A stretch of 64,000 nucleotides of DNA from Janthinobacterium sp. (GTDB lineage: Bacteria > Pseudomonadota > Gammaproteobacteria > Burkholderiales > Burkholderiaceae_D), in NCBI GenBank assembly GCA_003133225.1, contig PKWL01000014.1, forward strand, positions 1-64,000, given 5' to 3'. The stretch's first letter is position 1; each line of letters opens with the position of its first letter. The notes under the pieces are model-generated. The model ran no database searches, was not told the origin of the DNA, and was given only the letters and a program-made list of their open reading frames with translations. This document shows, piece by piece, positions 1 through 64,000 of the stretch. A program made the position numbers and the translations under genes.

Positions 1-115
1 AAAAAAGTGACAAAGATGGGCTAAGAGAAACATTGGCCGCATATTCGCAATGACGTGGAACAAGCCGCCCAACATGGTGTAATTTAGCGACCGGCACCGT
101 CTGACCCGGACGAAC

Positions 116-139
116 AAAAGGCAGCCGAAGCTGCCTTTT
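116..139 (-). terminator. Intrinsic terminator of the atp operon
   Basis: A perfect 10-bp stem (AAAAGGCAGC / GCTGCCTTTT) closes a four-base loop. Read on the minus strand the loop is TTCG closed by C-G, an exceptionally stable tetraloop, and the right arm ends in TTTT followed by GTTC. It lies 20 bases past the atpC stop codon and fits the end of the ATP synthase transcript. Confidence 0.85.
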
Positions 140-158
140 GTCAGGGTTGCTGCATTGC

Positions 159-581
159 CTAGTGTTTCGCGCGCAATTTGGCAATCGCGGCCAACTGCGC
201 GATCGCGCTGGCCAGTTCCGCCTGCGCTTTCGCATAGTCGAAAACGGACTCTCTATTTTGCATTGTTTCTTCCGCCTGCTTCTTGGCAGCCAATGCCTTT
301 GCCTCGTCCAGATCCTTGCCTCGAATCGCCGTGTCGGCCAAAACTGTCACCGTGTGCGGCTGCACTTCCAGCAGGCCGCCGGCGACGAAGACGAACTCTT
401 CCTCGGACTGGCCGACTACCTTGATGCGCACCGCGCCCGGACGGATGCGGGTGATTAACGGCGTGTGCATGGGGTAGACCCCCAGCTCGCCTGCTTCACC
501 CGGCAACGCGACGAATTCTGCCTCACCTGAAAAAATCAGTGCTTCGGCGGAAACCACGTCAACGTGAATTGTGTGTGCCAT
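159..581 (-). CDS. atpC: ATP synthase F1 epsilon subunit
   Basis: 140-residue epsilon subunit of F1Fo ATP synthase, a central-stalk protein that couples gamma rotation to the c-ring and can inhibit ATP hydrolysis. The N-terminal beta-sandwich carries the family segment [19 protein letters not shown] near residues 32-50. The C-terminal third is an Ala-rich helical hairpin. The start chosen is the ATG giving MAHTIHVDV, as in relatives; an in-frame ATG 51 bases upstream would add 17 residues with no family match. It is the last gene of the operon, 59 bases after atpD. Confidence 0.95.
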
Positions 582-640
582 GTGTGTCCTATCGGGTTGA
601 AGAACCCCGCCCGCAGGCGAGGCCACGCCCAAACTAAATG

Positions 641-2071
<1,431 letters not shown>

Positions 2072-2947
2072 TTAAACCGCAGCCGCACCGGCCACGATTT
2101 CGGAGAGTTCTTTGGTAATCGCAGCTTGACGCGTCTTGTTGTAGATCAGCTTTAACTCGCCAATGACGCTGCCGGCATTGTCGCTTGCCGATTTCATCGC
2201 CACCATCCGGGCCGATTGCTCGGATGCTAGATTTTCAGCGACCGCCTGGTAGATCAGCGCCTCAACATAGCGCACCAGCAATTCATCAATCACGACCTGG
2301 GCTTCCGGCTCATAAATGTAATCCCACGAGTGATTACCTTTGTCGCCTTGCAGCTTTTCATCGGCCAATGGCAGCAACTGCTCCATCATTGGCTCTTGCT
2401 TCATCGTGTTAATGAATTTCGTGTAGCACAGGTAAATTGCATCGAGCTTGCCTTCCTGATACGCATCGAGCATGACCTTGACAGGCCCGATCAACTTGTC
2501 CAAATGCGGCGTGTCGCCGATCTGGATCGCATGCGCTATCACTTTGACGCCGACCCGATTCAAAAAACCAAAACCTTTGTTGCCGATGGCGACTGCTTCA
2601 ATCTTGTTGCCGGTTGCTTCCAGCTCACGCCATTTCGACGTCACCAGGCGCAGTACGTTGGTATTCAAGCCGCCGCACAGTCCCTTGTCGGTGGTGACGA
2701 CGATGAAACCGACGGCGTTAGCTTGTGTCGTCTTTGCCTTGGCCAGGAATGGGTGCGTATATTCCGGATTGGCGGTCGCCAGATTGGCGGCGATATTACG
2801 AATTTTGTCACTGTAGGGACGGGCGGCCCGCATCCGGTCCTGCGCCTTGCGCATCTTGGATGCGGCGACCATTTCCATCGCCTTGGTGATCTTTTTCGTA
2901 TTTTCTACGCTCTTGATCTTGCCACGTATCTCTTTGCCTACTGCCAT
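2072..2947 (-). CDS. atpG: ATP synthase F1 gamma subunit
   Basis: 291-residue gamma subunit, the rotating central shaft inside the alpha3beta3 hexamer. The N-terminal helix [20 protein letters not shown] and the C-terminal helix with [20 protein letters not shown] are the two conserved coiled-coil ends. The middle holds the Rossmann-like segment [16 protein letters not shown]. It lies 68 bases downstream of atpA and 30 bases upstream of atpD. Length is typical. Confidence 0.97.
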
Positions 2948-3015
2948 GAGTCCTTACTCCTTGTGCGTCGTTGCGACGCCTCCCCCACGCGAACGAAAGG
3001 AAGGGGCCTTTACGC

Positions 3016-4557
3016 TTAAAATGCGCCGGATTTTTTGAAATCAGCAACAGCGGCGGACAATGCAGCTTCGCCGTCCTTGTCGAGTTGCTTGCTTTCTTCG
3101 ATCTTGGCGAGGAGTGCAGCTTGCTTGGACTTCATGTAGCCATGCAGCCCGGCTTCGAAAGCGAGCACTTGCTTGACCGCGATGTCGTCCAGGAAACCCT
3201 TGTTGACGGCGAACAGCGAGACCGCCATCAGTGAGATCGGCAACGGCGAGTACTGGGCTTGCTTTAGCAGTTCCGTGACGCGGGCGCCGCGGTCGAGCTG
3301 CTTGCGGGTCGATTCATCGAGATCGGAAGCGAACTGCGCAAAAGCGGCCAATTCGCGGTACTGCGCCAAGTCGGTACGGATACCGCCGGACAGGTTCTTG
3401 ATTACCTTGGTCTGAGCGGCGCCGCCGACGCGCGACACGGAGATACCGGCATTAATCGCGGGACGAACGCCGGAGTTGAAGAGCGATGTCTCCAAGAAGA
3501 TCTGGCCGTCGGTAATCGAAATCACATTGGTCGGAACGAAAGCGGAGACGTCGCCCGCCTGAGTTTCAATGATCGGCAACGCAGTGAGCGAACCGGTCTT
3601 GCCCTTGACGGCGCCATCGGTGAATTTTTCGACGTAGTCGGCGTTCACGCGGGCTGCGCGCTCGAGCAGACGGGAGTGCAAATAGAACACATCGCCAGGA
3701 TAGGCTTCGCGACCCGGTGGGCGGCGCAACAACAGCGAAATCTGACGATACGCCACCGCTTGCTTGGACAAGTCATCGTAGACAATCAAAGCATCTTCAC
3801 CACGGTCGCGGAAGTATTCCCCCATGGCGCAACCGGAATAAGGCGAGATGTATTGCATCGCGGCGGACTCGGAAGCCGAGGCGACCACTACGATCGTGTA
3901 TTCCATCGCGCCATGCAGTTCAAGCGAGCGCACGATGTTTTTGATCGACGACGCTTTTTGACCGATGGCGACATAAATACACTTCATGCCCTGGCCTTTT
4001 TGATTGATGATCGCATCGATCGCCACCGCGGTCTTGCCGGTTTGACGATCGCCGATGATCAATTCGCGTTGACCGCGGCCAATTGGCACCATCGCATCGA
4101 TCGACTTCAGGCCGGTTTGCATTGGCTGCGAGACGGACTGACGGGCGATCACGCCGGGGGCGATCTTTTCGATTGGCGCAGATAGCTTGGCATCGATGGC
4201 ACCCTTGCCGTCGATCGGCTGACCGAGGGCGTTGACGACGCGGCCGAGCAATTCGGGGCCGATTGGCACTTCCAGAATGCGCCCGGTGCAGGTGACCGTA
4301 TCGCCTTCGGAGATGTGCTCATAGTCACCGAGAATGACGGAGCCGACCGAGTCTCGCTCGAGGTTCATGGCCAGACCGAATGTATTGCCTGGAAATTGCA
4401 GCATCTCGCCTTGCATCACGTCGGACAGGCCGTGGATGCGGCAAATGCCGTCGGCGACGGAGATGACCGTGCCTTGATTGCGGACTTCAGCGCTGCCTTC
4501 GAGACCTTGAATCCGGCTCTTGATCAACTCGCTGATTTCAGATGGGTTGAGTTGCAT
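3016..4557 (-). CDS. atpA: ATP synthase F1 alpha subunit
   Basis: 513-residue non-catalytic nucleotide-binding alpha subunit. The P-loop GDRQTGKTA lies about one third into the protein and is followed by [12 protein letters not shown]. The N-terminal [16 protein letters not shown] is the normal start that binds delta. The conserved [10 protein letters not shown] segment is present in the C-terminal half. Full length, with no missing motif. It follows atpH by 61 bases. Confidence 0.98.
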
Positions 4558-4618
4558 ACTAACTCCTAATTATGTTTCTCTCAGCTTGCGCGAGGGGGTA
4601 AGGGTCTGAGGCGTCAGC

Positions 4619-5164
4619 TTACGAAACCAGCGCAACATGCATCTGCTGCAGCTTGGCACGCACCGAGGTGTCGAGGACTTCGTCACCTACGACCACGCGC
4701 ACGCCACCGATCAGCGACGAATCGACTATGACCGTTGCGTTGAGTTTACGGCTGAATTTTTTTTCCAGCGTCATGACCAGGTCGGTCAGTTGGGCCGTTG
4801 TGAGGTCGAACGCGCTAAGGATCTCGGCATCGGCGGCGCCTTCCTGCGCGTTTTTGAGCGCATGAAATTGCGCGCCAATTTCAGGCAGCAAGTTGATGCG
4901 GCCATTTTCGATGAGCATCTTGAGGAAGTTTTTGGCTTCTTCGTTCAGCGGCGATTTCAACAGCGACAGGAAGGTGGCTTCGATCTCGCGGTCCGAAACG
5001 CTCGGATTGTGCGCAAACGACTGCACCTCGGGATGGGCGCCAACTTGCGCCAGTTCCGACACGAGGTCGGACCAGGCCGCGAGGTTGTACGACTCCTTTC
5101 CAGCTTTGGCTACGCGAAACAAAGCTTCCGCGTAGGGACGGGCGACGGTTGCGAGTTCTGCCAT
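4619..5164 (-). CDS. atpH: ATP synthase F1 delta subunit
   Basis: 181-residue delta subunit that joins the peripheral b stalk to the top of F1. The N-terminal helical domain begins [19 protein letters not shown], the family opening. The C-terminal part holds the conserved [20 protein letters not shown] stretch near the end. It starts 2 bases after the atpF stop, so the two are likely translationally coupled. Confidence 0.96.
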
Positions 5165-5166
5165 GA

Positions 5167-5637
5167 TTACAACTCGACCGCAAGTTGATTCAATAGATCG
5201 GCGTGGACCGATGCATTCACTTCCCGCTTCAGAATCTGCTCGGCGCCCTTGATTGCCAGCGCGGCGACCTGCCCGCGCAGCTCGTCGCGCGCCTTGTTCA
5301 ACTGCTGATCGGCGTCGGCTTTAGCTTGCGCAATGATGCGGTTCGCTTCCGTTTGGGCGTTTTGCTTTATTTCATCGGCGACCATTTGCGCGCGCTTTTC
5401 GGCGTCCGCAATACGTTTCTGGCCCTCGTCGCGGGCATTTGCCAGCTCTGCCTGCACGCGAATTTCAGCGGCAGCCATCGACGCATTGCCTTTATCGGCG
5501 GCGGCCAAGCCGTCCGCGATTCTTTTGGCACGCTCATCCAAGGCGGTATTTAGCGCTGGAACCACAAACTTCATCGTGAACCAGACCAAGACCGCGAAGG
5601 TGATCATCTGACCGATGAGCGACATATTGATGTCCAT
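5167..5637 (-). CDS. atpF: ATP synthase Fo b subunit
   Basis: 156-residue b subunit. One N-terminal membrane helix ([20 protein letters not shown] region) is followed by a long charged coiled coil rich in Ala, Glu, Lys and Arg that forms the peripheral stalk as a dimer. Length equals that of the E. coli protein. It lies between atpE and atpH. Confidence 0.96.
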
Positions 5638-5679
5638 ACCTTGCTCCTAACTAAAAGTTTCTCCTAGGCTTGGAGCAGA

Positions 5680-5970
<291 letters not shown>

Positions 5971-6020
5971 CTAAATGAAAAGACTAAAAATTACTAGATT
6001 ACGAAAATAAAAGCGGGCGG

Positions 6021-6863
<843 letters not shown>

Positions 6864-6893
6864 CTATTATGCGGTGACGTCAAAAACCAATGG

Positions 6894-7262
6894 TTAAACA
6901 GCAAGCAGTGAGAACCAGTACGCCAAGGTTGCCACAGCGAAACCCAAGATCAGCCATAACCAGGCGGCCGAGTGAAACAGCAACAGCGCCAAAACGAACA
7001 GCACTGCTGTGATAAATATCTTTACCATCTCGGCGCGCACATGCGCCTTCAGGATGCTTTCGGCGTTATTCGAGGCGCCCACCACTAGCAGCGCATACAT
7101 TAGACTGCCGATGACAGCGATGGCGCCTCCGTAAGCTGCCGAGGCGGCTTTGTGCGCATCGCCCAAAAGGCCGACCAGAAGCGCGAAACCTGCTGCAATG
7201 ATTAACTGTAGAGCAACAACTCGGTAGACTGGCTTGGATATATTTTTCTTGGAATCAATCAC
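6894..7262 (-). CDS. atpI: ATP synthase accessory protein AtpI
   Basis: 122-residue small membrane protein with four predicted hydrophobic segments, in the position of atpI, the first gene of bacterial atp operons. AtpI proteins are poorly conserved; known roles are in c-ring assembly and Mg2+ handling. The call rests on position, length and topology more than on motifs. The 209 bases between it and parB should hold the atp promoter. Confidence 0.85.
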   Translation of the reverse strand: MIDSKKNISKPVYRVVALQLIIAAGFALLVGLLGDAHKAASAAYGGAIAVIGSLMYALLVVGASNNAESILKAHVRAEMVKIFITAVLFVLALLLFHSAAWLWLILGFAVATLAYWFSLLAV

Positions 7263-7471
7263 TCGCCAGCTTTCTTTAGACTCGATATAGTCAAAGACAC
7301 AGGATTATAAGGGGGTTTCGATGGTCGCGTCAATTATTGTTGCACTGCAGCATCAAAAAAAACTGTACGAATGATACGCTATTTAATGCTTTTATAAAAC
7401 ATATGGGCAGCAGACGGCTCGCGCGGGACGCACATACCCGGGCCCAGGCCATCTGCGCCCGGCGCGAAATC

Positions 7472-8356
7472 TCAAGCGCGCAATCGTGCCAACAAACCGT
7501 CCAACACGTCAAGATCGGCAAAATTGATTACCATCTGACCGCGCCCCTTACTCCCCATCTTGAACATCACCGGGGTTGCCAGGACATCGGACAATTCTTC
7601 TTCCAGCCGGCTGATGTCGCCCGATTTTTCTTTGGGGTGCTGGGCGGATGGATTGGTTAGTTGCTCCAAGGTGCGGTTCACCAATTTTTCCGTCTCGCGC
7701 ACCGATAGCCGCTTCGCTACGACCAAATTGGCCAAGGTAATTTGCGTGGCGCCATCGACAGCTAGCAATGCGCGGGCGTGACCCATGTCGATGTCGCCAG
7801 CCATGAGCATGGTTTGCACGGGCCCGGCCAGATTGATTAGCCGCAGCAGATTCGAGACGGCGCTGCGCGAACGACCCACCGCCGTGGCCGCCTGCTCGTG
7901 CGTGAAACTGAAATCCGTGATCAGGCGCTGGATCCCCTGCGCTTCTTCCAGCGGGTTCAAGTCCTCGCGCTGGATGTTTTCGATCAAGGCCATCGCGGCA
8001 GCGGACTGATCGTCAACGTCGCGCACCAGCACCGGGATCTGGTCGAGCCCGGCTATTTGAGCGGCGCGGAAACGGCGCTCGCCCGCAATGATTTCATACT
8101 TAGCCATTCCGGTGAGCGCATCCTGGCCCACCGGGCGCACCAGGATGGGCTGCATGATGCCCTGGGCCTTGATCGACGCCGCCAGCTCGTTGAGACCGCC
8201 CTCGTCGATCCGGGTGCGCGGCTGGTATTTGCCAGCCTGCAGTTGCGATACGGCGAGCGACGAGGGTGCACCCAGCGCCGGATTACTGAAGTCGCCGCCG
8301 CCGCCCAGTAATGCATCGAGGCCGCGGCCGAGTCCTTTGAGTTTTTTAGTAGCCAT
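7472..8356 (-). CDS. parB: Chromosome partition protein ParB
   Basis: 294-residue ParB that loads on parS and spreads as a CTP-dependent clamp. The N-terminal KGLGRGLDALLG is the ParA-contacting segment. The CTP-binding box GERRFRAAQ is at residues 92-100. The helix-turn-helix EQAATAVGRSRSAVSNLLRL follows in the middle, and a short dimerisation domain ends the protein. It follows parA by 39 bases, so the two form an operon. Two parS sites lie 3.6 kb upstream. Confidence 0.97.
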   Translation of the reverse strand: MATKKLKGLGRGLDALLGGGGDFSNPALGAPSSLAVSQLQAGKYQPRTRIDEGGLNELAASIKAQGIMQPILVRPVGQDALTGMAKYEIIAGERRFRAAQIAGLDQIPVLVRDVDDQSAAAMALIENIQREDLNPLEEAQGIQRLITDFSFTHEQAATAVGRSRSAVSNLLRLINLAGPVQTMLMAGDIDMGHARALLAVDGATQITLANLVVAKRLSVRETEKLVNRTLEQLTNPSAQHPKEKSGDISRLEEELSDVLATPVMFKMGSKGRGQMVINFADLDVLDGLLARLRA

Positions 8357-8395
8357 TCTGTCCTAGTGTGGTTGCGATTTAGCGCGCTGGCGCTT

Positions 8396-9166
8396 CTACA
8401 TGCTCTTGATGCGCTCGACCATTTCGGCGCCGAACGCGATATACGCCTGCGCCCCCTTGGAGCTGGGATCGAAAGTCACGCCCGGCATGCCGTACGAGGG
8501 CGCCTCCGCGAGGCGCACGTTGCGCGGAATGATGGTGGTAAATACCTTGTCGCCGAAGTGTTGCTCGAGCTGGACCGAAACCTGCTGCGACAGCGTCATG
8601 CGCGGGTCAAACATGACTCGCAACAGACCAATGATCTTCAAGTCCGGGTTCAGATTAGCGTGAACTTTCTTGATCGTGTTTACCAGATCGGACAAGCCTT
8701 CCAGCGCGTAGTACTCGCACTGCATAGGAATGATCACGCCGTGCGCCGCACACAGTCCATTTAAAGTTAGCATGGACAGTGCCGGCGGACAGTCGATCAA
8801 AATAAAATCATATTCCCCGTCGATCAGCCCTAGGGCGTCCTTCAGGCGGCGCTCGCGCGCATCGAGCTCGACCATTTCGACTTCGGCGCCGGCCAGTTCA
8901 CGGTTCGATGGCAGCACGTCGAAGCGACCCGACTCGGAACGCTGGCGCGCCGTCTTCACGTCGGACTCGCCGAGCAGAACTTCATAGGTCGACGCGACGA
9001 GGCCGGCCTTGTTGATACCCGCTCCCATCGTGGCATTGCCCTGCGGGTCGAGGTCAACTAGCAGCACCCGTTGATTCAGCTTGGCCAGTCCGGCCGCCAG
9101 ATTGACGCTGGTGGTGGTTTTGCCCACTCCGCCTTTTTGATTCGCGATACAAAATATTTTGGCCAT
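8396..9166 (-). CDS. parA: Chromosome partition ATPase ParA (Soj type)
   Basis: 256-residue Walker-type ATPase. The deviant Walker A motif KGGVGKTT is at residues 11-18 with the signature first lysine, and DLDPQGNA is the A' motif. The protein lacks an N-terminal DNA-binding extension, as in chromosomal Soj/ParA proteins. It moves ParB-parS complexes over the nucleoid. It lies directly upstream of parB. Confidence 0.97.
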   Translation of the reverse strand: MAKIFCIANQKGGVGKTTTSVNLAAGLAKLNQRVLLVDLDPQGNATMGAGINKAGLVASTYEVLLGESDVKTARQRSESGRFDVLPSNRELAGAEVEMVELDARERRLKDALGLIDGEYDFILIDCPPALSMLTLNGLCAAHGVIIPMQCEYYALEGLSDLVNTIKKVHANLNPDLKIIGLLRVMFDPRMTLSQQVSVQLEQHFGDKVFTTIIPRNVRLAEAPSYGMPGVTFDPSSKGAQAYIAFGAEMVERIKSM

Positions 9167-9221
9167 AGATCTTCTTGTTTTGAGTATGGTTCGTTCGCGC
9201 CAGCGATTTTACCAATACAAC

Positions 9222-9260
9222 TATTTATATTATTTATATTATTTATATTAATAATATAAA
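9222..9260. repeat. Short AT-rich tandem repeat between parA and rsmG
   Basis: Three exact copies of the nonamer TATTTATAT run from 9222 to 9248, then TAATAATATAAA. The block sits in the 122-base gap between the rsmG stop and the parA start. It may be part of the parAB promoter; nothing proves a role. Confidence 0.6.
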
Positions 9261-9288
9261 ATGCGTTATTGATACTGTTTTTCGATGC

Positions 9289-9933
9289 TTACTTTTTCCT
9301 GACAAATACCAGGTGCCGCTCCGCGTCGAGCCCCGGCACCTGCAAAGACCGCAGTTCGCTCACGTGCCACGGCTGCGGCAACCGCTGCTGCTCCTCTGCC
9401 GGCGCGACGCCTTTTAACGCGATGAATTGCCCGCCCTCGGCTAGCAGATGGCTAGACCACCTGACGAAGTCGGATAGGTCGGCAAAAGCGCGCGAGGTGA
9501 TCACATCGAATTTTTTCGCTACCTGCAAATGCTCGACGCGGGCGGTGTACACCGTCACATTAGACAGGCCCAGCTCCGCCTTCACCTGAGTGAGGAACGC
9601 GGTTTTCTTATGCACCGTGTCAATCAGCGCGACCGCCATGGCCGGATGCGCGATGGCCAGCACGATGCCGGGCAGGCCCCCTCCCGCCCCGACATCGAGC
9701 ACATTTGATGCATGGACAAAGGCCGGTACTGCGGCCAATGAGTCGAGCAAATGCTGGGTCACCATCTGCACCGGGTTGCGCACCGACGTCAGGTTGTAGA
9801 CGCCGTTCCATTTTGCCAGCAACGTCAGATAGTTCAGAAGCAAACCCAATTGTGCCGCGCTAAGATCTAGTCCCAGCTCAGCTACGCCGTCGCCCAGGAT
9901 TTGCGCCAGCAAGGCGCGGTCCAATGGCATCAT
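9289..9933 (-). CDS. rsmG: 16S rRNA (guanine527-N7)-methyltransferase RsmG
   Basis: 214-residue SAM-dependent methyltransferase (GidB) that modifies G527 of 16S rRNA. The SAM-binding motif [18 protein letters not shown] is visible near the first third, and the family stretch [15 protein letters not shown] precedes it. Its ATG overlaps the mnmG stop by four bases, so the two are translationally coupled as in most bacteria. Confidence 0.96.
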
Positions 9934-11858
9934 ATAGCGGCCCCGTCCTTCGGCAGAAAAGCGCCGACACCGCGCTTTTTGAGGTGCACCAGCAGGAGGG
10001 AGATCGCCGCCGGCGTCACACCGGAAATGCGCGACGCCTGGCCTAGAGTTTCGGGGCGCTGGGCGTGCAGTTTTTGCCGCACTTCGATCGACAGCGCCGT
10101 GATGTCAAGATAGTTGAAGCCGTCCGGCAGTTTCAGGCTTTCGAAATTTTCGTGGCGCTCGACTTCCTTTGCCTGGCGCTCGATGTAACCTGCGTACTTA
10201 AGCTGGATTTCGACCTGTTCGCGCACAGCGGCGTCGCCCACGCCGGGACCGGCCAGCGCTTGCCCATCCACGCCTGCCATGCTCATTAACGTTTCATACT
10301 CGACATTCGGACGGCACAACAGGTCGGCCAGCGAGTACTCGCGCTCGATGGCTTGACCGATCACGCGCTCCGATTCGGCTGCGGCGAGGATGCGCGGACT
10401 GACCCAGGTCGAGCGCAAGCGCTCCAGTTCCCGCGCCACGGCTTCGCGCTTTTTTTCAAACGCCCGCCATTGCGGGTCGCCGACGCAACCGAGAATACGT
10501 CCCGCTTCGGTCAGGCGCATGTCCGCATTGTCCTCGCGCAGACTAAGGCGGTATTCGGCGCGGCTGGTAAACATGCGATACGGTTCCTGCACGCCTTGGG
10601 TAATCAAATCGTCGACTAGGACGCCCAGGTACGCTTCGGCGCGCCCCGGCACCCACGCCGCACGATCCTGGGTCAAGCGCGCAGCATTTAGGCCGGCCAG
10701 CATTCCCTGCGCCGCCGCTTCCTCATAACCGGTGGTGCCGTTGATCTGGCCAGCAAAAAATAAGCCCCCGATGGCCTTGGTTTCCAGCGACGCCTTCAGG
10801 CCGCGCGGATCGAAGTAGTCGTACTCGATGGCGTAGCCAGGGCGCAAGATATGGGCTCGCTCCAAGCCCTTCATCGAACGCACCAGATCTAGCTGAACAT
10901 CGAATGGCAAGCTGGTCGAAATACCGTTTGGGTAAATTTCGTTGGTGGTCAAACCTTCCGGCTCCAGGAAAATCTGGTGCGATTCCTTGCCGGCGAAACG
11001 GTGAATTTTGTCCTCAATCGACGGGCAATAACGGGGTCCGACGCCTTCGATAACGCCCGTGTACATGGGACTGCGGTCGAGTCCGGCACGGATGATGTCG
11101 TGGGTCTGGGCGTTGGTGTGTGTTAACCAGCAAGGCATCTGGGCCGGGTGCATGGCCGCATTTCCCATCACAGAAAATACCGGCACGGGATCGACGTCGC
11201 CGGGCTGCTCCCGCATGACAGAAAAATCGACGCTGCGACCATCGATGCGCGGCGGCGTGCCCGTCTTAAGGCGGCCCTGCGGCAACTTTAATTCTTTAAG
11301 ACGCGCCGACAATGAAATTGCCGGCGGGTCGCCAGCACGGCCTGCCGAGTAGTTGTTCAAGCCGACATGGATCTTGCCGTCCAAGAAAGTACCCGCCGTC
11401 AGCACGACGGCCCGCGCCAGGAATTTAATGCCAATCTGAGTCACGGCCCCGACCACGTGCGCGCCCTCCACCATCAGGTCATCAACGGCTTGCTGGAACA
11501 GCCACAGGTTGGCCTGGTTTTCCAGGCGCGAGCGGATCGCCTGCTTGTAGAGAAGGCGGTCAATTTGAGCTCGCGTGGCGCGCACTGCTGGGCCTTTGGA
11601 TGAGTTCAAAATGCGGAACTGGATCCCCGCCTCATCGGCGGCGATGGCCATCCCCCCGCCCATCGCATCGACCTCCTTGACTAAGTGGCCTTTGCCAATA
11701 CCGCCGATGGACGGGTTGCAAGACATCTGCCCCATCGTTTCAATATTATGCGTGAGCAAGAGTGTCTTCTGACCCATGCGAGCCGAAGCTAGGGCGGCTT
11801 CAGTGCCGGCATGGCCGGCGCCGACCACGATGACATCGAATTTGGTTGGAAATAACAT
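9930..11858 (-). CDS. mnmG: tRNA modification enzyme MnmG (GidA)
   Basis: 642-residue FAD-binding subunit of the MnmE-MnmG complex, which installs 5-carboxymethylaminomethyl on U34 of certain tRNAs. The dinucleotide-binding GAGHAGTE is at residues 13-20. The MnmG signature [15 protein letters not shown] is in the middle, and the C-terminal helical domain has [20 protein letters not shown]. Full length. It is the first gene of the mnmG-rsmG pair; two parS sites lie in its upstream region. Confidence 0.97.
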
Positions 11859-11953
11859 GATGAAATTGATTGGTACGAAGTTATGAGTTCAGATTATAAA
11901 GTCTTTTTGCCGCTGAGACTCCTTACTGTTCAGATTTCCTTTTTTTTGCGATA

Positions 11954-11969
11954 TGTTCCACGTGGAACA
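11954..11969. other. parS centromere site 1
   Basis: TGTTCCACGTGGAACA is a perfect 16-base palindrome that fits the ParB-binding consensus TGTTNCACGTGNAACA. It lies 95 bases upstream of mnmG and close to parAB, the usual place for chromosomal parS. Confidence 0.93.
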
Positions 11970-11997
11970 TATCGCGCCGGCAGCAACCGATCCGCAT

Positions 11998-12013
11998 TGT
12001 TTCACGTGGAACT
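11998..12013. other. parS centromere site 2
   Basis: TGTTTCACGTGGAACT matches the parS consensus at all but the last base. It begins 44 bases after the start of site 1 and overlaps the last two bases of the stop codon of the neighbouring permease gene. Confidence 0.88.
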
Positions 12014-12779
12014 ACTGCCCCTTGATGAACGCATCGTAGCCAGTCCGGGCGATCAGCGTGCTGACGATGACCAAAAACAATCTGCGCACGAACGCGCTCC
12101 CATATTTAATGGCCAGCCTGGTACCGACCAGCGAGCCGCCGATTTGGCATAAGGCCATCAGTAAGCCGATTTGCCAAAACAAATGGCCGCTGTATCCAAA
12201 CCACATCAGGGCGGAAAAATTGCAAGCCACGTTGACGACTTTCGCCACTGCGGACGCCGCCAAAAAATCAAACCCAAAAAAACGGACAAAAAGAAATACC
12301 AGGAAGCTACCGGTACCGGGCCCGAAAAAGCCGTCATAAAATCCGATGCAACCCCCGATGCCGACCGCGACCACCATTTCCGCCCGGCCGCTGTACAGGG
12401 GCGCATGAATGCTGCCGAAGTCTTTTTTCCAAAACGTGTAGATGGCAACTGCCAGCAGTACCACGGGCAACAACGTTCGGATAAAGTCGGGCGGGATCTT
12501 CGTGACTGTGTAGGCGCCGGCGAACGCCAAAACAAAAGCCGCCAGCGCGGCCGGCGCCGCAGTACTCCAGGCGATGCGGACTCTCCGCGCATAATTGAGA
12601 GCGGCCGCTGCCGTCCCGAATATTCCAGCCAGCTTGCTCGTGCCCAAAAGGGTCGCCGGCACCGCCGTCGGAAAAATATAAAACATCATAGGGATCTGAA
12701 CCAGACCACCGCCTCCCACCACTGCATCAACCAAACCCGCCAAAAACGCGGTACAACCCAATAATATGAAATCGGTCAT
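12012..12779 (-). CDS. TSUP family membrane permease (TauE/SafE)
   Basis: 255-residue polytopic protein of the sulfite exporter TauE/SafE family (DUF81), with about eight hydrophobic segments. The N-terminal AGLVDAVVGGGGLVQIP and the mid-protein IGFYDGFFGPGTGSFLVF are the two related glycine-rich repeats typical of the family. Substrate is unknown; members move sulfite, sulfoacetate or other small organosulfur anions. Monocistronic in context. Confidence 0.9.
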   Translation of the reverse strand: MTDFILLGCTAFLAGLVDAVVGGGGLVQIPMMFYIFPTAVPATLLGTSKLAGIFGTAAAALNYARRVRIAWSTAAPAALAAFVLAFAGAYTVTKIPPDFIRTLLPVVLLAVAIYTFWKKDFGSIHAPLYSGRAEMVVAVGIGGCIGFYDGFFGPGTGSFLVFLFVRFFGFDFLAASAVAKVVNVACNFSALMWFGYSGHLFWQIGLLMALCQIGGSLVGTRLAIKYGSAFVRRLFLVIVSTLIARTGYDAFIKGQ

Positions 12780-13129
12780 GACATCCCAAAGCGCGCCGAT
12801 GGCACAGATAAACTAACGATCAAGCGGCATATTGTACGGAAGAAATGGCGGGCTGCACCTTCCTTTTACTTCTCGCCTTGGGGCGCATCGATGGCAGCTC
12901 AACTGCAGGAACGCCACCATCCGTTTTTGCACAACGGGCGCCGACGCAGGAAATGCCAAATCGACTGCGCCAAACCACGTTCTATGATCCAAGCCAAGGC
13001 CGAGTTCCGTCAAAAAAATCAAGGCGTCACAACCGGCGTCGCAGTAGGCGCAAACGACTGGGGTGGGTGCCGTTCAAAGGCCGGCGCCTGTTGCCCGGTG
13101 GCCAAGCCGTTGGCTGCCAGGTCCATGTT

Positions 13130-13790
13130 TTTCGTGTTTAACTTGCGCGCTGTGCTGGAAGGCAATATCTTGGACGAATCCAACTTTTCCAAAGACAGGA
13201 AAGTCGATTGCTTATTGAGGACCGTGACGGACGTCAAAGTGGCGCCCGTTGGCGCGCGAAGGCCGCTGCGTGGGGTCGGCATTTGACCTCGTCCAGAAAG
13301 AGTTCGCCGTCATCGACACTGGGGCAAAGTCGAGACGAGCCGCCTTTATCACGGCGCCGAAGCGGAGCTGGCCATGTCCCAGCGCGACCATAAGAGGTGG
13401 CCCATCTTGGCCATTAAAAATCGTGCACCGCACAAACGAGGCGCTCCACCCACTCCGGGCGCGTATCGCACTGGCCGTTGATGCCGCCGCACTCGGCGAT
13501 GTCAAAGCTGGAACTCGCCAAAACCAACATGGCAAAGTCCGTTCTTGATGCGACTCCCGTCGTCCTGCCAAAGAATACTAAAAACCAAGGCCGATTACGA
13601 CCAGAGCCTGGCACGAAGAAGTGGGCGAAAGATGGACCTCCCAAATCCGTTCGAATTGCGGCACGTCGCCAGACTCGAGACCAAAAGCCAGCGTAGAGCT
13701 TGGAATAAGGAACTGGACTTGTTCGGCTCGTGATTGTGTGCATGATCGCGATATGAATGCTGCGATGCTTGTCGCGGGCGGCGCCAACTG
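13130..13790 (+). pseudogene. Decayed TnpB (IS200/IS605-type) gene
   Basis: Fragments of one TnpB protein appear in order but in changing frames. TDVKVAP is near 13230, VETSRLYHGAEAELAMSQR near 13329-13385, LELAKTNMAKSVLDA near 13505-13550, LKTKADY near 13580, then SNCGTSPDSRPK and IRNWTCSARDCVHDRDMNAA near 13650-13765. The last is the zinc-finger and final RuvC segment (HDRD..NAA) of TnpB. At least five frame changes are needed, and one zinc-finger cysteine region reads CSARDC instead of CSxCG. TnpB proteins are RNA-guided nucleases of IS200/IS605 elements; this copy cannot be active. No TnpA gene is seen. Confidence 0.85.
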
Positions 13791-14489
13791 CCGCCAGCAA
13801 AACTCGGAAGGCGCGAACCAATTCGCCCTAAGCGCAACTGGGCGCTAAAACCTCCACGATGCTTCATCCACACCGGAAATCAACTTGAAAAATTCGTTCT
13901 AGATAAAAGCGCTGGGCGAACCCCGTCTTACGCGCGCGCCGGCAGTCTGAACCTGTGAACCAGCCGTCGCGCAGCCCGTTTATGTTGGCGTCCGCGCAGT
14001 TGACCAAGCCCGCCCTGCGCATTCCCGTCATGAGCATTTGCAGGTCGTCAATGCGGCCAAACACGGAGACACCTAAGTTAGTGCGTCCTGTTAATTTGAA
14101 AATTTGCTTTTTAAAACTTGAGTTTTTAATAACACGTTGGCGAGGCGTAAGGTTACCCGCAGTACCGGCCGGCGGCTGCCGCTACCTTGCAAAGAAAGTG
14201 GTGCACGCGACGCGCGTCAGTTAAAAATAGAGTATGAAAGACGGCTCCAACCGCATCAACACCGGCGTGCGAGTCGTAGCGCACGCCTTTGAATAAAACG
14301 GTGGACGGCGGCATTCGCCGCGTCAGCAGAGCTCGGCCTCCCAGTGCAAAAACGGGTCTTCGCGAAAATGATGCGCCACGTTCCGCCCGAAGCTTTGTAA
14401 CAAGGGCTCCCCTGCCCCGCCGGCCCGCAGCCTTGTTTACGCGCAGAAACTACTAAGAAGCATTCGTTTGATGGCACCCGTTTCCTCGG

Positions 14490-14522
14490 GCCTGCATGCG
14501 TCATTGCATGAGGCATGCAGGC
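14490..14522. repeat. Inverted repeat, possible hairpin
   Basis: GCCTGCATGC and GCATGCAGGC form a perfect 10-bp stem around a 13-base loop. It lies 132 bases past the livM stop. A short T-rich stretch follows only on the plus strand, so it is a poor terminator for the liv operon. Confidence 0.5.
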
Positions 14523-14653
14523 TTTGTACTTTCGGAAGGTGCCGCCCCCATAGCAGCCAAGGCGCAGCCACCCGGGTGACCTGCGCCTCGCTAGGACGGC
14601 AAGCCCAGCCAACCTGCGCCACGCCCGCGCGCATGGGGGCGTCTTCCCGTCAT

Positions 14654-15634
14654 TTAGGCGGGCCGATTGGCCACCTTGCGGCCGAAGAAGGCGATGATCT
14701 CACCTACAATGCCGCGCCGAAACAACAACACGCAAGCGATGAAAATAAGACCGGTTACCAGACCCACCGATTCGCCCAGCGCATTGAACCACTCGATTCC
14801 AGTCAACGCGGCCAAAAAGGCGCCGAGGTCGCCCAGCTTGTTTTCCAGAACGATGATGACGACGGCTCCGACAATGGGCCCGGCAAGGGTTCCCATGCCA
14901 CCTACCAGCGTCATCAGGATGACCAGCCCGGACATGGCCCAGTGGACATCGGTCAGCGTCTCGAACCCTAGCACCAGGGTCTTCGTTGCGCCAGCCAGGC
15001 CAGCCAGGGCGGCCGAAAGGACAAAGGCAAGCAGTTTGTATTTATTGACGTCGTAGCCGAGGGAAATGGCACGCGGCTCGTTTTCCTTAATCGCCTTCAA
15101 GACCTGCCCGAACGGAGAATGCACGGTGCGCTGAATCAAGGCGAAACCGCCGATGACAATAGCCAATACCACGTAATACAGCGTGGTATCGTTGCTCAGG
15201 TCGACCATTCCCAGCATCTTGCCGCGAGGCACGCCCTGCAGGCCATCTTCGCCACCGGTAAATGGCAGGCGCAGCGCCGCAAAATACACCATCTGCGCCA
15301 GTGCCAGAGTGATCATGGTGAAGTAAATTCCTTGGCGCCGGATTGCCAGGCTGCCGATTACCAGACCGATCAGGGCGCCGGCGCCGGTCCCGAGCAGCAA
15401 ACTAACTTCCACGGGCAGGCCCAAAGTCCTCAGCGCATAACCGGCGACATACCCTGCCGCGCCGAAAAATGCGGCGTGGCCGAATGAAAGCAGACCGGTA
15501 AAGCCGATCAGCAAATTGAAGGCGCAGGCAAACAGCGCAAAGCACAATAACTTCATCAGGAAAACGGGATATCCGACGAAGGGCGCGCCCAAGGCGAGCG
15601 CGACCAACATGGCATAAGCGATCTTTTTCTTCAT
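14654..15634 (-). CDS. livM: Branched-chain amino acid ABC transporter, permease LivM
   Basis: 326-residue inner-membrane permease of the LivM type. Multiple hydrophobic helices are visible, with the family sequence FGHAAFFGAAGYVAGY near residues 53-68 and the EAA-like loop ENEPRAISLGYDVNKYKLLAFV. It pairs with LivH to form the channel. Last gene of a livG-F-K-H-M operon. Confidence 0.93.
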   Translation of the reverse strand: MKKKIAYAMLVALALGAPFVGYPVFLMKLLCFALFACAFNLLIGFTGLLSFGHAAFFGAAGYVAGYALRTLGLPVEVSLLLGTGAGALIGLVIGSLAIRRQGIYFTMITLALAQMVYFAALRLPFTGGEDGLQGVPRGKMLGMVDLSNDTTLYYVVLAIVIGGFALIQRTVHSPFGQVLKAIKENEPRAISLGYDVNKYKLLAFVLSAALAGLAGATKTLVLGFETLTDVHWAMSGLVILMTLVGGMGTLAGPIVGAVVIIVLENKLGDLGAFLAALTGIEWFNALGESVGLVTGLIFIACVLLFRRGIVGEIIAFFGRKVANRPA

Positions 15635-15722
15635 CTTGAATTTCCCAATCCTAAATGTTGCGGCACCAGCTTCAAGCGGCTATGTGTAGTTGCCTATGGG
15701 TAAGCATTTAACAGCGACGCGA

Positions 15723-16607
15723 CTAATTCTCTTTGCCAAATAAACCGGCCGGCCGCAGCAGCAACACAATAACCATCACGACGAAGACGACGGTGGCCGA
15801 TCCTTCCGGATAAAATACACGGGTCAAGCCCTCGATGACACCCAGGCCGAGGCCGGTCAGGATCGAACCCATGATCGAGCCCATGCCGCCTATTACGACC
15901 ACCGCGAACACGACGATGATCAAGTTCGAGCCCATCAAGGGGGAGACCTGGATGATGGGCGCCGCCAACACGCCGGCAAACCCGGCCAGTGCCACGCCAA
16001 AGCCATAGGTGAGGCTCACCATCAATGGCACGTTGATGCCAAACGCTTCCACCAGTTTCGGGTTTTCCGTGCCGGCCCGAAGGTAAGATCCAAGCTTGGT
16101 TTTCTCGATCACGAACCAAGTAGCCAGACAGACAGCCAGCGAAGCGAGCACGACCCAGGCGCGATAATTCGGCAGGACCATGAAACCGAGGTCGGTGGAA
16201 CCGGCCAGCAGCGCAGGTACTTCAAACGGTTGGCCGGAGACGCCGTAAAAGGAGCGAAACACTCCTTCAAGCAACAGCGTAATGCCAAAAGTGAGCAACA
16301 GGCCATACAAATGATCAAGCTTGTATAACCAGCGCAGCATGGTTCTCTCGATAATGATGCCAAATCCAGCGACCAGCAGTGGCGCCACCATCAACATCAC
16401 CCAATAACTTAGGCCAAAGTAAGTCATTCCCATCCAGGCCAGGAAGGCGCCCGTCATATACAGTGCGCCATGGGCGAAATTAATGACGTTGAGCAGTCCA
16501 AAAATGACGGCCAGGCCAAGCGATAGCATGGCATAAAACGAGCCGTTGACGAGGCCGAGTAACAACTGGCTCAACATGGCTTGCAAAGGAACGCCGAAAA
16601 TTTGCAT
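15723..16607 (-). CDS. livH: Branched-chain amino acid ABC transporter, permease LivH
   Basis: 294-residue LivH-type permease. It opens with LLLGLVNGSFYAMLSLGLAV and holds NFAHGALYMTGAFLAW, both typical of the family. The cytoplasmic coupling loop is near ENPKLVEAFGINVPLMVSLTYG. It is 88 bases upstream of livM and 128 bases downstream of the binding-protein gene. Confidence 0.94.
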   Translation of the reverse strand: MQIFGVPLQAMLSQLLLGLVNGSFYAMLSLGLAVIFGLLNVINFAHGALYMTGAFLAWMGMTYFGLSYWVMLMVAPLLVAGFGIIIERTMLRWLYKLDHLYGLLLTFGITLLLEGVFRSFYGVSGQPFEVPALLAGSTDLGFMVLPNYRAWVVLASLAVCLATWFVIEKTKLGSYLRAGTENPKLVEAFGINVPLMVSLTYGFGVALAGFAGVLAAPIIQVSPLMGSNLIIVVFAVVVIGGMGSIMGSILTGLGLGVIEGLTRVFYPEGSATVVFVVMVIVLLLRPAGLFGKEN

Positions 16608-16735
16608 GGCATCACAATATAAAAATCACCAAACCTGCTGGCGAAGGATAGAAAGAGGCGGCCCGGATGGTGCAAAACGAGCGCGCTCAGCTAAGACGCC
16701 GGAGGCCGCCGGCTAGTTCCCCTGTTTGATGCCCC

Positions 16736-17941
16736 CTATTTCCAGAGCGAGCACTTAGATTCGGCCTTGGTCAGGTACGCTTGCGCGCCGGGCACCGTCG
16801 CCACAAGCTTGTAGTAATCCCACGGATATTTCGACTCCGACGGCTTTTTCACTTCCATCAAATACATATCGTGGACCATGCGCCCATCCGGACGAATTTC
16901 GCCGCCCTTGGTAAACATGTCGTTGATCTTGGTCTTCTTCAAGTAGGCCATGACCTTGTCGGAATCATCGGTACCGAGCACCTTGACGGCTTTCAGGTAA
17001 TTTGCCGTGGCGGAGTAGTCGGCCGCCTGCAGCATCGACGGTTCCTTTTTCATCTTATCGAAATAGCGCTTGGACCAGGCCCGCGTTTCTCCATTCATGT
17101 CCCAGTACCAGCCCGTTGTCAGGAACATGCCTTGGGTCAGTTTCAGTCCCAGCGAGTGGACGTCATTAATGAATATGAGCAGCCCGGCCAGCTTCATGGT
17201 CTTGGTGATGCCAAATTCGTTGGCGGCCTTGATGCTATTGATGGCGTCGCCGCCAGCATTGGCCAAACCTAGGATCTGGGCCTTCGATGCTTGCGCCTGC
17301 AATAGAAACGAAGAGAAGTCCGAGGCGGACAATGGGTGTTTGACGCTGCCCAGCACTTTGCCGCCGGCGGCCTTGACCACGTCCGCGGTATCCTTTTCCA
17401 GCGACTGGCCAAAAGCATAGTCGGCGGTCAAGAAGTACCAGCTCTTGCCGCCTTGCTTGACGATCGCGCCACCGGTCCCGCGCGCCAGCGCAACGGTGTC
17501 ATAAGCGTAGTGCACCGTGTACGGCGAGCATTCTTCATTGGTCAGGCGCGATGAACCGGCACCGATCGCGATGAAGATTTTTTTCTTTTCCGCCGCCACT
17601 TTTGCCATCGCCAGGTCGGCACCGGAGTTGGTGCCGCCAATTAGCAAATCGACGCCTTGCCGGTCAAACCATTCGCGCGCTTTAGAGGCGGCGATATCGG
17701 CCTTGTTCTGGTGGTCGGCCACGATGAACTCGACTTTTTTCCCGGGCAGAACCACGCCCGCATCAGCAATCGCCATTTTGATTGCTTCGGCGCCGCCTTG
17801 TCCATCGACATCGGAATAAACGCCCGATAGGTCGGAGATGAAGCCAACCTTGATTGTAGAGCCAGATAATTGGGCATGGGCAGCAACGGAAACACCCATT
17901 GCACAGAGGACGGCGGCGATGGCGACTGCTTTAATTTTCAT
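16736..17941 (-). CDS. ABC transporter substrate-binding protein, LivK-like
   Basis: 401-residue periplasmic binding protein of the Leu/Ile/Val-binding superfamily (Peripla_BP_6). A signal peptide MKIKAVAIAAVLCAMGVSVA ends near AHAQ. The mature domain opens IKVGFISDLSGVYSDVDGQG, the ligand-pocket strand. The protein is longer than classic LivK and belongs to the branch common in Burkholderiales whose ligands include amino acids, amides and aromatic acids, so the ligand is not certain. It lies inside the liv operon. Confidence 0.9.
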   Translation of the reverse strand: MKIKAVAIAAVLCAMGVSVAAHAQLSGSTIKVGFISDLSGVYSDVDGQGGAEAIKMAIADAGVVLPGKKVEFIVADHQNKADIAASKAREWFDRQGVDLLIGGTNSGADLAMAKVAAEKKKIFIAIGAGSSRLTNEECSPYTVHYAYDTVALARGTGGAIVKQGGKSWYFLTADYAFGQSLEKDTADVVKAAGGKVLGSVKHPLSASDFSSFLLQAQASKAQILGLANAGGDAINSIKAANEFGITKTMKLAGLLIFINDVHSLGLKLTQGMFLTTGWYWDMNGETRAWSKRYFDKMKKEPSMLQAADYSATANYLKAVKVLGTDDSDKVMAYLKKTKINDMFTKGGEIRPDGRMVHDMYLMEVKKPSESKYPWDYYKLVATVPGAQAYLTKAESKCSLWK

Positions 17942-18005
17942 TTGATCTCCATTTGAAGGAATTGTTATTGTTCAATAAAGGTAAAGTCAAACAGGTTCGC
18001 TGGAA

Positions 18006-18716
18006 TTAAACGCCCAGCAGCTGGGTCAACACCGGCATCTTAACGTCCAATTCAGATGCCGCGAAGGTCTCAACGATCTGACCGTGCTCCATCACGTAAA
18101 ACCGGTCCGCCAGCGGCGCTGCGAACCGAAAATTCTGTTCCACCATGACGATCGTATAGCCCTTCGTTTTGAGCGTCCTAATCATGCGTGCCAAGCCTTG
18201 CACGATCACCGGCGCCAAGCCTTCTGAAATCTCGTCAAGCAGCAGCAAGCGGGCGCCGGTGCGCAAGATGCGCGCCACCGCCAGCATTTGCTGTTCGCCC
18301 CCCGACAGCCGGGTGCCCTGGCTGTGCTTGCGCTCTTCGAGGTTGGGGAACATGGCATACAGTTCGCCGATTGACATGCCTTTTTCGCCTGTCGCCAAGA
18401 TGGGCGGCAGCACCAAGTTCTCTTCCGTCGATAGGGACGAGAAAATGCCACGTTCTTCCGGGCAATAGGCGACCCCTAAGTGAGCGATTTTGTGTGTCGG
18501 CAAACCGATCGCTTGTACCCCGTTGACCTTGATTGATCCCTGGCGCGCGCCGGTCAAGCCCAAGATGGCGCGCAGCGTCGTGGTACGGCCGGCGCCGTTG
18601 CGGCCCAGCAAGGTCACCACCTCGCCCTGCGGCACTGACAAATTAACATCATGCAAGATGTGCGATTCGCCATACCAGGCGTTCAAGTTCAAAATTTCCA
18701 GGGCCGGCGCCATCAA
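18006..18716 (-). CDS. livF: ABC transporter ATP-binding protein LivF, Walker A lysine changed
   Basis: 236-residue ATPase of the LivF type. The signature LSGGEQQMLAVAR and Walker B LLLLDEISEGLAP are normal. Walker A reads GRNGAGRTT at residues 38-46, with Arg (codon CGT) in place of the usual catalytic lysine. The start codon overlaps the livG stop (ATG at 18716-18714, TGA at 18715-18713), showing coupling. A second ATG directly follows the first, so the true start could be one codon later. Confidence 0.93.
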   Translation of the reverse strand: MMAPALEILNLNAWYGESHILHDVNLSVPQGEVVTLLGRNGAGRTTTLRAILGLTGARQGSIKVNGVQAIGLPTHKIAHLGVAYCPEERGIFSSLSTEENLVLPPILATGEKGMSIGELYAMFPNLEERKHSQGTRLSGGEQQMLAVARILRTGARLLLLDEISEGLAPVIVQGLARMIRTLKTKGYTIVMVEQNFRFAAPLADRFYVMEHGQIVETFAASELDVKMPVLTQLLGV

Positions 18717-19477
18717 TGGGCTCCTTCTAGCTGAGTGGTGCCCATATATGCTTCCATCACCTGTGGATTTCCTGAAACTTGGGCGTACGTGCCTTCTGCC
18801 AATATTGCGCCACGCTGCAAAACGGAGATCCTGTCGCAGATGCCAGAAACGACACTCATATTATGTTCCACCATCAAAATGGTGCGCCCGGTCGACACTT
18901 TTTTGATCAGCTCGGTGACGCGGTGGACGTCTTCATGTCCCATGCCCTGGGTGGGCTCGTCGAGCAACATCAGTGCCGGTTCCATCGCCAGAGTCGTCGC
19001 TATTTCAAGCGCGCGTTTGCGGCCGTATGGCATGTCAACGGTAATGGTGTCGGCAAATTCGCTCAAATCGACTTCGTCTAACAACTGCATCGCACGCCCG
19101 TTCAATTGCGACAAAGAACGTTCGCTCTGCCAGAAATGAAACGACGTGCCTAGCTGGCGCTGCAACCCGATGCGCACGTTTTGCAGCACACTCAAGTGTG
19201 GAAAGACAGCAGAAATCTGGAACGAACGGATCACCCCCATGCGCGCAATTTGCGCCGGCTGGGCGGCGGTGATGTCGTTACCGTCAAATAAGATTTGACC
19301 AGAAGTCGGGACTAGAAATTTGGTCAGCAAATTAAAGCAGGTTGTCTTTCCGGCTCCGTTGGGACCGATCAGCGCGTGGATGTGACCACGCTGAATCTTC
19401 AGGTTCACATTGTTTACGGCGGTGAACCCTTTAAATTCCTTGAACAAATTTCTCGTTTCCAAGATAACGTTGGACAT
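18713..19477 (-). CDS. livG: Branched-chain amino acid ABC transporter, ATP-binding LivG
   Basis: 254-residue ATPase of the LivG type. Walker A GPNGAGKTTCFNLLT carries the normal lysine, the signature region is PYGRKRALEIATTLA (the divergent form common in LivG), and Walker B is LMLLDEPTQGMGHED. First gene of the operon and coupled to livF by a short overlap. The promoter should lie in the 600-base gap upstream. Confidence 0.95.
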   Translation of the reverse strand: MSNVILETRNLFKEFKGFTAVNNVNLKIQRGHIHALIGPNGAGKTTCFNLLTKFLVPTSGQILFDGNDITAAQPAQIARMGVIRSFQISAVFPHLSVLQNVRIGLQRQLGTSFHFWQSERSLSQLNGRAMQLLDEVDLSEFADTITVDMPYGRKRALEIATTLAMEPALMLLDEPTQGMGHEDVHRVTELIKKVSTGRTILMVEHNMSVVSGICDRISVLQRGAILAEGTYAQVSGNPQVMEAYMGTTQLEGAH

Positions 19478-20103
19478 CGTATCTCCTAATGGTTCTTATC
19501 CGTGCCCCAGCAACGCCTCAGCGCGGCGCCGCAAGAGCCGATCCCGTGCAAATCGATACGCTCCCGGCATGAAAGCCGGCGCGGCCCGTCATGCAACGAC
19601 TTTTGAATAATCGGCGCGCGCTCCCCGAAAATGCCGATGCAGCAGCTCAACGGATGCTTGAGCGCGCTTCGTCTCCCAAACCCGCATGCGTTCCCTTTTT
19701 TCGCTGGGCAGCGGTGCGCCGCGGCCCGGGGCGTCCGCAACGAGAAGCGCAGGAACGACTTTATCCGCAAACAAACGCCGCATAGGCCTCGGGCGTTCCC
19801 TTGTAGCGCGCCTTGCAGTGGCGCCGGCCGCGTCAACATCACAAAGCGCACGGGCGATGCGGGTGGGTCGTCATTCAAAACCATGCTCACATCCAGGTTG
19901 ATTGCCACATGACCAACTACCGCGTTACACCGGCGCAGATGGGCGGCGCTTGCGAGAATCGGAGGACTTTTAGACCGAAGACATTGGTCTTAAGCAATAT
20001 ACACAGATTATTTTTTTCCAACAATACAGTAAAAAACAATCACGGTGAGCGCCGCCGGCAGATGAGGCTCAAACGTTGTCGAAATATCGACCAACGAAAT
20101 GAA
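19478..20103. other. Intergenic stretch upstream of the liv operon
   Basis: No gene of a known family was recognised. A minus-strand open frame of about 140 codons (19486-19908) and shorter frames overlap each other and show no family match by eye. The liv promoter is expected here. Confidence 0.4.
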
Positions 20104-21744
20104 TTACCGCCACGCCAGTTGAATCATGATCGCGGCCTTTTCTGCGATCATCATGGTGGGCGAATTGGTGTTGCCGGACGTGATGGTAGGCATTACCGAC
20201 GCATCGACCACGCGCAATCTGGCCACACCAATCACGCGCAAGGTGCTGTCGACGACCGCCGTCGCATCGCCGCGCCGCCCCATCTTGCAAGTGCCTACCG
20301 GATGGAAGATCGTGGTTCCGATCAAGCTGGCGGCCACGGCTAATTCGTCCTCACTGCGGTAACCAACTCCCGGCTTGAATTCCTCTGGTTTATAGGGGCG
20401 CAGCGCCGGCGCCGCCACGATTTGGCGGGTTAAGGTAAGCGCGGCGGCGGCCGTTTTCCGGTCTTGTTCCGTGCTGAGATAATTGGGTGTAATTTTGGGC
20501 GCAGCATATGGATCGTTCGAGGCGAGCCGCACATGACCACGCGCACTCGGTCGCAAATTACAGACGCTGGCTGTGAATGCGGGAAAAGTGTGCAGCGGAT
20601 CGCCAAATTTATCCAGAGACAGGGGCTGCACATGATATTGCAGGTTGGGCGTGGCTTGAGCGGCGTCAGACTTGACGAAAGCGCCCAGCTGCGACGGCGC
20701 CATCGACATCGGCCCGCTTTGAAACATCGCATATTGGAGCCCAATTTTCACCTTGCCTAGGAAATTGCTTGCCATGGTATTCAAGGTCTTGGCGCCTTGC
20801 ACTTTGAAGACCATGCGCAGTTGCAGATGGTCTTGCAGGTTATCGCCGACGGCGCCCGCATCAACGAGCGGCGCAATCCCATGTTGGCGTAACAAGGCGG
20901 CCGAACCGACTCCCGACAATTGCAGCAGATGGGGCGAGCCAAGCGCTCCCGCCGTCAATAATGTTTCACGCCTAGCTGATACGGACCAGCGAGCAGCTCC
21001 GTCGGTAAAAATAACGCCGCGGCACAACGGACCCTGCTCGCCTTGCTCGATCATCAGTCGCTCGACGTGGCAGCCGGTCATAATGGTCAGGTTTGGCCGC
21101 GCCGCCGCTGGCCGTAAGAACGCTTTTGCCGTATTCCAGCGAATACCGCGCCTTTGGTTGACGTCGAAATATCCGCAGCCGGCATTGTCACCACGATTAA
21201 AATCGTCCGTCTTGCTGATCCCGACCTGCTCGGCGGCATCGCGGAAGGCATCCAAAATCCGCCATGATAAACGCTGTTTTTCGACGCGCCACTCGCCTCC
21301 GACACCATGTTCAGGCGTGCCACCGCCATAGTAGTCTTCACTTTTTTTAAATAAAGGCAACACCTGGTCCCAGCGCCACGATGCATCACCGGTCAGCTCA
21401 GCCCAATGATCGTAATCGCGGGACTGGCCACGCATGTAAATCATCCCATTAATCGAGGAACTACCACCGAGCACTTTGCCACGCGGGTAATTTAGGCTGC
21501 GCCCACCCAAGCCGGCATCCGGTTCAGTACGGTATAGCCAGTCTGTGCGCGGATTACCGATGCAATGCAAATACCCCACTGGAATATGTATCCACAAGTA
21601 ATTGTCCTTGCCCCCAGCCTCGATCAGTAAGACTGTCGCATCCTTATCACGCGTCAAACGGTTGGCCAGTACGCAACCTGCCGTACCGGCGCCCACGATG
21701 ATGTAGTCGTATTGGCCCGCCGATTCCAATGACTTCTCCCTCAC
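20104..21744 (-). CDS. GMC family oxidoreductase (choline/alcohol dehydrogenase-like)
   Basis: 546-residue flavoenzyme of the glucose-methanol-choline family. The FAD-binding motif YDYIIVGAGTAGCVLANRL is at residues 12-30. The GMC signature region RGKVLGGSSSINGMIYMRG follows. The catalytic His is in FHPVGTCKMG near residue 484. Such enzymes oxidise choline or medium- to long-chain alcohols to aldehydes; the sequence alone does not pick the substrate. No betaine-aldehyde dehydrogenase or BetI gene is next to it, which argues against a choline pathway operon. Confidence 0.92.
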   Translation of the reverse strand: MREKSLESAGQYDYIIVGAGTAGCVLANRLTRDKDATVLLIEAGGKDNYLWIHIPVGYLHCIGNPRTDWLYRTEPDAGLGGRSLNYPRGKVLGGSSSINGMIYMRGQSRDYDHWAELTGDASWRWDQVLPLFKKSEDYYGGGTPEHGVGGEWRVEKQRLSWRILDAFRDAAEQVGISKTDDFNRGDNAGCGYFDVNQRRGIRWNTAKAFLRPAAARPNLTIMTGCHVERLMIEQGEQGPLCRGVIFTDGAARWSVSARRETLLTAGALGSPHLLQLSGVGSAALLRQHGIAPLVDAGAVGDNLQDHLQLRMVFKVQGAKTLNTMASNFLGKVKIGLQYAMFQSGPMSMAPSQLGAFVKSDAAQATPNLQYHVQPLSLDKFGDPLHTFPAFTASVCNLRPSARGHVRLASNDPYAAPKITPNYLSTEQDRKTAAAALTLTRQIVAAPALRPYKPEEFKPGVGYRSEDELAVAASLIGTTIFHPVGTCKMGRRGDATAVVDSTLRVIGVARLRVVDASVMPTITSGNTNSPTMMIAEKAAIMIQLAWR

Positions 21745-22194
21745 GCTATGCTATTCGGATGCCAACTAGGCACTAATGTTCACTTATTTCGCGACCGAGA
21801 TCTTTAGCAGAACCAAATTTACCTTGCTAGATTAACACCAGCACCAAGCCATAGGAATATTAATTTGTCGCCCGGCTCAGCGGCAGCGGGATGAATGCGG
21901 GCGCTGATGAAGTTACCCTGGTGCCCTGTACCGGGAACACTAACGCCTGCCTAATTTGCCTATGACGAAAGTCATAAAACGCGGCGCCAACAGTTGCCGG
22001 GCGTGGAAAAATAAGGATGCCCATGGTCCATTCATTCATGTCGTGAAATCGCATACGCCGAGCCGCGCAAGGAGCGAGCCGTATGGGAGGCAAAGGCCAA
22101 AACTTCTTGGCTCTACTGACCCCACGAGACTGACCGTCTTCCCCCGTTTGGCGAGACTTTCTCGCCGAACGTCGTTAAATCCAGCGCTAACCCA

Positions 22195-22400
22195 TGTGGA
22201 TAAACCTATGGATATCCACAGGCGCGCTTTGTGATTAAATAAGACATTTTGAAACATCTTTTTTTTGTTCAGAAATAGCTCCTCACGAATACACGGCTTA
22301 CTCCTGGCTTATGCGGCTGGCAAGCGCTTGATTTCATTTTGGTTTACCTACTTATCCACAGAAAATGCCTACGTTTACTACTACTACTATTTATAAATAT
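22195..22400 (+). other. Origin-like module A (DnaA boxes, trio tract, AT-rich unwinding sequence)
   Basis: In order: TGTGGATAA at 22195 (perfect DnaA box, reverse), ATATCCACA at 22212 (near box), TGTGATTAA at 22230 (weak box), AATACACG at 22288, and TTATCCACA at 22352 (perfect box, forward). Thirteen bases further on comes TTTACTACTACTACTATTTA, a repeated TAC/TAT triplet tract like the DnaA-trio element, running into ATAAATAT. DnaA box, short spacer, trio tract and AT-rich DNA is the known layout of a bacterial origin unwinding region. Confidence 0.8.
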
Positions 22401-22503
22401 CGAACCAATTTTTAAAACCAAGACAAAAAAACCTAATTACCCGGTGCCAGATCTTCGGCAAAGCCAACGTCGCTTCGGCCCTGGAGACATGTCGGACCTT
22501 GGT

Positions 22504-22550
22504 CAACCTATCGGTTTGATGCACCAACCCCAACCTATCGGCTTGGTGCA
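22504..22550 (+). repeat. 27-base direct repeat, two copies
   Basis: CAACCTATCGG begins at 22504 and again at 22531; the two units differ at a few positions (GTTTGATGCA against GCTTGGTGCA). They lie between the two origin-like modules. No function is evident. Confidence 0.6.
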
Positions 22551-22942
22551 GTTGCATAATCCTGACAAACCTGGACAGGCGTGCCGAAGTGCGTCAATTT
22601 CTTAACGATTTTTGGGACGCCATCATTGGCTGTCCAGCGCCCGTCACCGTTCTGATGGGATGCCGCTTCCAGATTCAGCCGGTGACGTGGATTTACTATG
22701 CCCGCCCGCTCGCGTCTAGCATGCCCAGTTCCCATCCATCACAGACGGCCCACTCTAGCAATTTGTTCTTTGCAAGCGCTTTTTTTAAGGTGCTTGAACG
22801 GCCGGCCAGCGTCCACGCCATGGAAAATAAAGACTTTTCGCCGGCAACGAACCGTGCGGCTGCGCCGGCCTCGCGCCGTTCAAACCATCCAAGCTGGCGT
22901 CAGATCGAGTTGAGGCGGGACCTGCGACAGCGCGAAACTCGC

Positions 22943-23150
22943 TGTGAATAAGTCCAAGGATATCCACAGGATGATTTGTGAGTAAGAGCAAATTTATCCC
23001 AACAGCAGCTTTTTATAAAGAATTTCTCCTTAAAAAATACACGTAATATGCAGATCTTATATTTGATATAAGGTCATGATTGTACGTATGAATTCCTACT
23101 TATCCACAGAAATTTCTACGTTTACTATTACTACTATTTATATATATCTC
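22943..23150 (+). other. Origin-like module B, second copy
   Basis: The same elements recur as in module A: TGTGAATAA at 22943 (matches TTATNCACA, reverse), ATATCCACA at 22960, TGTGAGTAA at 22977, AATACACG at 23036 and TTATCCACA at 23100. Offsets from the first box are 17, 34, 93 and 157 bases, against 17, 35, 93 and 157 in module A. Twelve bases after the last box is TTTACTATTACTACTATTTA running into TATATATC. The two modules start 748 bases apart, and the DNA between the shared elements has diverged. Confidence 0.8.
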
Positions 23151-23174
23151 TTTTATAAAACAACTAAAAAGCAA

Positions 23175-23206
23175 AAGGACACTCATTTTTCACCTTTAGT
23201 GTCCTT
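23175..23206. repeat. Hairpin next to origin-like module B
   Basis: AAGGACACT and AGTGTCCTT make a perfect 9-bp stem around a 14-base loop, beginning 25 bases after the AT-rich end of module B. No matching hairpin follows module A. It could be a terminator or a protein site at the origin edge. Confidence 0.55.
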
Positions 23207-23399
23207 CACCAAGAATGACGCCTATGGATCGACGATGGAATATGGCAATGTCTACCAGCGCTCAGCCCACTTAGTGGGACCCGTCACGACGTGGGCTACA
23301 CTTCGGTCAGAGGCAAGCCTTCGCGGGACGCCGTCAACGGCGCGAAGCAAGCGTAGCGCTCGATTTTGTCCAGGAACAAGCGACTCGTCATCCGCCAAG

Positions 23400-23870
23400 G
23401 CGCCGGACCAAGTTGACCGGGCGACGGCCGCCGCGCTACTGGGAGCGGGAGCGAGTCTGGCCCTGGTGGCGGGAGTGACGATATCGTAGCGTCGTCGCTC
23501 CCCTCGGACATGCTTTGCGAGGCATTGAACAGGTGAATTCAGGCGATTTGGCGGGGAGGATCACGGCGACAGGGTCAACCTGGGCGCGGGAGAAATTGCC
23601 GATGGCGTTCTCGACTTGTCGGCGCGTACCGAAGCGCAAGCGTCGAGCCTGGAAGAAACCGCTTCGGCCATGGAAGAGGAGACCATCACCGTCAAGCACA
23701 GCGCCGACCATGCCCATTTAGCGAGCGACTTGGTATTCGACTACGTCAGCCATCGCCATCAAAGGAAGCGCAGCGGTCAACCACGTCGTTGGCACGATAG
23801 ATTAGATTAAGGAAAGCTCGCACAGCGATGGACATGGAAAGAGTTTTAAACCAAATCCATGTAAAGAATG
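23400..23870 (+). pseudogene. Decayed methyl-accepting chemotaxis protein gene
   Basis: Pieces of one chemoreceptor appear in order in different frames. A hydrophobic run ALLGAGASLALVAGVTIS ends near 23490, the HAMP-like RGIEQVNSGDLAGRITATG lies near 23518-23575, and the signalling-domain start LSARTEAQASSLEETASAME lies near 23616-23675. Further on, AIKGSAAVNHVVGTID is followed by an in-frame stop and IKESS. The tip and the C-terminal half of the signalling domain are missing. It is a broken gene, not a functional receptor. Confidence 0.8.
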
Positions 23871-24272
23871 AAAAACGCATCCGCCGGGCGAACGGCGCGC
23901 CAGGTGACTGGGGTGCCGCAGTTCTTGAGAACTATTTGTTTTCCAAACTCATCCGACCCACCCTACAATGTCGATGCTGGGGCAATTGGTGTATAGCAAT
24001 ATGGCAACATCCACCTTGGCATGCCTCGATGATGGGTGGGGTGGATCGGAATGGAGCGGATTGATATAAGGGCGCAAAATCTACGACCGAAGCCACAAGC
24101 GCTCGCCGCTTGAGCGGCTCTGTCAGCGTGTTCGACAAGCAAGACGATAGGGCGCGATGGATCAAATTAGAAACTTGGCCCCATTCGCAGCGCCTGCTAA
24201 CTTAACGAGAGGAGCCTACCGCGGTCGTCGGCTTTCCTCATACCCCGGCATGAGTTTCTTGGAGCAGCTTTA

Positions 24273-25046
24273 ATGAGTTTGAATCAGAAAATAGTTTTGG
24301 GCGTGATTAGTGCACTAGCCGAAGAGCAGGAGGGGCTAGTGGAAGCCATGCAAGGCACCCGCAAGCTCTCGCATGGCTTACGTGAGTATAGTAGCGGCAC
24401 TTTATGGGGAACCGACGTCGTGTGCGTCCTGTCTCGTCTAGGCAAGGTCGCGGCGGCCATGACAGCCGCCATTCTTGTGGAAAAATTCAAGGTCACCCAC
24501 ATTGTGTTTACGGGAGTGGCCGGAAGTGCCGATGTTGGTGTCAGCGTTGGCGACTTGATCGTAGCTGAAGCTCTGGTTCAACACGATATGGATGCGCGTC
24601 CTCTCTTTCCCCGTTTCGAAGTGCCCTTGACGGGGCTCGCGAGCTTCCAATCGGACCTAAAACTGAGCGATCTGCTGGCAAATTCGGCAAAAGCCTTCCT
24701 TGACAAGGATCTTGCCAGCGTGATTAGCAATCTCGAATCCAAAGAATTTGGCTTGGAAAACCCCCGCCTGCACCGAGGTCTGATCGCCAGTGGCGATCAA
24801 TTTATCAACAGACGGGCGCATTTGGTCCAACTCAAGGATGCACTGCCGGAACTATTAGCCGTAGAAATGGAAGGAGCTGCCGTCGCCCAAGTTTGCTTTG
24901 AGCTAGGCATCCCTTTTGCGGTCATGCGCACGATTTCGGACAATGCGAACGAAGACGCGGCCGTTGATTTTATGCGATTTGTAAAAACAGTCGCATCCCG
25001 TTATGCGTTTTGCGTCGTCAAACGCCTGTGTGAGAGCCTCACGTAA
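24273..25046 (+). CDS. 5'-methylthioadenosine/S-adenosylhomocysteine nucleosidase
   Basis: 257-residue protein of the MTA/SAH nucleosidase (PNP/UDP phosphorylase) fold. The opening LGVISALAEEQEGLVEAM, the VFTGVAGSADVGVSVGDLIV turn, AVEMEGAAVAQVC and the catalytic Asp in RTISDNANEDA match the family. It would cleave adenine from methylthioadenosine and S-adenosylhomocysteine, serving methionine salvage and, in some species, AI-2 synthesis. A GGAG ribosome site lies about nine bases before the ATG. Slightly longer than the E. coli enzyme. Confidence 0.92.
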   Translation: MSLNQKIVLGVISALAEEQEGLVEAMQGTRKLSHGLREYSSGTLWGTDVVCVLSRLGKVAAAMTAAILVEKFKVTHIVFTGVAGSADVGVSVGDLIVAEALVQHDMDARPLFPRFEVPLTGLASFQSDLKLSDLLANSAKAFLDKDLASVISNLESKEFGLENPRLHRGLIASGDQFINRRAHLVQLKDALPELLAVEMEGAAVAQVCFELGIPFAVMRTISDNANEDAAVDFMRFVKTVASRYAFCVVKRLCESLT

Positions 25047-25144
25047 TGCAGCCAAGACCGGGTTCGGATTCTCATCTGAATAGGGGTCAGAAAAAGGGCC
25101 CGCAACATCGGCCTAGCTAACGACCAATTGCTAGCGTCTTTTGT

Positions 25145-28100
25145 TTATGCGCCCAAGGTCATCAAGCTGGCGTTGCCGCCGGCCGCCGTCGTATTGATGC
25201 ACAAGGCCCGCTCGGTGATCAAGCGCCACAAGGGAATGGCCTCCCCTTCCGTGGTGCTAATCGTGCTTACCAAAGCTCCTTCGCGGGCCGCCAGCGCCAA
25301 TTGAATGTTGCCGCCCGTCGCATCAATCATCGCGATTTGGAATACATCGGCGCACGCATCAATATCGCTAACATACATAATGCGGTCTTTCACGGCTGCC
25401 GGCAATCCTGCCGGGATAAGGGCATTTGTTGGTCCCACCACGATGGCCTTGTTGCCCGTGGCCAGAGCGGCCGCCAGCTGGTTTAGCAGCACGCCGATGG
25501 TTGAAGCGACGCACACAACAGCGCCGCGCGCGACGAAACTGAGCGTATTGCGCTCGCCGGTCGGGCCGGGCAAAACCAGCGTCGTACCGAGCAAGCTGGT
25601 GCGCATATACTGATCGGCCAGTTTGACGATGTGTTCATGACCGTGCATCTTAGCCCAAACTTGTAAAGCCTCGAGCGCTGGCGTCGCCTGGCGTTCGTGT
25701 TGGGCTGGTGCGGCGGCGCTTTTTTGCAAACGTTGCAGGTAAAGGGGACCACCCGCTTTCGGGCCAGTGCCTGATTTGCCCTCACCCCCAAATGGCTGCA
25801 CGCCGACAACCGCACCGACAATGTTGCGGTTCACGTAAATATTTCCCACGTGCGCATGGGTGGAGATAAAGTCGATGGTCTCGTCGATGCGCGAATGGAT
25901 GCCCAGCGTCAGCCCATAACGGCTGCGGTTAATTTCCTCGATCACGCTCGGTAAATCGGCGCGCCGATAACGGATCACATGCAGTACCGGCCCAAATACT
26001 TCGTGCTTCAATTCCTGCAGCGATTTGATTTCAAGTAAGGTGGGCGCAACGAACGTGCCGTTCGCCGTGGGCAAATCGAGGGAAAAATGGCTAACGGCCG
26101 TCATTTTCATTTTTTCGATATGTGCTTGCAGGTTTTTTTGCGCTTCGGCATCAATGACGGGGCCGATATCGGTGGCTAGGCGATCCGGATTACCAACTGT
26201 CAATTCGAGCATGGCGCCTTTGAGCATCTTGATGGTCTTTTCGGCAATTTCCTCTTGCAGGAACAAAACGCGCAAGGCTGAACAACGTTGGCCCGCGCTG
26301 TCGAAGGCGGAGGAGATGGCGTCTTCAACCACTTGCTCGGGCAAGGCGGAGGAATCGACGATCAACGCATTTTGCCCGCCAGTTTCCGCGATCAAGGGAA
26401 TGTCCGTTAATTCATCGACGGCCCGCTGCGCCAAGGTGCGGTTAATTAGTTGGGCCACTTCGGTCGAGCCTGTAAAAATAACGCCCTTGATGCGATGATC
26501 GCGACACAAGCCGGCGCCTATCACTTCGCCTTTACCGGGTAAGAATTGTAATGCGCCCCGCGGAACGCCGGCTTCATGCAGCAATTGGACGGCGCGGTAG
26601 GCGATCAAGGGTGTCTGTTCCGCCGCTTTTGCCAGCACCACGTTGCCGGCAGCTAGGGCGGCGCCCACCTGGCCGGTAAAAATAGCGAGTGGAAAATTCC
26701 ACGGACTGATGCAGGCGACGGGACCCAACGCCTGCAGGCGCCGTGTGCTTTGCACTTGCGATGCGTAGTAGCGCAAAAAGTCGACCGCTTCGCGCACTTC
26801 GGCCACTGCGTTGGGTAACGATTTCCCCGCTTCGCGGATCGCCAGCGCCATCAATTCCACCCGATGCAACTCAAACAGATCGGCCGCGCGCATGAGGGCG
26901 GCGGCGCGCAGCGAAGGTTCGGTGGTTTGCCAATCCATAGCGTAAGCGTTGGCACTGCACAATGCCGTTTCAACATCCGCGATGCTAGCTTCGCTGACAT
27001 GACCGACGACATCGTCATGCTGAGCCGGGTTGCGTACCGCTTGCGGCGCCGCAGCGCTGGTGATCGCGCCATCGATTAGGGGGGTGGCATGCCAGGTGCG
27101 CGGTTCAGCTAGCGCGCTCGCCAAGTCGCGCAGCGCGTCTTCGTCGGTCAGATCAATGCCGGCGGAATTTTTACGCTCGCGGAACATGGCGAGCGGCAAG
27201 GCGATCGCTGCGTGCGGCGCGCCGCCCTGTTGGCGGGCGCTTTCGAACGGATCCTGGATCAGAGTTTCAATCGAGATTTTTTCGTCGACAATTTGATTGA
27301 CAAACGATGAGTTGGCGCCGTTCTCGAGCAAGCGGCGAACCAAATATGCGAGCAAGGTTTCATGGGAACCGACGGGCGCATAAATGCGGCAAGGGGTGGC
27401 GAGATTTTCCGTTCCAACCACCTGATCGTACAAGGTTTCGCCCATCCCATGCAGGCATTGGAATTCATAATCGTCGATGCCGCTGCGTTTGGCCCAAGTA
27501 TAAATGACCGACAAGGTCTGCGCATTATGCGTGGCAAATTGAGGATAAATGACGGCGGTCGCGCCCAACAGTTTCCGCGCGCATACGAGATACGACACGT
27601 CCGTGTAGACCTTGCGCGTATAGACCGGATAGCTGCTCATGCCTTCGACTTGGGCGTGCTTGATTTCCGCATCCCAATAGGCGCCCTTCACCAGACGTAC
27701 CATGAACTTCCGGCCGCTGCGCTGGGCCAAGTCGATCAGGTAATCGATGACGAACGGGCAGCGCTTTTGATAGGCTTGAACCACATATCCGATGCCGTCG
27801 AAACCAGCCAGTTCAGGATCGAAGGCCAAGGCTTCCATCAGATCGAGCGATAGTTCCAGGCGCTCTGCCTCTTCCGCATCGATATTGATACCGATATCGT
27901 ATTTTTTAGCCAGTAAGGCCAACGCCTTGATACGCGGCAGCAACTGTTGCATCACGCGTGCATGTTGGGCCCGGCTGTAGCGCGCGTGTAGGGCCGACAA
28001 TTTCACGGAAATGCCAGGGCCTTGTTTGATGCCGCGGCCGTTTGAGGCGAGGCCGATGGCGTGGATCGCACTTTCGTAGGACGCGTAATAATTAGCTGCA

Positions 28101-28792
28101 TCGGCCTCGGTCATAGCCGCTTCGCCTAGCATATCGTAGGAATAACGATAGCCGTGCGCTTCGTTGTCGCGGCTGTTCTTGAGTGCGCTATCGATGGTTT
28201 GGCCGGTGACGAACTGATTGCCCAGCATGCGCATGGCCAAATCGACGCCCTTGCGGATCAACGGTTCGCCGCCCTTGGTAATGAGCTTTGAGAGGGCCGA
28301 ACCGAGACCATTTTCGCTGCTGGTGCCGACCAGTTTGCCGGTAATGAGCAAACCCCAAGTGGCCGCGTTGACAAAAAGAGAAGGTGATTCACCCAGATGT
28401 TTGCGCCAGTCGCCCTTGCTGATCTTGTCGGCGATCAGGCGGTCGGCGGTCTGACTGTCGGGAATGCGCAACAGCGCCTCGGCCAAGCACATCAAAGCCA
28501 CGCCTTCTTCCGACGACAATGAAAATTCATGCATCAGCGCATCCACGCCGGACGCGCGCGTGCGTTTATCCCGCACCGCCGCCACTAATTTATGGGCCAG
28601 CTTTTGCGCTTCGAGCTGGCTGGAGCTGGCGCCCTCGTTTACTTGGCTTAGCAGCCATTTTACGGCGCCCGGTTCATCCGGGCGGTAGGCGGCAGTGATG
28701 GCGGCGCGCAAAGGGCTTGGCTCGCGCAAGACTTCTGCCTTGAGGGCCGCGAAGGGAAACAGGGACGAAGCCAGGGGGGCTGTAGGTTGCAT
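25145..28792 (-). CDS. putA: Bifunctional proline dehydrogenase / P5C dehydrogenase PutA
   Basis: 1215-residue PutA that oxidises proline to glutamate. The FAD-binding proline dehydrogenase part has RLVKGAYWDAEIKHAQ near residues 367-382 and QCLHGMGETLYDQV. The aldehyde dehydrogenase part has the motif IAETGGQNALIVDSS and the catalytic Cys in GQRCSALRV. The N-terminus starts directly with the linker domain and lacks the ribbon-helix-helix DNA-binding domain of E. coli PutA, so this enzyme should not be its own repressor. A divergent Lrp-type regulator 213 bases upstream probably controls it. Confidence 0.96.
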   Translation of the reverse strand: MQPTAPLASSLFPFAALKAEVLREPSPLRAAITAAYRPDEPGAVKWLLSQVNEGASSSQLEAQKLAHKLVAAVRDKRTRASGVDALMHEFSLSSEEGVALMCLAEALLRIPDSQTADRLIADKISKGDWRKHLGESPSLFVNAATWGLLITGKLVGTSSENGLGSALSKLITKGGEPLIRKGVDLAMRMLGNQFVTGQTIDSALKNSRDNEAHGYRYSYDMLGEAAMTEADAANYYASYESAIHAIGLASNGRGIKQGPGISVKLSALHARYSRAQHARVMQQLLPRIKALALLAKKYDIGINIDAEEAERLELSLDLMEALAFDPELAGFDGIGYVVQAYQKRCPFVIDYLIDLAQRSGRKFMVRLVKGAYWDAEIKHAQVEGMSSYPVYTRKVYTDVSYLVCARKLLGATAVIYPQFATHNAQTLSVIYTWAKRSGIDDYEFQCLHGMGETLYDQVVGTENLATPCRIYAPVGSHETLLAYLVRRLLENGANSSFVNQIVDEKISIETLIQDPFESARQQGGAPHAAIALPLAMFRERKNSAGIDLTDEDALRDLASALAEPRTWHATPLIDGAITSAAAPQAVRNPAQHDDVVGHVSEASIADVETALCSANAYAMDWQTTEPSLRAAALMRAADLFELHRVELMALAIREAGKSLPNAVAEVREAVDFLRYYASQVQSTRRLQALGPVACISPWNFPLAIFTGQVGAALAAGNVVLAKAAEQTPLIAYRAVQLLHEAGVPRGALQFLPGKGEVIGAGLCRDHRIKGVIFTGSTEVAQLINRTLAQRAVDELTDIPLIAETGGQNALIVDSSALPEQVVEDAISSAFDSAGQRCSALRVLFLQEEIAEKTIKMLKGAMLELTVGNPDRLATDIGPVIDAEAQKNLQAHIEKMKMTAVSHFSLDLPTANGTFVAPTLLEIKSLQELKHEVFGPVLHVIRYRRADLPSVIEEINRSRYGLTLGIHSRIDETIDFISTHAHVGNIYVNRNIVGAVVGVQPFGGEGKSGTGPKAGGPLYLQRLQKSAAAPAQHERQATPALEALQVWAKMHGHEHIVKLADQYMRTSLLGTTLVLPGPTGERNTLSFVARGAVVCVASTIGVLLNQLAAALATGNKAIVVGPTNALIPAGLPAAVKDRIMYVSDIDACADVFQIAMIDATGGNIQLALAAREGALVSTISTTEGEAIPLWRLITERALCINTTAAGGNASLMTLGA

Positions 28793-29005
28793 GACGGGTT
28801 CTTTTCAAAATTAAGGAAACAACGACGCCGGACGGCTTCATGTGCCCGTCAAAGCTGGAGTTCGCGGGCAGATAAGGTGACGGCAAGATGATTCGATTGT
28901 AAGACGAATTCTCATGGATTAATTTTGGTATTACAGGGCGCTAGCAATACATTGTTTTTGATGAGACAATTTAACCAAATAAAATTTTTTCGGAGATCCC
29001 CCGTC

Positions 29006-29461
29006 ATGCTGGACAAAATAAGTAAAAAAATTCTGATGGAGTTGCAAAACGATGGACGCATCAGCAACGTCGAGTTGGCCGCGCGCGTGAATCTATCGCC
29101 TGCGGCCTGCCTGGAGCGGGTCCGCAAGCTCCACGAGTCACGCTACATCATGGGTTATACGGCCCAGCTAAATCCGCAATTGCTCGACGTTTCCCTGCTG
29201 GTGTTTATCGAAGTGGTGCTGGACCGAACGACGCCGGAAGTGTTCGATACCTTCAGGCATAGCGTGCAAACCATCCCGGAGGTGCTGGAATGCCACATGG
29301 TGGCCGGGGGGTTTGATTATCTGGTCAAGGCGCGGGTCAAGGACATGGCAGCTTACCGCGAATTTTTGGGCAAAACCCTGCTCCAAAAAGGGGTGCGTGA
29401 AACCCACACCTACGCGGTGATGGAAGAGGTAAAAAGCACGACGAAATTGCCGATCAGGTGA
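29006..29461 (+). CDS. Lrp/AsnC family regulator, probable putA activator
   Basis: 151-residue Lrp/AsnC regulator. The N-terminal helix-turn-helix spans ISKKILMELQNDGRISNVEL through SPAACLERVRKL, and the C-terminal ligand (RAM) domain includes VLECHMVAGGFDYLVKARV. The start chosen is the ATG giving MLDKISKK, with GGAG eleven bases upstream; the longer open frame upstream has no family match. It is divergent from putA, the arrangement of PutR/BkdR-type activators that respond to proline. Confidence 0.93.
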   Translation: MLDKISKKILMELQNDGRISNVELAARVNLSPAACLERVRKLHESRYIMGYTAQLNPQLLDVSLLVFIEVVLDRTTPEVFDTFRHSVQTIPEVLECHMVAGGFDYLVKARVKDMAAYREFLGKTLLQKGVRETHTYAVMEEVKSTTKLPIR

Positions 29462-29643
29462 ATACGAAATCGCGTAATGCGAAAAAAGTTGCCTGCCAGA
29501 ACTACTTATTGTACAGTTGCTGAATGCGACAACGCGCCAGACGTTGATGCCAGAAATAGGAGCGCTCTGTTCTTTTTTGTTGAAAAAGACAGGATGGGTA
29601 GGCGCCACGGCGGCCGTTGGGCAACCATGCGTGGGGGAGACAA

Positions 29644-31204
29644 ATGAAGCTGTTACACCGACCAATGTTGCGTTTTATTGCATTAACGCTGGTGGCGATG
29701 GCGCTCGCAGCGGGCCTGGTTTGCCTATTACAACTGGCCCAGGGAGGGCCGGCCAGCGCCCTCGGCTGCGCCACCCTGGCGGCCGCGCTCGGCGCCGCGA
29801 TCATGGCTCTGGCCGGGCGCGGGGCCGATCAAGGGGGGGCAGCAATTTGCCGACATCGTGGGCCAAGCGATCGATGACATCATGATCGGCGCCGCCGAGA
29901 CCTCGCATTTTGTCGATTCGGTCAACCAGAAGATCGGTCACGATGTTCAAACCGCCAGCGTGATCGTTGCCAGTTCGGCCCAGAATTTGCACACGACAGA
30001 ACAGATTGCCGCCAATGCGCAGCGGGCAGCCAAGACTGCCGCCCAGGTGCGCATGGAAAGCGTGGCCGGGCGCGCCGAAGTCGATCAGGGATTACAGAGA
30101 ATTAGCAGCGCCCGGAGCGACGCGCAATCGGCTTCGTGCTCAATGAGCGCCTTGCAGGAAAAATCGCGTCGCATTTACGGTTTTACGCAAACCATCACGG
30201 AAATCTCGGCGCGCACCAATTTGCTGGCCTTGAACGCGGCGATCGAAGCGGCGCGCGCGGGCGAGCATGGGCGCGGTTTTGCTGTCGTGGCCGGCGAAGT
30301 GCGGCAACTGGCCCAGCGCACCAAGGAAGCGACCGATGAGATCGGCCAGATGGTACGGGAAATCAATGAACAGGCTGAAAACGCGGCGCTGGGAATGAGC
30401 TCGTTGGCCAACGGCGTGAGCGCAGCGGCGAAAAACATTGAAAGAGTGCACGGCTTTTTGATCAATATCGAGCGCTCTGCGGGGGCATCGGAAGACGAAA
30501 GCGGGCAAATTGCAAGCGCCTCGCGCCAGCATGTGGAGGTTGCCAAGGGGATCGCCGATGCAATTGCCCAGATCCGCGACAGCATGTTCTCAACGGACGC
30601 CGAACTGCCGCGTGCGACTAGTTCGGCCATGGCATTGGCGGAACGGGCCGAAGCCATGGCCTGCGCGCTCGGGCAAACCTCGGTCGCAACGCCGCATGAT
30701 GCGATCCGGCTAGCTGCCCAGGCCGCCGCCAAGGAAGTGGGCCGGATTTTCACGGCGGCTATTGCAACTGGAAAGATCACGCGCGAAGCCCTGTTCGACC
30801 GCCGCTACTTGCTGATCCCGGATACCGACCCGCCCAAGCACAGGACGAAATTCGATGCCTTTACTGACTGCGCTTTGCCGCCCTTACAGGAGAGCTTGCT
30901 GCTGGCGATGCCGCAGCTGGCGTACGCCGGCGCCGTCGACAACAATGGCTATTTCCCGACGCATAATAAAAAATTCTCTCAGCCATTGACGGGCGATTAC
31001 GCTGTCGATATCGCTCACAATCGCACCAAGCGCATCTTCAACGATCGCACTGGGGCGCGCTGTGGTTCCAACACCCAACCGTTCTTGCTGCAAACGTATA
31101 AACGGGATACGGGCGAAGTGATGCACGATTTGTCGGCGCCCATTTTTGTTGACGGGAAGCACTGGGGCGGCTTTCGCATCGGTTACCGCTCAAGCCACAT
31201 TTAA
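29644..31204 (+). pseudogene. Chemoreceptor-like gene split by a frameshift in a G7 run
   Basis: The N-terminal frame (from [20 protein letters not shown]) encodes two hydrophobic segments and runs off frame at a run of seven G at 29833-29839. With six G the frame joins [18 protein letters not shown] and continues for about 450 codons to 31204. That part has a full MCP signalling tip ([38 protein letters not shown]) and a C-terminal extension ending in [10 protein letters not shown]. The region after the break also holds in-frame ATG codons from 29858, so a soluble receptor could still be made. It may be a phase-variable gene, a recent mutation or a sequencing error. Confidence 0.8.
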
Positions 31205-31209
31205 GGCCC

Positions 31210-32184
31210 TTAGGCGTTGTCGGCCTTGGGCGAGATTGAGTTCCCTGTCGCCGTGCGCAGCATGACGGTATTCATGCTTTCGAGGTGGCTGCGCAACCAG
31301 CGATGGGCCGGGCTGCGCGCTTCGCGTTCGTGCCAAAGCATATCGAGGTGAACCGCCGGCATCGGGAACGGCAATTCCTTGTACAACAACGCTTCCGTCA
31401 TGCCGGTCGAAGCAATCAGGTGGCGTGGCAACACGGTGATCAAATCCGAGTTCGCCACCACGCGCCCGGCCGTAAAAAACTGGTTAACCGTCAGCAAGAT
31501 GCGGCGCTCGCGCCGGATTTGGGTCAACGCTTCATCAACCAAGCCGTGCGCGCGGCCGGAAAAGCTGACCAGTAAATGATTCGCCGCGCAATAGTCGTCG
31601 AGCGTCAGTTCGCCCTTGGCGAGCGGATGCTGGCGCCGCATCACGCATACATATTGTCCCGAGTACAAGCGCTCATGACGGATTGGAGAGCTGGTGTCGC
31701 TTGACAGTTGGGCCGCCACGCCGGGGAAAAAGCCGACCGCGAGGTCGACATCGCCGCGCAACAACATCGGACGCGGCTCGCGCGTGGTCAATGGCACCAT
31801 GCGCACGTTGACTCCGGGCGCTTCACTTTCGATCGAGCGCATCAGCGACGGCAGCCAGAATGCCGCCGTGGCGTCCGCCATGGCCATTCTGAAAGTGGCG
31901 TGAGCCTTGGAAACATCAAAAATTTGCGGTGTCACGGCTGCTTCCAAGCTGGCCAGCGCCGCGCGCACGGATGGCCACAAGGCTTCTGCCCGCGGCGTTG
32001 GCTTTACGCCGTACGCAGTGCGTATCAATAATTCATCACCCAAGCTTTCGCGCAAACGCTTGATTGCATTTGACACGGCCGGCTGCGTCATCGCCAGATG
32101 CCCGGACGCGCGCGTCAGGTTTTGTTCGGTCATCACTGCGTCGAAGACACGCAACAGGTTCAAATCCAACGTTAGGAAACTCAT
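31210..32184 (-). CDS. LysR family transcriptional regulator
   Basis: 324-residue LysR-type regulator. The N-terminal winged helix-turn-helix includes LNLLRVFDAVMTEQNLTRAS and MTQPAVSNAIKRLRESLG. The C-terminal part is a periplasmic-binding-like effector domain. The start MSFLTLDLNLL was chosen because the family helix begins there; an upstream in-frame start would add 35 atypical residues. It converges with the chemoreceptor gene, leaving only five bases between stops. The target genes cannot be told from the context. Confidence 0.93.
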   Translation of the reverse strand: MSFLTLDLNLLRVFDAVMTEQNLTRASGHLAMTQPAVSNAIKRLRESLGDELLIRTAYGVKPTPRAEALWPSVRAALASLEAAVTPQIFDVSKAHATFRMAMADATAAFWLPSLMRSIESEAPGVNVRMVPLTTREPRPMLLRGDVDLAVGFFPGVAAQLSSDTSSPIRHERLYSGQYVCVMRRQHPLAKGELTLDDYCAANHLLVSFSGRAHGLVDEALTQIRRERRILLTVNQFFTAGRVVANSDLITVLPRHLIASTGMTEALLYKELPFPMPAVHLDMLWHEREARSPAHRWLRSHLESMNTVMLRTATGNSISPKADNA

Positions 32185-32374
32185 GGCAGCCCAAAAAAGT
32201 TGAGATGGGAAAGGTAATAAAAAGACCACGAAAAGTTCTTGGCCCCGCTTCAGGTGGGACAAACCACACGCAAAACATTCACATCCCATATAAATGGTAT
32301 CAAATAATGGAATTAGATTTATATGTTGCGCCGCACTATAGTTGCGTCACCGATTCTATAATCATTGGAATACC

Positions 32375-32680
32375 ATGTCTACTGTGATCTCCTCCATTCC
32401 CGCAGCGCTGGCGTTTGTCTTGGATATGCCTATCCTGCGCGCCGTGCAAACGCTGGCAACGCTCACCTTGGCCGCCGCCCTCCTGGTCTTGTTCAAACCG
32501 CTGTTGAGCGGAGTGGCGCGCGCCCTGTTGCTGCTTGTGAGACCGAAACGCAGCAAGGAAGAGCGCCTGGCACGCAGTCAAATGAAGGATGCGATGATGC
32601 TCATTCGGATGTTAAACAAGATGGACGGCTGCGCGCCCAGCCACGCGGCCGAACTGCGCGCCCAAGCGTCGCGCGGCTAA
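32375..32680 (+). CDS. Small membrane protein of unknown function
   Basis: 101 residues from MSTVISSIPAALAFV. One or two hydrophobic segments cover about residues 20-58 (LRAVQTLATLTLAAALLVLF and VARALLLLV), followed by a basic, charged tail with KRSKEERLARSQMKDAMMLI. No family was recognised. It is transcribed divergently from the LysR gene with 190 bases between starts, and codon use looks like the neighbours. Confidence 0.6.
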   Translation: MSTVISSIPAALAFVLDMPILRAVQTLATLTLAAALLVLFKPLLSGVARALLLLVRPKRSKEERLARSQMKDAMMLIRMLNKMDGCAPSHAAELRAQASRG

Positions 32681-33174
32681 GTCAAGCCATGCCGACTTCA
32701 GGCGGGCGCCGCCTGGCCGACCCAGCAACTTCAGCTTGAACGGATCATTGGCTTGGCACGGATCTAAGGTTTTCAAGACGGCATGGCGTCATCTGGCCAA
32801 CTTGGAATGAATCGACTTCGAAAATCGGAGTCCAGCAGAGCTTCCTCTAAGCCCGGAACAGGGACCAGCGCTTCTTCAAACTGCAAGGTTTGCTTTGAAA
32901 ATCCGACCTTCCGCTTTTCCGTGCGTCACGTTACGCGCCTTCACAGCTTAAGCTAAGTCACCGAATTGGTTCGCCTCGCACTCTGGCGCCGCCACCATCA
33001 GCGCGGGCGGTGGCGGCGGGGCCCGCATACGAATGGCATAAAAATTTTAAGTTGGCCGATGCCACTTGCGTGCCTTGGCGGCAGAAAAAATTCGCGTGGC
33101 GCAATTTGCATGGATGAACACCCGCATGGGAGTGCGGAGGCGGGCAGCACGTTCGTCTGCGCCCCAATGGCGCG
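32681..33174. other. Intergenic stretch, nothing recognised
   Basis: 494 bases between the small membrane protein gene and the ferredoxin stop. Only short overlapping open frames without family resemblance are present, with no clear hairpin or repeat. Confidence 0.4.
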
Positions 33175-33956
<782 letters not shown>

Positions 33957-34040
33957 CTAAATACACTAACATCGAACGCGCATTATGCCTGAAAATCAGG
34001 CTTTTCCCCTTGGCCGGCTTGATTCGGTGATGATTTTCAG

Positions 34041-34730
34041 TCAATTACCGTTATTTTTGTTGTAAGTTAGCAAATGGTAGAACACGGTACCGGCTTTATC
34101 AGCGCGGATCACTTTCCAAGGCGCCATCCAGTCCGGTGTAGCCTCGGCGCCAGTCTCGCCTTCAACCGCTGCAGTCTCGCCGGGCTGATCGAAGGTTAGC
34201 GACTGGCCCGATTCCGCATACACCAGCCCTCCTTCCTTGAGCAACGCGGCAGTCAAAGGCAAGGCGCGCATCAGCCACTCCTGCTGGTACGGGGGGTCGA
34301 GGAAGATCAGGTCAAAACGCTGGCCGCGCGCGGCCAATGTTTGTGCCGTGGCCAACGCGTCGCCGCGGATGATTTGGACCTGCTCGGCATGCAGCCTGTT
34401 TTTGATTTCCTCAAGCTGGTGAACGACGGGAGTATGGTTATCGACCATGGTTACCGACAAGGCACCGCGGCTGGCAGCTTCAAAACCGAGCGCGCCGCTA
34501 CCGGCAAACAGATCCAAGCATAGCGCCTGTTCCCAGGCGCCGCCGCGCAGATGGTTGATCCAGTTGAAGACGGTTTCACGCACGCGATCCGGGGTCGGGC
34601 GCAGACCTAGCGCGTCCAGCACCGGCAACGCCGTCCGTTTCCAGGCACCGCCGATAATGCGGACTTGGTTGGAGAGCGGCGGTCGGTGCACCGGAACTTT
34701 CGCCGCCTTTCCTGCTCGCTTTTTTTGCAT
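34041..34730 (-). CDS. rsmD: 16S rRNA (guanine966-N2)-methyltransferase RsmD
   Basis: 229-residue SAM-dependent methyltransferase. RIIGGAWKRTALPVL opens the core, RPTPDRVRETVFNWI follows, LDLFAGSGALGFEAASRG is the SAM site and DLIFLDPPYQ contains the catalytic DPPY. The N-terminal 23 residues (KKRAGKAAK...) are a basic extension. An insertion near the C-terminus (PGETAAVEGETGAEATPDW) makes it longer than the E. coli protein. It is the first gene of the rsmD-coaD-ferredoxin run. Confidence 0.95.
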   Translation of the reverse strand: MQKKRAGKAAKVPVHRPPLSNQVRIIGGAWKRTALPVLDALGLRPTPDRVRETVFNWINHLRGGAWEQALCLDLFAGSGALGFEAASRGALSVTMVDNHTPVVHQLEEIKNRLHAEQVQIIRGDALATAQTLAARGQRFDLIFLDPPYQQEWLMRALPLTAALLKEGGLVYAESGQSLTFDQPGETAAVEGETGAEATPDWMAPWKVIRADKAGTVFYHLLTYNKNNGN

Positions 34731-34865
34731 GTGAAAACGTCAGTGTTTTGTTGGCGAACACTATACCATAGGGTCTGTGGGGGTTGCCAAAGGATGGGGC
34801 AGGCTCTCAAAGCGAAGAACAGCAAGCGCCTGGCGCCGCCAGCTTGAAGTCAATCGCCCCGGAGT

Positions 34866-34894
34866 GTTGTTGTGCGCCCTAGGCGCACAACAAC
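34866..34894. repeat. 13-bp perfect hairpin in the gap upstream of rsmD
   Basis: GTTGTTGTGCGCC and GGCGCACAACAAC pair perfectly around the loop CTA. It lies in the 312-base gap (34731-35042) between rsmD and the S46 peptidase stop. There is no T-run on either side, so a simple intrinsic terminator is doubtful, though it may end the peptidase transcript. Nothing else was seen in this gap. Confidence 0.6.
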
Positions 34895-35042
34895 CAAGCC
34901 CCGTAAGAAAAGCGCACAAAATGGCGGCGCTAGCAAGATCTAGCCCCCCGGGCCACGGCATCGGCATCTGGGCCCGGAAACGAAAAACGCAATAGGCCTT
35001 GAAACATTGCCGGATCGTGCGCGACGCCTAGTTCGATGATTG

Positions 35043-37106
35043 TCAATGCCGGTCGCCGCGCATTTCGGTCGCCGCAGCATGGGCGCCGTAAATCCGGTCT
35101 AGCGCCTCGAGCAAGGCTGCGCTGTCGACCGAGACGGCGCGGTTGACGGACGCGTCAAAGCCGAAAGCGCCGCCCAAGGACGGCAGATTGCCGTCAAAAA
35201 TCAAGCCCACCAGTTCGCCCTTGCGGTTGACCACGGGGCTCCCGGAATTGCCGCCGATGATGTCGTTCGTGCTGACGAAATTAAGTGGCATACTCAGGTC
35301 GAGTTTATCCTTAGCCTGGTACCACGTCGGCGGCAGCTCGAATGGATCGGCGCCGGTCGCATGCGCGAAGGCGCCGCCGAAATCGGTGAACGGCGCCACG
35401 TCCTTGCCCCCCTCCTTCCAGCCTTTGACTTCGCCGTAGGATAGGCGCAGCGTAAATGTTGCGTCCGGATAAATGCTGGTTCCCAGCATGGCAAAGCGCG
35501 CGGCCGCGATCTTTTCATCGCTCTTCATGATGACCGATTCGACGCGGGCTTCAAAGTCCTTGCGCAGCGCGCGTGCGACCGGATCGATTTGCAAGGCCAG
35601 CTTGATGAACGGATCGTCCGATTGCAAGATCGCCGCCATGCCACCTTCCCACAACTGCCGGCGCACTGTCGGCGCGCCCAGTTTGGTGCCGTCGATCAGG
35701 CGCGCGGCCAGCTGTTGCGGCGAATCCTTGCCCAATATCCGGACCACCTGCAAATTGCTGGCGCCCAATTTCTCGCGCATCTTGGTGAGAGACCAAGCCA
35801 GTTTGACCTTCTCGAAGTCCGGATACACGGGCGCCGGCGACAACACTCCGGCTTGTACCTGCGGCAGGCGCGCCTCGGCAAATTCCGGCAGGCGCTCCCC
35901 GTCCGGTTTGGCGCGTTCGGCAGCTGCGCGCACGAGCGTGGTGGCAAACTTGGCATACTCGCTGTCGAATGCCAAGCCATGTTCAAATTGGGCCAAGGGT
36001 TCGTGGAGTTCGTTCGACACCTTGACCGCATGAGCAATCGCGTCCCAGGCGCCGCCGGTGGATGCCCTGGTCGCCGGCTTGGCTGCGACAAAATGGCGTA
36101 ATGCGGTTTCCTCCGCTAGCTTGGCATCCATCAGACCGGGTTCGATGAGCGCTTCGCGCTGGCCACTTAGGGCCTTAAAACTGTTTTCCACGTAAAACAG
36201 CTCGGAACCGGCTTTCCGGCTTTGCTCCGCACCCAGCGCGCGATACTGGGTCAACACGCCGCGGTACTCGGCCAGGCGGATCAGGCGATCCGGCAAGATA
36301 TGGTCGCGCAAGGCCAACAGGCGCGCCATCGTATACGCGCGCTGCGTGCTGCCCGGATGGCCCGCGGTAAACACGGCCTCCCCCTCTGCCGGCCCGATGC
36401 TACTCACCGGAAAATAAGCGCTGACGGGCGCCGGCTTGCCGTCTTCATACACGCGCAACAGCGACATGTCGAGATCGTAGCGGGGAAAATTGAAGTTGTC
36501 GGGATCGCCGCCAAAAAAAGCCACCGACTGTTCCGGCGCGAACACCAGGCGCACATCTTGGAAGCGATGGTAACGGTAAAGATTATATTTTCCGCCCTGG
36601 TACAGGCTGACCATGTCGCAGCGCGCCTTATCGGCCTCCTTGCCGACGCATGCAGCGGCAAGCTTGGCCGTCTGCGCGTTCTTCGCTTTGGTAAATGCCT
36701 CGCCCTCCAGGCCGGCCGTGGCGTTATGCATGGACTCGGTCACGTCAATGATGCTGTCGAGGCGGTTAACCTCCATCGCCGGACAGCGCTGCTCCTCGGC
36801 AGCGGTTTGTGCCAGAAATCCGCTCGCCATATAATTGGTCTTCGCGTTCGAGATCTGCTCCACGCAGTGCGCCGCGCAGTGGTGATTGGACAGCACCAGA
36901 CCGTTCGGCGACACAAAGGAGCCTGAGCAGCCAAGCGCCAGACGGGCCGACGATTGCATGGTATGCGCCAACCAAGTTGCATCGGGCGCCCAACCAATCT
37001 CCTTTTTCATGCGCTCTAGCGGCGGACGATCAAAGGTCCACATGCCTTCGGCCGCGCCGGCCAGCAGGGGCGCTAGCAACAGGGCTAACACAATTTTTTT
37101 CTTCAC
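35043..37106 (-). CDS. S46 family dipeptidyl-peptidase (DPP7/DPP11 type)
   Basis: 687-residue secreted serine peptidase. A signal peptide MKKKIVLALLLAPLLAGAA precedes EGMWTFDRPP, the usual mature start of the family. The catalytic His is in LVLSNHHCAAHC (residues 71-80) and the catalytic Ser in IIGGNSGSPVVN near the C-terminus. FDGN shortly after carries Gly where DPP11 enzymes have Arg, which by analogy suggests DPP7-like preference for hydrophobic P1 residues rather than Asp/Glu. It would release dipeptides from periplasmic or external peptides. Confidence 0.93.
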   Translation of the reverse strand: MKKKIVLALLLAPLLAGAAEGMWTFDRPPLERMKKEIGWAPDATWLAHTMQSSARLALGCSGSFVSPNGLVLSNHHCAAHCVEQISNAKTNYMASGFLAQTAAEEQRCPAMEVNRLDSIIDVTESMHNATAGLEGEAFTKAKNAQTAKLAAACVGKEADKARCDMVSLYQGGKYNLYRYHRFQDVRLVFAPEQSVAFFGGDPDNFNFPRYDLDMSLLRVYEDGKPAPVSAYFPVSSIGPAEGEAVFTAGHPGSTQRAYTMARLLALRDHILPDRLIRLAEYRGVLTQYRALGAEQSRKAGSELFYVENSFKALSGQREALIEPGLMDAKLAEETALRHFVAAKPATRASTGGAWDAIAHAVKVSNELHEPLAQFEHGLAFDSEYAKFATTLVRAAAERAKPDGERLPEFAEARLPQVQAGVLSPAPVYPDFEKVKLAWSLTKMREKLGASNLQVVRILGKDSPQQLAARLIDGTKLGAPTVRRQLWEGGMAAILQSDDPFIKLALQIDPVARALRKDFEARVESVIMKSDEKIAAARFAMLGTSIYPDATFTLRLSYGEVKGWKEGGKDVAPFTDFGGAFAHATGADPFELPPTWYQAKDKLDLSMPLNFVSTNDIIGGNSGSPVVNRKGELVGLIFDGNLPSLGGAFGFDASVNRAVSVDSAALLEALDRIYGAHAAATEMRGDRH

Positions 37107-37322
37107 TTTTCATCCTCGATATGGGGTCGGGTTAAGCCGCCTGCCTTCTCCATCGCGCTGGACCGGAGACGCCAAGCGGGGTCGCCTTGCTACGGAAGGC
37201 AAGGAGACGCCGCGGATTAATTCTTCTGGCGCACCCGTGTCGTCAGGAATCGAGCGCGAAAGCGGACACGAAAGTCTTGCATGTTAAACTTCTTTTTATT
37301 CAATTTTTCAAAACCATAGACC

Positions 37323-38699
37323 ATGAACGTTGTCATCCTCGCCGCCGGTATGGGAAAGCGTATGCATTCGGCGCTGCCAAAAGTCTTACATCTTCTGGCG
37401 GGCAAGGCGCTGCTGGCGCACGTGATTGATGCTGCGCGCACCCTGGCGCCCGGCAAATTATGCGTGATTTACGGGCATGGGGGCGCTGCCGTGCTGCACA
37501 TGCTAGAAAAAGGCAATGCCGGCCAGTCATTGGTCGTCGATGCCGCTTTGCAGGAACCGCAACTGGGCACCGGACACGCGGTGATGCAGGCGCTGCCGGT
37601 GCTAGACGAATCCGTTCCGACCTTGATCCTGTATGGCGACGTGCCGCTAACGACGGCCGCATCCCTGCAGCGTCTGGTAGAGACTGCCGGCAGCGACAAA
37701 CTTGGCATCCTGACCGTGGCCCAGGCCGAACCGTTCGGCCTGGGCCGTATCGTGCGCGAGAACGGCAACATTGTTCGCATCGTCGAGGAAAAAGATGCCA
37801 GCGAGGCGGAACGGATGATTGGCGAGATCAACAGCGGCATCATGGTCGTCCCCACGCCGCAGTTGAAGAAATGGCTGGCGGCATTGTCAAACGACAATGC
37901 GCAGAGCGAATATTATCTGACCGATATCGTAGCGCAGGCCGTCGCCGACGGCGTGCCTGTTGTGTCGGCCCAGCCGGACGCGCAGTGGGAGGTGGCAGGT
38001 GTCAACAGCAAAGTGCAACTGGCGCAGCTCGAGCGCATCTACCAGGCCAATGTCGCCAACGCGCTACTCGAGCAAGGCGTCAGCTTGCTCGACCCGGCAC
38101 GCATCGATGTGCGGGGCGAACTAATTTGCGGTCGCGACGTGACAATTGACGTCGGCTGCGTCTTTGAGGGACGGGTCGAGCTGGGAGACGGCGTATGCAT
38201 CGGCGCCCATAATGTCATAATCAACGCGTGCATCATGGCGGGGGCCAAGATCAAGCCGTTTTGTCATATTGAAGGGGCTGTGGTGGGGACCGCGTCCATT
38301 ATCGGACCGTACGCGCGCCTGCGTGCCGGCACCGAACTAGCTGAAGACGTCCACATTGGCAATTTCGTTGAAATCAAGAATAGCCAGATCGCTGCACACA
38401 GCAAGGCCAATCATCTGGCGTACGTCGGCGATGCGACGGTGGGCTCGCGCGTCAATATCGGTGCCGGCACCATTACTTGCAATTACGACGGCGCCAACAA
38501 GTTCCGGACCGTGATCGAGGACGACGCCTTCATCGGCAGCGATAGCCAGTTGATTGCACCGGTGACGGTGGGCAAAGGCGCCACCCTCGGGGCCGGCACC
38601 ACGCTGTCGAAAGACGCCCCCGCTGGCAAGCTGACCATCACGCGCGCCAAGCAGACCACTATTGACGGATGGCAACGGCCCGCCAAAGCCAAAAGATAG
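37323..38699 (+). CDS. glmU: Bifunctional GlcNAc-1-P uridyltransferase / GlcN-1-P acetyltransferase
   Basis: 458-residue GlmU, making UDP-N-acetylglucosamine for peptidoglycan and lipopolysaccharide. The N-terminal uridyltransferase domain opens [20 protein letters not shown]. The C-terminal part is a left-handed beta-helix of hexapeptide repeats, with [20 protein letters not shown] and [12 protein letters not shown] in the acetyl-CoA site. Length is normal. glmS lies 0.9 kb downstream, past an oppositely oriented regulator. Confidence 0.97.
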
Positions 38700-38927
38700 C
38701 CCCCTCTTGCGTGGCAGCGGGCATTGGCGGAGTTGGGGGCGAGCACTTGTTCACCGCCGATGATCGTTGCGGAAGTGGAAAGTCCATCTGCCGTTTTCAT
38801 CGGTAGCCAGGCCGGTTGGGCCCAACCGGCAATAAATCATAAGCCGTCTAACAGCTAGCCAATGCAAGGTGGAAAGCTTGATGGATCGGCTTGCGGAAAA
38901 GTGCCAGATTGGCGGACGATAAGGTCG

Positions 38928-39401
38928 TCAGATGGCGATTTTTGTCTCGAATTTGCTGCGCAAGGTGGAGAAATAGCTCTTCACGTTGCGCACGTTCGTC
39001 TGCGCCGCGAACAGGCGATGCGCCAAGGCATGGTAGGCCGGCATATCAGCGACTTGCACGATCAGCACAAAATCCGGTCCCGGCGCAACGCGGTAACACT
39101 GCAACACGGCGCCGTCGTTGGCCACGTGGCGCTCGAATTCTTGCAAACGCTCGGCCGCCTGCACATCGAGCGTGATTTCGACGATAGCGGTCAAGCGCGA
39201 GCCCACCATTTGCGGCGCGACAATTGCCACCTGGCGTTCGATAATTCCCGCTTGCGTTAAGTGTTTGACGCGTCGCAAACAAGTCGGCGGCGAGATATGA
39301 ACCTCCTGCGCCAGCGCGCAGTTGGTCCGCGACGCGTCAATTTGTAGGGCATTGAGGATGCGCCGGTCAATATCGTCCAGTACTGCCATCATATTAGCCA
39401 T
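38928..39401 (-). CDS. Lrp/AsnC family regulator between glmU and glmS
   Basis: 157-residue Lrp/AsnC regulator with an N-terminal helix-turn-helix (LDDIDRRILNALQIDASRTN through ISPPTCLRRVKHL) and a C-terminal RAM domain (VLQCYRVAPGPDFVLIVQV). It reads divergently from glmS. A 12-bp AT-rich inverted repeat lies 30 bases upstream of its start. Alternative ATG codons 3-4 codons downstream cannot be excluded because no good ribosome site marks either. Confidence 0.93.
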   Translation of the reverse strand: MANMMAVLDDIDRRILNALQIDASRTNCALAQEVHISPPTCLRRVKHLTQAGIIERQVAIVAPQMVGSRLTAIVEITLDVQAAERLQEFERHVANDGAVLQCYRVAPGPDFVLIVQVADMPAYHALAHRLFAAQTNVRNVKSYFSTLRSKFETKIAI

Positions 39402-39431
39402 AGAAAATTGATTGTTTTTGTAAATAAAATT

Positions 39432-39460
39432 AAAATAATGAAATTATATTTCATTATTTT
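39432..39460. promoter_or_regulatory. Palindromic operator between the Lrp gene and glmS
   Basis: AAAATAATGAAA and TTTCATTATTTT form a perfect 12-bp inverted repeat with a 5-base spacer TTATA. It sits 31 bases before the regulator's start and 105 bases before glmS, in AT-rich DNA, and is a good candidate for the regulator's own binding site. Confidence 0.65.
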
Positions 39461-39564
39461 ATATAAGTGAAATATTGTTGCGATTAATCTAAAAAATAGA
39501 AAGCTTATTTCATTGTTGTTGATTTACGATGCATTCATCGAAATTTTTTAAAGAAGAGGTCCCT

Positions 39565-41394
39565 ATGTGCGGCATCGTCGGAGCTGTAGCGCAACGCAAC
39601 ATCACCCCTATTTTGATCGAAGGTCTGAAGCGGCTTGAATACCGAGGCTACGATTCCTGCGGCGTTGCCCTGTACGTGGATGGTCAATTGCGGCGCTCAC
39701 GCAGTACGGCGCGCGTGGCCGACCTCGAACAGCAAATGAGAGACGCCGCCATGACGGGCTATACCGGCATCGCCCACACGCGCTGGGCCACGCATGGCGC
39801 GCCTCTGTCCCACAATGCCCACCCGCACTTCTCACCCAGCGCCGACGATGCCCGCATTGCATTGGTGCACAACGGCATCATCGAAAACCATGATGAACTG
39901 CGCGCCGAACTGACGACTCTCGGGTATGTGTTCCAGAGCCAGACCGACACTGAAGTGATCGCCCATCTGGTCGAACACATGTACAACGGCGATCTGTTTG
40001 ATACTGTCCAAAACGCCGTGAAGCGCCTGCAAGGCGCTTATGCCATCGCTGTTTTTTGTCGCGAAGAACCACATCGCGTGGTCGCCGCGCGGCGGGGCTC
40101 GCCGCTCATTGTCGGGGTCGGCCAAGGTGAGAACTTTGTCGCCTCGGACGCGATGGCGCTGGCCGGAACCACCGACCAGATTATTTACCTGGAAGACGGC
40201 GACGTAGTCGCCTTGCAGCTGGCCCGGTGCTGGATCGTTGATGCGGACGGCCGTTCCGTGACGCGTGAAGTCACGACCGTGAACGCCTACACCGGCGCGG
40301 CCGAGCTCGGACCATACCGTCACTATATGCAAAAAGAGATTTTCGAGCAGCCGCGCGTCATCGGCGACACGCTCGAGGGTGTCACCGGCATCATGCCGGA
40401 ACTGTTTGGTGACGGCGCCTTCAAGATTTTTGAGCAGATCGACCGCGTGCTCATTCTCGCTTGCGGCACCAGCTATTACGCCGGCCTGACGGCCAAATAC
40501 TGGATCGAATCTGTCGCCAAGGTGCCCGTTAATGTCGAGATCGCCAGTGAATACCGCTACCGCGACAGCGTGCCGCACCCCAATACGCTCGTGGTGACGA
40601 TTACGCAAAGCGGCGAAACGGCCGACACTCTGGCCGCCCTCAAACACGCGCGCAGCCTCGGTATGCTGCATACGCTAACGATCTGCAACGTTGCCACCAG
40701 CGCGATGGTACGAGAGTGTGTACTCGCTTACATCACACGCGCCGGGGTCGAAGTGGGGGTCGCATCGACGAAGGCATTTACCACGCAACTGGCCGCGCTG
40801 TTTCTTTTGACGCTAACCCTGGCCAAAGTGAACGGCCGCCTGAACGCCGAGGAGGAAGTGGCGCACCTTAAAGCGATGCGCCACTTGCCAATGTCAATTG
40901 CCTCTGTGTTGGCGTTGGAGCCGCAAATCATCGCTTGGGCCGAACACTTCGCGCGCATGGAAAATGCGTTGTTTCTCGGACGCGGCATGCATTATCCGAT
41001 TGCGCTTGAAGGGGCGCTAAAGCTCAAGGAAATTTCCTACATCCACGCCGAAGCCTATCCGGCAGGCGAGCTGAAGCACGGCCCTCTGGCGCTGGTGACC
41101 GTCGAAATGCCGGTCGTTACGATCGCGCCAAACGACGCCCTTATCGAAAAACTGAAGTCGAACATGCAGGAGGTGCGGGCGCGCGGCGGCCAGCTGTACG
41201 TGTTCGCGGACGTCGACTCGCGCATCACTTCGGGTGAGGGCATTCACGTGATCCGCTTGCCGGAACACTATGGCCTTTTATCGCCAATACTCCATGTCGT
41301 GCCCCTGCAATTGTTGGCCTATCACACTGCGCTAGCACGTGGCACCGACGTCGATAAGCCGCGTAACCTAGCAAAGTCCGTGACGGTGGAATAA
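39565..41394 (+). CDS. glmS: Glutamine-fructose-6-phosphate aminotransferase
   Basis: 609-residue GlmS that makes glucosamine-6-phosphate from fructose-6-phosphate and glutamine. The start was set at the ATG giving [12 protein letters not shown], because Cys2 must become the N-terminal glutaminase nucleophile; AAGAAGAGG precedes it. The N-terminal half is the glutaminase domain. The C-terminal half has two sugar isomerase domains, including [32 protein letters not shown]-like [11 protein letters not shown] and the final [13 protein letters not shown]. Full length, with no ribozyme sequence upstream. Confidence 0.97.
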
Positions 41395-41443
41395 CGTACC
41401 ACTTATCGAAACTGCTGCTTATCAAGCCGAGCGTGCGACACTT

Positions 41444-42694
41444 TCACTGCTCTAGTTCCGTGATAAAAAGATGCTCCATCTCTTCGACGTCTGCCAATGA
41501 GATATGCAGTGCTTTTGCGCGGGCTCGCCACGTGACGACGACGCCCAAGACTTTCTCGATGATTTCTGTTGCCGCTGGCTCATCCAAATCGTAGTACGGC
41601 GCCGTCTCCAGCAGGGTCGCTAGCGATGGCTCATGCAAACCTTCATCTATACCCAATACATGCTCAGGCTTTTTCACCGAGGGGTTCATATCATAGGCCT
41701 TTGCAAGCCTCCATCCTGAGAGCGTGCGCATGAATCCATGATTGCGTAAGTGGTCGTCGCGATTGGCTACCGCGATGTTAAAAGCAACTCTTGTAAAGAG
41801 CTGCCTCAAATCTTCTGCAATATGGGCGGGGCTTCCCTGGTGTGCAATGAATTGAGCAAGGTCGATGTAGCTCGCCTCCTCCTTGTCTGTTTTGTTCAGG
41901 AGAGTCATCGCAGAGGTAAAGAATTTCCGCTCTCCGTTTTCGCGGTCGAATCGCTGAACCATAAAAGTGTGATATTCGTGTCCCACTCGCTCGATGCGTG
42001 ACTTAGGTACGTCTATCCCGCAGTCGGCAGCCATGTCATGCAGAAGCTTTTCCCATAGAGCGACGTCTGTGTCGTCCTCAGCTGAAGGGAACTTTGCAAT
42101 CCATAGCTCATTAGCCTCCGAGAGGTTCGCTTTTGGTCGAGCGCCACCAAGTGAGGCACCTGGGGCGACGAGAATTTGGAGCCACTTCTTTAGCTTCGAC
42201 ATATCATCGAATTTTTTTCGCGATAGCTCCAACGCAACAGCTTGAAGCTCAGCTAGGCTCGTCATTGGGGGCGCGGCGAGGAGTTCGTGAGCCAGGAAGA
42301 TGTCCTCATCTTCAGCGCTAAATCGTAGCGCGCCCATTCGCGTATGGTCCTGGACGCCGCGAAGAAATTCCCAAGCTCCAAGCGTTACCTTCGTGCGGCC
42401 GGCTTCTTTCGCCTCGATAGTTTCCCGGCGTTGCATCAGAACCTGTCCCCATCTGTCCGGACATGAATCCATGAACATGCCGAAGTTCGAGTTCTCAGGG
42501 AAGAAGTCGTTCGCATCAAGCGTCAGTGCTGGGTCGAGCTTGAACGCCAATGGATTCTTAAGCCACGTCTCGGTGTACGCGAACCGGACGCCACCGTGTC
42601 CAACTTTATGAAGCGTGCCAATTTGCTGAAGCGGACCAAACGTCGGGTCATCGAGCCACACTTTCAAGCGAGGTTGTGGTTTCTTCGTAGCCAT
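41444..42694 (-). CDS. hipA: HipA family serine/threonine kinase toxin
   Basis: 416-residue HipA-like kinase. SLGGARPKAN at 181-190 is the conserved glycine-rich segment, WIAKFPS carries the ATP-binding lysine (about residue 201), and the catalytic NRDDHLRNHGF is at 311-321. In E. coli HipA phosphorylates GltX and causes dormancy; the target here is unknown. The ATG overlaps the antitoxin stop by one base (TAATG), which couples their translation. Confidence 0.93.
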   Translation of the reverse strand: MATKKPQPRLKVWLDDPTFGPLQQIGTLHKVGHGGVRFAYTETWLKNPLAFKLDPALTLDANDFFPENSNFGMFMDSCPDRWGQVLMQRRETIEAKEAGRTKVTLGAWEFLRGVQDHTRMGALRFSAEDEDIFLAHELLAAPPMTSLAELQAVALELSRKKFDDMSKLKKWLQILVAPGASLGGARPKANLSEANELWIAKFPSAEDDTDVALWEKLLHDMAADCGIDVPKSRIERVGHEYHTFMVQRFDRENGERKFFTSAMTLLNKTDKEEASYIDLAQFIAHQGSPAHIAEDLRQLFTRVAFNIAVANRDDHLRNHGFMRTLSGWRLAKAYDMNPSVKKPEHVLGIDEGLHEPSLATLLETAPYYDLDEPAATEIIEKVLGVVVTWRARAKALHISLADVEEMEHLFITELEQ

Positions 42695-43110
42695 TACTCG
42701 CCTTGTTTATCGTCGCGAAGCGGGGAGATTGCGGTCGTTGGGTCGAGCTCACTTGCACCATTCGACAGAGCTGCAGCATCTTCCTTCATTTGAGCCGCCG
42801 TTCTCCTTGGGGCCCGCCGACGCTGTGGAAGCTCTGCATCTTGCAGTCGGCGGCCGAGGACATCATCGCGTGCAACGAGGTTCATATCCTTGTCTAGTCC
42901 GAGGACTGCCAAGACCTGAAAGTAATTGCCCATCGTCACCGAGGCAGCTCCAGATTCAATTTTTGTCAATGTTGGTCGAGTGATGCCGGCGCGCGTTGCG
43001 ACCGTCTCTGCGGAAAATTGGCGTCGTAGACGAGCGTCCTTCATCCGTTGACCTAGGGCTAGCAAGGCCCGGGCTGAGCTTGGATATAGTGTAGTGGCAG
43101 GTTTCGGCAT
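42694..43110 (-). CDS. hipB: HipB family antitoxin, XRE-type repressor
   Basis: 138-residue DNA-binding protein. The helix-turn-helix lies in MKDARLRRQFSAETVATRAG through ITRPTLTKIESGAASVTMGN (about residues 21-62), the XRE fold. A longer tail than in E. coli HipB carries basic and polar residues (RRLQDAELPQRRRAPRRTAA). The start chosen is the ATG giving MPKPATTLYP. The reading frame stays open for seven more codons upstream to a TTG, but that TTG overlaps the operator and promoter. Confidence 0.92.
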   Translation of the reverse strand: MPKPATTLYPSSARALLALGQRMKDARLRRQFSAETVATRAGITRPTLTKIESGAASVTMGNYFQVLAVLGLDKDMNLVARDDVLGRRLQDAELPQRRRAPRRTAAQMKEDAAALSNGASELDPTTAISPLRDDKQGE

Positions 43111-43120
43111 AATGGAAACT

Positions 43121-43150
43121 ATTCTATACAAAATATCGTGTTTTTGTCAA
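43121..43150 (-). promoter_or_regulatory. hipBA promoter with overlapping operator O1
   Basis: On the minus strand, TTGACA (43150-43145) and TAGAAT (43126-43121) are separated by 18 bases, a strong sigma70 pattern. The dyad ACAAAA-N8-TTTTGT at 43128-43147 lies between and across these boxes. E. coli HipB sites also have arms split by eight bases. The transcript should start around 43114, only a few bases before the hipB ATG, so the mRNA would be leaderless or nearly so. Confidence 0.75.
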
Positions 43151-43228
43151 TTATAGTTAGCGTTACAGACCTAGTTTTAAGTCTGCACGTGGTCTAGGAG
43201 CGCAATGGGCTGCAAGACGGTTATAAAG

Positions 43229-43274
43229 CCAAGTATTTTATACAAAAATAGCAATTTTTGTATAAAATACTTGG
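43229..43274. promoter_or_regulatory. 46-base perfect palindrome, probable second hip operator O2
   Basis: Two 21-base arms (43229-43249 and 43254-43274) are exact inverted repeats around AGCA. The core is TATACAAAA-N8-TTTTGTATA, with ACAAAA-N8-TTTTGT at 43242-43261, the same dyad as O1 and with centre 114 bases away. It could bind HipB, form a looped complex with O1, or act as a two-way transcription hairpin. Confidence 0.7.
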
Positions 43275-43371
43275 TGTTATTGGGCGATGTGGAAGTGAGG
43301 GCTATCGTTGACCGCAAGACGCCCGCCACCTTAGCAACTTCACGGCGAAAGAGAGTTTCATTTGCCGTCGT

Positions 43372-43690
43372 GTTGACATCCTCCCCCACCTCAGGCTAGT
43401 GGCTGCCGCTTATGCGGAAAGGAAGGAGACTCCTCTTGCGAGACGCGCATATGCACGCGCGAGAAAGACCCTTGCCGCGTTGATGTCGCGGTGATGCACG
43501 ACTTGCACGCCTTGATGCCGCGCGCCACTATTTGGCTCGAGGGCGACTTAATGCCGCCCGGAGTCAAACCCTTACGAACCACCGACATGGTTCGCTTCAC
43601 CCCCATAGCGCGACCGCCTCAATTGTTGATAGCTCCCGGAGAATTTTCTCCTGCGAAAGTCATGTATGCTTTGTCATTTGATTGATTGCT
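43372..43690 (-). mobile_element. 3' remnant and right end of an IS605-type TnpB element
   Basis: On the minus strand a frame ending at 43410 reads VVHHRDINAARVFLARAYAR and then LARGVSFLSA before a TAA stop, the C-terminal end of TnpB (HRDINAA is the last RuvC motif). Directly after the stop comes DNA ending in GGGGGAGGATGTCAAC at 43387-43372, which fits the right end and guide-RNA scaffold end known for many TnpB elements. The gene upstream of about 43600 is lost or scrambled, and no TnpA gene or left end is visible. Confidence 0.75.
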
Positions 43691-43751
43691 AAATTCATAC
43701 TGTCGTGCACTGAGACGACTGGCTATGCCGAGTGTAGAAAGGGGATGCCCC

Positions 43752-45104
43752 ATGCGCCATCAAGTGTCCGGTCGTATTAGATGGCTGGTGGTCTTGAGCG
43801 TCCTGCTGGTAGGGATCGTGGTGGTGATCGCCATCGCCGCCGCGCTGGCACCCTCTCTGCTTCCCAGCGGGGATCGAATTACGGGGGAAGGCCAAAGCGC
43901 CGCGGCCGGCGTCATCTTTGTCGGGAGTTATCTCGCGCTGGCGATCGGGAGAATCCCAGGACTTAGCATCGACCGGGCCGGCATCGCCCTAGTCGGCGCC
44001 GGCCTCATGGTCGCGTCGGGCGCTCTGCCGCTCGATGCGGCCTACAAGGCGGTCGATCTCGACACCATCACGCTGCTGCTTGGCATGATGATTGTCGTCA
44101 CCAGCCTGCGCCTTTCCGGTTTTTTTGCGCTTGTCGATGCCTGGGGCCGGCTGCACGCCAGGCGTCCTTTGATTCTTCTTTGCGTAGTCGTCGCGACCTC
44201 GGGCATTTTTTCCGCCTTCCTGGTGAACGACGCGATCTGTCTGGTACTGGGCCCGCTCGTGCTGGAGTTGACGCTGGCACTTGGACGGCGGCCAGTGCCC
44301 TACCTGCTGGCCGTGGCAATGGCGTCGAATGTCGGGTCAACGGCGACGATCACCGGCAACCCCCAGAACATCATGATCGGCAGCTTCTCGCATATTTCTT
44401 ACACCAGTTTTGCCTTGGCGTTGGGGCCGATCGCCTTGCTCGGGCTGATCGTCACCGTGGTGCTCATCGCGCTCTTCCATCGCGCCGAGTTTGCCGACAA
44501 TGAGCGACTTGAAGCGCCGGTGCCGAAGGTCCGTCTCAATCGCGTGCTGGTGATCCGTGCATTGTTAGCAACCCTGATCATGATCGCCTTGTTTTTCGCC
44601 GGGGTCGTACCGGCCAAGGCGGCGATCATCATCGGCGGCCTTCTGCTTCTGACGGGACGGGTGAAGAGCCGGCGGGTCTACGCGGAGATTGACTGGTCCT
44701 TGCTATTGATGTTCGCTGGGCTATTTATTATCGTCGCCGGTGCGCAGCGCGCCCTTCTTAGCCCCGATATTATCGCCGCCATGGGGCGCTTGCATCTCGA
44801 CCTAGTACCCGTGCTAAGTAGTGTGACGGCGTTGTTGTCCAACCTGGTTAGCAACGTGCCGGCAGTTTTGATGCTAAAGCCGTTTGTGGAGGCCCTGAAA
44901 GACCATGACCGGGCGTGGTTGGTGATCGCCATGGCTTCTACGCTGGCTGGCAATTTCACCATTCTGGGCTCGATCGCCAATCTGATCGTCGTGCAAAAGG
45001 CAGCCGCTGCCGGCGTCGTGATCGGGTTCTGGGACTATTTCAGGGTCGGCGCGCCGCTCACCATCGTCACCCTCGTTATCGGTACGCTGTGGCTATGGCT
45101 ATAA
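43752..45104 (+). CDS. Anion/Na+ permease, ArsB/NhaD superfamily (SLC13-like)
   Basis: 450-residue polytopic membrane protein. FSAFLVNDAICLVLGPLVLE and STATITGNPQNIMIGSFSHI in the first half, with SNLVSNVPAVLMLKPFVEAL and LAGNFTILGSIANLIVVQKA in the second, are the paired hairpin motifs of the ArsB/NhaD/CitM superfamily (as in YbiR). Substrate is unknown. The ATG at 43752 was chosen for the AGAAAGGGG eight bases upstream; an in-frame ATG at 43725 is the alternative. Its stop lies within the start of the next gene. Confidence 0.85.
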   Translation: MRHQVSGRIRWLVVLSVLLVGIVVVIAIAAALAPSLLPSGDRITGEGQSAAAGVIFVGSYLALAIGRIPGLSIDRAGIALVGAGLMVASGALPLDAAYKAVDLDTITLLLGMMIVVTSLRLSGFFALVDAWGRLHARRPLILLCVVVATSGIFSAFLVNDAICLVLGPLVLELTLALGRRPVPYLLAVAMASNVGSTATITGNPQNIMIGSFSHISYTSFALALGPIALLGLIVTVVLIALFHRAEFADNERLEAPVPKVRLNRVLVIRALLATLIMIALFFAGVVPAKAAIIIGGLLLLTGRVKSRRVYAEIDWSLLLMFAGLFIIVAGAQRALLSPDIIAAMGRLHLDLVPVLSSVTALLSNLVSNVPAVLMLKPFVEALKDHDRAWLVIAMASTLAGNFTILGSIANLIVVQKAAAAGVVIGFWDYFRVGAPLTIVTLVIGTLWLWL

Positions 45105-46333
45105 CATCAACCAAGAGCCCACGTTTCCATCCATTCTCGTTAGATGCCATCAACTTCCTGCTGGCCGACGTGCGCGGCGCCCTTGGGCCTTATCTCAACG
45201 TGTTCCTTGTCACACAGCAGCACTGGAGCCAGTTTGAAGTCGGATGGGTCACCGCCGTCGGCGGCCTGCTCGGCCTTGCGGTGCAAACGCCGATCGGCGC
45301 CGCGATCGACGAATTGCGCTGCAAGCGCGCCGCGATCGTTTTCGCGCTTGCCGTGTTGGGTATGGCCGCGCTTGCCATCTTCGCGTGGCCGAGCTTTTGG
45401 CCGGTTGCGATCGCCAACAGCCTGATGTCAATTGTCGGCGACGTCTTTGGTCCGGCCGTAGCGGCCCTGACCTTGGGCCTGTTCAAGCGCCAACAGCTGG
45501 CCCGTCGCGTGGGCAGAAACTCGGCGTTCGACCATGCCGGCAATGTCGCCATCGCCGTGGTGGCGGCCGCCGTCGGCTATGCCTTCTCGCAGCGTGTCGT
45601 TTTCCTTCTCGTGCCAGTATTTGCCGTACTTGCCGCCAGCGCCGTGCTTACCATTCCCGCCAAAGCGATCGATTTTGACCGGGCGCGGGACCTCGATCCA
45701 GAGTCCGATGTAGCGGCGAGCGGCGGCGCCGGCTACGGCGTCCTGTTCCAATCCCGGCCACTGGTCATCTTCGGCCTGTGCGTCATGCTGTACCATTTTG
45801 CCAATGCGGGGCTGCTGCCACTGGCGGGACAGAAGCTCGCCGCCGAATACCCGAAAGAAGCGACTGCGATGATGTCTGCCTGCATCATTGCAGCACAGGC
45901 GGTCATGCTGCCGATCGCCCTTGTGGTTGGGCGTACGGCCGACAGTTGGGGACGCAAGCCCTTGTTTCTCGTCGGGTTTGCCGTTTTGCCCATCCGCGCT
46001 CTGCTCTACACCTTTTCCGACAATAGCGTCTGGCTGATCGGCGTCCAATTGCTCGATGGCGTCAGCGCTGGAATCTTTGGCGCCCTGATGCCCCTCGTGA
46101 TCGCCGATATCATGCGCGGCACCGGGCGCTACAATCTGGCACTGGGCGCCATCGCCACAGCGACGGGGATCGGCGCCGCGCTGAGCGGCCTAGCTACCGG
46201 GGTGATCGTCGACCACTTCGGGTACCGCGTAGCTTTTCTCGCCGCCGGCGCGGCTGCGGTCGTGGCCTTGGTCGTCTTCGCCATTCGAATGCCGGAAACT
46301 GCCGAACTGGAAAAGGTCGCGCTGCAGCCTTGA
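45095..46333 (+). CDS. Major facilitator superfamily transporter
   Basis: 412-residue MFS permease with about twelve hydrophobic segments. The first-half loop carries QTPIGAAIDELRCKRAAIVF, a degenerate motif A, and the second half has VVGRTADSWGRKPLFLVGF, a good motif A. It starts inside the end of the preceding permease gene (10 bases of overlap), so the two are co-translated. The pairing of an ArsB-like permease with an MFS exporter suggests a shared job in efflux, but the substrate is not evident. Confidence 0.87.
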   Translation: MAITSTKSPRFHPFSLDAINFLLADVRGALGPYLNVFLVTQQHWSQFEVGWVTAVGGLLGLAVQTPIGAAIDELRCKRAAIVFALAVLGMAALAIFAWPSFWPVAIANSLMSIVGDVFGPAVAALTLGLFKRQQLARRVGRNSAFDHAGNVAIAVVAAAVGYAFSQRVVFLLVPVFAVLAASAVLTIPAKAIDFDRARDLDPESDVAASGGAGYGVLFQSRPLVIFGLCVMLYHFANAGLLPLAGQKLAAEYPKEATAMMSACIIAAQAVMLPIALVVGRTADSWGRKPLFLVGFAVLPIRALLYTFSDNSVWLIGVQLLDGVSAGIFGALMPLVIADIMRGTGRYNLALGAIATATGIGAALSGLATGVIVDHFGYRVAFLAAGAAAVVALVVFAIRMPETAELEKVALQP

Positions 46334-46839
46334 GCCAGTTTGTGGGCCGGGCCCAAAACGGCAATTTGTGAACCACGCCCGCCCGCTTGTAATCGACCCC
46401 TTTCAGGATAAGATTAACTGCGACTGACCAGTCTCCACCGGATCGAGCGCGACGGTCCTAATTGGATCCAACTTTGCACGCCCAAGGGGTAGGGAGCGCG
46501 CAACTGGGCGAGTCGATTCGTCCAATCTCAACCGCTGAGTAATATGACGGAATTCACGGGAGGTTTGAGATGTTTTTGTGCCGTCTCCCGAGAAAATTTC
46601 TCCGCAGGGATCGCAAATTTACTTATCTGGCCGCAAGCAAAATGGCTCATCGCTGCTCAGACTTAGCTCTGTGCGGTCTGCCGAACAGACGATCTAATGA
46701 GGAAGATGAATGATGGGCGCTGCGATGAGGCCTAAAAAGGACCCGAAATCGGGCACTGTTTTAGAGCAGATTCCGGCCGAAATGGCTGGCTCGCGACCAT
46801 TTTTCAACACCCAAAGTCACAACCAAAGGAATGTCAACC
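46334..46839. other. Intergenic stretch upstream of the alcohol dehydrogenase
   Basis: About 500 bases. No gene was recognised; a short open frame at 46710 runs out of frame into the dehydrogenase gene and is noise. The region should hold the dehydrogenase promoter. No FNR-like dyad was seen. Confidence 0.4.
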
Positions 46840-47877
46840 ATGAAAGCTCTCGTTTATCAGGGGCCGGGAAAGAAATCTCTCGAAGACCGCCCAAAGCCGG
46901 ACATCACGGCATCCACGGATGCAATTGTCAGAGTAACCAAGACCACGATTTGCGGGACCGACCTGCATATCCTCAAGGGGGATGTTGCCACCTGCCAGCC
47001 GGGCCGTATCCTGGGTCATGAAGGCGTTGGCATCATCGAGAAGGTTGGCGCGGCAGTCTCTGCTTTCAAGCCAGGAGACCATGTCCTTATCTCCTGCGTA
47101 AGTGCATGCGGTAAGTGTGTTTATTGCCGCAAGCAGATGTTTTCGCACTGCACGACAGGCGGCTGGATTCTTGGCAACAGCATCGACGGCACACAGGCAG
47201 AGTTCGTTCGTATTCCGTACGCGGATACCAGTCTCTATCCGATTCCCGATGGCGCGGACGAAGAGGCGCTGGTAATGCTGAGCGACATCTTGCCAACTGG
47301 CTTCGAATGTGGCGTGCTGAACGGCAAGGTACAACCAGGATTTACCGTGGCGATTGTTGGTGCCGGGCCGATCGGGCTCGCTGCCTTGCTCACCGCCCAG
47401 TTCTACTCGCCGGCCGAAATCATCATGATCGATCTGGACGACAACCGTCTGGAAGTTGCCAAGCGTTTCGGTGCAACCGCGACCGTAAATAGTCATGATG
47501 GCAAAGCGGTTGAGACGATCCTGAAAATGACAGGCGAGCGCGGTGTCGACACGGCGATCGAGGCCGTCGGCATTCCGGCTACTTTTGAAATGTGTGAGAA
47601 AATTATTGCGCCGGGCGGCACCATCGCTAACATCGGTGTTCACGGAACCAAAGTAGCGCTGCATTTGGAGCGCCTATGGGACCGTAACCTCACCATCACG
47701 ACGCGCCTGGTCGATACAGTCAGTACGCCTATGCTGCTCAAAGTTCTGCAGTCTCACAAACTGGACGCCAAGCTGCTGATCACCCATCATTTCAAACTTG
47801 ATGGCATCCTCGACGCCTATGAAACCTTCGGGCACGCGGCCGACACGCGCGCACTCAAGGTAATTATTGAAGCATAG
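46840..47877 (+). CDS. Zinc-dependent alcohol dehydrogenase (MDR family)
   Basis: 345-residue medium-chain dehydrogenase. The catalytic zinc ligands lie in TICGTDLHILKG and GHEGVG, and the structural zinc cysteines in ACGKCVYCRKQMFSHC. The nucleotide fold has VAIVGAGPIGLAALL. The ATG giving MKALVYQGPG was chosen because AAAGGA sits nine bases before it; the ATG three codons upstream directly touches that site. Relatives reduce or oxidise short-chain alcohols, often under low oxygen. Substrate is inferred only at family level. Confidence 0.93.
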   Translation: MKALVYQGPGKKSLEDRPKPDITASTDAIVRVTKTTICGTDLHILKGDVATCQPGRILGHEGVGIIEKVGAAVSAFKPGDHVLISCVSACGKCVYCRKQMFSHCTTGGWILGNSIDGTQAEFVRIPYADTSLYPIPDGADEEALVMLSDILPTGFECGVLNGKVQPGFTVAIVGAGPIGLAALLTAQFYSPAEIIMIDLDDNRLEVAKRFGATATVNSHDGKAVETILKMTGERGVDTAIEAVGIPATFEMCEKIIAPGGTIANIGVHGTKVALHLERLWDRNLTITTRLVDTVSTPMLLKVLQSHKLDAKLLITHHFKLDGILDAYETFGHAADTRALKVIIEA

Positions 47878-48351
47878 AATTACCCGAAGCGTAAGCCACC
47901 CCGACTAATGCAAAGCCGGGGTCTTGGCACGCCCGGTAGGTAAAACGGGAAGCGCGAAAAAATAGATTAGCTTGAAGCTGCTTCGCGCTCTTCGCCATGT
48001 CCTACTGCAGTATGCCGAATCAGTATGGGCATGGGCGGGCGACTAAAGCGTATGTCTACATTTGAGGCTGAGGGCCAAATTCGAAATTTCCAAACACGTT
48101 TTGCCAATGTTTTGTGTCTTCCGTGTTCCTACCATGCATTTTTCGCGTATATTGCGATGGCCGCGACTTTTGGATGGGGGAGTCTTCGCTCCGTCCGAAG
48201 CATCATAAGCACATGGCAATGTCATTGATCGTGTGCGAGCCTGCGTAGGCAGGCTCGACGGCTTGTCTAGCCTATGGAACCGTCCGCAGGACACGCATCC
48301 GGCGTTTTTTAAGGCGGCTCATGAGGATGCCACTAAGGAAGAGTTCAAACC
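47878..48351. other. Intergenic stretch before the phospholipase D gene
   Basis: 474 bases. A weak hairpin (ACCCCG / CGGGGT) around 47897-47922 might end the dehydrogenase transcript. Nothing else was recognised. Confidence 0.35.
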
Positions 48352-49974
48352 ATGAATCAATTTTTTTGGAGCAAGTTGACGAGCGGTTGGTCCTCCTTTT
48401 TCCTCCTGCCGCTGATCGTCGCCATCCTCAGTGGGTGCGCATCGCTTCCGCCTGGTTCTGATTTTTCAAAGACTGTTTCCTTGGCGCTGGCTCATCCGGA
48501 GGAGACCCCTCTCGGTCGCCAGTTCGACAGTGCGGCCCGCGAACATGAAGGCAACTCGGGATTTCGACTCATTCAGGCAGGCGCCGCCGGCTTCCAGCTT
48601 CGCATGCAAATGATCAATGCGGCAAAACGTACGCTCGACCTCCAATACTTCATTTTCAGCGGGGATGAAACCGGTCGCTTGCTAACTGACGCCGTGTTGC
48701 ATGCTGCCGATCGCGGGGTGCGTGTGCGCGTCTTGGTTGACGATGGTGAAACGCTGGCCGGTGACGAGCAGCTTACCGTGCTTGACGCGCATCCTTCGAT
48801 CGCGCTTCGCATCTTCAACCCATTTGCCTATCGTGGCCATATAGAGATGTTTCGCGCCACCGAGTTCGCGTTCAATTCCGGGCGACTCGACTATCGAATG
48901 CACAACAAATTGCTCGTTGTCGACAATGCCGTGGCGCTTTTAGGCGGACGCAATATAGGTGATCCATATTTTCAGATCGATCCGGATTCGCAAGTCGCCG
49001 ACGACGATATTTTTGCCGCCGGCCCGATCGCCCGGAAACTGTCGGCATCCTTTGACGAGTTTTGGAACAGCACTCTGGCCATTCCTGCACAGGCTCTTTC
49101 AGGCGGAAAAGCATCGCACGGCGCCTTAAACGAACACCGCCAGGTGTTAGACCGGGAGAAAGGACAGTTGAAGGCAGACGGCGTTGCCTTCGTCAAGGGG
49201 ATTGCGAGCGGCGAGCCCTTTAATGGGATCATTTCCGGCAGCTTGCCTCTGATCTGGGCGCATGCACGGCTGATCTGCGACAGCCCCTACAAGAAAAAGG
49301 TGGAAAGTGGCGCGATGAAGGGCGAGCTGATGCAGCCGGAGGTGGCCGCAGCCACTAGTGCGGTGCAGTCGGAGTTACTGATGATCACCCCTTATCTGAT
49401 ACCAGGTGATGCGGGAATGCACTTGTTCAAAGACCTGCGTGAACGCAACGCCCGTGTCCGGATCTTGACCAGCTCGCTTGAATCGTCGACGGTTTTGCCG
49501 GCACAATCGGGCTACATGCACTATCGGGTACCCATGCTTGAAATTGGCGTGCAACTCTATGAAATCCGCGCGCTTTTGGGCAACATCAAAGGCAGTGGTG
49601 AAACAGAGGCAATATCGCGCCATGGAAATTATTCGCTGCACGCGAAATTGATCGTATTTGACCGAAAAGAGTTGTTTATCGGTTCAATGAACTTCGATCA
49701 ACGATCCAAACATCTAAACACGGAGATTGGTTTACTCATAGACAGTCCTGCGCTGGCGCAACAAATCGCCGCACGTTTCGATGCCATGGTGGCGCCCGTC
49801 AATTCCTACAAACTAGCGTTGTACCCGAACGACACGGGGCGGGCAGCAAGTTTGGTATGGCACACTCAGGAAGACGGCAAAGCCGTTGAGTACCATTCAG
49901 AACCGGCCCGGAGTGAATGGCAAAGAGTCAAGGTCAACATTTTGTCCCTTATGCCACTAGAAAAGGAATTGTAA
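48352..49974 (+). CDS. Phospholipase D family lipoprotein (cardiolipin synthase-like)
   Basis: 540-residue protein with two HKD motifs: HNKLLVVD starting at residue 184 and HAKLIVFD starting at residue 430. Each is followed by a short Gly-rich turn (GGRN, GSMN), as in the phospholipase D superfamily. The N-terminus is hydrophobic and ends in LSGCAS, a lipobox with Cys29, so it is probably a membrane lipoprotein. Cardiolipin synthase C and related periplasmic transferases are the nearest type. A GGAAGAG site precedes the ATG. Confidence 0.92.
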   Translation: MNQFFWSKLTSGWSSFFLLPLIVAILSGCASLPPGSDFSKTVSLALAHPEETPLGRQFDSAAREHEGNSGFRLIQAGAAGFQLRMQMINAAKRTLDLQYFIFSGDETGRLLTDAVLHAADRGVRVRVLVDDGETLAGDEQLTVLDAHPSIALRIFNPFAYRGHIEMFRATEFAFNSGRLDYRMHNKLLVVDNAVALLGGRNIGDPYFQIDPDSQVADDDIFAAGPIARKLSASFDEFWNSTLAIPAQALSGGKASHGALNEHRQVLDREKGQLKADGVAFVKGIASGEPFNGIISGSLPLIWAHARLICDSPYKKKVESGAMKGELMQPEVAAATSAVQSELLMITPYLIPGDAGMHLFKDLRERNARVRILTSSLESSTVLPAQSGYMHYRVPMLEIGVQLYEIRALLGNIKGSGETEAISRHGNYSLHAKLIVFDRKELFIGSMNFDQRSKHLNTEIGLLIDSPALAQQIAARFDAMVAPVNSYKLALYPNDTGRAASLVWHTQEDGKAVEYHSEPARSEWQRVKVNILSLMPLEKEL

Positions 49975-50680
49975 ACGGACGGCTGCCATTGAGAAGTCAG
50001 AGCGGCGTCGTCGTGGCGAATCTTACCTGCACGCCGACGCGGCCAGCACCGGCACTCCCCGATTGCAGACAGACCGTCCTGTCCGCTGCCTTGATTGCTT
50101 GTTGCGACGCTGCAGGCGTGCCCCTACCGAGGTGATCCGCGCACTCCAGACCTCGCGCGGCGAGCGCTTTCCCATGGACGGCCAGATTCTCGAGGGGCAT
50201 ACAGCGCATTGTGATAGTAGGCGATGAGGCCAATGACGCACCCGCCTTGGCCGCCGTCGGCATCGTGACGGGCTGCGGGACGGCCAGGTTAGCTTGATGC
50301 GCGGTAATCCGCGCCTGCTGCTTGATGCGATCGACATTTTTCGCCGCACCTGCGGCAAGATCCGTCAAATTCTGTTCTAAATGGTGTTTTCAACGTGGCC
50401 GGTGTGCCGCTAGCAGGGTTCGCCCATCTCAATCCGATGATCGCCGCCGCCGCGGCATTTTCCAGCATCTCGGTGGTTCGCGATGCCTTGCTGCTCACGC
50501 GCTTTCGATAACGAGGACGATAGTGTCGGGTCCGCCTACAGACTGACGACAAGCCACACTTGTGAGTGACCATACCGGTGCCGATGGCCGCCAGCGGGCG
50601 TAGCCATTTCTAGGTCCAGAGGTGTGCTCCCACGACGGCAATAGCGCTACACTGTGAATGAGACGAACCGGAGATACAGC
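49975..50680. other. Intergenic stretch with unclassified minus-strand open frames
   Basis: Two overlapping minus-strand frames (49997-50368 and 50289-50573) read as if one alanine-rich protein had been shifted near 50330, but no family was recognised. They may be chance frames in GC-rich DNA. No repeat or hairpin of note was seen. Confidence 0.35.
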
Positions 50681-50998
50681 ATGCAAGATATTGACCCCAA
50701 CAACACTTTCCGTGGGCTTCCCCTGACCGCGGAGCAAGACGCTGAAGTTAGGCACTACATAAAAAAGAAAAAACAGCATAACGAAGCGTGGGACACAACG
50801 GAATTGGCCGCCATGCTTAAAGACATGCTGGAGCCTCCCGGCGACGACGAAGGACTCGGCGCCGCCCCTTCGTACGAAACGACCGCGGCTGCAGAACGTG
50901 CCGCCGCTTCCATCGACGAGGCGATGGAACCCATTGAAGCTTCTGAGGAACTAAATGCCGCCATGGAATCAGAGGCGATGAAAAGTCAAAAACGTTAA
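50681..50998 (+). CDS. Small acidic protein of unknown function
   Basis: 105 residues from MQDIDPNNTFRGLPLTAEQD. A lysine cluster (YIKKKKQHNEAW) lies near residue 30, followed by an acidic, alanine-rich, probably disordered tail with many Glu and Ala. No family was recognised. An upstream in-frame ATG at 50654 would add nine residues. GGAG lies about nine bases before the chosen ATG, which supports expression. Confidence 0.55.
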   Translation: MQDIDPNNTFRGLPLTAEQDAEVRHYIKKKKQHNEAWDTTELAAMLKDMLEPPGDDEGLGAAPSYETTAAAERAAASIDEAMEPIEASEELNAAMESEAMKSQKR

Positions 50999-51279
50999 GT
51001 CGGCGCGCGTGCCCCTTAGGAAGTCCTCGTTTCATTTCGCGCCGCTTGACGCAATTTTTTAAACTGGCGGCGCCTCGGACTGCGGGTCGCCCGACCCTGT
51101 GCGGGCCCGTTCCTTTGCTTCGGACGTATTTTCCTCGTGCCAGCGCCGTCCTTCAACCCAGCGCTGAGAGCAGCGAGTCATTGTGCAAGACGTGGGAGAT
51201 GAGATCCTGCCAATGATTGGCCAGGTGGCGCAGGAAGGTGATTCATTAAACACGATAAATCAACTCCTAGGAAAAAGAA

Positions 51280-52803
51280 TTGCTCTCGCTAAAACAGAAA
51301 TTTGCAGCGGTCCCTGATGGCGCCGGTGCGTTATTTTTCATCCAGATATTTGCCACCTTGGGCTTTGCCGTCTTATATTCGACCTTGGTCCTGTACGCGA
51401 CCAAAAAATTACATTTCACGGTAAAGGACGCGACAGCCATCATGGGTGTGTTTGGCGCGTTTAATTATGGTTTGCATCTGTTCGGTGGCTATCTAGGCGG
51501 CCGTTTCATGAGTAACCGCAACCTGTTTGTCGGTGGCATGGTGCTGCAAGTGATCGGGTGTGCAAATATTGCAGGCGGTACGGTTTCTCAACTTTACTGG
51601 GGCCTGGCATTTTTCCTGACGGGCAGCGGACTGAATGTGACCTGCCTCAATTTGATGCTCACCCAAAGATTCAAACCGGAAGATGACCGGCGTGAAAGCG
51701 CGTTCCTATGGAATTACGCTGGAATGAATCTTGGATTTTTTATCGGATTCTCCGTGGCCGGTTATTTTCAATTGCAGGAAAATTACACAAGTCTATTCGT
51801 CTTTGCGACCGTCGGGAATTTCTTGGCCATTGTTCTGGCCGGCGCAACTTGGAAAGTGTTAGCGGATCTGGATACCAGGCTGTTACAAGCAACGCCAGCC
51901 CAATTTAAGCTGAGATTCATGGCCGGGTTGGCAATTCTGGGCGGCTTGGTGCCCATTGTCTACCTCATGCTCCAGCATGCGGAATTTAGCGGAAGTCTGG
52001 TTCTCATCGTCGGCATGGGCATTGCGGCCACTTTGCTTTATTTGACTGTAAAGCATAGGGACCAGAGGGAGCGCAACAACATGTGGGCCTACATGATACT
52101 CACGCTGGGCTCGCTGGTATTTTGGGCGCTGTATCAGATGGCTCCCATGGGCTTGCAGCTGTTTGCCTTGAACAACGTCGATCGACAGGTATGGGGAATT
52201 CAGATTGCGCCCCAATGGATACAAAACATCAACAGTTTTGTCATTATGCTAGGCGGTCCGCTGATGGCCATGTTGTTCAATCGCTTGCGCGGCAAAGGCT
52301 GGAACATCGATCTCCCGGTGCAATTTTCCGCCTCATTGATATTAATCGGGGCCGGGTTTCTTGTATTGCCATTAGGAATATCATTGGCCGGTGGTAACGG
52401 CCTAGTGGCGTTCAAATGGATTGCAATCAGTTATCTTTTGCAAAGTATCGGTGAGCTGCTTATTTCTCCAGTCGGTTATGCAATGGTCGGACGCCTTGCT
52501 CCAACGCAATATCAAGGCGTCATGATGGGAACGTGGATGCTCGTCACCGGTGTGGCATCCATTTTGGCAAGTTACTTTTCCGGCTTAATACCGGAGGCGA
52601 CTGAAGGGCTCGCTGTGTCTACCAATCCAACGTACAATAGCATTTTTTCCCATTTGGGCTGGACTAGTGTTGCAATTGGCATACTCATGATTACATTGAG
52701 TCCCATATTGCGCAAATTAATCAGTAGCGGCGTCGCTTGCCACGCGCCCCAGGCTAGAAATGGTGACGTCCGCCAATCTGCGCCAGGGCCGACACTATTG
52801 TGA
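51280..52803 (+). CDS. POT/PTR2-type peptide transporter, divergent
   Basis: 507-residue polytopic transporter, read from a TTG start (LLSLKQKF, with AGGAAAAAG just upstream). It resembles POT-family proton-peptide symporters: FGAFNYGLHLFGGYLGGRF, GLNVTCLNLMLTQRF, ESAFLWNYAGMNLGFFIGF and, in the second half, SPVGYAMVGRLAPTQYQGVM. The ExxER motif usual in helix 1 of POT proteins is absent (FFIQIFATLGFAVLYSTLVL instead). It belongs to the branch also seen in Legionella-like bacteria. Substrate is inferred as small peptides. Confidence 0.85.
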   Translation: MLSLKQKFAAVPDGAGALFFIQIFATLGFAVLYSTLVLYATKKLHFTVKDATAIMGVFGAFNYGLHLFGGYLGGRFMSNRNLFVGGMVLQVIGCANIAGGTVSQLYWGLAFFLTGSGLNVTCLNLMLTQRFKPEDDRRESAFLWNYAGMNLGFFIGFSVAGYFQLQENYTSLFVFATVGNFLAIVLAGATWKVLADLDTRLLQATPAQFKLRFMAGLAILGGLVPIVYLMLQHAEFSGSLVLIVGMGIAATLLYLTVKHRDQRERNNMWAYMILTLGSLVFWALYQMAPMGLQLFALNNVDRQVWGIQIAPQWIQNINSFVIMLGGPLMAMLFNRLRGKGWNIDLPVQFSASLILIGAGFLVLPLGISLAGGNGLVAFKWIAISYLLQSIGELLISPVGYAMVGRLAPTQYQGVMMGTWMLVTGVASILASYFSGLIPEATEGLAVSTNPTYNSIFSHLGWTSVAIGILMITLSPILRKLISSGVACHAPQARNGDVRQSAPGPTLL

Positions 52804-52933
52804 GCGACGCTTGGACGCGACGGGTTACCGCGCCTTGTTTTTGCGGGCGGATCTGCTTCGAGCATGCGGTCTATGGCGGCGGGAGCTAATTGACTTGACT
52901 CGGCGTTCCTACGATGACAAGAAGGGAAACAAA

Positions 52934-53503
52934 ATGGAGCAGCACCAAATGGAGCACCACTTGCGCACTCGCTACGGAGCGCTGTCCCAGGCCTTTCATT
53001 GGGCTACGGCGATCCTGGTTCTGATCGCGTTCGTGTACGGACCGGGAGGCTCCGAACAGCAGGTCTACTTGCCGGCCCGCGATTTCAACCGACAACTGCA
53101 CGAGACGTTGGGAATGGCTGTGCTTGCCTTGGTCGTCATGCGCCTGTTGTGGCGGAGCGTCGCCGCCCGGCCCCACTTGGCGCAGCCTACCCGCTGGATG
53201 GGCATCGCAGCCGCGGCCGTGCAAGGCGCGCTCTACCTGCTCCTCTTTGCGCTCCCGCTCACGGCTATCTGTGGTGCATGGCTTGAGGGGCATCGATTGA
53301 CGCTGCTGGCGGGGATCGAGGTGTCATCGTTGCTCGGGGTTTCACACGCTGCCGGCGCGACGATGGCGGAAATTCATACCTGGCTCGGTGATGCGATACT
53401 CTGGCTGGCGGGGTTGCACGCGCTCGCCGCGCTCTACCATCATCTGGTACTCAAGGACGGCGTACTCGCCTCTATGCTGCCGCGCTGGATTTCGTTGCGA
53501 TAG
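52934..53503 (+). CDS. Cytochrome b561 family protein
   Basis: 189-residue membrane cytochrome b of the bacterial b561 type. Four hydrophobic helices carry candidate haem histidines: SQAFHWATAILVL, RQLHETLGMAVLALVVMRLLWR, MAEIHTWLGDAILWLAGLHA and LYHHLVLKDG. It likely passes electrons from quinol to a periplasmic acceptor. The ATG giving MEQHQMEHH was chosen because a GAAGGGA site precedes it. Confidence 0.9.
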   Translation: MEQHQMEHHLRTRYGALSQAFHWATAILVLIAFVYGPGGSEQQVYLPARDFNRQLHETLGMAVLALVVMRLLWRSVAARPHLAQPTRWMGIAAAAVQGALYLLLFALPLTAICGAWLEGHRLTLLAGIEVSSLLGVSHAAGATMAEIHTWLGDAILWLAGLHALAALYHHLVLKDGVLASMLPRWISLR

Positions 53504-53629
53504 GCATCTGTTGTGTGTTTTTGTTAGCCAAACGGGAGCGCGACCGTTTTGATGATGTTCGCCATCAGCGAGCCCCGCCTGCTCACCTTGACGGGATTGT
53601 TACGTGCTGACAATCCCGATGCCTAGTCT

Positions 53630-54442
53630 TTAATTGGACATCAGAACCGGCACTGTCATGTGCCGAAGGATGTAGCGTGTTCCAGCGCCGCGGCTAACAA
53701 ACGGCAGCCCGATATGGGTATGGGCGCCCATGACCAGCAGGTCGGAGCCGAGGTCGGCGGCCCGATTGAGCAGCATGTCCATGATTCCGATGTCGCTCAC
53801 TAGCGTGATTTCCGAGGTGACTTGAATGCCGTGGCATGCGAGGTGGCCCGTGACTTCATCACAGCTGCTTCGGGCCCCTTCGGCCGTGGTGGCGAAAGAC
53901 AGCACTGTCGCTTCATTACAGCCTTCAATGAGGGGAATTGCGTCGTTGAGCGCACGGGCGGCCTCGCGCGCATTGCACCATGCAATTAGGGGGCGCTTGG
54001 CCACTTCGGGGAAGGTCCCAATGTACGGCAAGATGAGTACCGGCCGGCCAGAATTGAGGACTACTTCCCCAACCAGATCTGCCGGCACATGCGACTTGGC
54101 CATGTCGTCATGCTGGCCCATAATAACCAGGTCGGCATGACGCGCCAGTTCAGTGATACGGAACAACACTTCCGCTTCGCCGCCGCGGTTGACGTCGCGC
54201 CATTCGGCCTTGAGCAAACCGGAAGTGGCTTTTTCGAAGGCGACCTTGCTGGCCTCGGCAGCCTCCGTGTAGGCGTGCGTGGGCCATGTCGTGACGACGC
54301 CGACCCGTTGCGATGAAGCGAGTTGTCCAAACACACCAATTAGTCGTGCCTGGTGCTGGCGCGCGAGTGACGCTGCCAGTTCCAGCCTTGCCATCGCGCG
54401 CTTGCTCTGGTCTAAGTGAACCATTAAACTTTTTAGTGCCAT
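53630..54442 (-). CDS. Universal stress protein, tandem UspA domains
   Basis: 270-residue protein with two Usp domains. The first opens MALKSLMVHLDQ and includes HADLVIMGQHDD; the second ends with GSDLLVMGAHTHIGLPFVSR and the nucleotide-binding type G-rich turn GAGTRYILRHMTVPVLMS. The start was set at the second of two close ATG codons because the first ATG (ATGGAG) forms the ribosome site for it. Such proteins are often induced by low oxygen or stress. A short inverted repeat lies about 75 bases upstream. Confidence 0.9.
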   Translation of the reverse strand: MALKSLMVHLDQSKRAMARLELAASLARQHQARLIGVFGQLASSQRVGVVTTWPTHAYTEAAEASKVAFEKATSGLLKAEWRDVNRGGEAEVLFRITELARHADLVIMGQHDDMAKSHVPADLVGEVVLNSGRPVLILPYIGTFPEVAKRPLIAWCNAREAARALNDAIPLIEGCNEATVLSFATTAEGARSSCDEVTGHLACHGIQVTSEITLVSDIGIMDMLLNRAADLGSDLLVMGAHTHIGLPFVSRGAGTRYILRHMTVPVLMSN

Positions 54443-54941
54443 TTTTTTCTCCATGTCATAGATAAATTTCCTAAGCCTAGATCCGCAGGAGCGTGGAAAT
54501 CCGCTTGCTCTTGTTTCACATGAAGCGTCTTCATGTTTCGCCCCGCTTCAATGTATGAAGTATATTCAAATTCAACGGTGCGGTGGCATAGTAAGCAGCA
54601 TGGCTGGCGCGCCAACAGCGAATCGCCGGCAAATTTGTGACCCCTCGTCGTACGGGCGGACCGTTTTCCCGTTTGGCGGCGGCGCCATGATGCCCGTCCA
54701 TGACCAGTCCATGGTTATCGGTTATCGACGCGAAGGCCGCGCGGCGCCCTCGGCCTTCGCCTTTTCATCCCTGGGAGCGCGACACTTCCGGCCTCAGTTC
54801 TGCGACATTGGGCCGCCGTAGGCGAGGCGTGAAGGAAGGGCGCATCGGGGGAGGCATGCAAGGGCGTGAAGTGTGAAAGGCATGACAGATGATGCGCCTG
54901 CCTGCCACCGCCCGAATTTTCAAGTTCAAAGCGGCTAACCG
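54443..54941. other. Intergenic stretch between usp and the M16 protease
   Basis: About 500 bases. It holds the usp upstream region and an 8-bp inverted repeat, listed separately. A plus-strand open frame of 88 codons (54555-54821) has no family match. Confidence 0.4.
54518..54536. promoter_or_regulatory. Short inverted repeat upstream of usp
   Basis: ACATGAAG and CTTCATGT form a perfect 8-bp repeat with the 3-base spacer CGT. It lies 76 bases before the usp start, a place for an operator. It is not the FNR pattern TTGAT-N4-ATCAA. Confidence 0.5.
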
Positions 54942-57809
54942 TCAGCTCGCCAGGGCCAGTAAATCGACGCTGGTTAACCCGGCCAGATCCTGTTTCGTGT
55001 TGCCGGCAAAAGCGGCGCGGCTCGGCGTGCCATTTTTCAGCCAGTGCCGGGTGGCCGCCTTAATTTGCGCTGCGCTACATTGGAGCACGCCAGTTCGGAA
55101 CCGCTTGCGCACCTCTTCCGTCGTGCCGCGCTGTTGCATATTCCACGAGTTTAACGCTTCGGAGTAGGGCGAGAGAGGCTTGTCGAGGCCTTTGATCACG
55201 CAAATGATTGCTTCTTCGATTTTTTCTTGTGAGAAGTCATTGCCGAGAATCCACTCAATGGCTTCGTCAAAATCGGCATAAGTTGCCGCCAGGCGCGGGT
55301 CGCGATACGAGCTCATCGAGAACGTGCCCGCGTTGGCCGCATAACTCGCGTAACCGCCATAGGCGCCGCCTTTTTCGCGCAACGCCTGATGCAACACCTG
55401 GTTGGTCATGAGTTCTGCCGCGACCGCGAGCGCTGCCGCGTCCGCATGCTGCACGCGCGGCGCCGCCCACGCGATCAGGCAATGGTTGATCTGACTGGTG
55501 GCATGGAGCGCAACATTACTGAGCGGCATGGCGGACAAATTGGCCGCCACGGCTGCCTGGGGCGCCTCGTCGGTGCTAGGCAAGACCAGTAAAGCGGCCA
55601 GTTCGGCGCCGTCCTGATTGATGCCGGCGCACAGGATCGTCGGCACGCGCGACACGATCGATTGATGTAGTTCGCGCAAGCGGGACGCGATTGCCCGCAA
55701 GCCTTGCGGGGTTTTGCTTTGCTGCTGCAAGGAGCGGTAAAACGGTAAAGCGGAGGGGCCATCGACGACATCTTCGAAACGCCGGGTCGCCGACAATGGC
55801 GCAGTCGCGGCCAGCATCGCGTACTGGCTGCCGGACTCCGCCAGGCCGCTCAGCTTGTCTTGAACCAGGCTTTCAACGAGGAAGGCTAAGCGCTCATGTT
55901 CATCGAAGCGTGGGCTGCCGATCGATTCCGACAAGACGGCGGCGATCGCTTGCTGCTCTTCGCGTAAGCCGCTAGCCGAGAACGCGATTTCGACGCGCAG
56001 GCTCCCGCCTTCCTGCGGGATCGCCTCCAGGCCGATATGGAAGGACGGCACCATGCTTTGACGCCACGCACTCGCTTCCTCGAACGAGCGCGCGCCGACC
56101 CCGAGGTCCGGCGCTAGCTCTGCATACAGGCGCAGCCACGGCCACGCGTCCTCGTCCAGGTGCGAGACGTTATACAGGACGTTGGCGTAGCTAATGCCAT
56201 TGGAGGCGATCGAGAAACTGACGGCGCCCTGGTCCATTGCCGGAATCGGGAGTGCGGGCCGCGGCAGCGGGCTGACATCGCTCGGCAGGATGCGTGGCAG
56301 AACTTCCGAATTCGACGGCAATTGCTGATGCACGTCAAGAGCGGCCGACTCGGCCACAATGCGCTCGCGCTCGCTCTGCGGTAGCGTGACCAGGTGTGCG
56401 GCCAAGCGGGCTTCTTCGGTCGCTTTGCGCTCCGTAAAAAATTTTGCATCGGGAATCACGCGCGTCGTCAGGCGGGTCGGCGAATCGAGCAAAAATTGCA
56501 CGAGTGCCTTGAAAAAAGCGGGATCGGCGATCTGCTGTTGCAAACTATCGAGCATCGCTTCGTTATCGAGCGCGTTCATGACGTTGCCGCCATACATTTC
56601 CACCGGTAGCGCATGCAGCAGGCGCGACAGGCCGTAAGGCGTACGTCCGCTGCTAATTTCACGCTGGCTGTACTTGATGTCGCGCAGTGCCGCTTGCAAC
56701 ACTGACTGCGGCACCCCTTCTGCCGCAGTTTTCTCCAGCGCACTCCAGATGCGGGTTCTAGCCTCGTCCACCTGCTCCGCCGTCAAGCCTTCCATGCCGA
56801 TATGGAACACCATTTGGCGCGTGCCTGCATCCCTGCCATTCATGTCGGAAGGGCGCCCGAAGCCAGCAGATTCCATGGCCCGCATCAGCGGCGCCGACGA
56901 GTCGCCCAGCAGTCCGACGGACAGCAGATGGGCATGATAAAACGCGGCCGGGTCGGCCGATTCGCCCATCAACCATGCCATTTGCAAGCCGTATTCGTCG
57001 GCGCGCGCTTCCTGCGAGGGAATGCGCACCGTCGTTTCCTTCGGCGCGCTCCAGGCCGGAGCCAGTTGTGGCAAGCGGCGTGGAGAAAATCCCGATAGCT
57101 TCGAGAGCACGCGCTTCGAAATTTGCGCTTGAATTTCACCGGCGTCGATGCACCCCGTGCTCATGAAGACCGCTTGCGACGGATGATAATGGCTGGCGTG
57201 AAATTCCTTGAGCATGGCATGCGTGAGCTGCGGGATCACAAGAGGATCGCCGCCCGACTCGACCGCGTAGGTGGTGCCCTGAAACAAGGTGCTGGAGATG
57301 CCGGCGTCGAGTGCGCGCATGGGACTGTTGAAAGCGCCTTTCATCTCGTTGAAGACGACGCCCTGGTAGCTCAGCTTGCCGTCCTCTAGGGCATACCGCC
57401 AGCCTTCTTGCAAAAAGCTCAGGTAATCCAAGCGCGGGAAAAAGGCGGCGTCGAGATACACATCGAGCAAATTAAAGAAATCCTTCTTGTCGGTGCTGGC
57501 GAACGGATAGACCGTGCGGTCGGCATACGTCATCGCGTTCATGAAGGTCGCCGTCGAGCGCCGCAACATCGAGAAAAACGGATCGCGCACGGGATAGCGC
57601 TCCGATCCGCACAGCGCCAAATGTTCAAGGATGTGAGCGCGGCCGTCGCTCACGTTTGGTACGGTCGGGAAGGCCACAAGAAACACCAGTTCCGCCTGCT
57701 CGGTTGCCATATGAATGTGACGCACACCGGAGCTCGGTTCCACATACTGCTCGACGGTCGCCTGCAGGACCGGGATAAAATGGCTGCTGAGTTTTTCAAA
57801 AGTGATCAT
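54942..57809 (-). CDS. M16 family zinc metalloprotease, PreP-like
   Basis: 955-residue peptidase of family M16C. The inverted zinc motif HILEH is at residues 59-63, followed by ALCGSERYPVRDPFFSMLRR, the presequence-protease (Cym1/PreP) type opening. The size fits a single chain with four homologous domains, the second half being catalytically silent. It lacks a signal peptide, so it probably degrades peptides in the cytoplasm. No operon partner is seen. Confidence 0.92.
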   Translation of the reverse strand: MITFEKLSSHFIPVLQATVEQYVEPSSGVRHIHMATEQAELVFLVAFPTVPNVSDGRAHILEHLALCGSERYPVRDPFFSMLRRSTATFMNAMTYADRTVYPFASTDKKDFFNLLDVYLDAAFFPRLDYLSFLQEGWRYALEDGKLSYQGVVFNEMKGAFNSPMRALDAGISSTLFQGTTYAVESGGDPLVIPQLTHAMLKEFHASHYHPSQAVFMSTGCIDAGEIQAQISKRVLSKLSGFSPRRLPQLAPAWSAPKETTVRIPSQEARADEYGLQMAWLMGESADPAAFYHAHLLSVGLLGDSSAPLMRAMESAGFGRPSDMNGRDAGTRQMVFHIGMEGLTAEQVDEARTRIWSALEKTAAEGVPQSVLQAALRDIKYSQREISSGRTPYGLSRLLHALPVEMYGGNVMNALDNEAMLDSLQQQIADPAFFKALVQFLLDSPTRLTTRVIPDAKFFTERKATEEARLAAHLVTLPQSERERIVAESAALDVHQQLPSNSEVLPRILPSDVSPLPRPALPIPAMDQGAVSFSIASNGISYANVLYNVSHLDEDAWPWLRLYAELAPDLGVGARSFEEASAWRQSMVPSFHIGLEAIPQEGGSLRVEIAFSASGLREEQQAIAAVLSESIGSPRFDEHERLAFLVESLVQDKLSGLAESGSQYAMLAATAPLSATRRFEDVVDGPSALPFYRSLQQQSKTPQGLRAIASRLRELHQSIVSRVPTILCAGINQDGAELAALLVLPSTDEAPQAAVAANLSAMPLSNVALHATSQINHCLIAWAAPRVQHADAAALAVAAELMTNQVLHQALREKGGAYGGYASYAANAGTFSMSSYRDPRLAATYADFDEAIEWILGNDFSQEKIEEAIICVIKGLDKPLSPYSEALNSWNMQQRGTTEEVRKRFRTGVLQCSAAQIKAATRHWLKNGTPSRAAFAGNTKQDLAGLTSVDLLALAS

Positions 57810-57965
57810 TGGGCTCGTTTTCTACGTGCTCGCCGAAGTATTCCGGGCGATAGGGTGGGTCAATAAAATAAATGGCGAATCAGCAGCACCTAGCGCACAT
57901 TGCCACGAGCTTGGACTGTTCGCCTTGCAAATTCGTGTCCAAATTGATCTTGGTCAGGGCCGCCA

Positions 57966-57993
57966 CCGGGGACGGTATTACCGGGGACGGTAT
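57966..57993 (+). repeat. Direct repeat of 13 bases
   Basis: ACCGGGGACGGTA is present at 57966-57978 and again at 57981-57993, with a period of 15 bases. Confidence 0.7.
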
Positions 57994-58410
57994 CTTTACC
58001 CGTTCCCGCCCCATTTTTGCCGGCAAAGATGGCGCGCTTTTTATGAGGCGTCTGCTGTCGATGGCGCGCTGGCACTGCGACCTTGACTCGGCGCAAAAAG
58101 AGTGCCGCATAAGCGCCTATTGCTGTTGCCGGGGCGCGAGCGCATTGTAGCCTAGCGCTGCGGGTAACGCTAAGAAAAGCGTGCCGACCGCGACCGGCGA
58201 GACGCGCACGTTTCGCCCGTCCACTATAGTCTTGGACCAACACTTGCCTTGAAAAATCCCATTCGATTTCTCATTATCGCAAATTTTTTTCAATACGGGC
58301 GCGACGAAATTTCGACCTGCCCGGAGCAAGCCTTAGCGCAGGGCTTGTCTTTTAGGGCGGCGCCGCTGCGCCGGGCCTGGCGATGGGGTGCTTGTTTGCC
58401 CTAAAGGGCA

Positions 58411-58448
58411 GTGGGAAGTGGGAAGTGGTCAGGTGGTCAGGTGGTCAG
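58411..58448 (+). repeat. Short tandem repeat block
   Basis: Two copies of GTGGGAA (58411-58424) are followed by three copies of GTGGTCAG (58425-58448). The block is between the hemerythrin gene and the M16 protease gene. Confidence 0.75.
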
Positions 58449-58591
58449 GTGCAGCAAGGTGCGTAGGGGGAGATGCCGGGGGCAATAGGGGCGACGCTAG
58501 CGACTGAACCGTTTTCCGCTTCGCGTCGGGCAGAAAGAGGTAGCGCAGGGCAGGCGCCACCGCAGTGAGGTTCATCGCGGGTCCGTCCTGC

Positions 58592-59056
58592 CTACCCCAA
58601 GCTAACTTGCTGCGCGGCCACGCACAGGGCGTCCATCGCGCCGATAATTTCGCTCTGGCGGGCCGCGAGCAGACGGTCAGCGAGCGGATACAGGATGTCG
58701 ACTTCTTTCAAATTATGTTGTCTCATAGTTATGTGCCATGTCTCGGCGTGGCCGAAAAAATCATTCGCCTGGTGCTGCGAAATTGATTCAGACAGGCGCT
58801 GGATGATCCCGCGCAGATATTTGTGTTCTTTGCGCATGAGCTTGGTGGGGCCGTCGTCGCTGCCAATGGCTTGTTCGAAAGCCCTAAACATGACCTGCTC
58901 TTCCATTGCCAAATGGCGCTCCAAGGCCAGGCCAAAGCTTTCGATGCCGATCCCCGCTTGAGCCCATTGTCCGCGCTCGACGCAGGCTTCCGCTTGCCCG
59001 AACAAGCCGTTACAGTGCGCTAGATCGCCGTTCAGATAACCGCCAATGGTCGCCAT
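58592..59056 (-). CDS. Hemerythrin-like (HHE domain) protein
   Basis: 154-residue four-helix HHE protein. Likely diiron ligands are seen in ALERHLAMEEQVMFRAFE, LMRKEHKYLRG and MRQHNLKEVDILYPLAD. It could bind oxygen or nitric oxide. The start was set at the ATG giving MATIGGYLNG; an upstream start would add nine residues. It is divergent from ubiUVT, with an FNR-like dyad between them. Confidence 0.88.
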   Translation of the reverse strand: MATIGGYLNGDLAHCNGLFGQAEACVERGQWAQAGIGIESFGLALERHLAMEEQVMFRAFEQAIGSDDGPTKLMRKEHKYLRGIIQRLSESISQHQANDFFGHAETWHITMRQHNLKEVDILYPLADRLLAARQSEIIGAMDALCVAAQQVSLG

Positions 59057-59465
59057 GTCGTTTCCTCGTCGATTGCGCACCACGCATTTTTACCCTGAGC
59101 CAAGGGGGATTTCCTTGATCCATGTTAAGGATTCACCGACTGCCTTCGCGTTACAGTTCTCTTTCGTAAAATCGGAAAGTATACCAATGTGGTGGGCGCC
59201 GTCCATACCTCCAAGGTGATATCATGGCTGCCGATTAGGAGGGCAAGGGACGTCTGCGCGCGCATCGTTTGGCCGCCAGGTCAGGTTGGATGCGCTTGCC
59301 AGCATTGCCCGCCCGCTCGACTCGTGCGTTTCCTCTGGCGCGAGGCGCGCGCCGATCGCAGCTGTGGCCGGCCCTGCGGCTTGCTGGCGGCCTAGGCGAC
59401 ACCCATTGGATCTCCCTGCAGGCTCGGCCTGCCTTGTAACTTACCAGAACGCATGACATATCAAC
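59057..59465. other. Divergent control region between the hemerythrin gene and ubiU
   Basis: 409 bases. The FNR-like dyad at 59115-59128 is the one clear site. The remaining part toward ubiU contains no recognised gene or hairpin. Confidence 0.5.
59115..59128. promoter_or_regulatory. FNR/ANR-like box
   Basis: TTGATCCATGTTAA matches TTGAT-N4-ATCAA at eight of ten arm positions, the two mismatches being in the second arm (GTTAA). It lies 59 bases before the hemerythrin start and about 340 bases before ubiU. FNR-type control suits both: UbiUVT works without oxygen. Confidence 0.55.
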
Positions 59466-60524
59466 ATGACCAATACCGCGACTTCGATGCATGCCAATCC
59501 CGATTCCACCATGGCGCCGCAAACTCCGATCGACCTGGTTTGCCCGGCCGGCAGCCTGCCGGCCCTGAAGGCGGCCATCGATAACGGTGCCGACTGCGTT
59601 TATCTGGGTTTTCGCGACGCCACCAATGCCCGCAACTTCGCCGGCCTCAATTTCGACGATGCCGCGATCGACCAGGGCATTCGCTACGCGCACGAGAGGG
59701 GGCGCAAGGTCTTGCTAGCGCTAAATACGTATCCCCAGCCATCGACCAGCGCCCAGTGGCGCAGCGCAATTGACCGCGCAGCCCGGGCCGGCATCGACGC
59801 CGTCATTTTGGCCGATCCCGGCCTCATGCGCTATGCGGCCGACCACTACCCCGATCTGCGCCTCCATCTGTCGGTACAGGGTTCGGCCACCAATTATGAA
59901 GCGATCAATTATTATCACCAGCATTTCGGCGTGGCACGGGCCGTGCTGCCGCGCGTGCTGTCCTTGGCGCAGGTGGACCTGGTGGCCAAAAACACGCCAA
60001 TTGAAATCGAAGTGTTCGGCTTTGGCAGCCTGTGCGTGATGGTTGAGGGCCGTTGTGCCTTGTCGTCCTACGTCACGGGTGAGGCGCCCAACACGCACGG
60101 GGTTTGTTCGCCGGCCAAGGCGGTGCGCTGGCAGCAGACGCCAAAAGGCTTGGAATCGCGCTTAAATGGCGTGCTGATCGACCGTTACAACGATGAGGAA
60201 AGCGCCAGCTATCCGACCGTGTGCAAGGGGCGTTTCGACGTCGCCGATGAAAATTATTATGCGATTGAGGAGCCGACCAGCCTCAACACGCTCGAGTTGT
60301 TGCCGCAGCTGATTGCCATGGGGGTGCGTGCCATCAAAATCGAAGGGCGCCAGCGCAGCCCGGCCTATGTCGCACAAGTGACGAGGGTCTGGCGCGACGC
60401 GATCGACCAGTGCCGCGCCAACCCGCAGCGCTATTCGGTCAAGCCGGTCTGGATGAAGGAACTAAACAAGGTGGCGGAAGGACAGCAGCATACGCTGGGC
60501 GCTTACCACCGTTCGTGGAAATGA
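59466..60524 (+). CDS. ubiU: O2-independent ubiquinone hydroxylase component UbiU
   Basis: 352-residue U32-family protein. Cys190, Cys197, Cys214 and Cys253 have the same spacing as the 4Fe-4S ligands of E. coli UbiU (Cys169, 176, 193, 232), each shifted by 21. The core opens [20 protein letters not shown]. About 20 extra residues precede it, so a later start such as Met16 is possible. With UbiV it hydroxylates the ubiquinone ring without oxygen. ubiV begins 37 bases after its stop. Confidence 0.95.
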
Positions 60525-60561
60525 TACGGTCTGGCGGCTCGCCAGACATTTGGGAGAATGC

Positions 60562-61461
60562 ATGTTGAAACTCGCCTTGGGGCCCATCTTGTACTACTGG
60601 CCGCGCGCTGCGGTCTTTCAATTTTATGAGGCCGTCGCCGCCACGCCGATCGACATCGTGTATCTGGGCGAAACAGTGTGTTCACGCCGGCATGAGGTGC
60701 GTCTGGCCGATTGGCTGAGCATTGCCGAGCAGCTTGAGGCAGCGGGCAAGCAGGTGGTATTGTCAACTCAAGCCCTGCTTGAATCCGGAGCCGATTTGAC
60801 CACGTTGCGCAAGATCACCGGCAACGGGCGCATCGCGGTCGAAGCGAACGACATGGGGGCCGTGCACTGCCTGGAAAATCAAGTTCCATTTATCGCCGGG
60901 CCGCACTTGAACATCTATAATCCGCCGACGCTCGAATTGATGGCGCAAGCCGGCGCCCAACGCTGGGTCATGCCGCTGGAAATGGGCCGCGACGGTTTGG
61001 CACTGATGCAGGAAGGACGCCCGAGCGCCATGGAAACCGAGGTTTTCGCCTACGGCCGCATGCCGCTTGCCTTTTCAGCGCGCTGCTTTACCGCGCGCCA
61101 TCGTAATTTGCCGAAGGACGATTGCCAGTTCAGCTGCCTGGAATATCCCGATGGTTTGCTGCTGCAAACGCGCGAGAGCGCGCCCTTCTTGATCTTGAAC
61201 GGAACCCAGACCCAGTCCGCCCTGGTCTACAGCCTGCTCGGCGAAATGCCGCAAATGCAAGCTCTTGGCGTGGACGTGGTGCGCCTTAGCCCGCAATCGG
61301 AACACATGGCCGACATCATCGCGGCGTTCGACCGGGTGCGTCGGGCTCTGCCCGCGCCGAGCTCTAGCGTGCCGGAACTCGCCCAGTGGATGCCGTCGCA
61401 GGCATGCAACGGCTATTGGTACGGCAAGCCGGGACTCGATCAAGTTGGGAGCGTAGCATGA
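60562..61461 (+). CDS. ubiV: O2-independent ubiquinone hydroxylase component UbiV
   Basis: 299-residue U32-family partner of UbiU. Cys40, Cys175, Cys188 and Cys192 fit the 4Fe-4S ligands of E. coli UbiV (Cys39, 180, 193, 197). The ATG giving [10 protein letters not shown] was chosen because GGGAGA sits six bases before it; an ATG four codons upstream overlaps that site. Its TGA overlaps the ubiT ATG. Confidence 0.95.
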
Positions 61462-61928
61462 GCCGCGCCGTCAATGCCTTGCCGCCGGCGCTGGGAAAAC
61501 TGTTCTCCTTGCTGCCCGTGTATCCCGGTTCGCTGCTCTTTGTGGCGGGACTCAACCTGGTCATTGCGAAACACTTGCCAGCCGATGTGCAGCTCGCTTT
61601 GACCGGTAAAAAATTGCGCATCAAGGTCATCGATGCGCAAATCGCTTTCAATTTTAGCTGGCGCGGCGGGCGCTTTGCGGCCTGCCGCGCCGACGCCGTG
61701 AGTGACTTGACGATTGCTGCCAGCGCCCATGATTTCCTGTTGTTGGCGCAGCGCTTAGAGGATCCCGACACTCTGTTTTTCAGCCGGCGCCTGGCCATGG
61801 AGGGTGACACCGAACTCGGACTATTGGTCAAGAACACACTCGATGCGCTCGACTTGCCGGTGTCCGACCTGGCGCGTTTCCTGCCCGCCCGCGTGTTTGC
61901 GCTGCTCAAGCGGACGGCGCCACGATAA
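61458..61928 (+). CDS. ubiT: Anaerobic ubiquinone accessory lipid-binding protein UbiT
   Basis: 156-residue SCP2-domain protein. The hydrophobic start [20 protein letters not shown] precedes the sterol-carrier fold with [13 protein letters not shown] and [40 protein letters not shown] is the UbiT/UbiJ-type signature. It binds lipid intermediates for UbiUV. The start overlaps ubiV by ATGA, so the three genes form one operon. Confidence 0.92.
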
Positions 61929-62220
61929 AATGACAGGGCCGTCGCGGCCTCCTCGCATGCAACCGCCGCCGGTCGCCCGGTCCAATCCGGATGCTCGGGT
62001 GCGCCAGCGCGGCATGGGGCGCCGGCCGGCCTAACAGAAGCTGCGAGAAGCTGCGCCAGGCAGCTGCGCTCAATGCGGGCGCGGGGCCTGTTCTCTAAAT
62101 TTTGCGGCGTGCTTCGAGCCCCGTGCCGCTACCCGTGCCTTTTCGTCCGGTTCCCCGCGCCCGGCGCATTGATCCCAAAGTCGAAGCCGGCGTCGGCGCC
62201 CTTAATTAAAGAGAATATAA

Positions 62221-63852
62221 ATGAATCTGTCGCTATCATTGCTAACGGCCCTAAAAGATCATGGGGCGCGAGAAATTTTCGGAATTCCTGGCGATTTTGC
62301 GCTCGCGTTTTTCAAGCAAATCGAGGAATCGGGCATTTTGCCCTTGTATACGCTCAGCCACGAGCCGGCCGTGGGTTTCGCGGCCGATGCCTCGGCGCGT
62401 TTTTATTCCCGGCTCGGCGTTGCCGCCGTCACCTACGGCGCCGGCGCGCTCAATATGGTCAATGCGGTCGCCTCTTCGTATGCCGAGAAGGTGCCGCTGG
62501 TCGTGATCTCGGGCGCTCCTGGGGCGGGCGAGCGGCATCAAGGTTTCTTGCTGCATCATCAGAGCAAGAGCCTCGATTCCCAGCTGGCCATTTTTCGCGA
62601 GATCACTTGCGACCAAGTGGTGCTGGACGACCCTGCGCGGGCTCCGGCCGACATTGCCCGTGTCTTGCAAAGCTGCAAGACACAATCGCGCCCGGTCTAT
62701 ATCGAACTGCCGCGCGATCTGGTGACGGCTTCTTGCGCCGCGGTGACGCCGCTCCCAGCGCCCGAGCACGACGGCGACGCGCTCGACGCTTGCGTGGACG
62801 AGCTCTTGATTCGACTCGGAGCGGCGCAGACGCCCATCATGTTGGTGGGAATTGAAATCAAGCGTTGCGGCATCGAGGACAAGGTGGCGCAACTGGCGCG
62901 CTTGCTCAATTTGCCGGTGGTCACGACCTTTATGGGGCGCGGTCTCTTGGCCGACGCCGACGCGCCACTGCTTGGCACCTATCTCGGCGTGGCTGGCGCG
63001 CCTGACATCACGCGCGCGGTGGAAACGTCGGACGCGCTGTTAATGCTCGGTGTGATCGTCTCGGACACCAATTTCGGGGTCTCCGAGCGCAAGATCGACA
63101 TGCGCAAGAGCATCCTCGCGTTGGACGGTCGGGTGACGATAGGGTATCACGCCTATGCACAGATACCACTGGAAGCGCTGGTCGACGGCTTGCTGGCGCG
63201 CGCCCATCGTCTGCGAGAGCAACCTAGCGGCGCCCACCCCCCGGCTTATCCGCGTGGCTTGGAGGCCGATGACGCCGCCATTGCGCCGATGGATATCGCG
63301 CGCGCCGTCAACGACGTGATGGCGACTGCGGGCCGCATGCCGATCGCCTCCGATATCGGCGACTGCCTGTTTACCGCCCTCGACATGGAAAACACGGCGC
63401 TGGTGGCTCCCGGCTATTACGCCAGCATGGGCTATGGCGTGCCGGCCGGCCTTGGATTGCAGGCCGGCGGGAGCCAGCGCCCCCTGATACTGGTGGGTGA
63501 CGGTGCCTTTCAGATGACCGGTTGGGAATTGGGCAACTGTCAGCGTTATGGCTGGGACCCGATTGTCATCGTGTTCAATAATTGCAGCTGGGAGATGCTG
63601 CGCACGTTTCAGGCAGAGTCTGCTTTCACCAACCTGAGCGACTGGCACTTTGCCGACATGGCCGGGCCGCTGGGCGGAAACGGCTATCGGGTCAACACCC
63701 GCCGTGAGTTGCATGCCGCGTTGCAGCAGGCGCTGGCCACGCGCGGCAAGTTCCAGTTGATCGAAGCGATGATACCGCGCGGCGTCTTGTCCGATACCTT
63801 AGTACGGTATGTCAATGGGGTGCGGCGGGTTCAGTCTGGCGGCGTGGATTAA
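62221..63852 (+). CDS. Phenylpyruvate/indolepyruvate decarboxylase-like TPP enzyme
   Basis: 543-residue thiamine diphosphate-dependent 2-keto acid decarboxylase. The activating Glu48 is in LSHEPAVGFAADASAR, a His-His pair is at 112-113 (LLHHQSKSLDSQ), and the cofactor motif runs from GDGAFQM at 426 to NN at 453-454. Members of this branch (PpdC/IpdC of Azospirillum type) decarboxylate phenylpyruvate or indolepyruvate to the aldehydes that lead to phenylacetate or indole-3-acetate. The exact substrate cannot be told by eye. AAAGAG lies seven bases before the ATG. Confidence 0.9.
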   Translation: MNLSLSLLTALKDHGAREIFGIPGDFALAFFKQIEESGILPLYTLSHEPAVGFAADASARFYSRLGVAAVTYGAGALNMVNAVASSYAEKVPLVVISGAPGAGERHQGFLLHHQSKSLDSQLAIFREITCDQVVLDDPARAPADIARVLQSCKTQSRPVYIELPRDLVTASCAAVTPLPAPEHDGDALDACVDELLIRLGAAQTPIMLVGIEIKRCGIEDKVAQLARLLNLPVVTTFMGRGLLADADAPLLGTYLGVAGAPDITRAVETSDALLMLGVIVSDTNFGVSERKIDMRKSILALDGRVTIGYHAYAQIPLEALVDGLLARAHRLREQPSGAHPPAYPRGLEADDAAIAPMDIARAVNDVMATAGRMPIASDIGDCLFTALDMENTALVAPGYYASMGYGVPAGLGLQAGGSQRPLILVGDGAFQMTGWELGNCQRYGWDPIVIVFNNCSWEMLRTFQAESAFTNLSDWHFADMAGPLGGNGYRVNTRRELHAALQQALATRGKFQLIEAMIPRGVLSDTLVRYVNGVRRVQSGGVD

Positions 63853-63904
63853 ATCGAATCCGGATGGCAAGGCTTTGCGCCAGCTATGCAAAATAGCCGT
63901 TCCG

Positions 63905-64000
63905 CCGAGGGTGTATTTAATTTTGCGCTTGATCCTTTGTGTTTGCCGCAGTCATTGTTGCCGGGCGCCAGTCCCAGGCATGCCGTGAAATGCATTTCAG
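63905..64000 (-). mobile_element. Fragment resembling an IS110-type transposase, cut by the window edge
   Basis: On the minus strand the frame from the edge reads MHFTACLGLAPGNNDCGKHK, close to the (H)F.sWLgLaPgn...GgK stretch of IS110/IS116 transposases. The likeness fades in the next 20 residues, and a frame change may be needed. The bulk of the gene, if present, lies beyond 64000. Confidence 0.45.

Follow-up and report, generated by a model that had tools for sequence, protein, structure and literature searches.

The window, by which we mean the whole stretch of DNA that was analysed, covers 64,000 nt of Janthinobacterium sp. (assembly GCA_003133225.1, contig PKWL01000014.1, positions 1-64,000, forward strand). 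Between a GMC oxidoreductase gene and a nucleosidase/phosphorylase-family gene it holds two modules, A and B, separated by a diverged spacer with short mechanical ORFs only (Table 1). A preliminary description had claimed two origin-like modules with equal internal spacing, and we re-found every offset in both copies, counted from 22195 (A) and 22943 (B): boxes at 0 and +17, a weak box at +35 or +34, the element AATACACG at +93 and a perfect box at +157. The 12-13 base spacer claimed to precede a trio-like tract was measured from box 3 to TTTACTA as 13 bases in A and 12 in B, and an AT-rich run follows in each module, the AT content of the 50 bases beginning 12 bp past box 3 being 76% in A and 86% in B. 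The trio tract of module A reads as 3'-AAT and then four 3'-GAT, five trios in all. The register between the modules is 748 bp, changing to 747 bp past box 3; as first described, what lies between the elements is diverged. AATACACG by itself was found once more in the window, at 15814, and the spacer between A and B holds a 20-base direct repeat (22504-22550, 90% identical, spacing 27). Module B may be the weaker of the two, since its box 1 deviates at one position and 8/9 consensus positions agree in its IHF-like site.

Table 1. Features of the two modules and their neighbouring genes, in positions of the window
Feature	Position	Strand	Basis
GMC oxidoreductase gene, left neighbour	20104..21744	-	Pfam PF00732/PF05199
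Module A, whole (M1 lineage)	22186..22424	+	full-module profile, E 7.6e-47 (window in training)
Module A by leave-out profile	22192-22417	+	E 4.5e-39
Module A DnaA box 1, TGTGGATAA, perfect	22195..22203	-	sequence match
Module A DnaA box 2, ATATCCACA (+17)	22212..22220	+	sequence match
Module A weak box, TGTGATTAA (+35)	22230..22238	-	family-wide conservation as tTGTG.A.AA
Module A IHF-like site, AATCAAGCGCTTG on - strand, 9/9 consensus positions	22321..22333	-	conserved block, enrichment over shuffles
Module A DnaA box 3, TTATCCACA, perfect (+157)	22352..22360	+	sequence match
Module A DnaA-trio tract, TTA CTA CTA CTA CTA	22375..22389	+	14 bp past box 3
Module A AT-rich tract, presumed unwinding element	22390..22424	+	AT content; family-conserved TATATATA block
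Diverged spacer between modules A and B	22425..22932	.	equivalent spacers 55% and 57% identical in 29 genus loci
Module B, whole (M2 lineage)	22933..23169	+	full-module profile, E 5.2e-42 (window in training)
Module B by leave-out profile	22935-23165	+	E 8.3e-27
Module B DnaA box 1, TGTGAATAA, one mismatch	22943..22951	-	sequence match
Module B DnaA box 2, ATATCCACA (+17)	22960..22968	+	sequence match
Module B weak box, TGTGAGTAA (+34)	22977..22985	-	sequence match
Module B IHF-like site, 8/9 consensus positions	23069..23081	-	conserved block
Module B DnaA box 3, TTATCCACA, perfect (+157)	23100..23108	+	sequence match
Module B DnaA-trio tract, TTA CTA TTA CTA CTA, five trios	23122..23136	+	13 bp past box 3
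Module B AT-rich tract, presumed unwinding element	23137..23169	+	AT content
Nucleosidase/phosphorylase-family gene, right neighbour	24273..25046	+	Pfam PF01048

Significance of the two modules

Thirteen sites within one mismatch of TTATCCACA occur in the window, six of which lie inside the modules (22195, 22212, 22352, 22943, 22960 and 23100). Allowing one mismatch per box, we found the geometry 0/+17/+157 twice in the window and not at all in 20 Markov-1 random sequences of 64 kb. Further, a profile built without Janthinobacterium, from 59 modules of other genera, recovered both A and B (Table 1) and no other match in the window at E<10, the best match in random sequence having E 1.9. These geometry counts and profile E values led us to reject a chance origin of the modules. 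Searching the same genome with module A gave 15 rows, namely A itself, two pieces of B and 12 short matches of 15-27 bases with E 2 or worse; as the matches elsewhere were short and weak, a genome-scattered repeat was likewise rejected. When a remnant third module was sought in the window with the full-module profile, the search returned A, B and one reverse match of E 4.8 within A.

GC skew and gene neighbourhood

The cumulative skew of the window has its minimum at 22-24 kb. As the source assembly is in 158 contigs, skew over a whole chromosome was computed for a complete relative, Janthinobacterium sp. LM6 (G023, NZ_CP019510.1), from 40 stretches of 20 kb. Skew was negative in all 22 stretches of the arc that runs from 3.7 Mb across the sequence start up to 360 kb, and positive in all 18 between 360 kb and 3.42 Mb. 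A fine plot placed the cumulative minimum at about 354 kb, approximately 1 kb off the module cores at 354.9-355.9 kb. The preliminary description had asked whether the minimum lies elsewhere, for example beside dnaA. In LM6 this gene is located at 1.1 kb, 353 kb from the modules, and the skew between position 1 and 360 kb was negative (-0.003 to -0.043) in 11/11 sampled stretches, hence there is no turn at dnaA. An origin beside dnaA was rejected on this ground, and also because dnaA lies on a different contig in the assembly of the window. Two more genomes, G004 and G011, both have dnaA at position 388, with the modules at 363-364 kb in G004 and at 349-350 kb in G011.

Six further complete genomes of the family, each examined at six places, gave a mixed picture. 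The switch at the modules was clear in G219; agreement was seen at 5/6 places in G187 (exception +0.011 at -300 kb) and in G169 (exception -0.013 at +100 kb). G079 showed a partial switch, the skew of G074 rises and is near zero on the right (-0.005, -0.008, +0.003), and the pattern of G182 failed to fit the modules at the six sampled places. For split pairs in the window's own family the skew fits weakly at locus L251, and does not fit at L248 and L250.

The atp, parB, parA, rsmG and mnmG genes are found 10-22 kb to the left of the modules (parB, parA and mnmG by Pfam; atp and rsmG by reading), with parAB, rsmG and mnmG at most 15 kb away, and dnaA is not adjacent. Beside mnmG, 10 kb from the modules, two 16-mers (11954-11969 and 11998-12013) have two mismatches each to the parS consensus, with 0.02 such sites expected, and we take them to be parS-like. 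By reading, GMC-oxidoreductase-like and nucleosidase/phosphorylase-like genes also flank the modules in LM6 (L104), L250 and L248. No initiator-like protein was seen among the ORFs of at least 80 aa in 20104-25046 (by reading; two were searched in Pfam). In G072, G182 and G213 (L231, L229 and L235) no more than about 10 kb separates the modules from a contig end, a placement unlike that in Janthinobacterium, where the origin lies some 350 kb from dnaA.

Conservation within Janthinobacterium

Whether close relatives lack the modules, as the preliminary description also asked, was followed up in the genus. A 61-base search found the part with box 3 and the trios in 39 of 40 genomes, including 37/37 good ones, the genome without a match being 82% complete. 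With the full-module profile three modules (M1, M2 and M3) were detected in 29/29 other genus loci that were modelled; the window is exceptional in having two, the third missing. Short-query scans undercount modules, as illustrated by G028, with one match in such a scan against three modules by the full-module profile. Neighbouring modules are 400-500 bp apart in 52 of 58 cases (range 395-1098).

The mean identity over the 29 loci was 81%, 87% and 87% for the modules against 55% and 57% for the spacers, and invariant columns amounted to 85/210 (M1), 109/210 (M2) and 112/212 (M3) against 4/250 and 3/221 in the spacers. On these figures M1, M2 and M3 are each under constraint in the genus, and we rejected a relic there; the module duplication is an old one, not recent. 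Neither outcome that the preliminary description named as refuting, a skew minimum elsewhere or relatives lacking the modules, was observed, and its proposal of two near-complete unwinding regions under selection after a duplication is supported. In a module tree made by a quick method, in which 46 of 108 inner branches are open and which carries no orthology claim beyond the Janthinobacterium/g48 group, window module A fell within the M1 set (SH-aLRT 94, not starred; the set includes copies from g12 and g19) and module B grouped with M2 (SH-aLRT 87, not starred), hence it is the third module that the window lacks. One Rugamonas locus (L250) has copies in all three sets, and L023 is an exception whose first module groups with M2.

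Following the third module, a partial fourth unit was observed in 28 of the 29 loci (L022-L050; e.g. at 2321 and 2338 in L024). It consists of TGTGGAAAA and then TTACCCACA 17 bp on, and is unreported by the full-module profile.

Distribution and module structure in Oxalobacteraceae

A strict pattern occurred in 65/294 genomes and 12/44 genera of the family, which we call Oxalobacteraceae because of the names among 60 strict-pattern stretches, which include Janthinobacterium, Collimonas, Herbaspirillum, Glaciimonas, Undibacterium, Rugamonas, Herminiimonas, Oxalicibacterium and Oxalobacteraceae MAGs. A 70-base BLAST query gave matches in 137/195 genomes. From the pattern and BLAST matches we picked 40 loci outside Janthinobacterium, so that the following counts are not frequencies: three modules were present in seven loci, two in 28 and one in five. 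For the five single-module loci wider flanks were searched, and no further module was detected. Since these five carry one module, repetition is dispensable in Oxalobacteraceae.

The 35 loci with several modules have them as direct copies in 29 cases, facing each other in five (L238, L239, L240, L243 and L244) and pointing apart in one (L248), at spacings of 303 to 3576 bp. The inverted copies of L238 and L240 are near-identical, while direct copies mostly retain separate lineages; this suggests conversion between the inverted copies at these two loci. In L239 and L244 the inverted copies are sisters and more diverged. By reading, a large sensor/GGDEF/EAL-like gene lies between the modules of L250 (3821-7036, Rugamonas), and a LysR-like and an aldehyde-dehydrogenase-like gene between those of L248 (1273-3769, G169), hence the spacing tolerates insertions of kilobases.

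To describe the common module we aligned 111 modules from 50 loci, weighted by genus. The consensus starts with box 1 (TGTGGATAA), followed 17 bp on by the position of box 2, which is well conserved in only part of Oxalobacteraceae, and then by the weak box tTGTG.A.AA. The middle holds a block around aTTTTTaTcCA, then ATACA (inside AATACACG) and then TAAg...tTGATT; the end consists of box 3 (TTATCCACAGAAA), a short spacer, GTTAACtACTACTACTA and TATATATA. Few blocks of these 111 modules are as conserved as the trio and AT-rich tracts. The block TAAgNNNtTGATT, on the other strand AATCAANNNcTTA, fits the IHF consensus, WATCAANNNNTTR. Between box 2 and box 3 an IHF-like match at 9/9 positions was found in 28% of the 111 modules against 1% of base shuffles, and one of at least 8/9 in 89% against 17%. 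Three observations go beyond the preliminary description: that each module has an IHF-like site, that relatives have a third module, and that the modules coincide with the skew switch.

Counting the window, the 29 genus loci and the 40 loci of other genera, we had 70 loci with 171 modules. Measured by a box-picking script that favours the expected position, box 1 is exact in 151 of the 171 modules and box 3 in 161, box 2 has at least three mismatches in 48, and 169 modules have their boxes 1 and 3 spaced by 156-160 bp, the other two by 146 bp. The two short distances belong to genus g41 (second module of L252, first module of L253), and are about one helical turn below the norm of the family.

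A second family of Burkholderiales

Across the order a loose pattern was found in 8/250 genomes and a module-length query matched in 17/200; BLAST with a local module proved more helpful than the loose pattern. In a second Burkholderiales family (f31) BLAST with a local module gave matches in 35/60 genomes. Among 20 loci picked from these matches, with a profile threshold of E 0.01 or better, 15 had two profile matches and five had one. Thirteen of the 15 pairs face each other about 3 kb apart and two are direct at about 0.5 kb; in six of the 15 the weaker match reached only E 7.7e-6 to 2.4e-4. Two weak matches (E 2.9e-6 and 2.1e-5) were also observed about 17 kb apart in G495, an f31 genome of 1.2 Mb (L324 5574-5794 and L325 5852-6055).

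The 15 loci were recounted together with L320, whose pair by reading flanks a glutamate-cysteine-ligase-like and an antiporter-like gene, giving 16 pairs and 32 modules. At most one mismatch was seen in box 3 of 30 modules and in box 1 of 29. The two boxes are 167-170 bp apart in 18 modules and 180-181 bp apart in 12, one or two turns longer than in Oxalobacteraceae. Over both families the distances thus form a ladder of 146, 156-160, 167-170 and 180-181 bp, and as the steps are about 11 bp the distance shifts by whole helical turns between lineages, with the helical phase kept.

The strict trio pattern was present in 15 of the 32 f31 modules, and in both copies at 4/16 loci. By reading, GTTAAC and a trio-like tract occur in both copies at 12/16 loci, which include one damaged box 3 each in L361 and L375 and a divergent tract in L366, and a recognisable trio tract is absent from one copy in the remaining four pairs (L362, L369, L373 and L374). 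In L369, L373 and L374 one module still has its boxes 1 and 3 at a distance of 169 bp, with G+C-rich sequence replacing the trio tract. Copies without trios do occur in this family.

Skew was analysed for 13 convergent f31 pairs, namely L320 and 12 of the 13 facing pairs, L366 being left out. The left flank was negative in 13/13 and the right flank positive in 13/13, the pairs not being independent because they are related and share gene order. The mean skew was -0.038 on the left, -0.008 between the modules and +0.034 on the right. Taken as a sign of which module fires, the intermediate mean is suggestive at most: it would be expected if either module can start forks, and it could instead be a gene effect.

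Discussion

As judged from sequence, the two modules represent oriC, the chromosomal origin of replication, in a bacterium of the Janthinobacterium group. DnaA boxes cluster there beyond chance, an AT-rich candidate unwinding element with the conserved TATATATA block adjoins box 3, and the GC skew switches at the modules in LM6 and in the 13 f31 pairs, with mixed results in the six other complete genomes of the window's family.

How such modules would work can be outlined from known mechanisms, from which we infer protein binding, DNA bending and the opening of every module. DnaA would occupy both box 3 and the inverted pair of box 1 and box 2, which lie at a distance of 15 helical turns, and IHF would bend the DNA between them and so carry the complex at boxes 1 and 2 to box 3. 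From box 3 DnaA would spread along the DnaA-trios and open the adjoining AT-rich tract (the BUS mechanism), where helicase loading would follow. As two units, and three in most relatives, retain all of these parts, each unit is most likely openable. Hence we think it probable that this oriC is built of repeated complete units that serve as alternative or cooperating sites, with one start per cycle; for the window, two openable units in one origin is the simplest reading. More tentatively, and with slightly less than even confidence, we extend this to Oxalobacteraceae and part of f31, where two or three independently openable units, tandem or facing and with phase-locked box spacing, would be present and initiation would pick one or several of them.

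The alternative that survives best, although we regard it as rather unlikely, is a functionally bipartite origin in which one module opens and the other copies are DnaA-binding platforms or sites of titration or timing. The datA and DARS loci of E. coli, which act in DnaA titration and timing, would be comparable to such binding-only copies. Titration or reactivation loci of this kind are distant from the origin and have no unwinding element; the modules lie at the skew switch of LM6 and carry trios. A bipartite function agrees with the single-module genomes of Oxalobacteraceae, and the copies in L369, L373 and L374, with boxes at 169 bp and no trio tract, resemble a binding-only copy. In known split origins, such as those of B. 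subtilis and H. pylori, the DUE resides in one sub-region (PMC4285127), and of two autonomously replicating elements in P. aeruginosa only one is essential (PMC4403523). Three findings speak against it: a copy used purely for binding could do without trios and an AT-rich tract, and in the window's own family both are highly conserved over the 111 modules; box 3 is exact in 161 of 171 modules; and constraint is seen on each of M1, M2 and M3 in the genus.

That the duplication left spare copies without selection we consider very improbable. Copies can be lost, as seen from two modules in the window against three in 29/29 genus loci, and some f31 copies appear degraded; on the other hand, the contrast in identity between modules and spacers over the 29 loci speaks against such relics, and so does the persistence of the M1, M2 and M3 lineages across species, with exceptions such as L023. 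Just as improbable are DnaA-regulated promoters or an integrated plasmid origin away from the true origin: this would fit with a dnaA on another contig, and 353 kb away in LM6, but not with the skew switch at the modules in LM6 and across the f31 pairs, the neighbours shared with chromosomal genes, or the ORFs of at least 80 aa in 20104-25046, among which nothing initiator-like was seen by reading.

Our preferred reading, repeated and complete units in one origin, may be compared with known origin types. A single unit makes up oriC of E. coli, with an IHF site between the DUE-proximal box and the other boxes, a placement shared with the IHF-like site of the modules. The BUS score of E. coli oriC is relatively weak (PMC8287927). 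By its published definition a BUS has three or more 3'-NAN-5' trios no further than 16 bp from a DnaA box (PMC8287927), and the modules have five trios each, at 14 bp in A and 13 bp in B. They resemble the BUS of B. subtilis, H. pylori and others in the order of box, short spacer, trios (mostly 3'-GAT-5') and AT-rich tract (PMC8287927), but differ in that the whole unit, together with an upstream inverted box pair and an IHF-like site, is present two or three times per origin. Repeated BUS units are unmentioned in the main text of PMC8287927, where the terms "two BUS" and "bipartite" are absent.

In the bipartite oriC of B. subtilis and H. pylori DnaA boxes likewise form two clusters within about 2 kb; a spacer gene, usually dnaA, lies between them, and the DUE is in one sub-region (PMC4285127). 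In the window, by contrast, trios and an AT-rich tract are present in both modules, and neither dnaA nor another spacer gene lies between them. More than one origin-like region per chromosome has been predicted in silico for A. fermentans, R. pickettii 12D, O. anthropi and Dehalobacter, and the P. aeruginosa elements are discussed along with these (PMC4403523). The putative double origins of R. pickettii, O. anthropi and Dehalobacter are 150-882 kb apart, and those of A. fermentans are close, with a second dnaA (PMC4403523); unlike these cases, the units of Oxalobacteraceae are homologous, 0.3-3.6 kb apart and recur across genera. We view the modules as a variant form of the DnaA/BUS origin. 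In the open-access literature we found no description of repeated complete origin units in these families, nor of an Oxalobacteraceae origin.

For chromosome 1 of B. cenocepacia, PMC4948915 reports dispersed origin features, an unclear exact position and another cluster of boxes close to the skew minimum. A two-module origin could explain this pattern, which by the published description we regard as a lead only. Repeated units may also explain ambiguous origin prediction in such genomes, and the module profile can help to locate origins that lie far from dnaA.

The usual description of a bacterial origin has a single opening site (PMC4285127), and the loading of two helicases at an origin is called unclear (PMC10201434). 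A lineage with two or three complete candidate opening units, direct in most genera and facing in others, would be a natural experiment on two-helicase loading. If the units do open independently, a round of initiation might use several of them, e.g. one per replisome, and this would be the first case of natural bacterial chromosomes that have several functional unwinding sites at a single locus, passed down over the age of whole genera.
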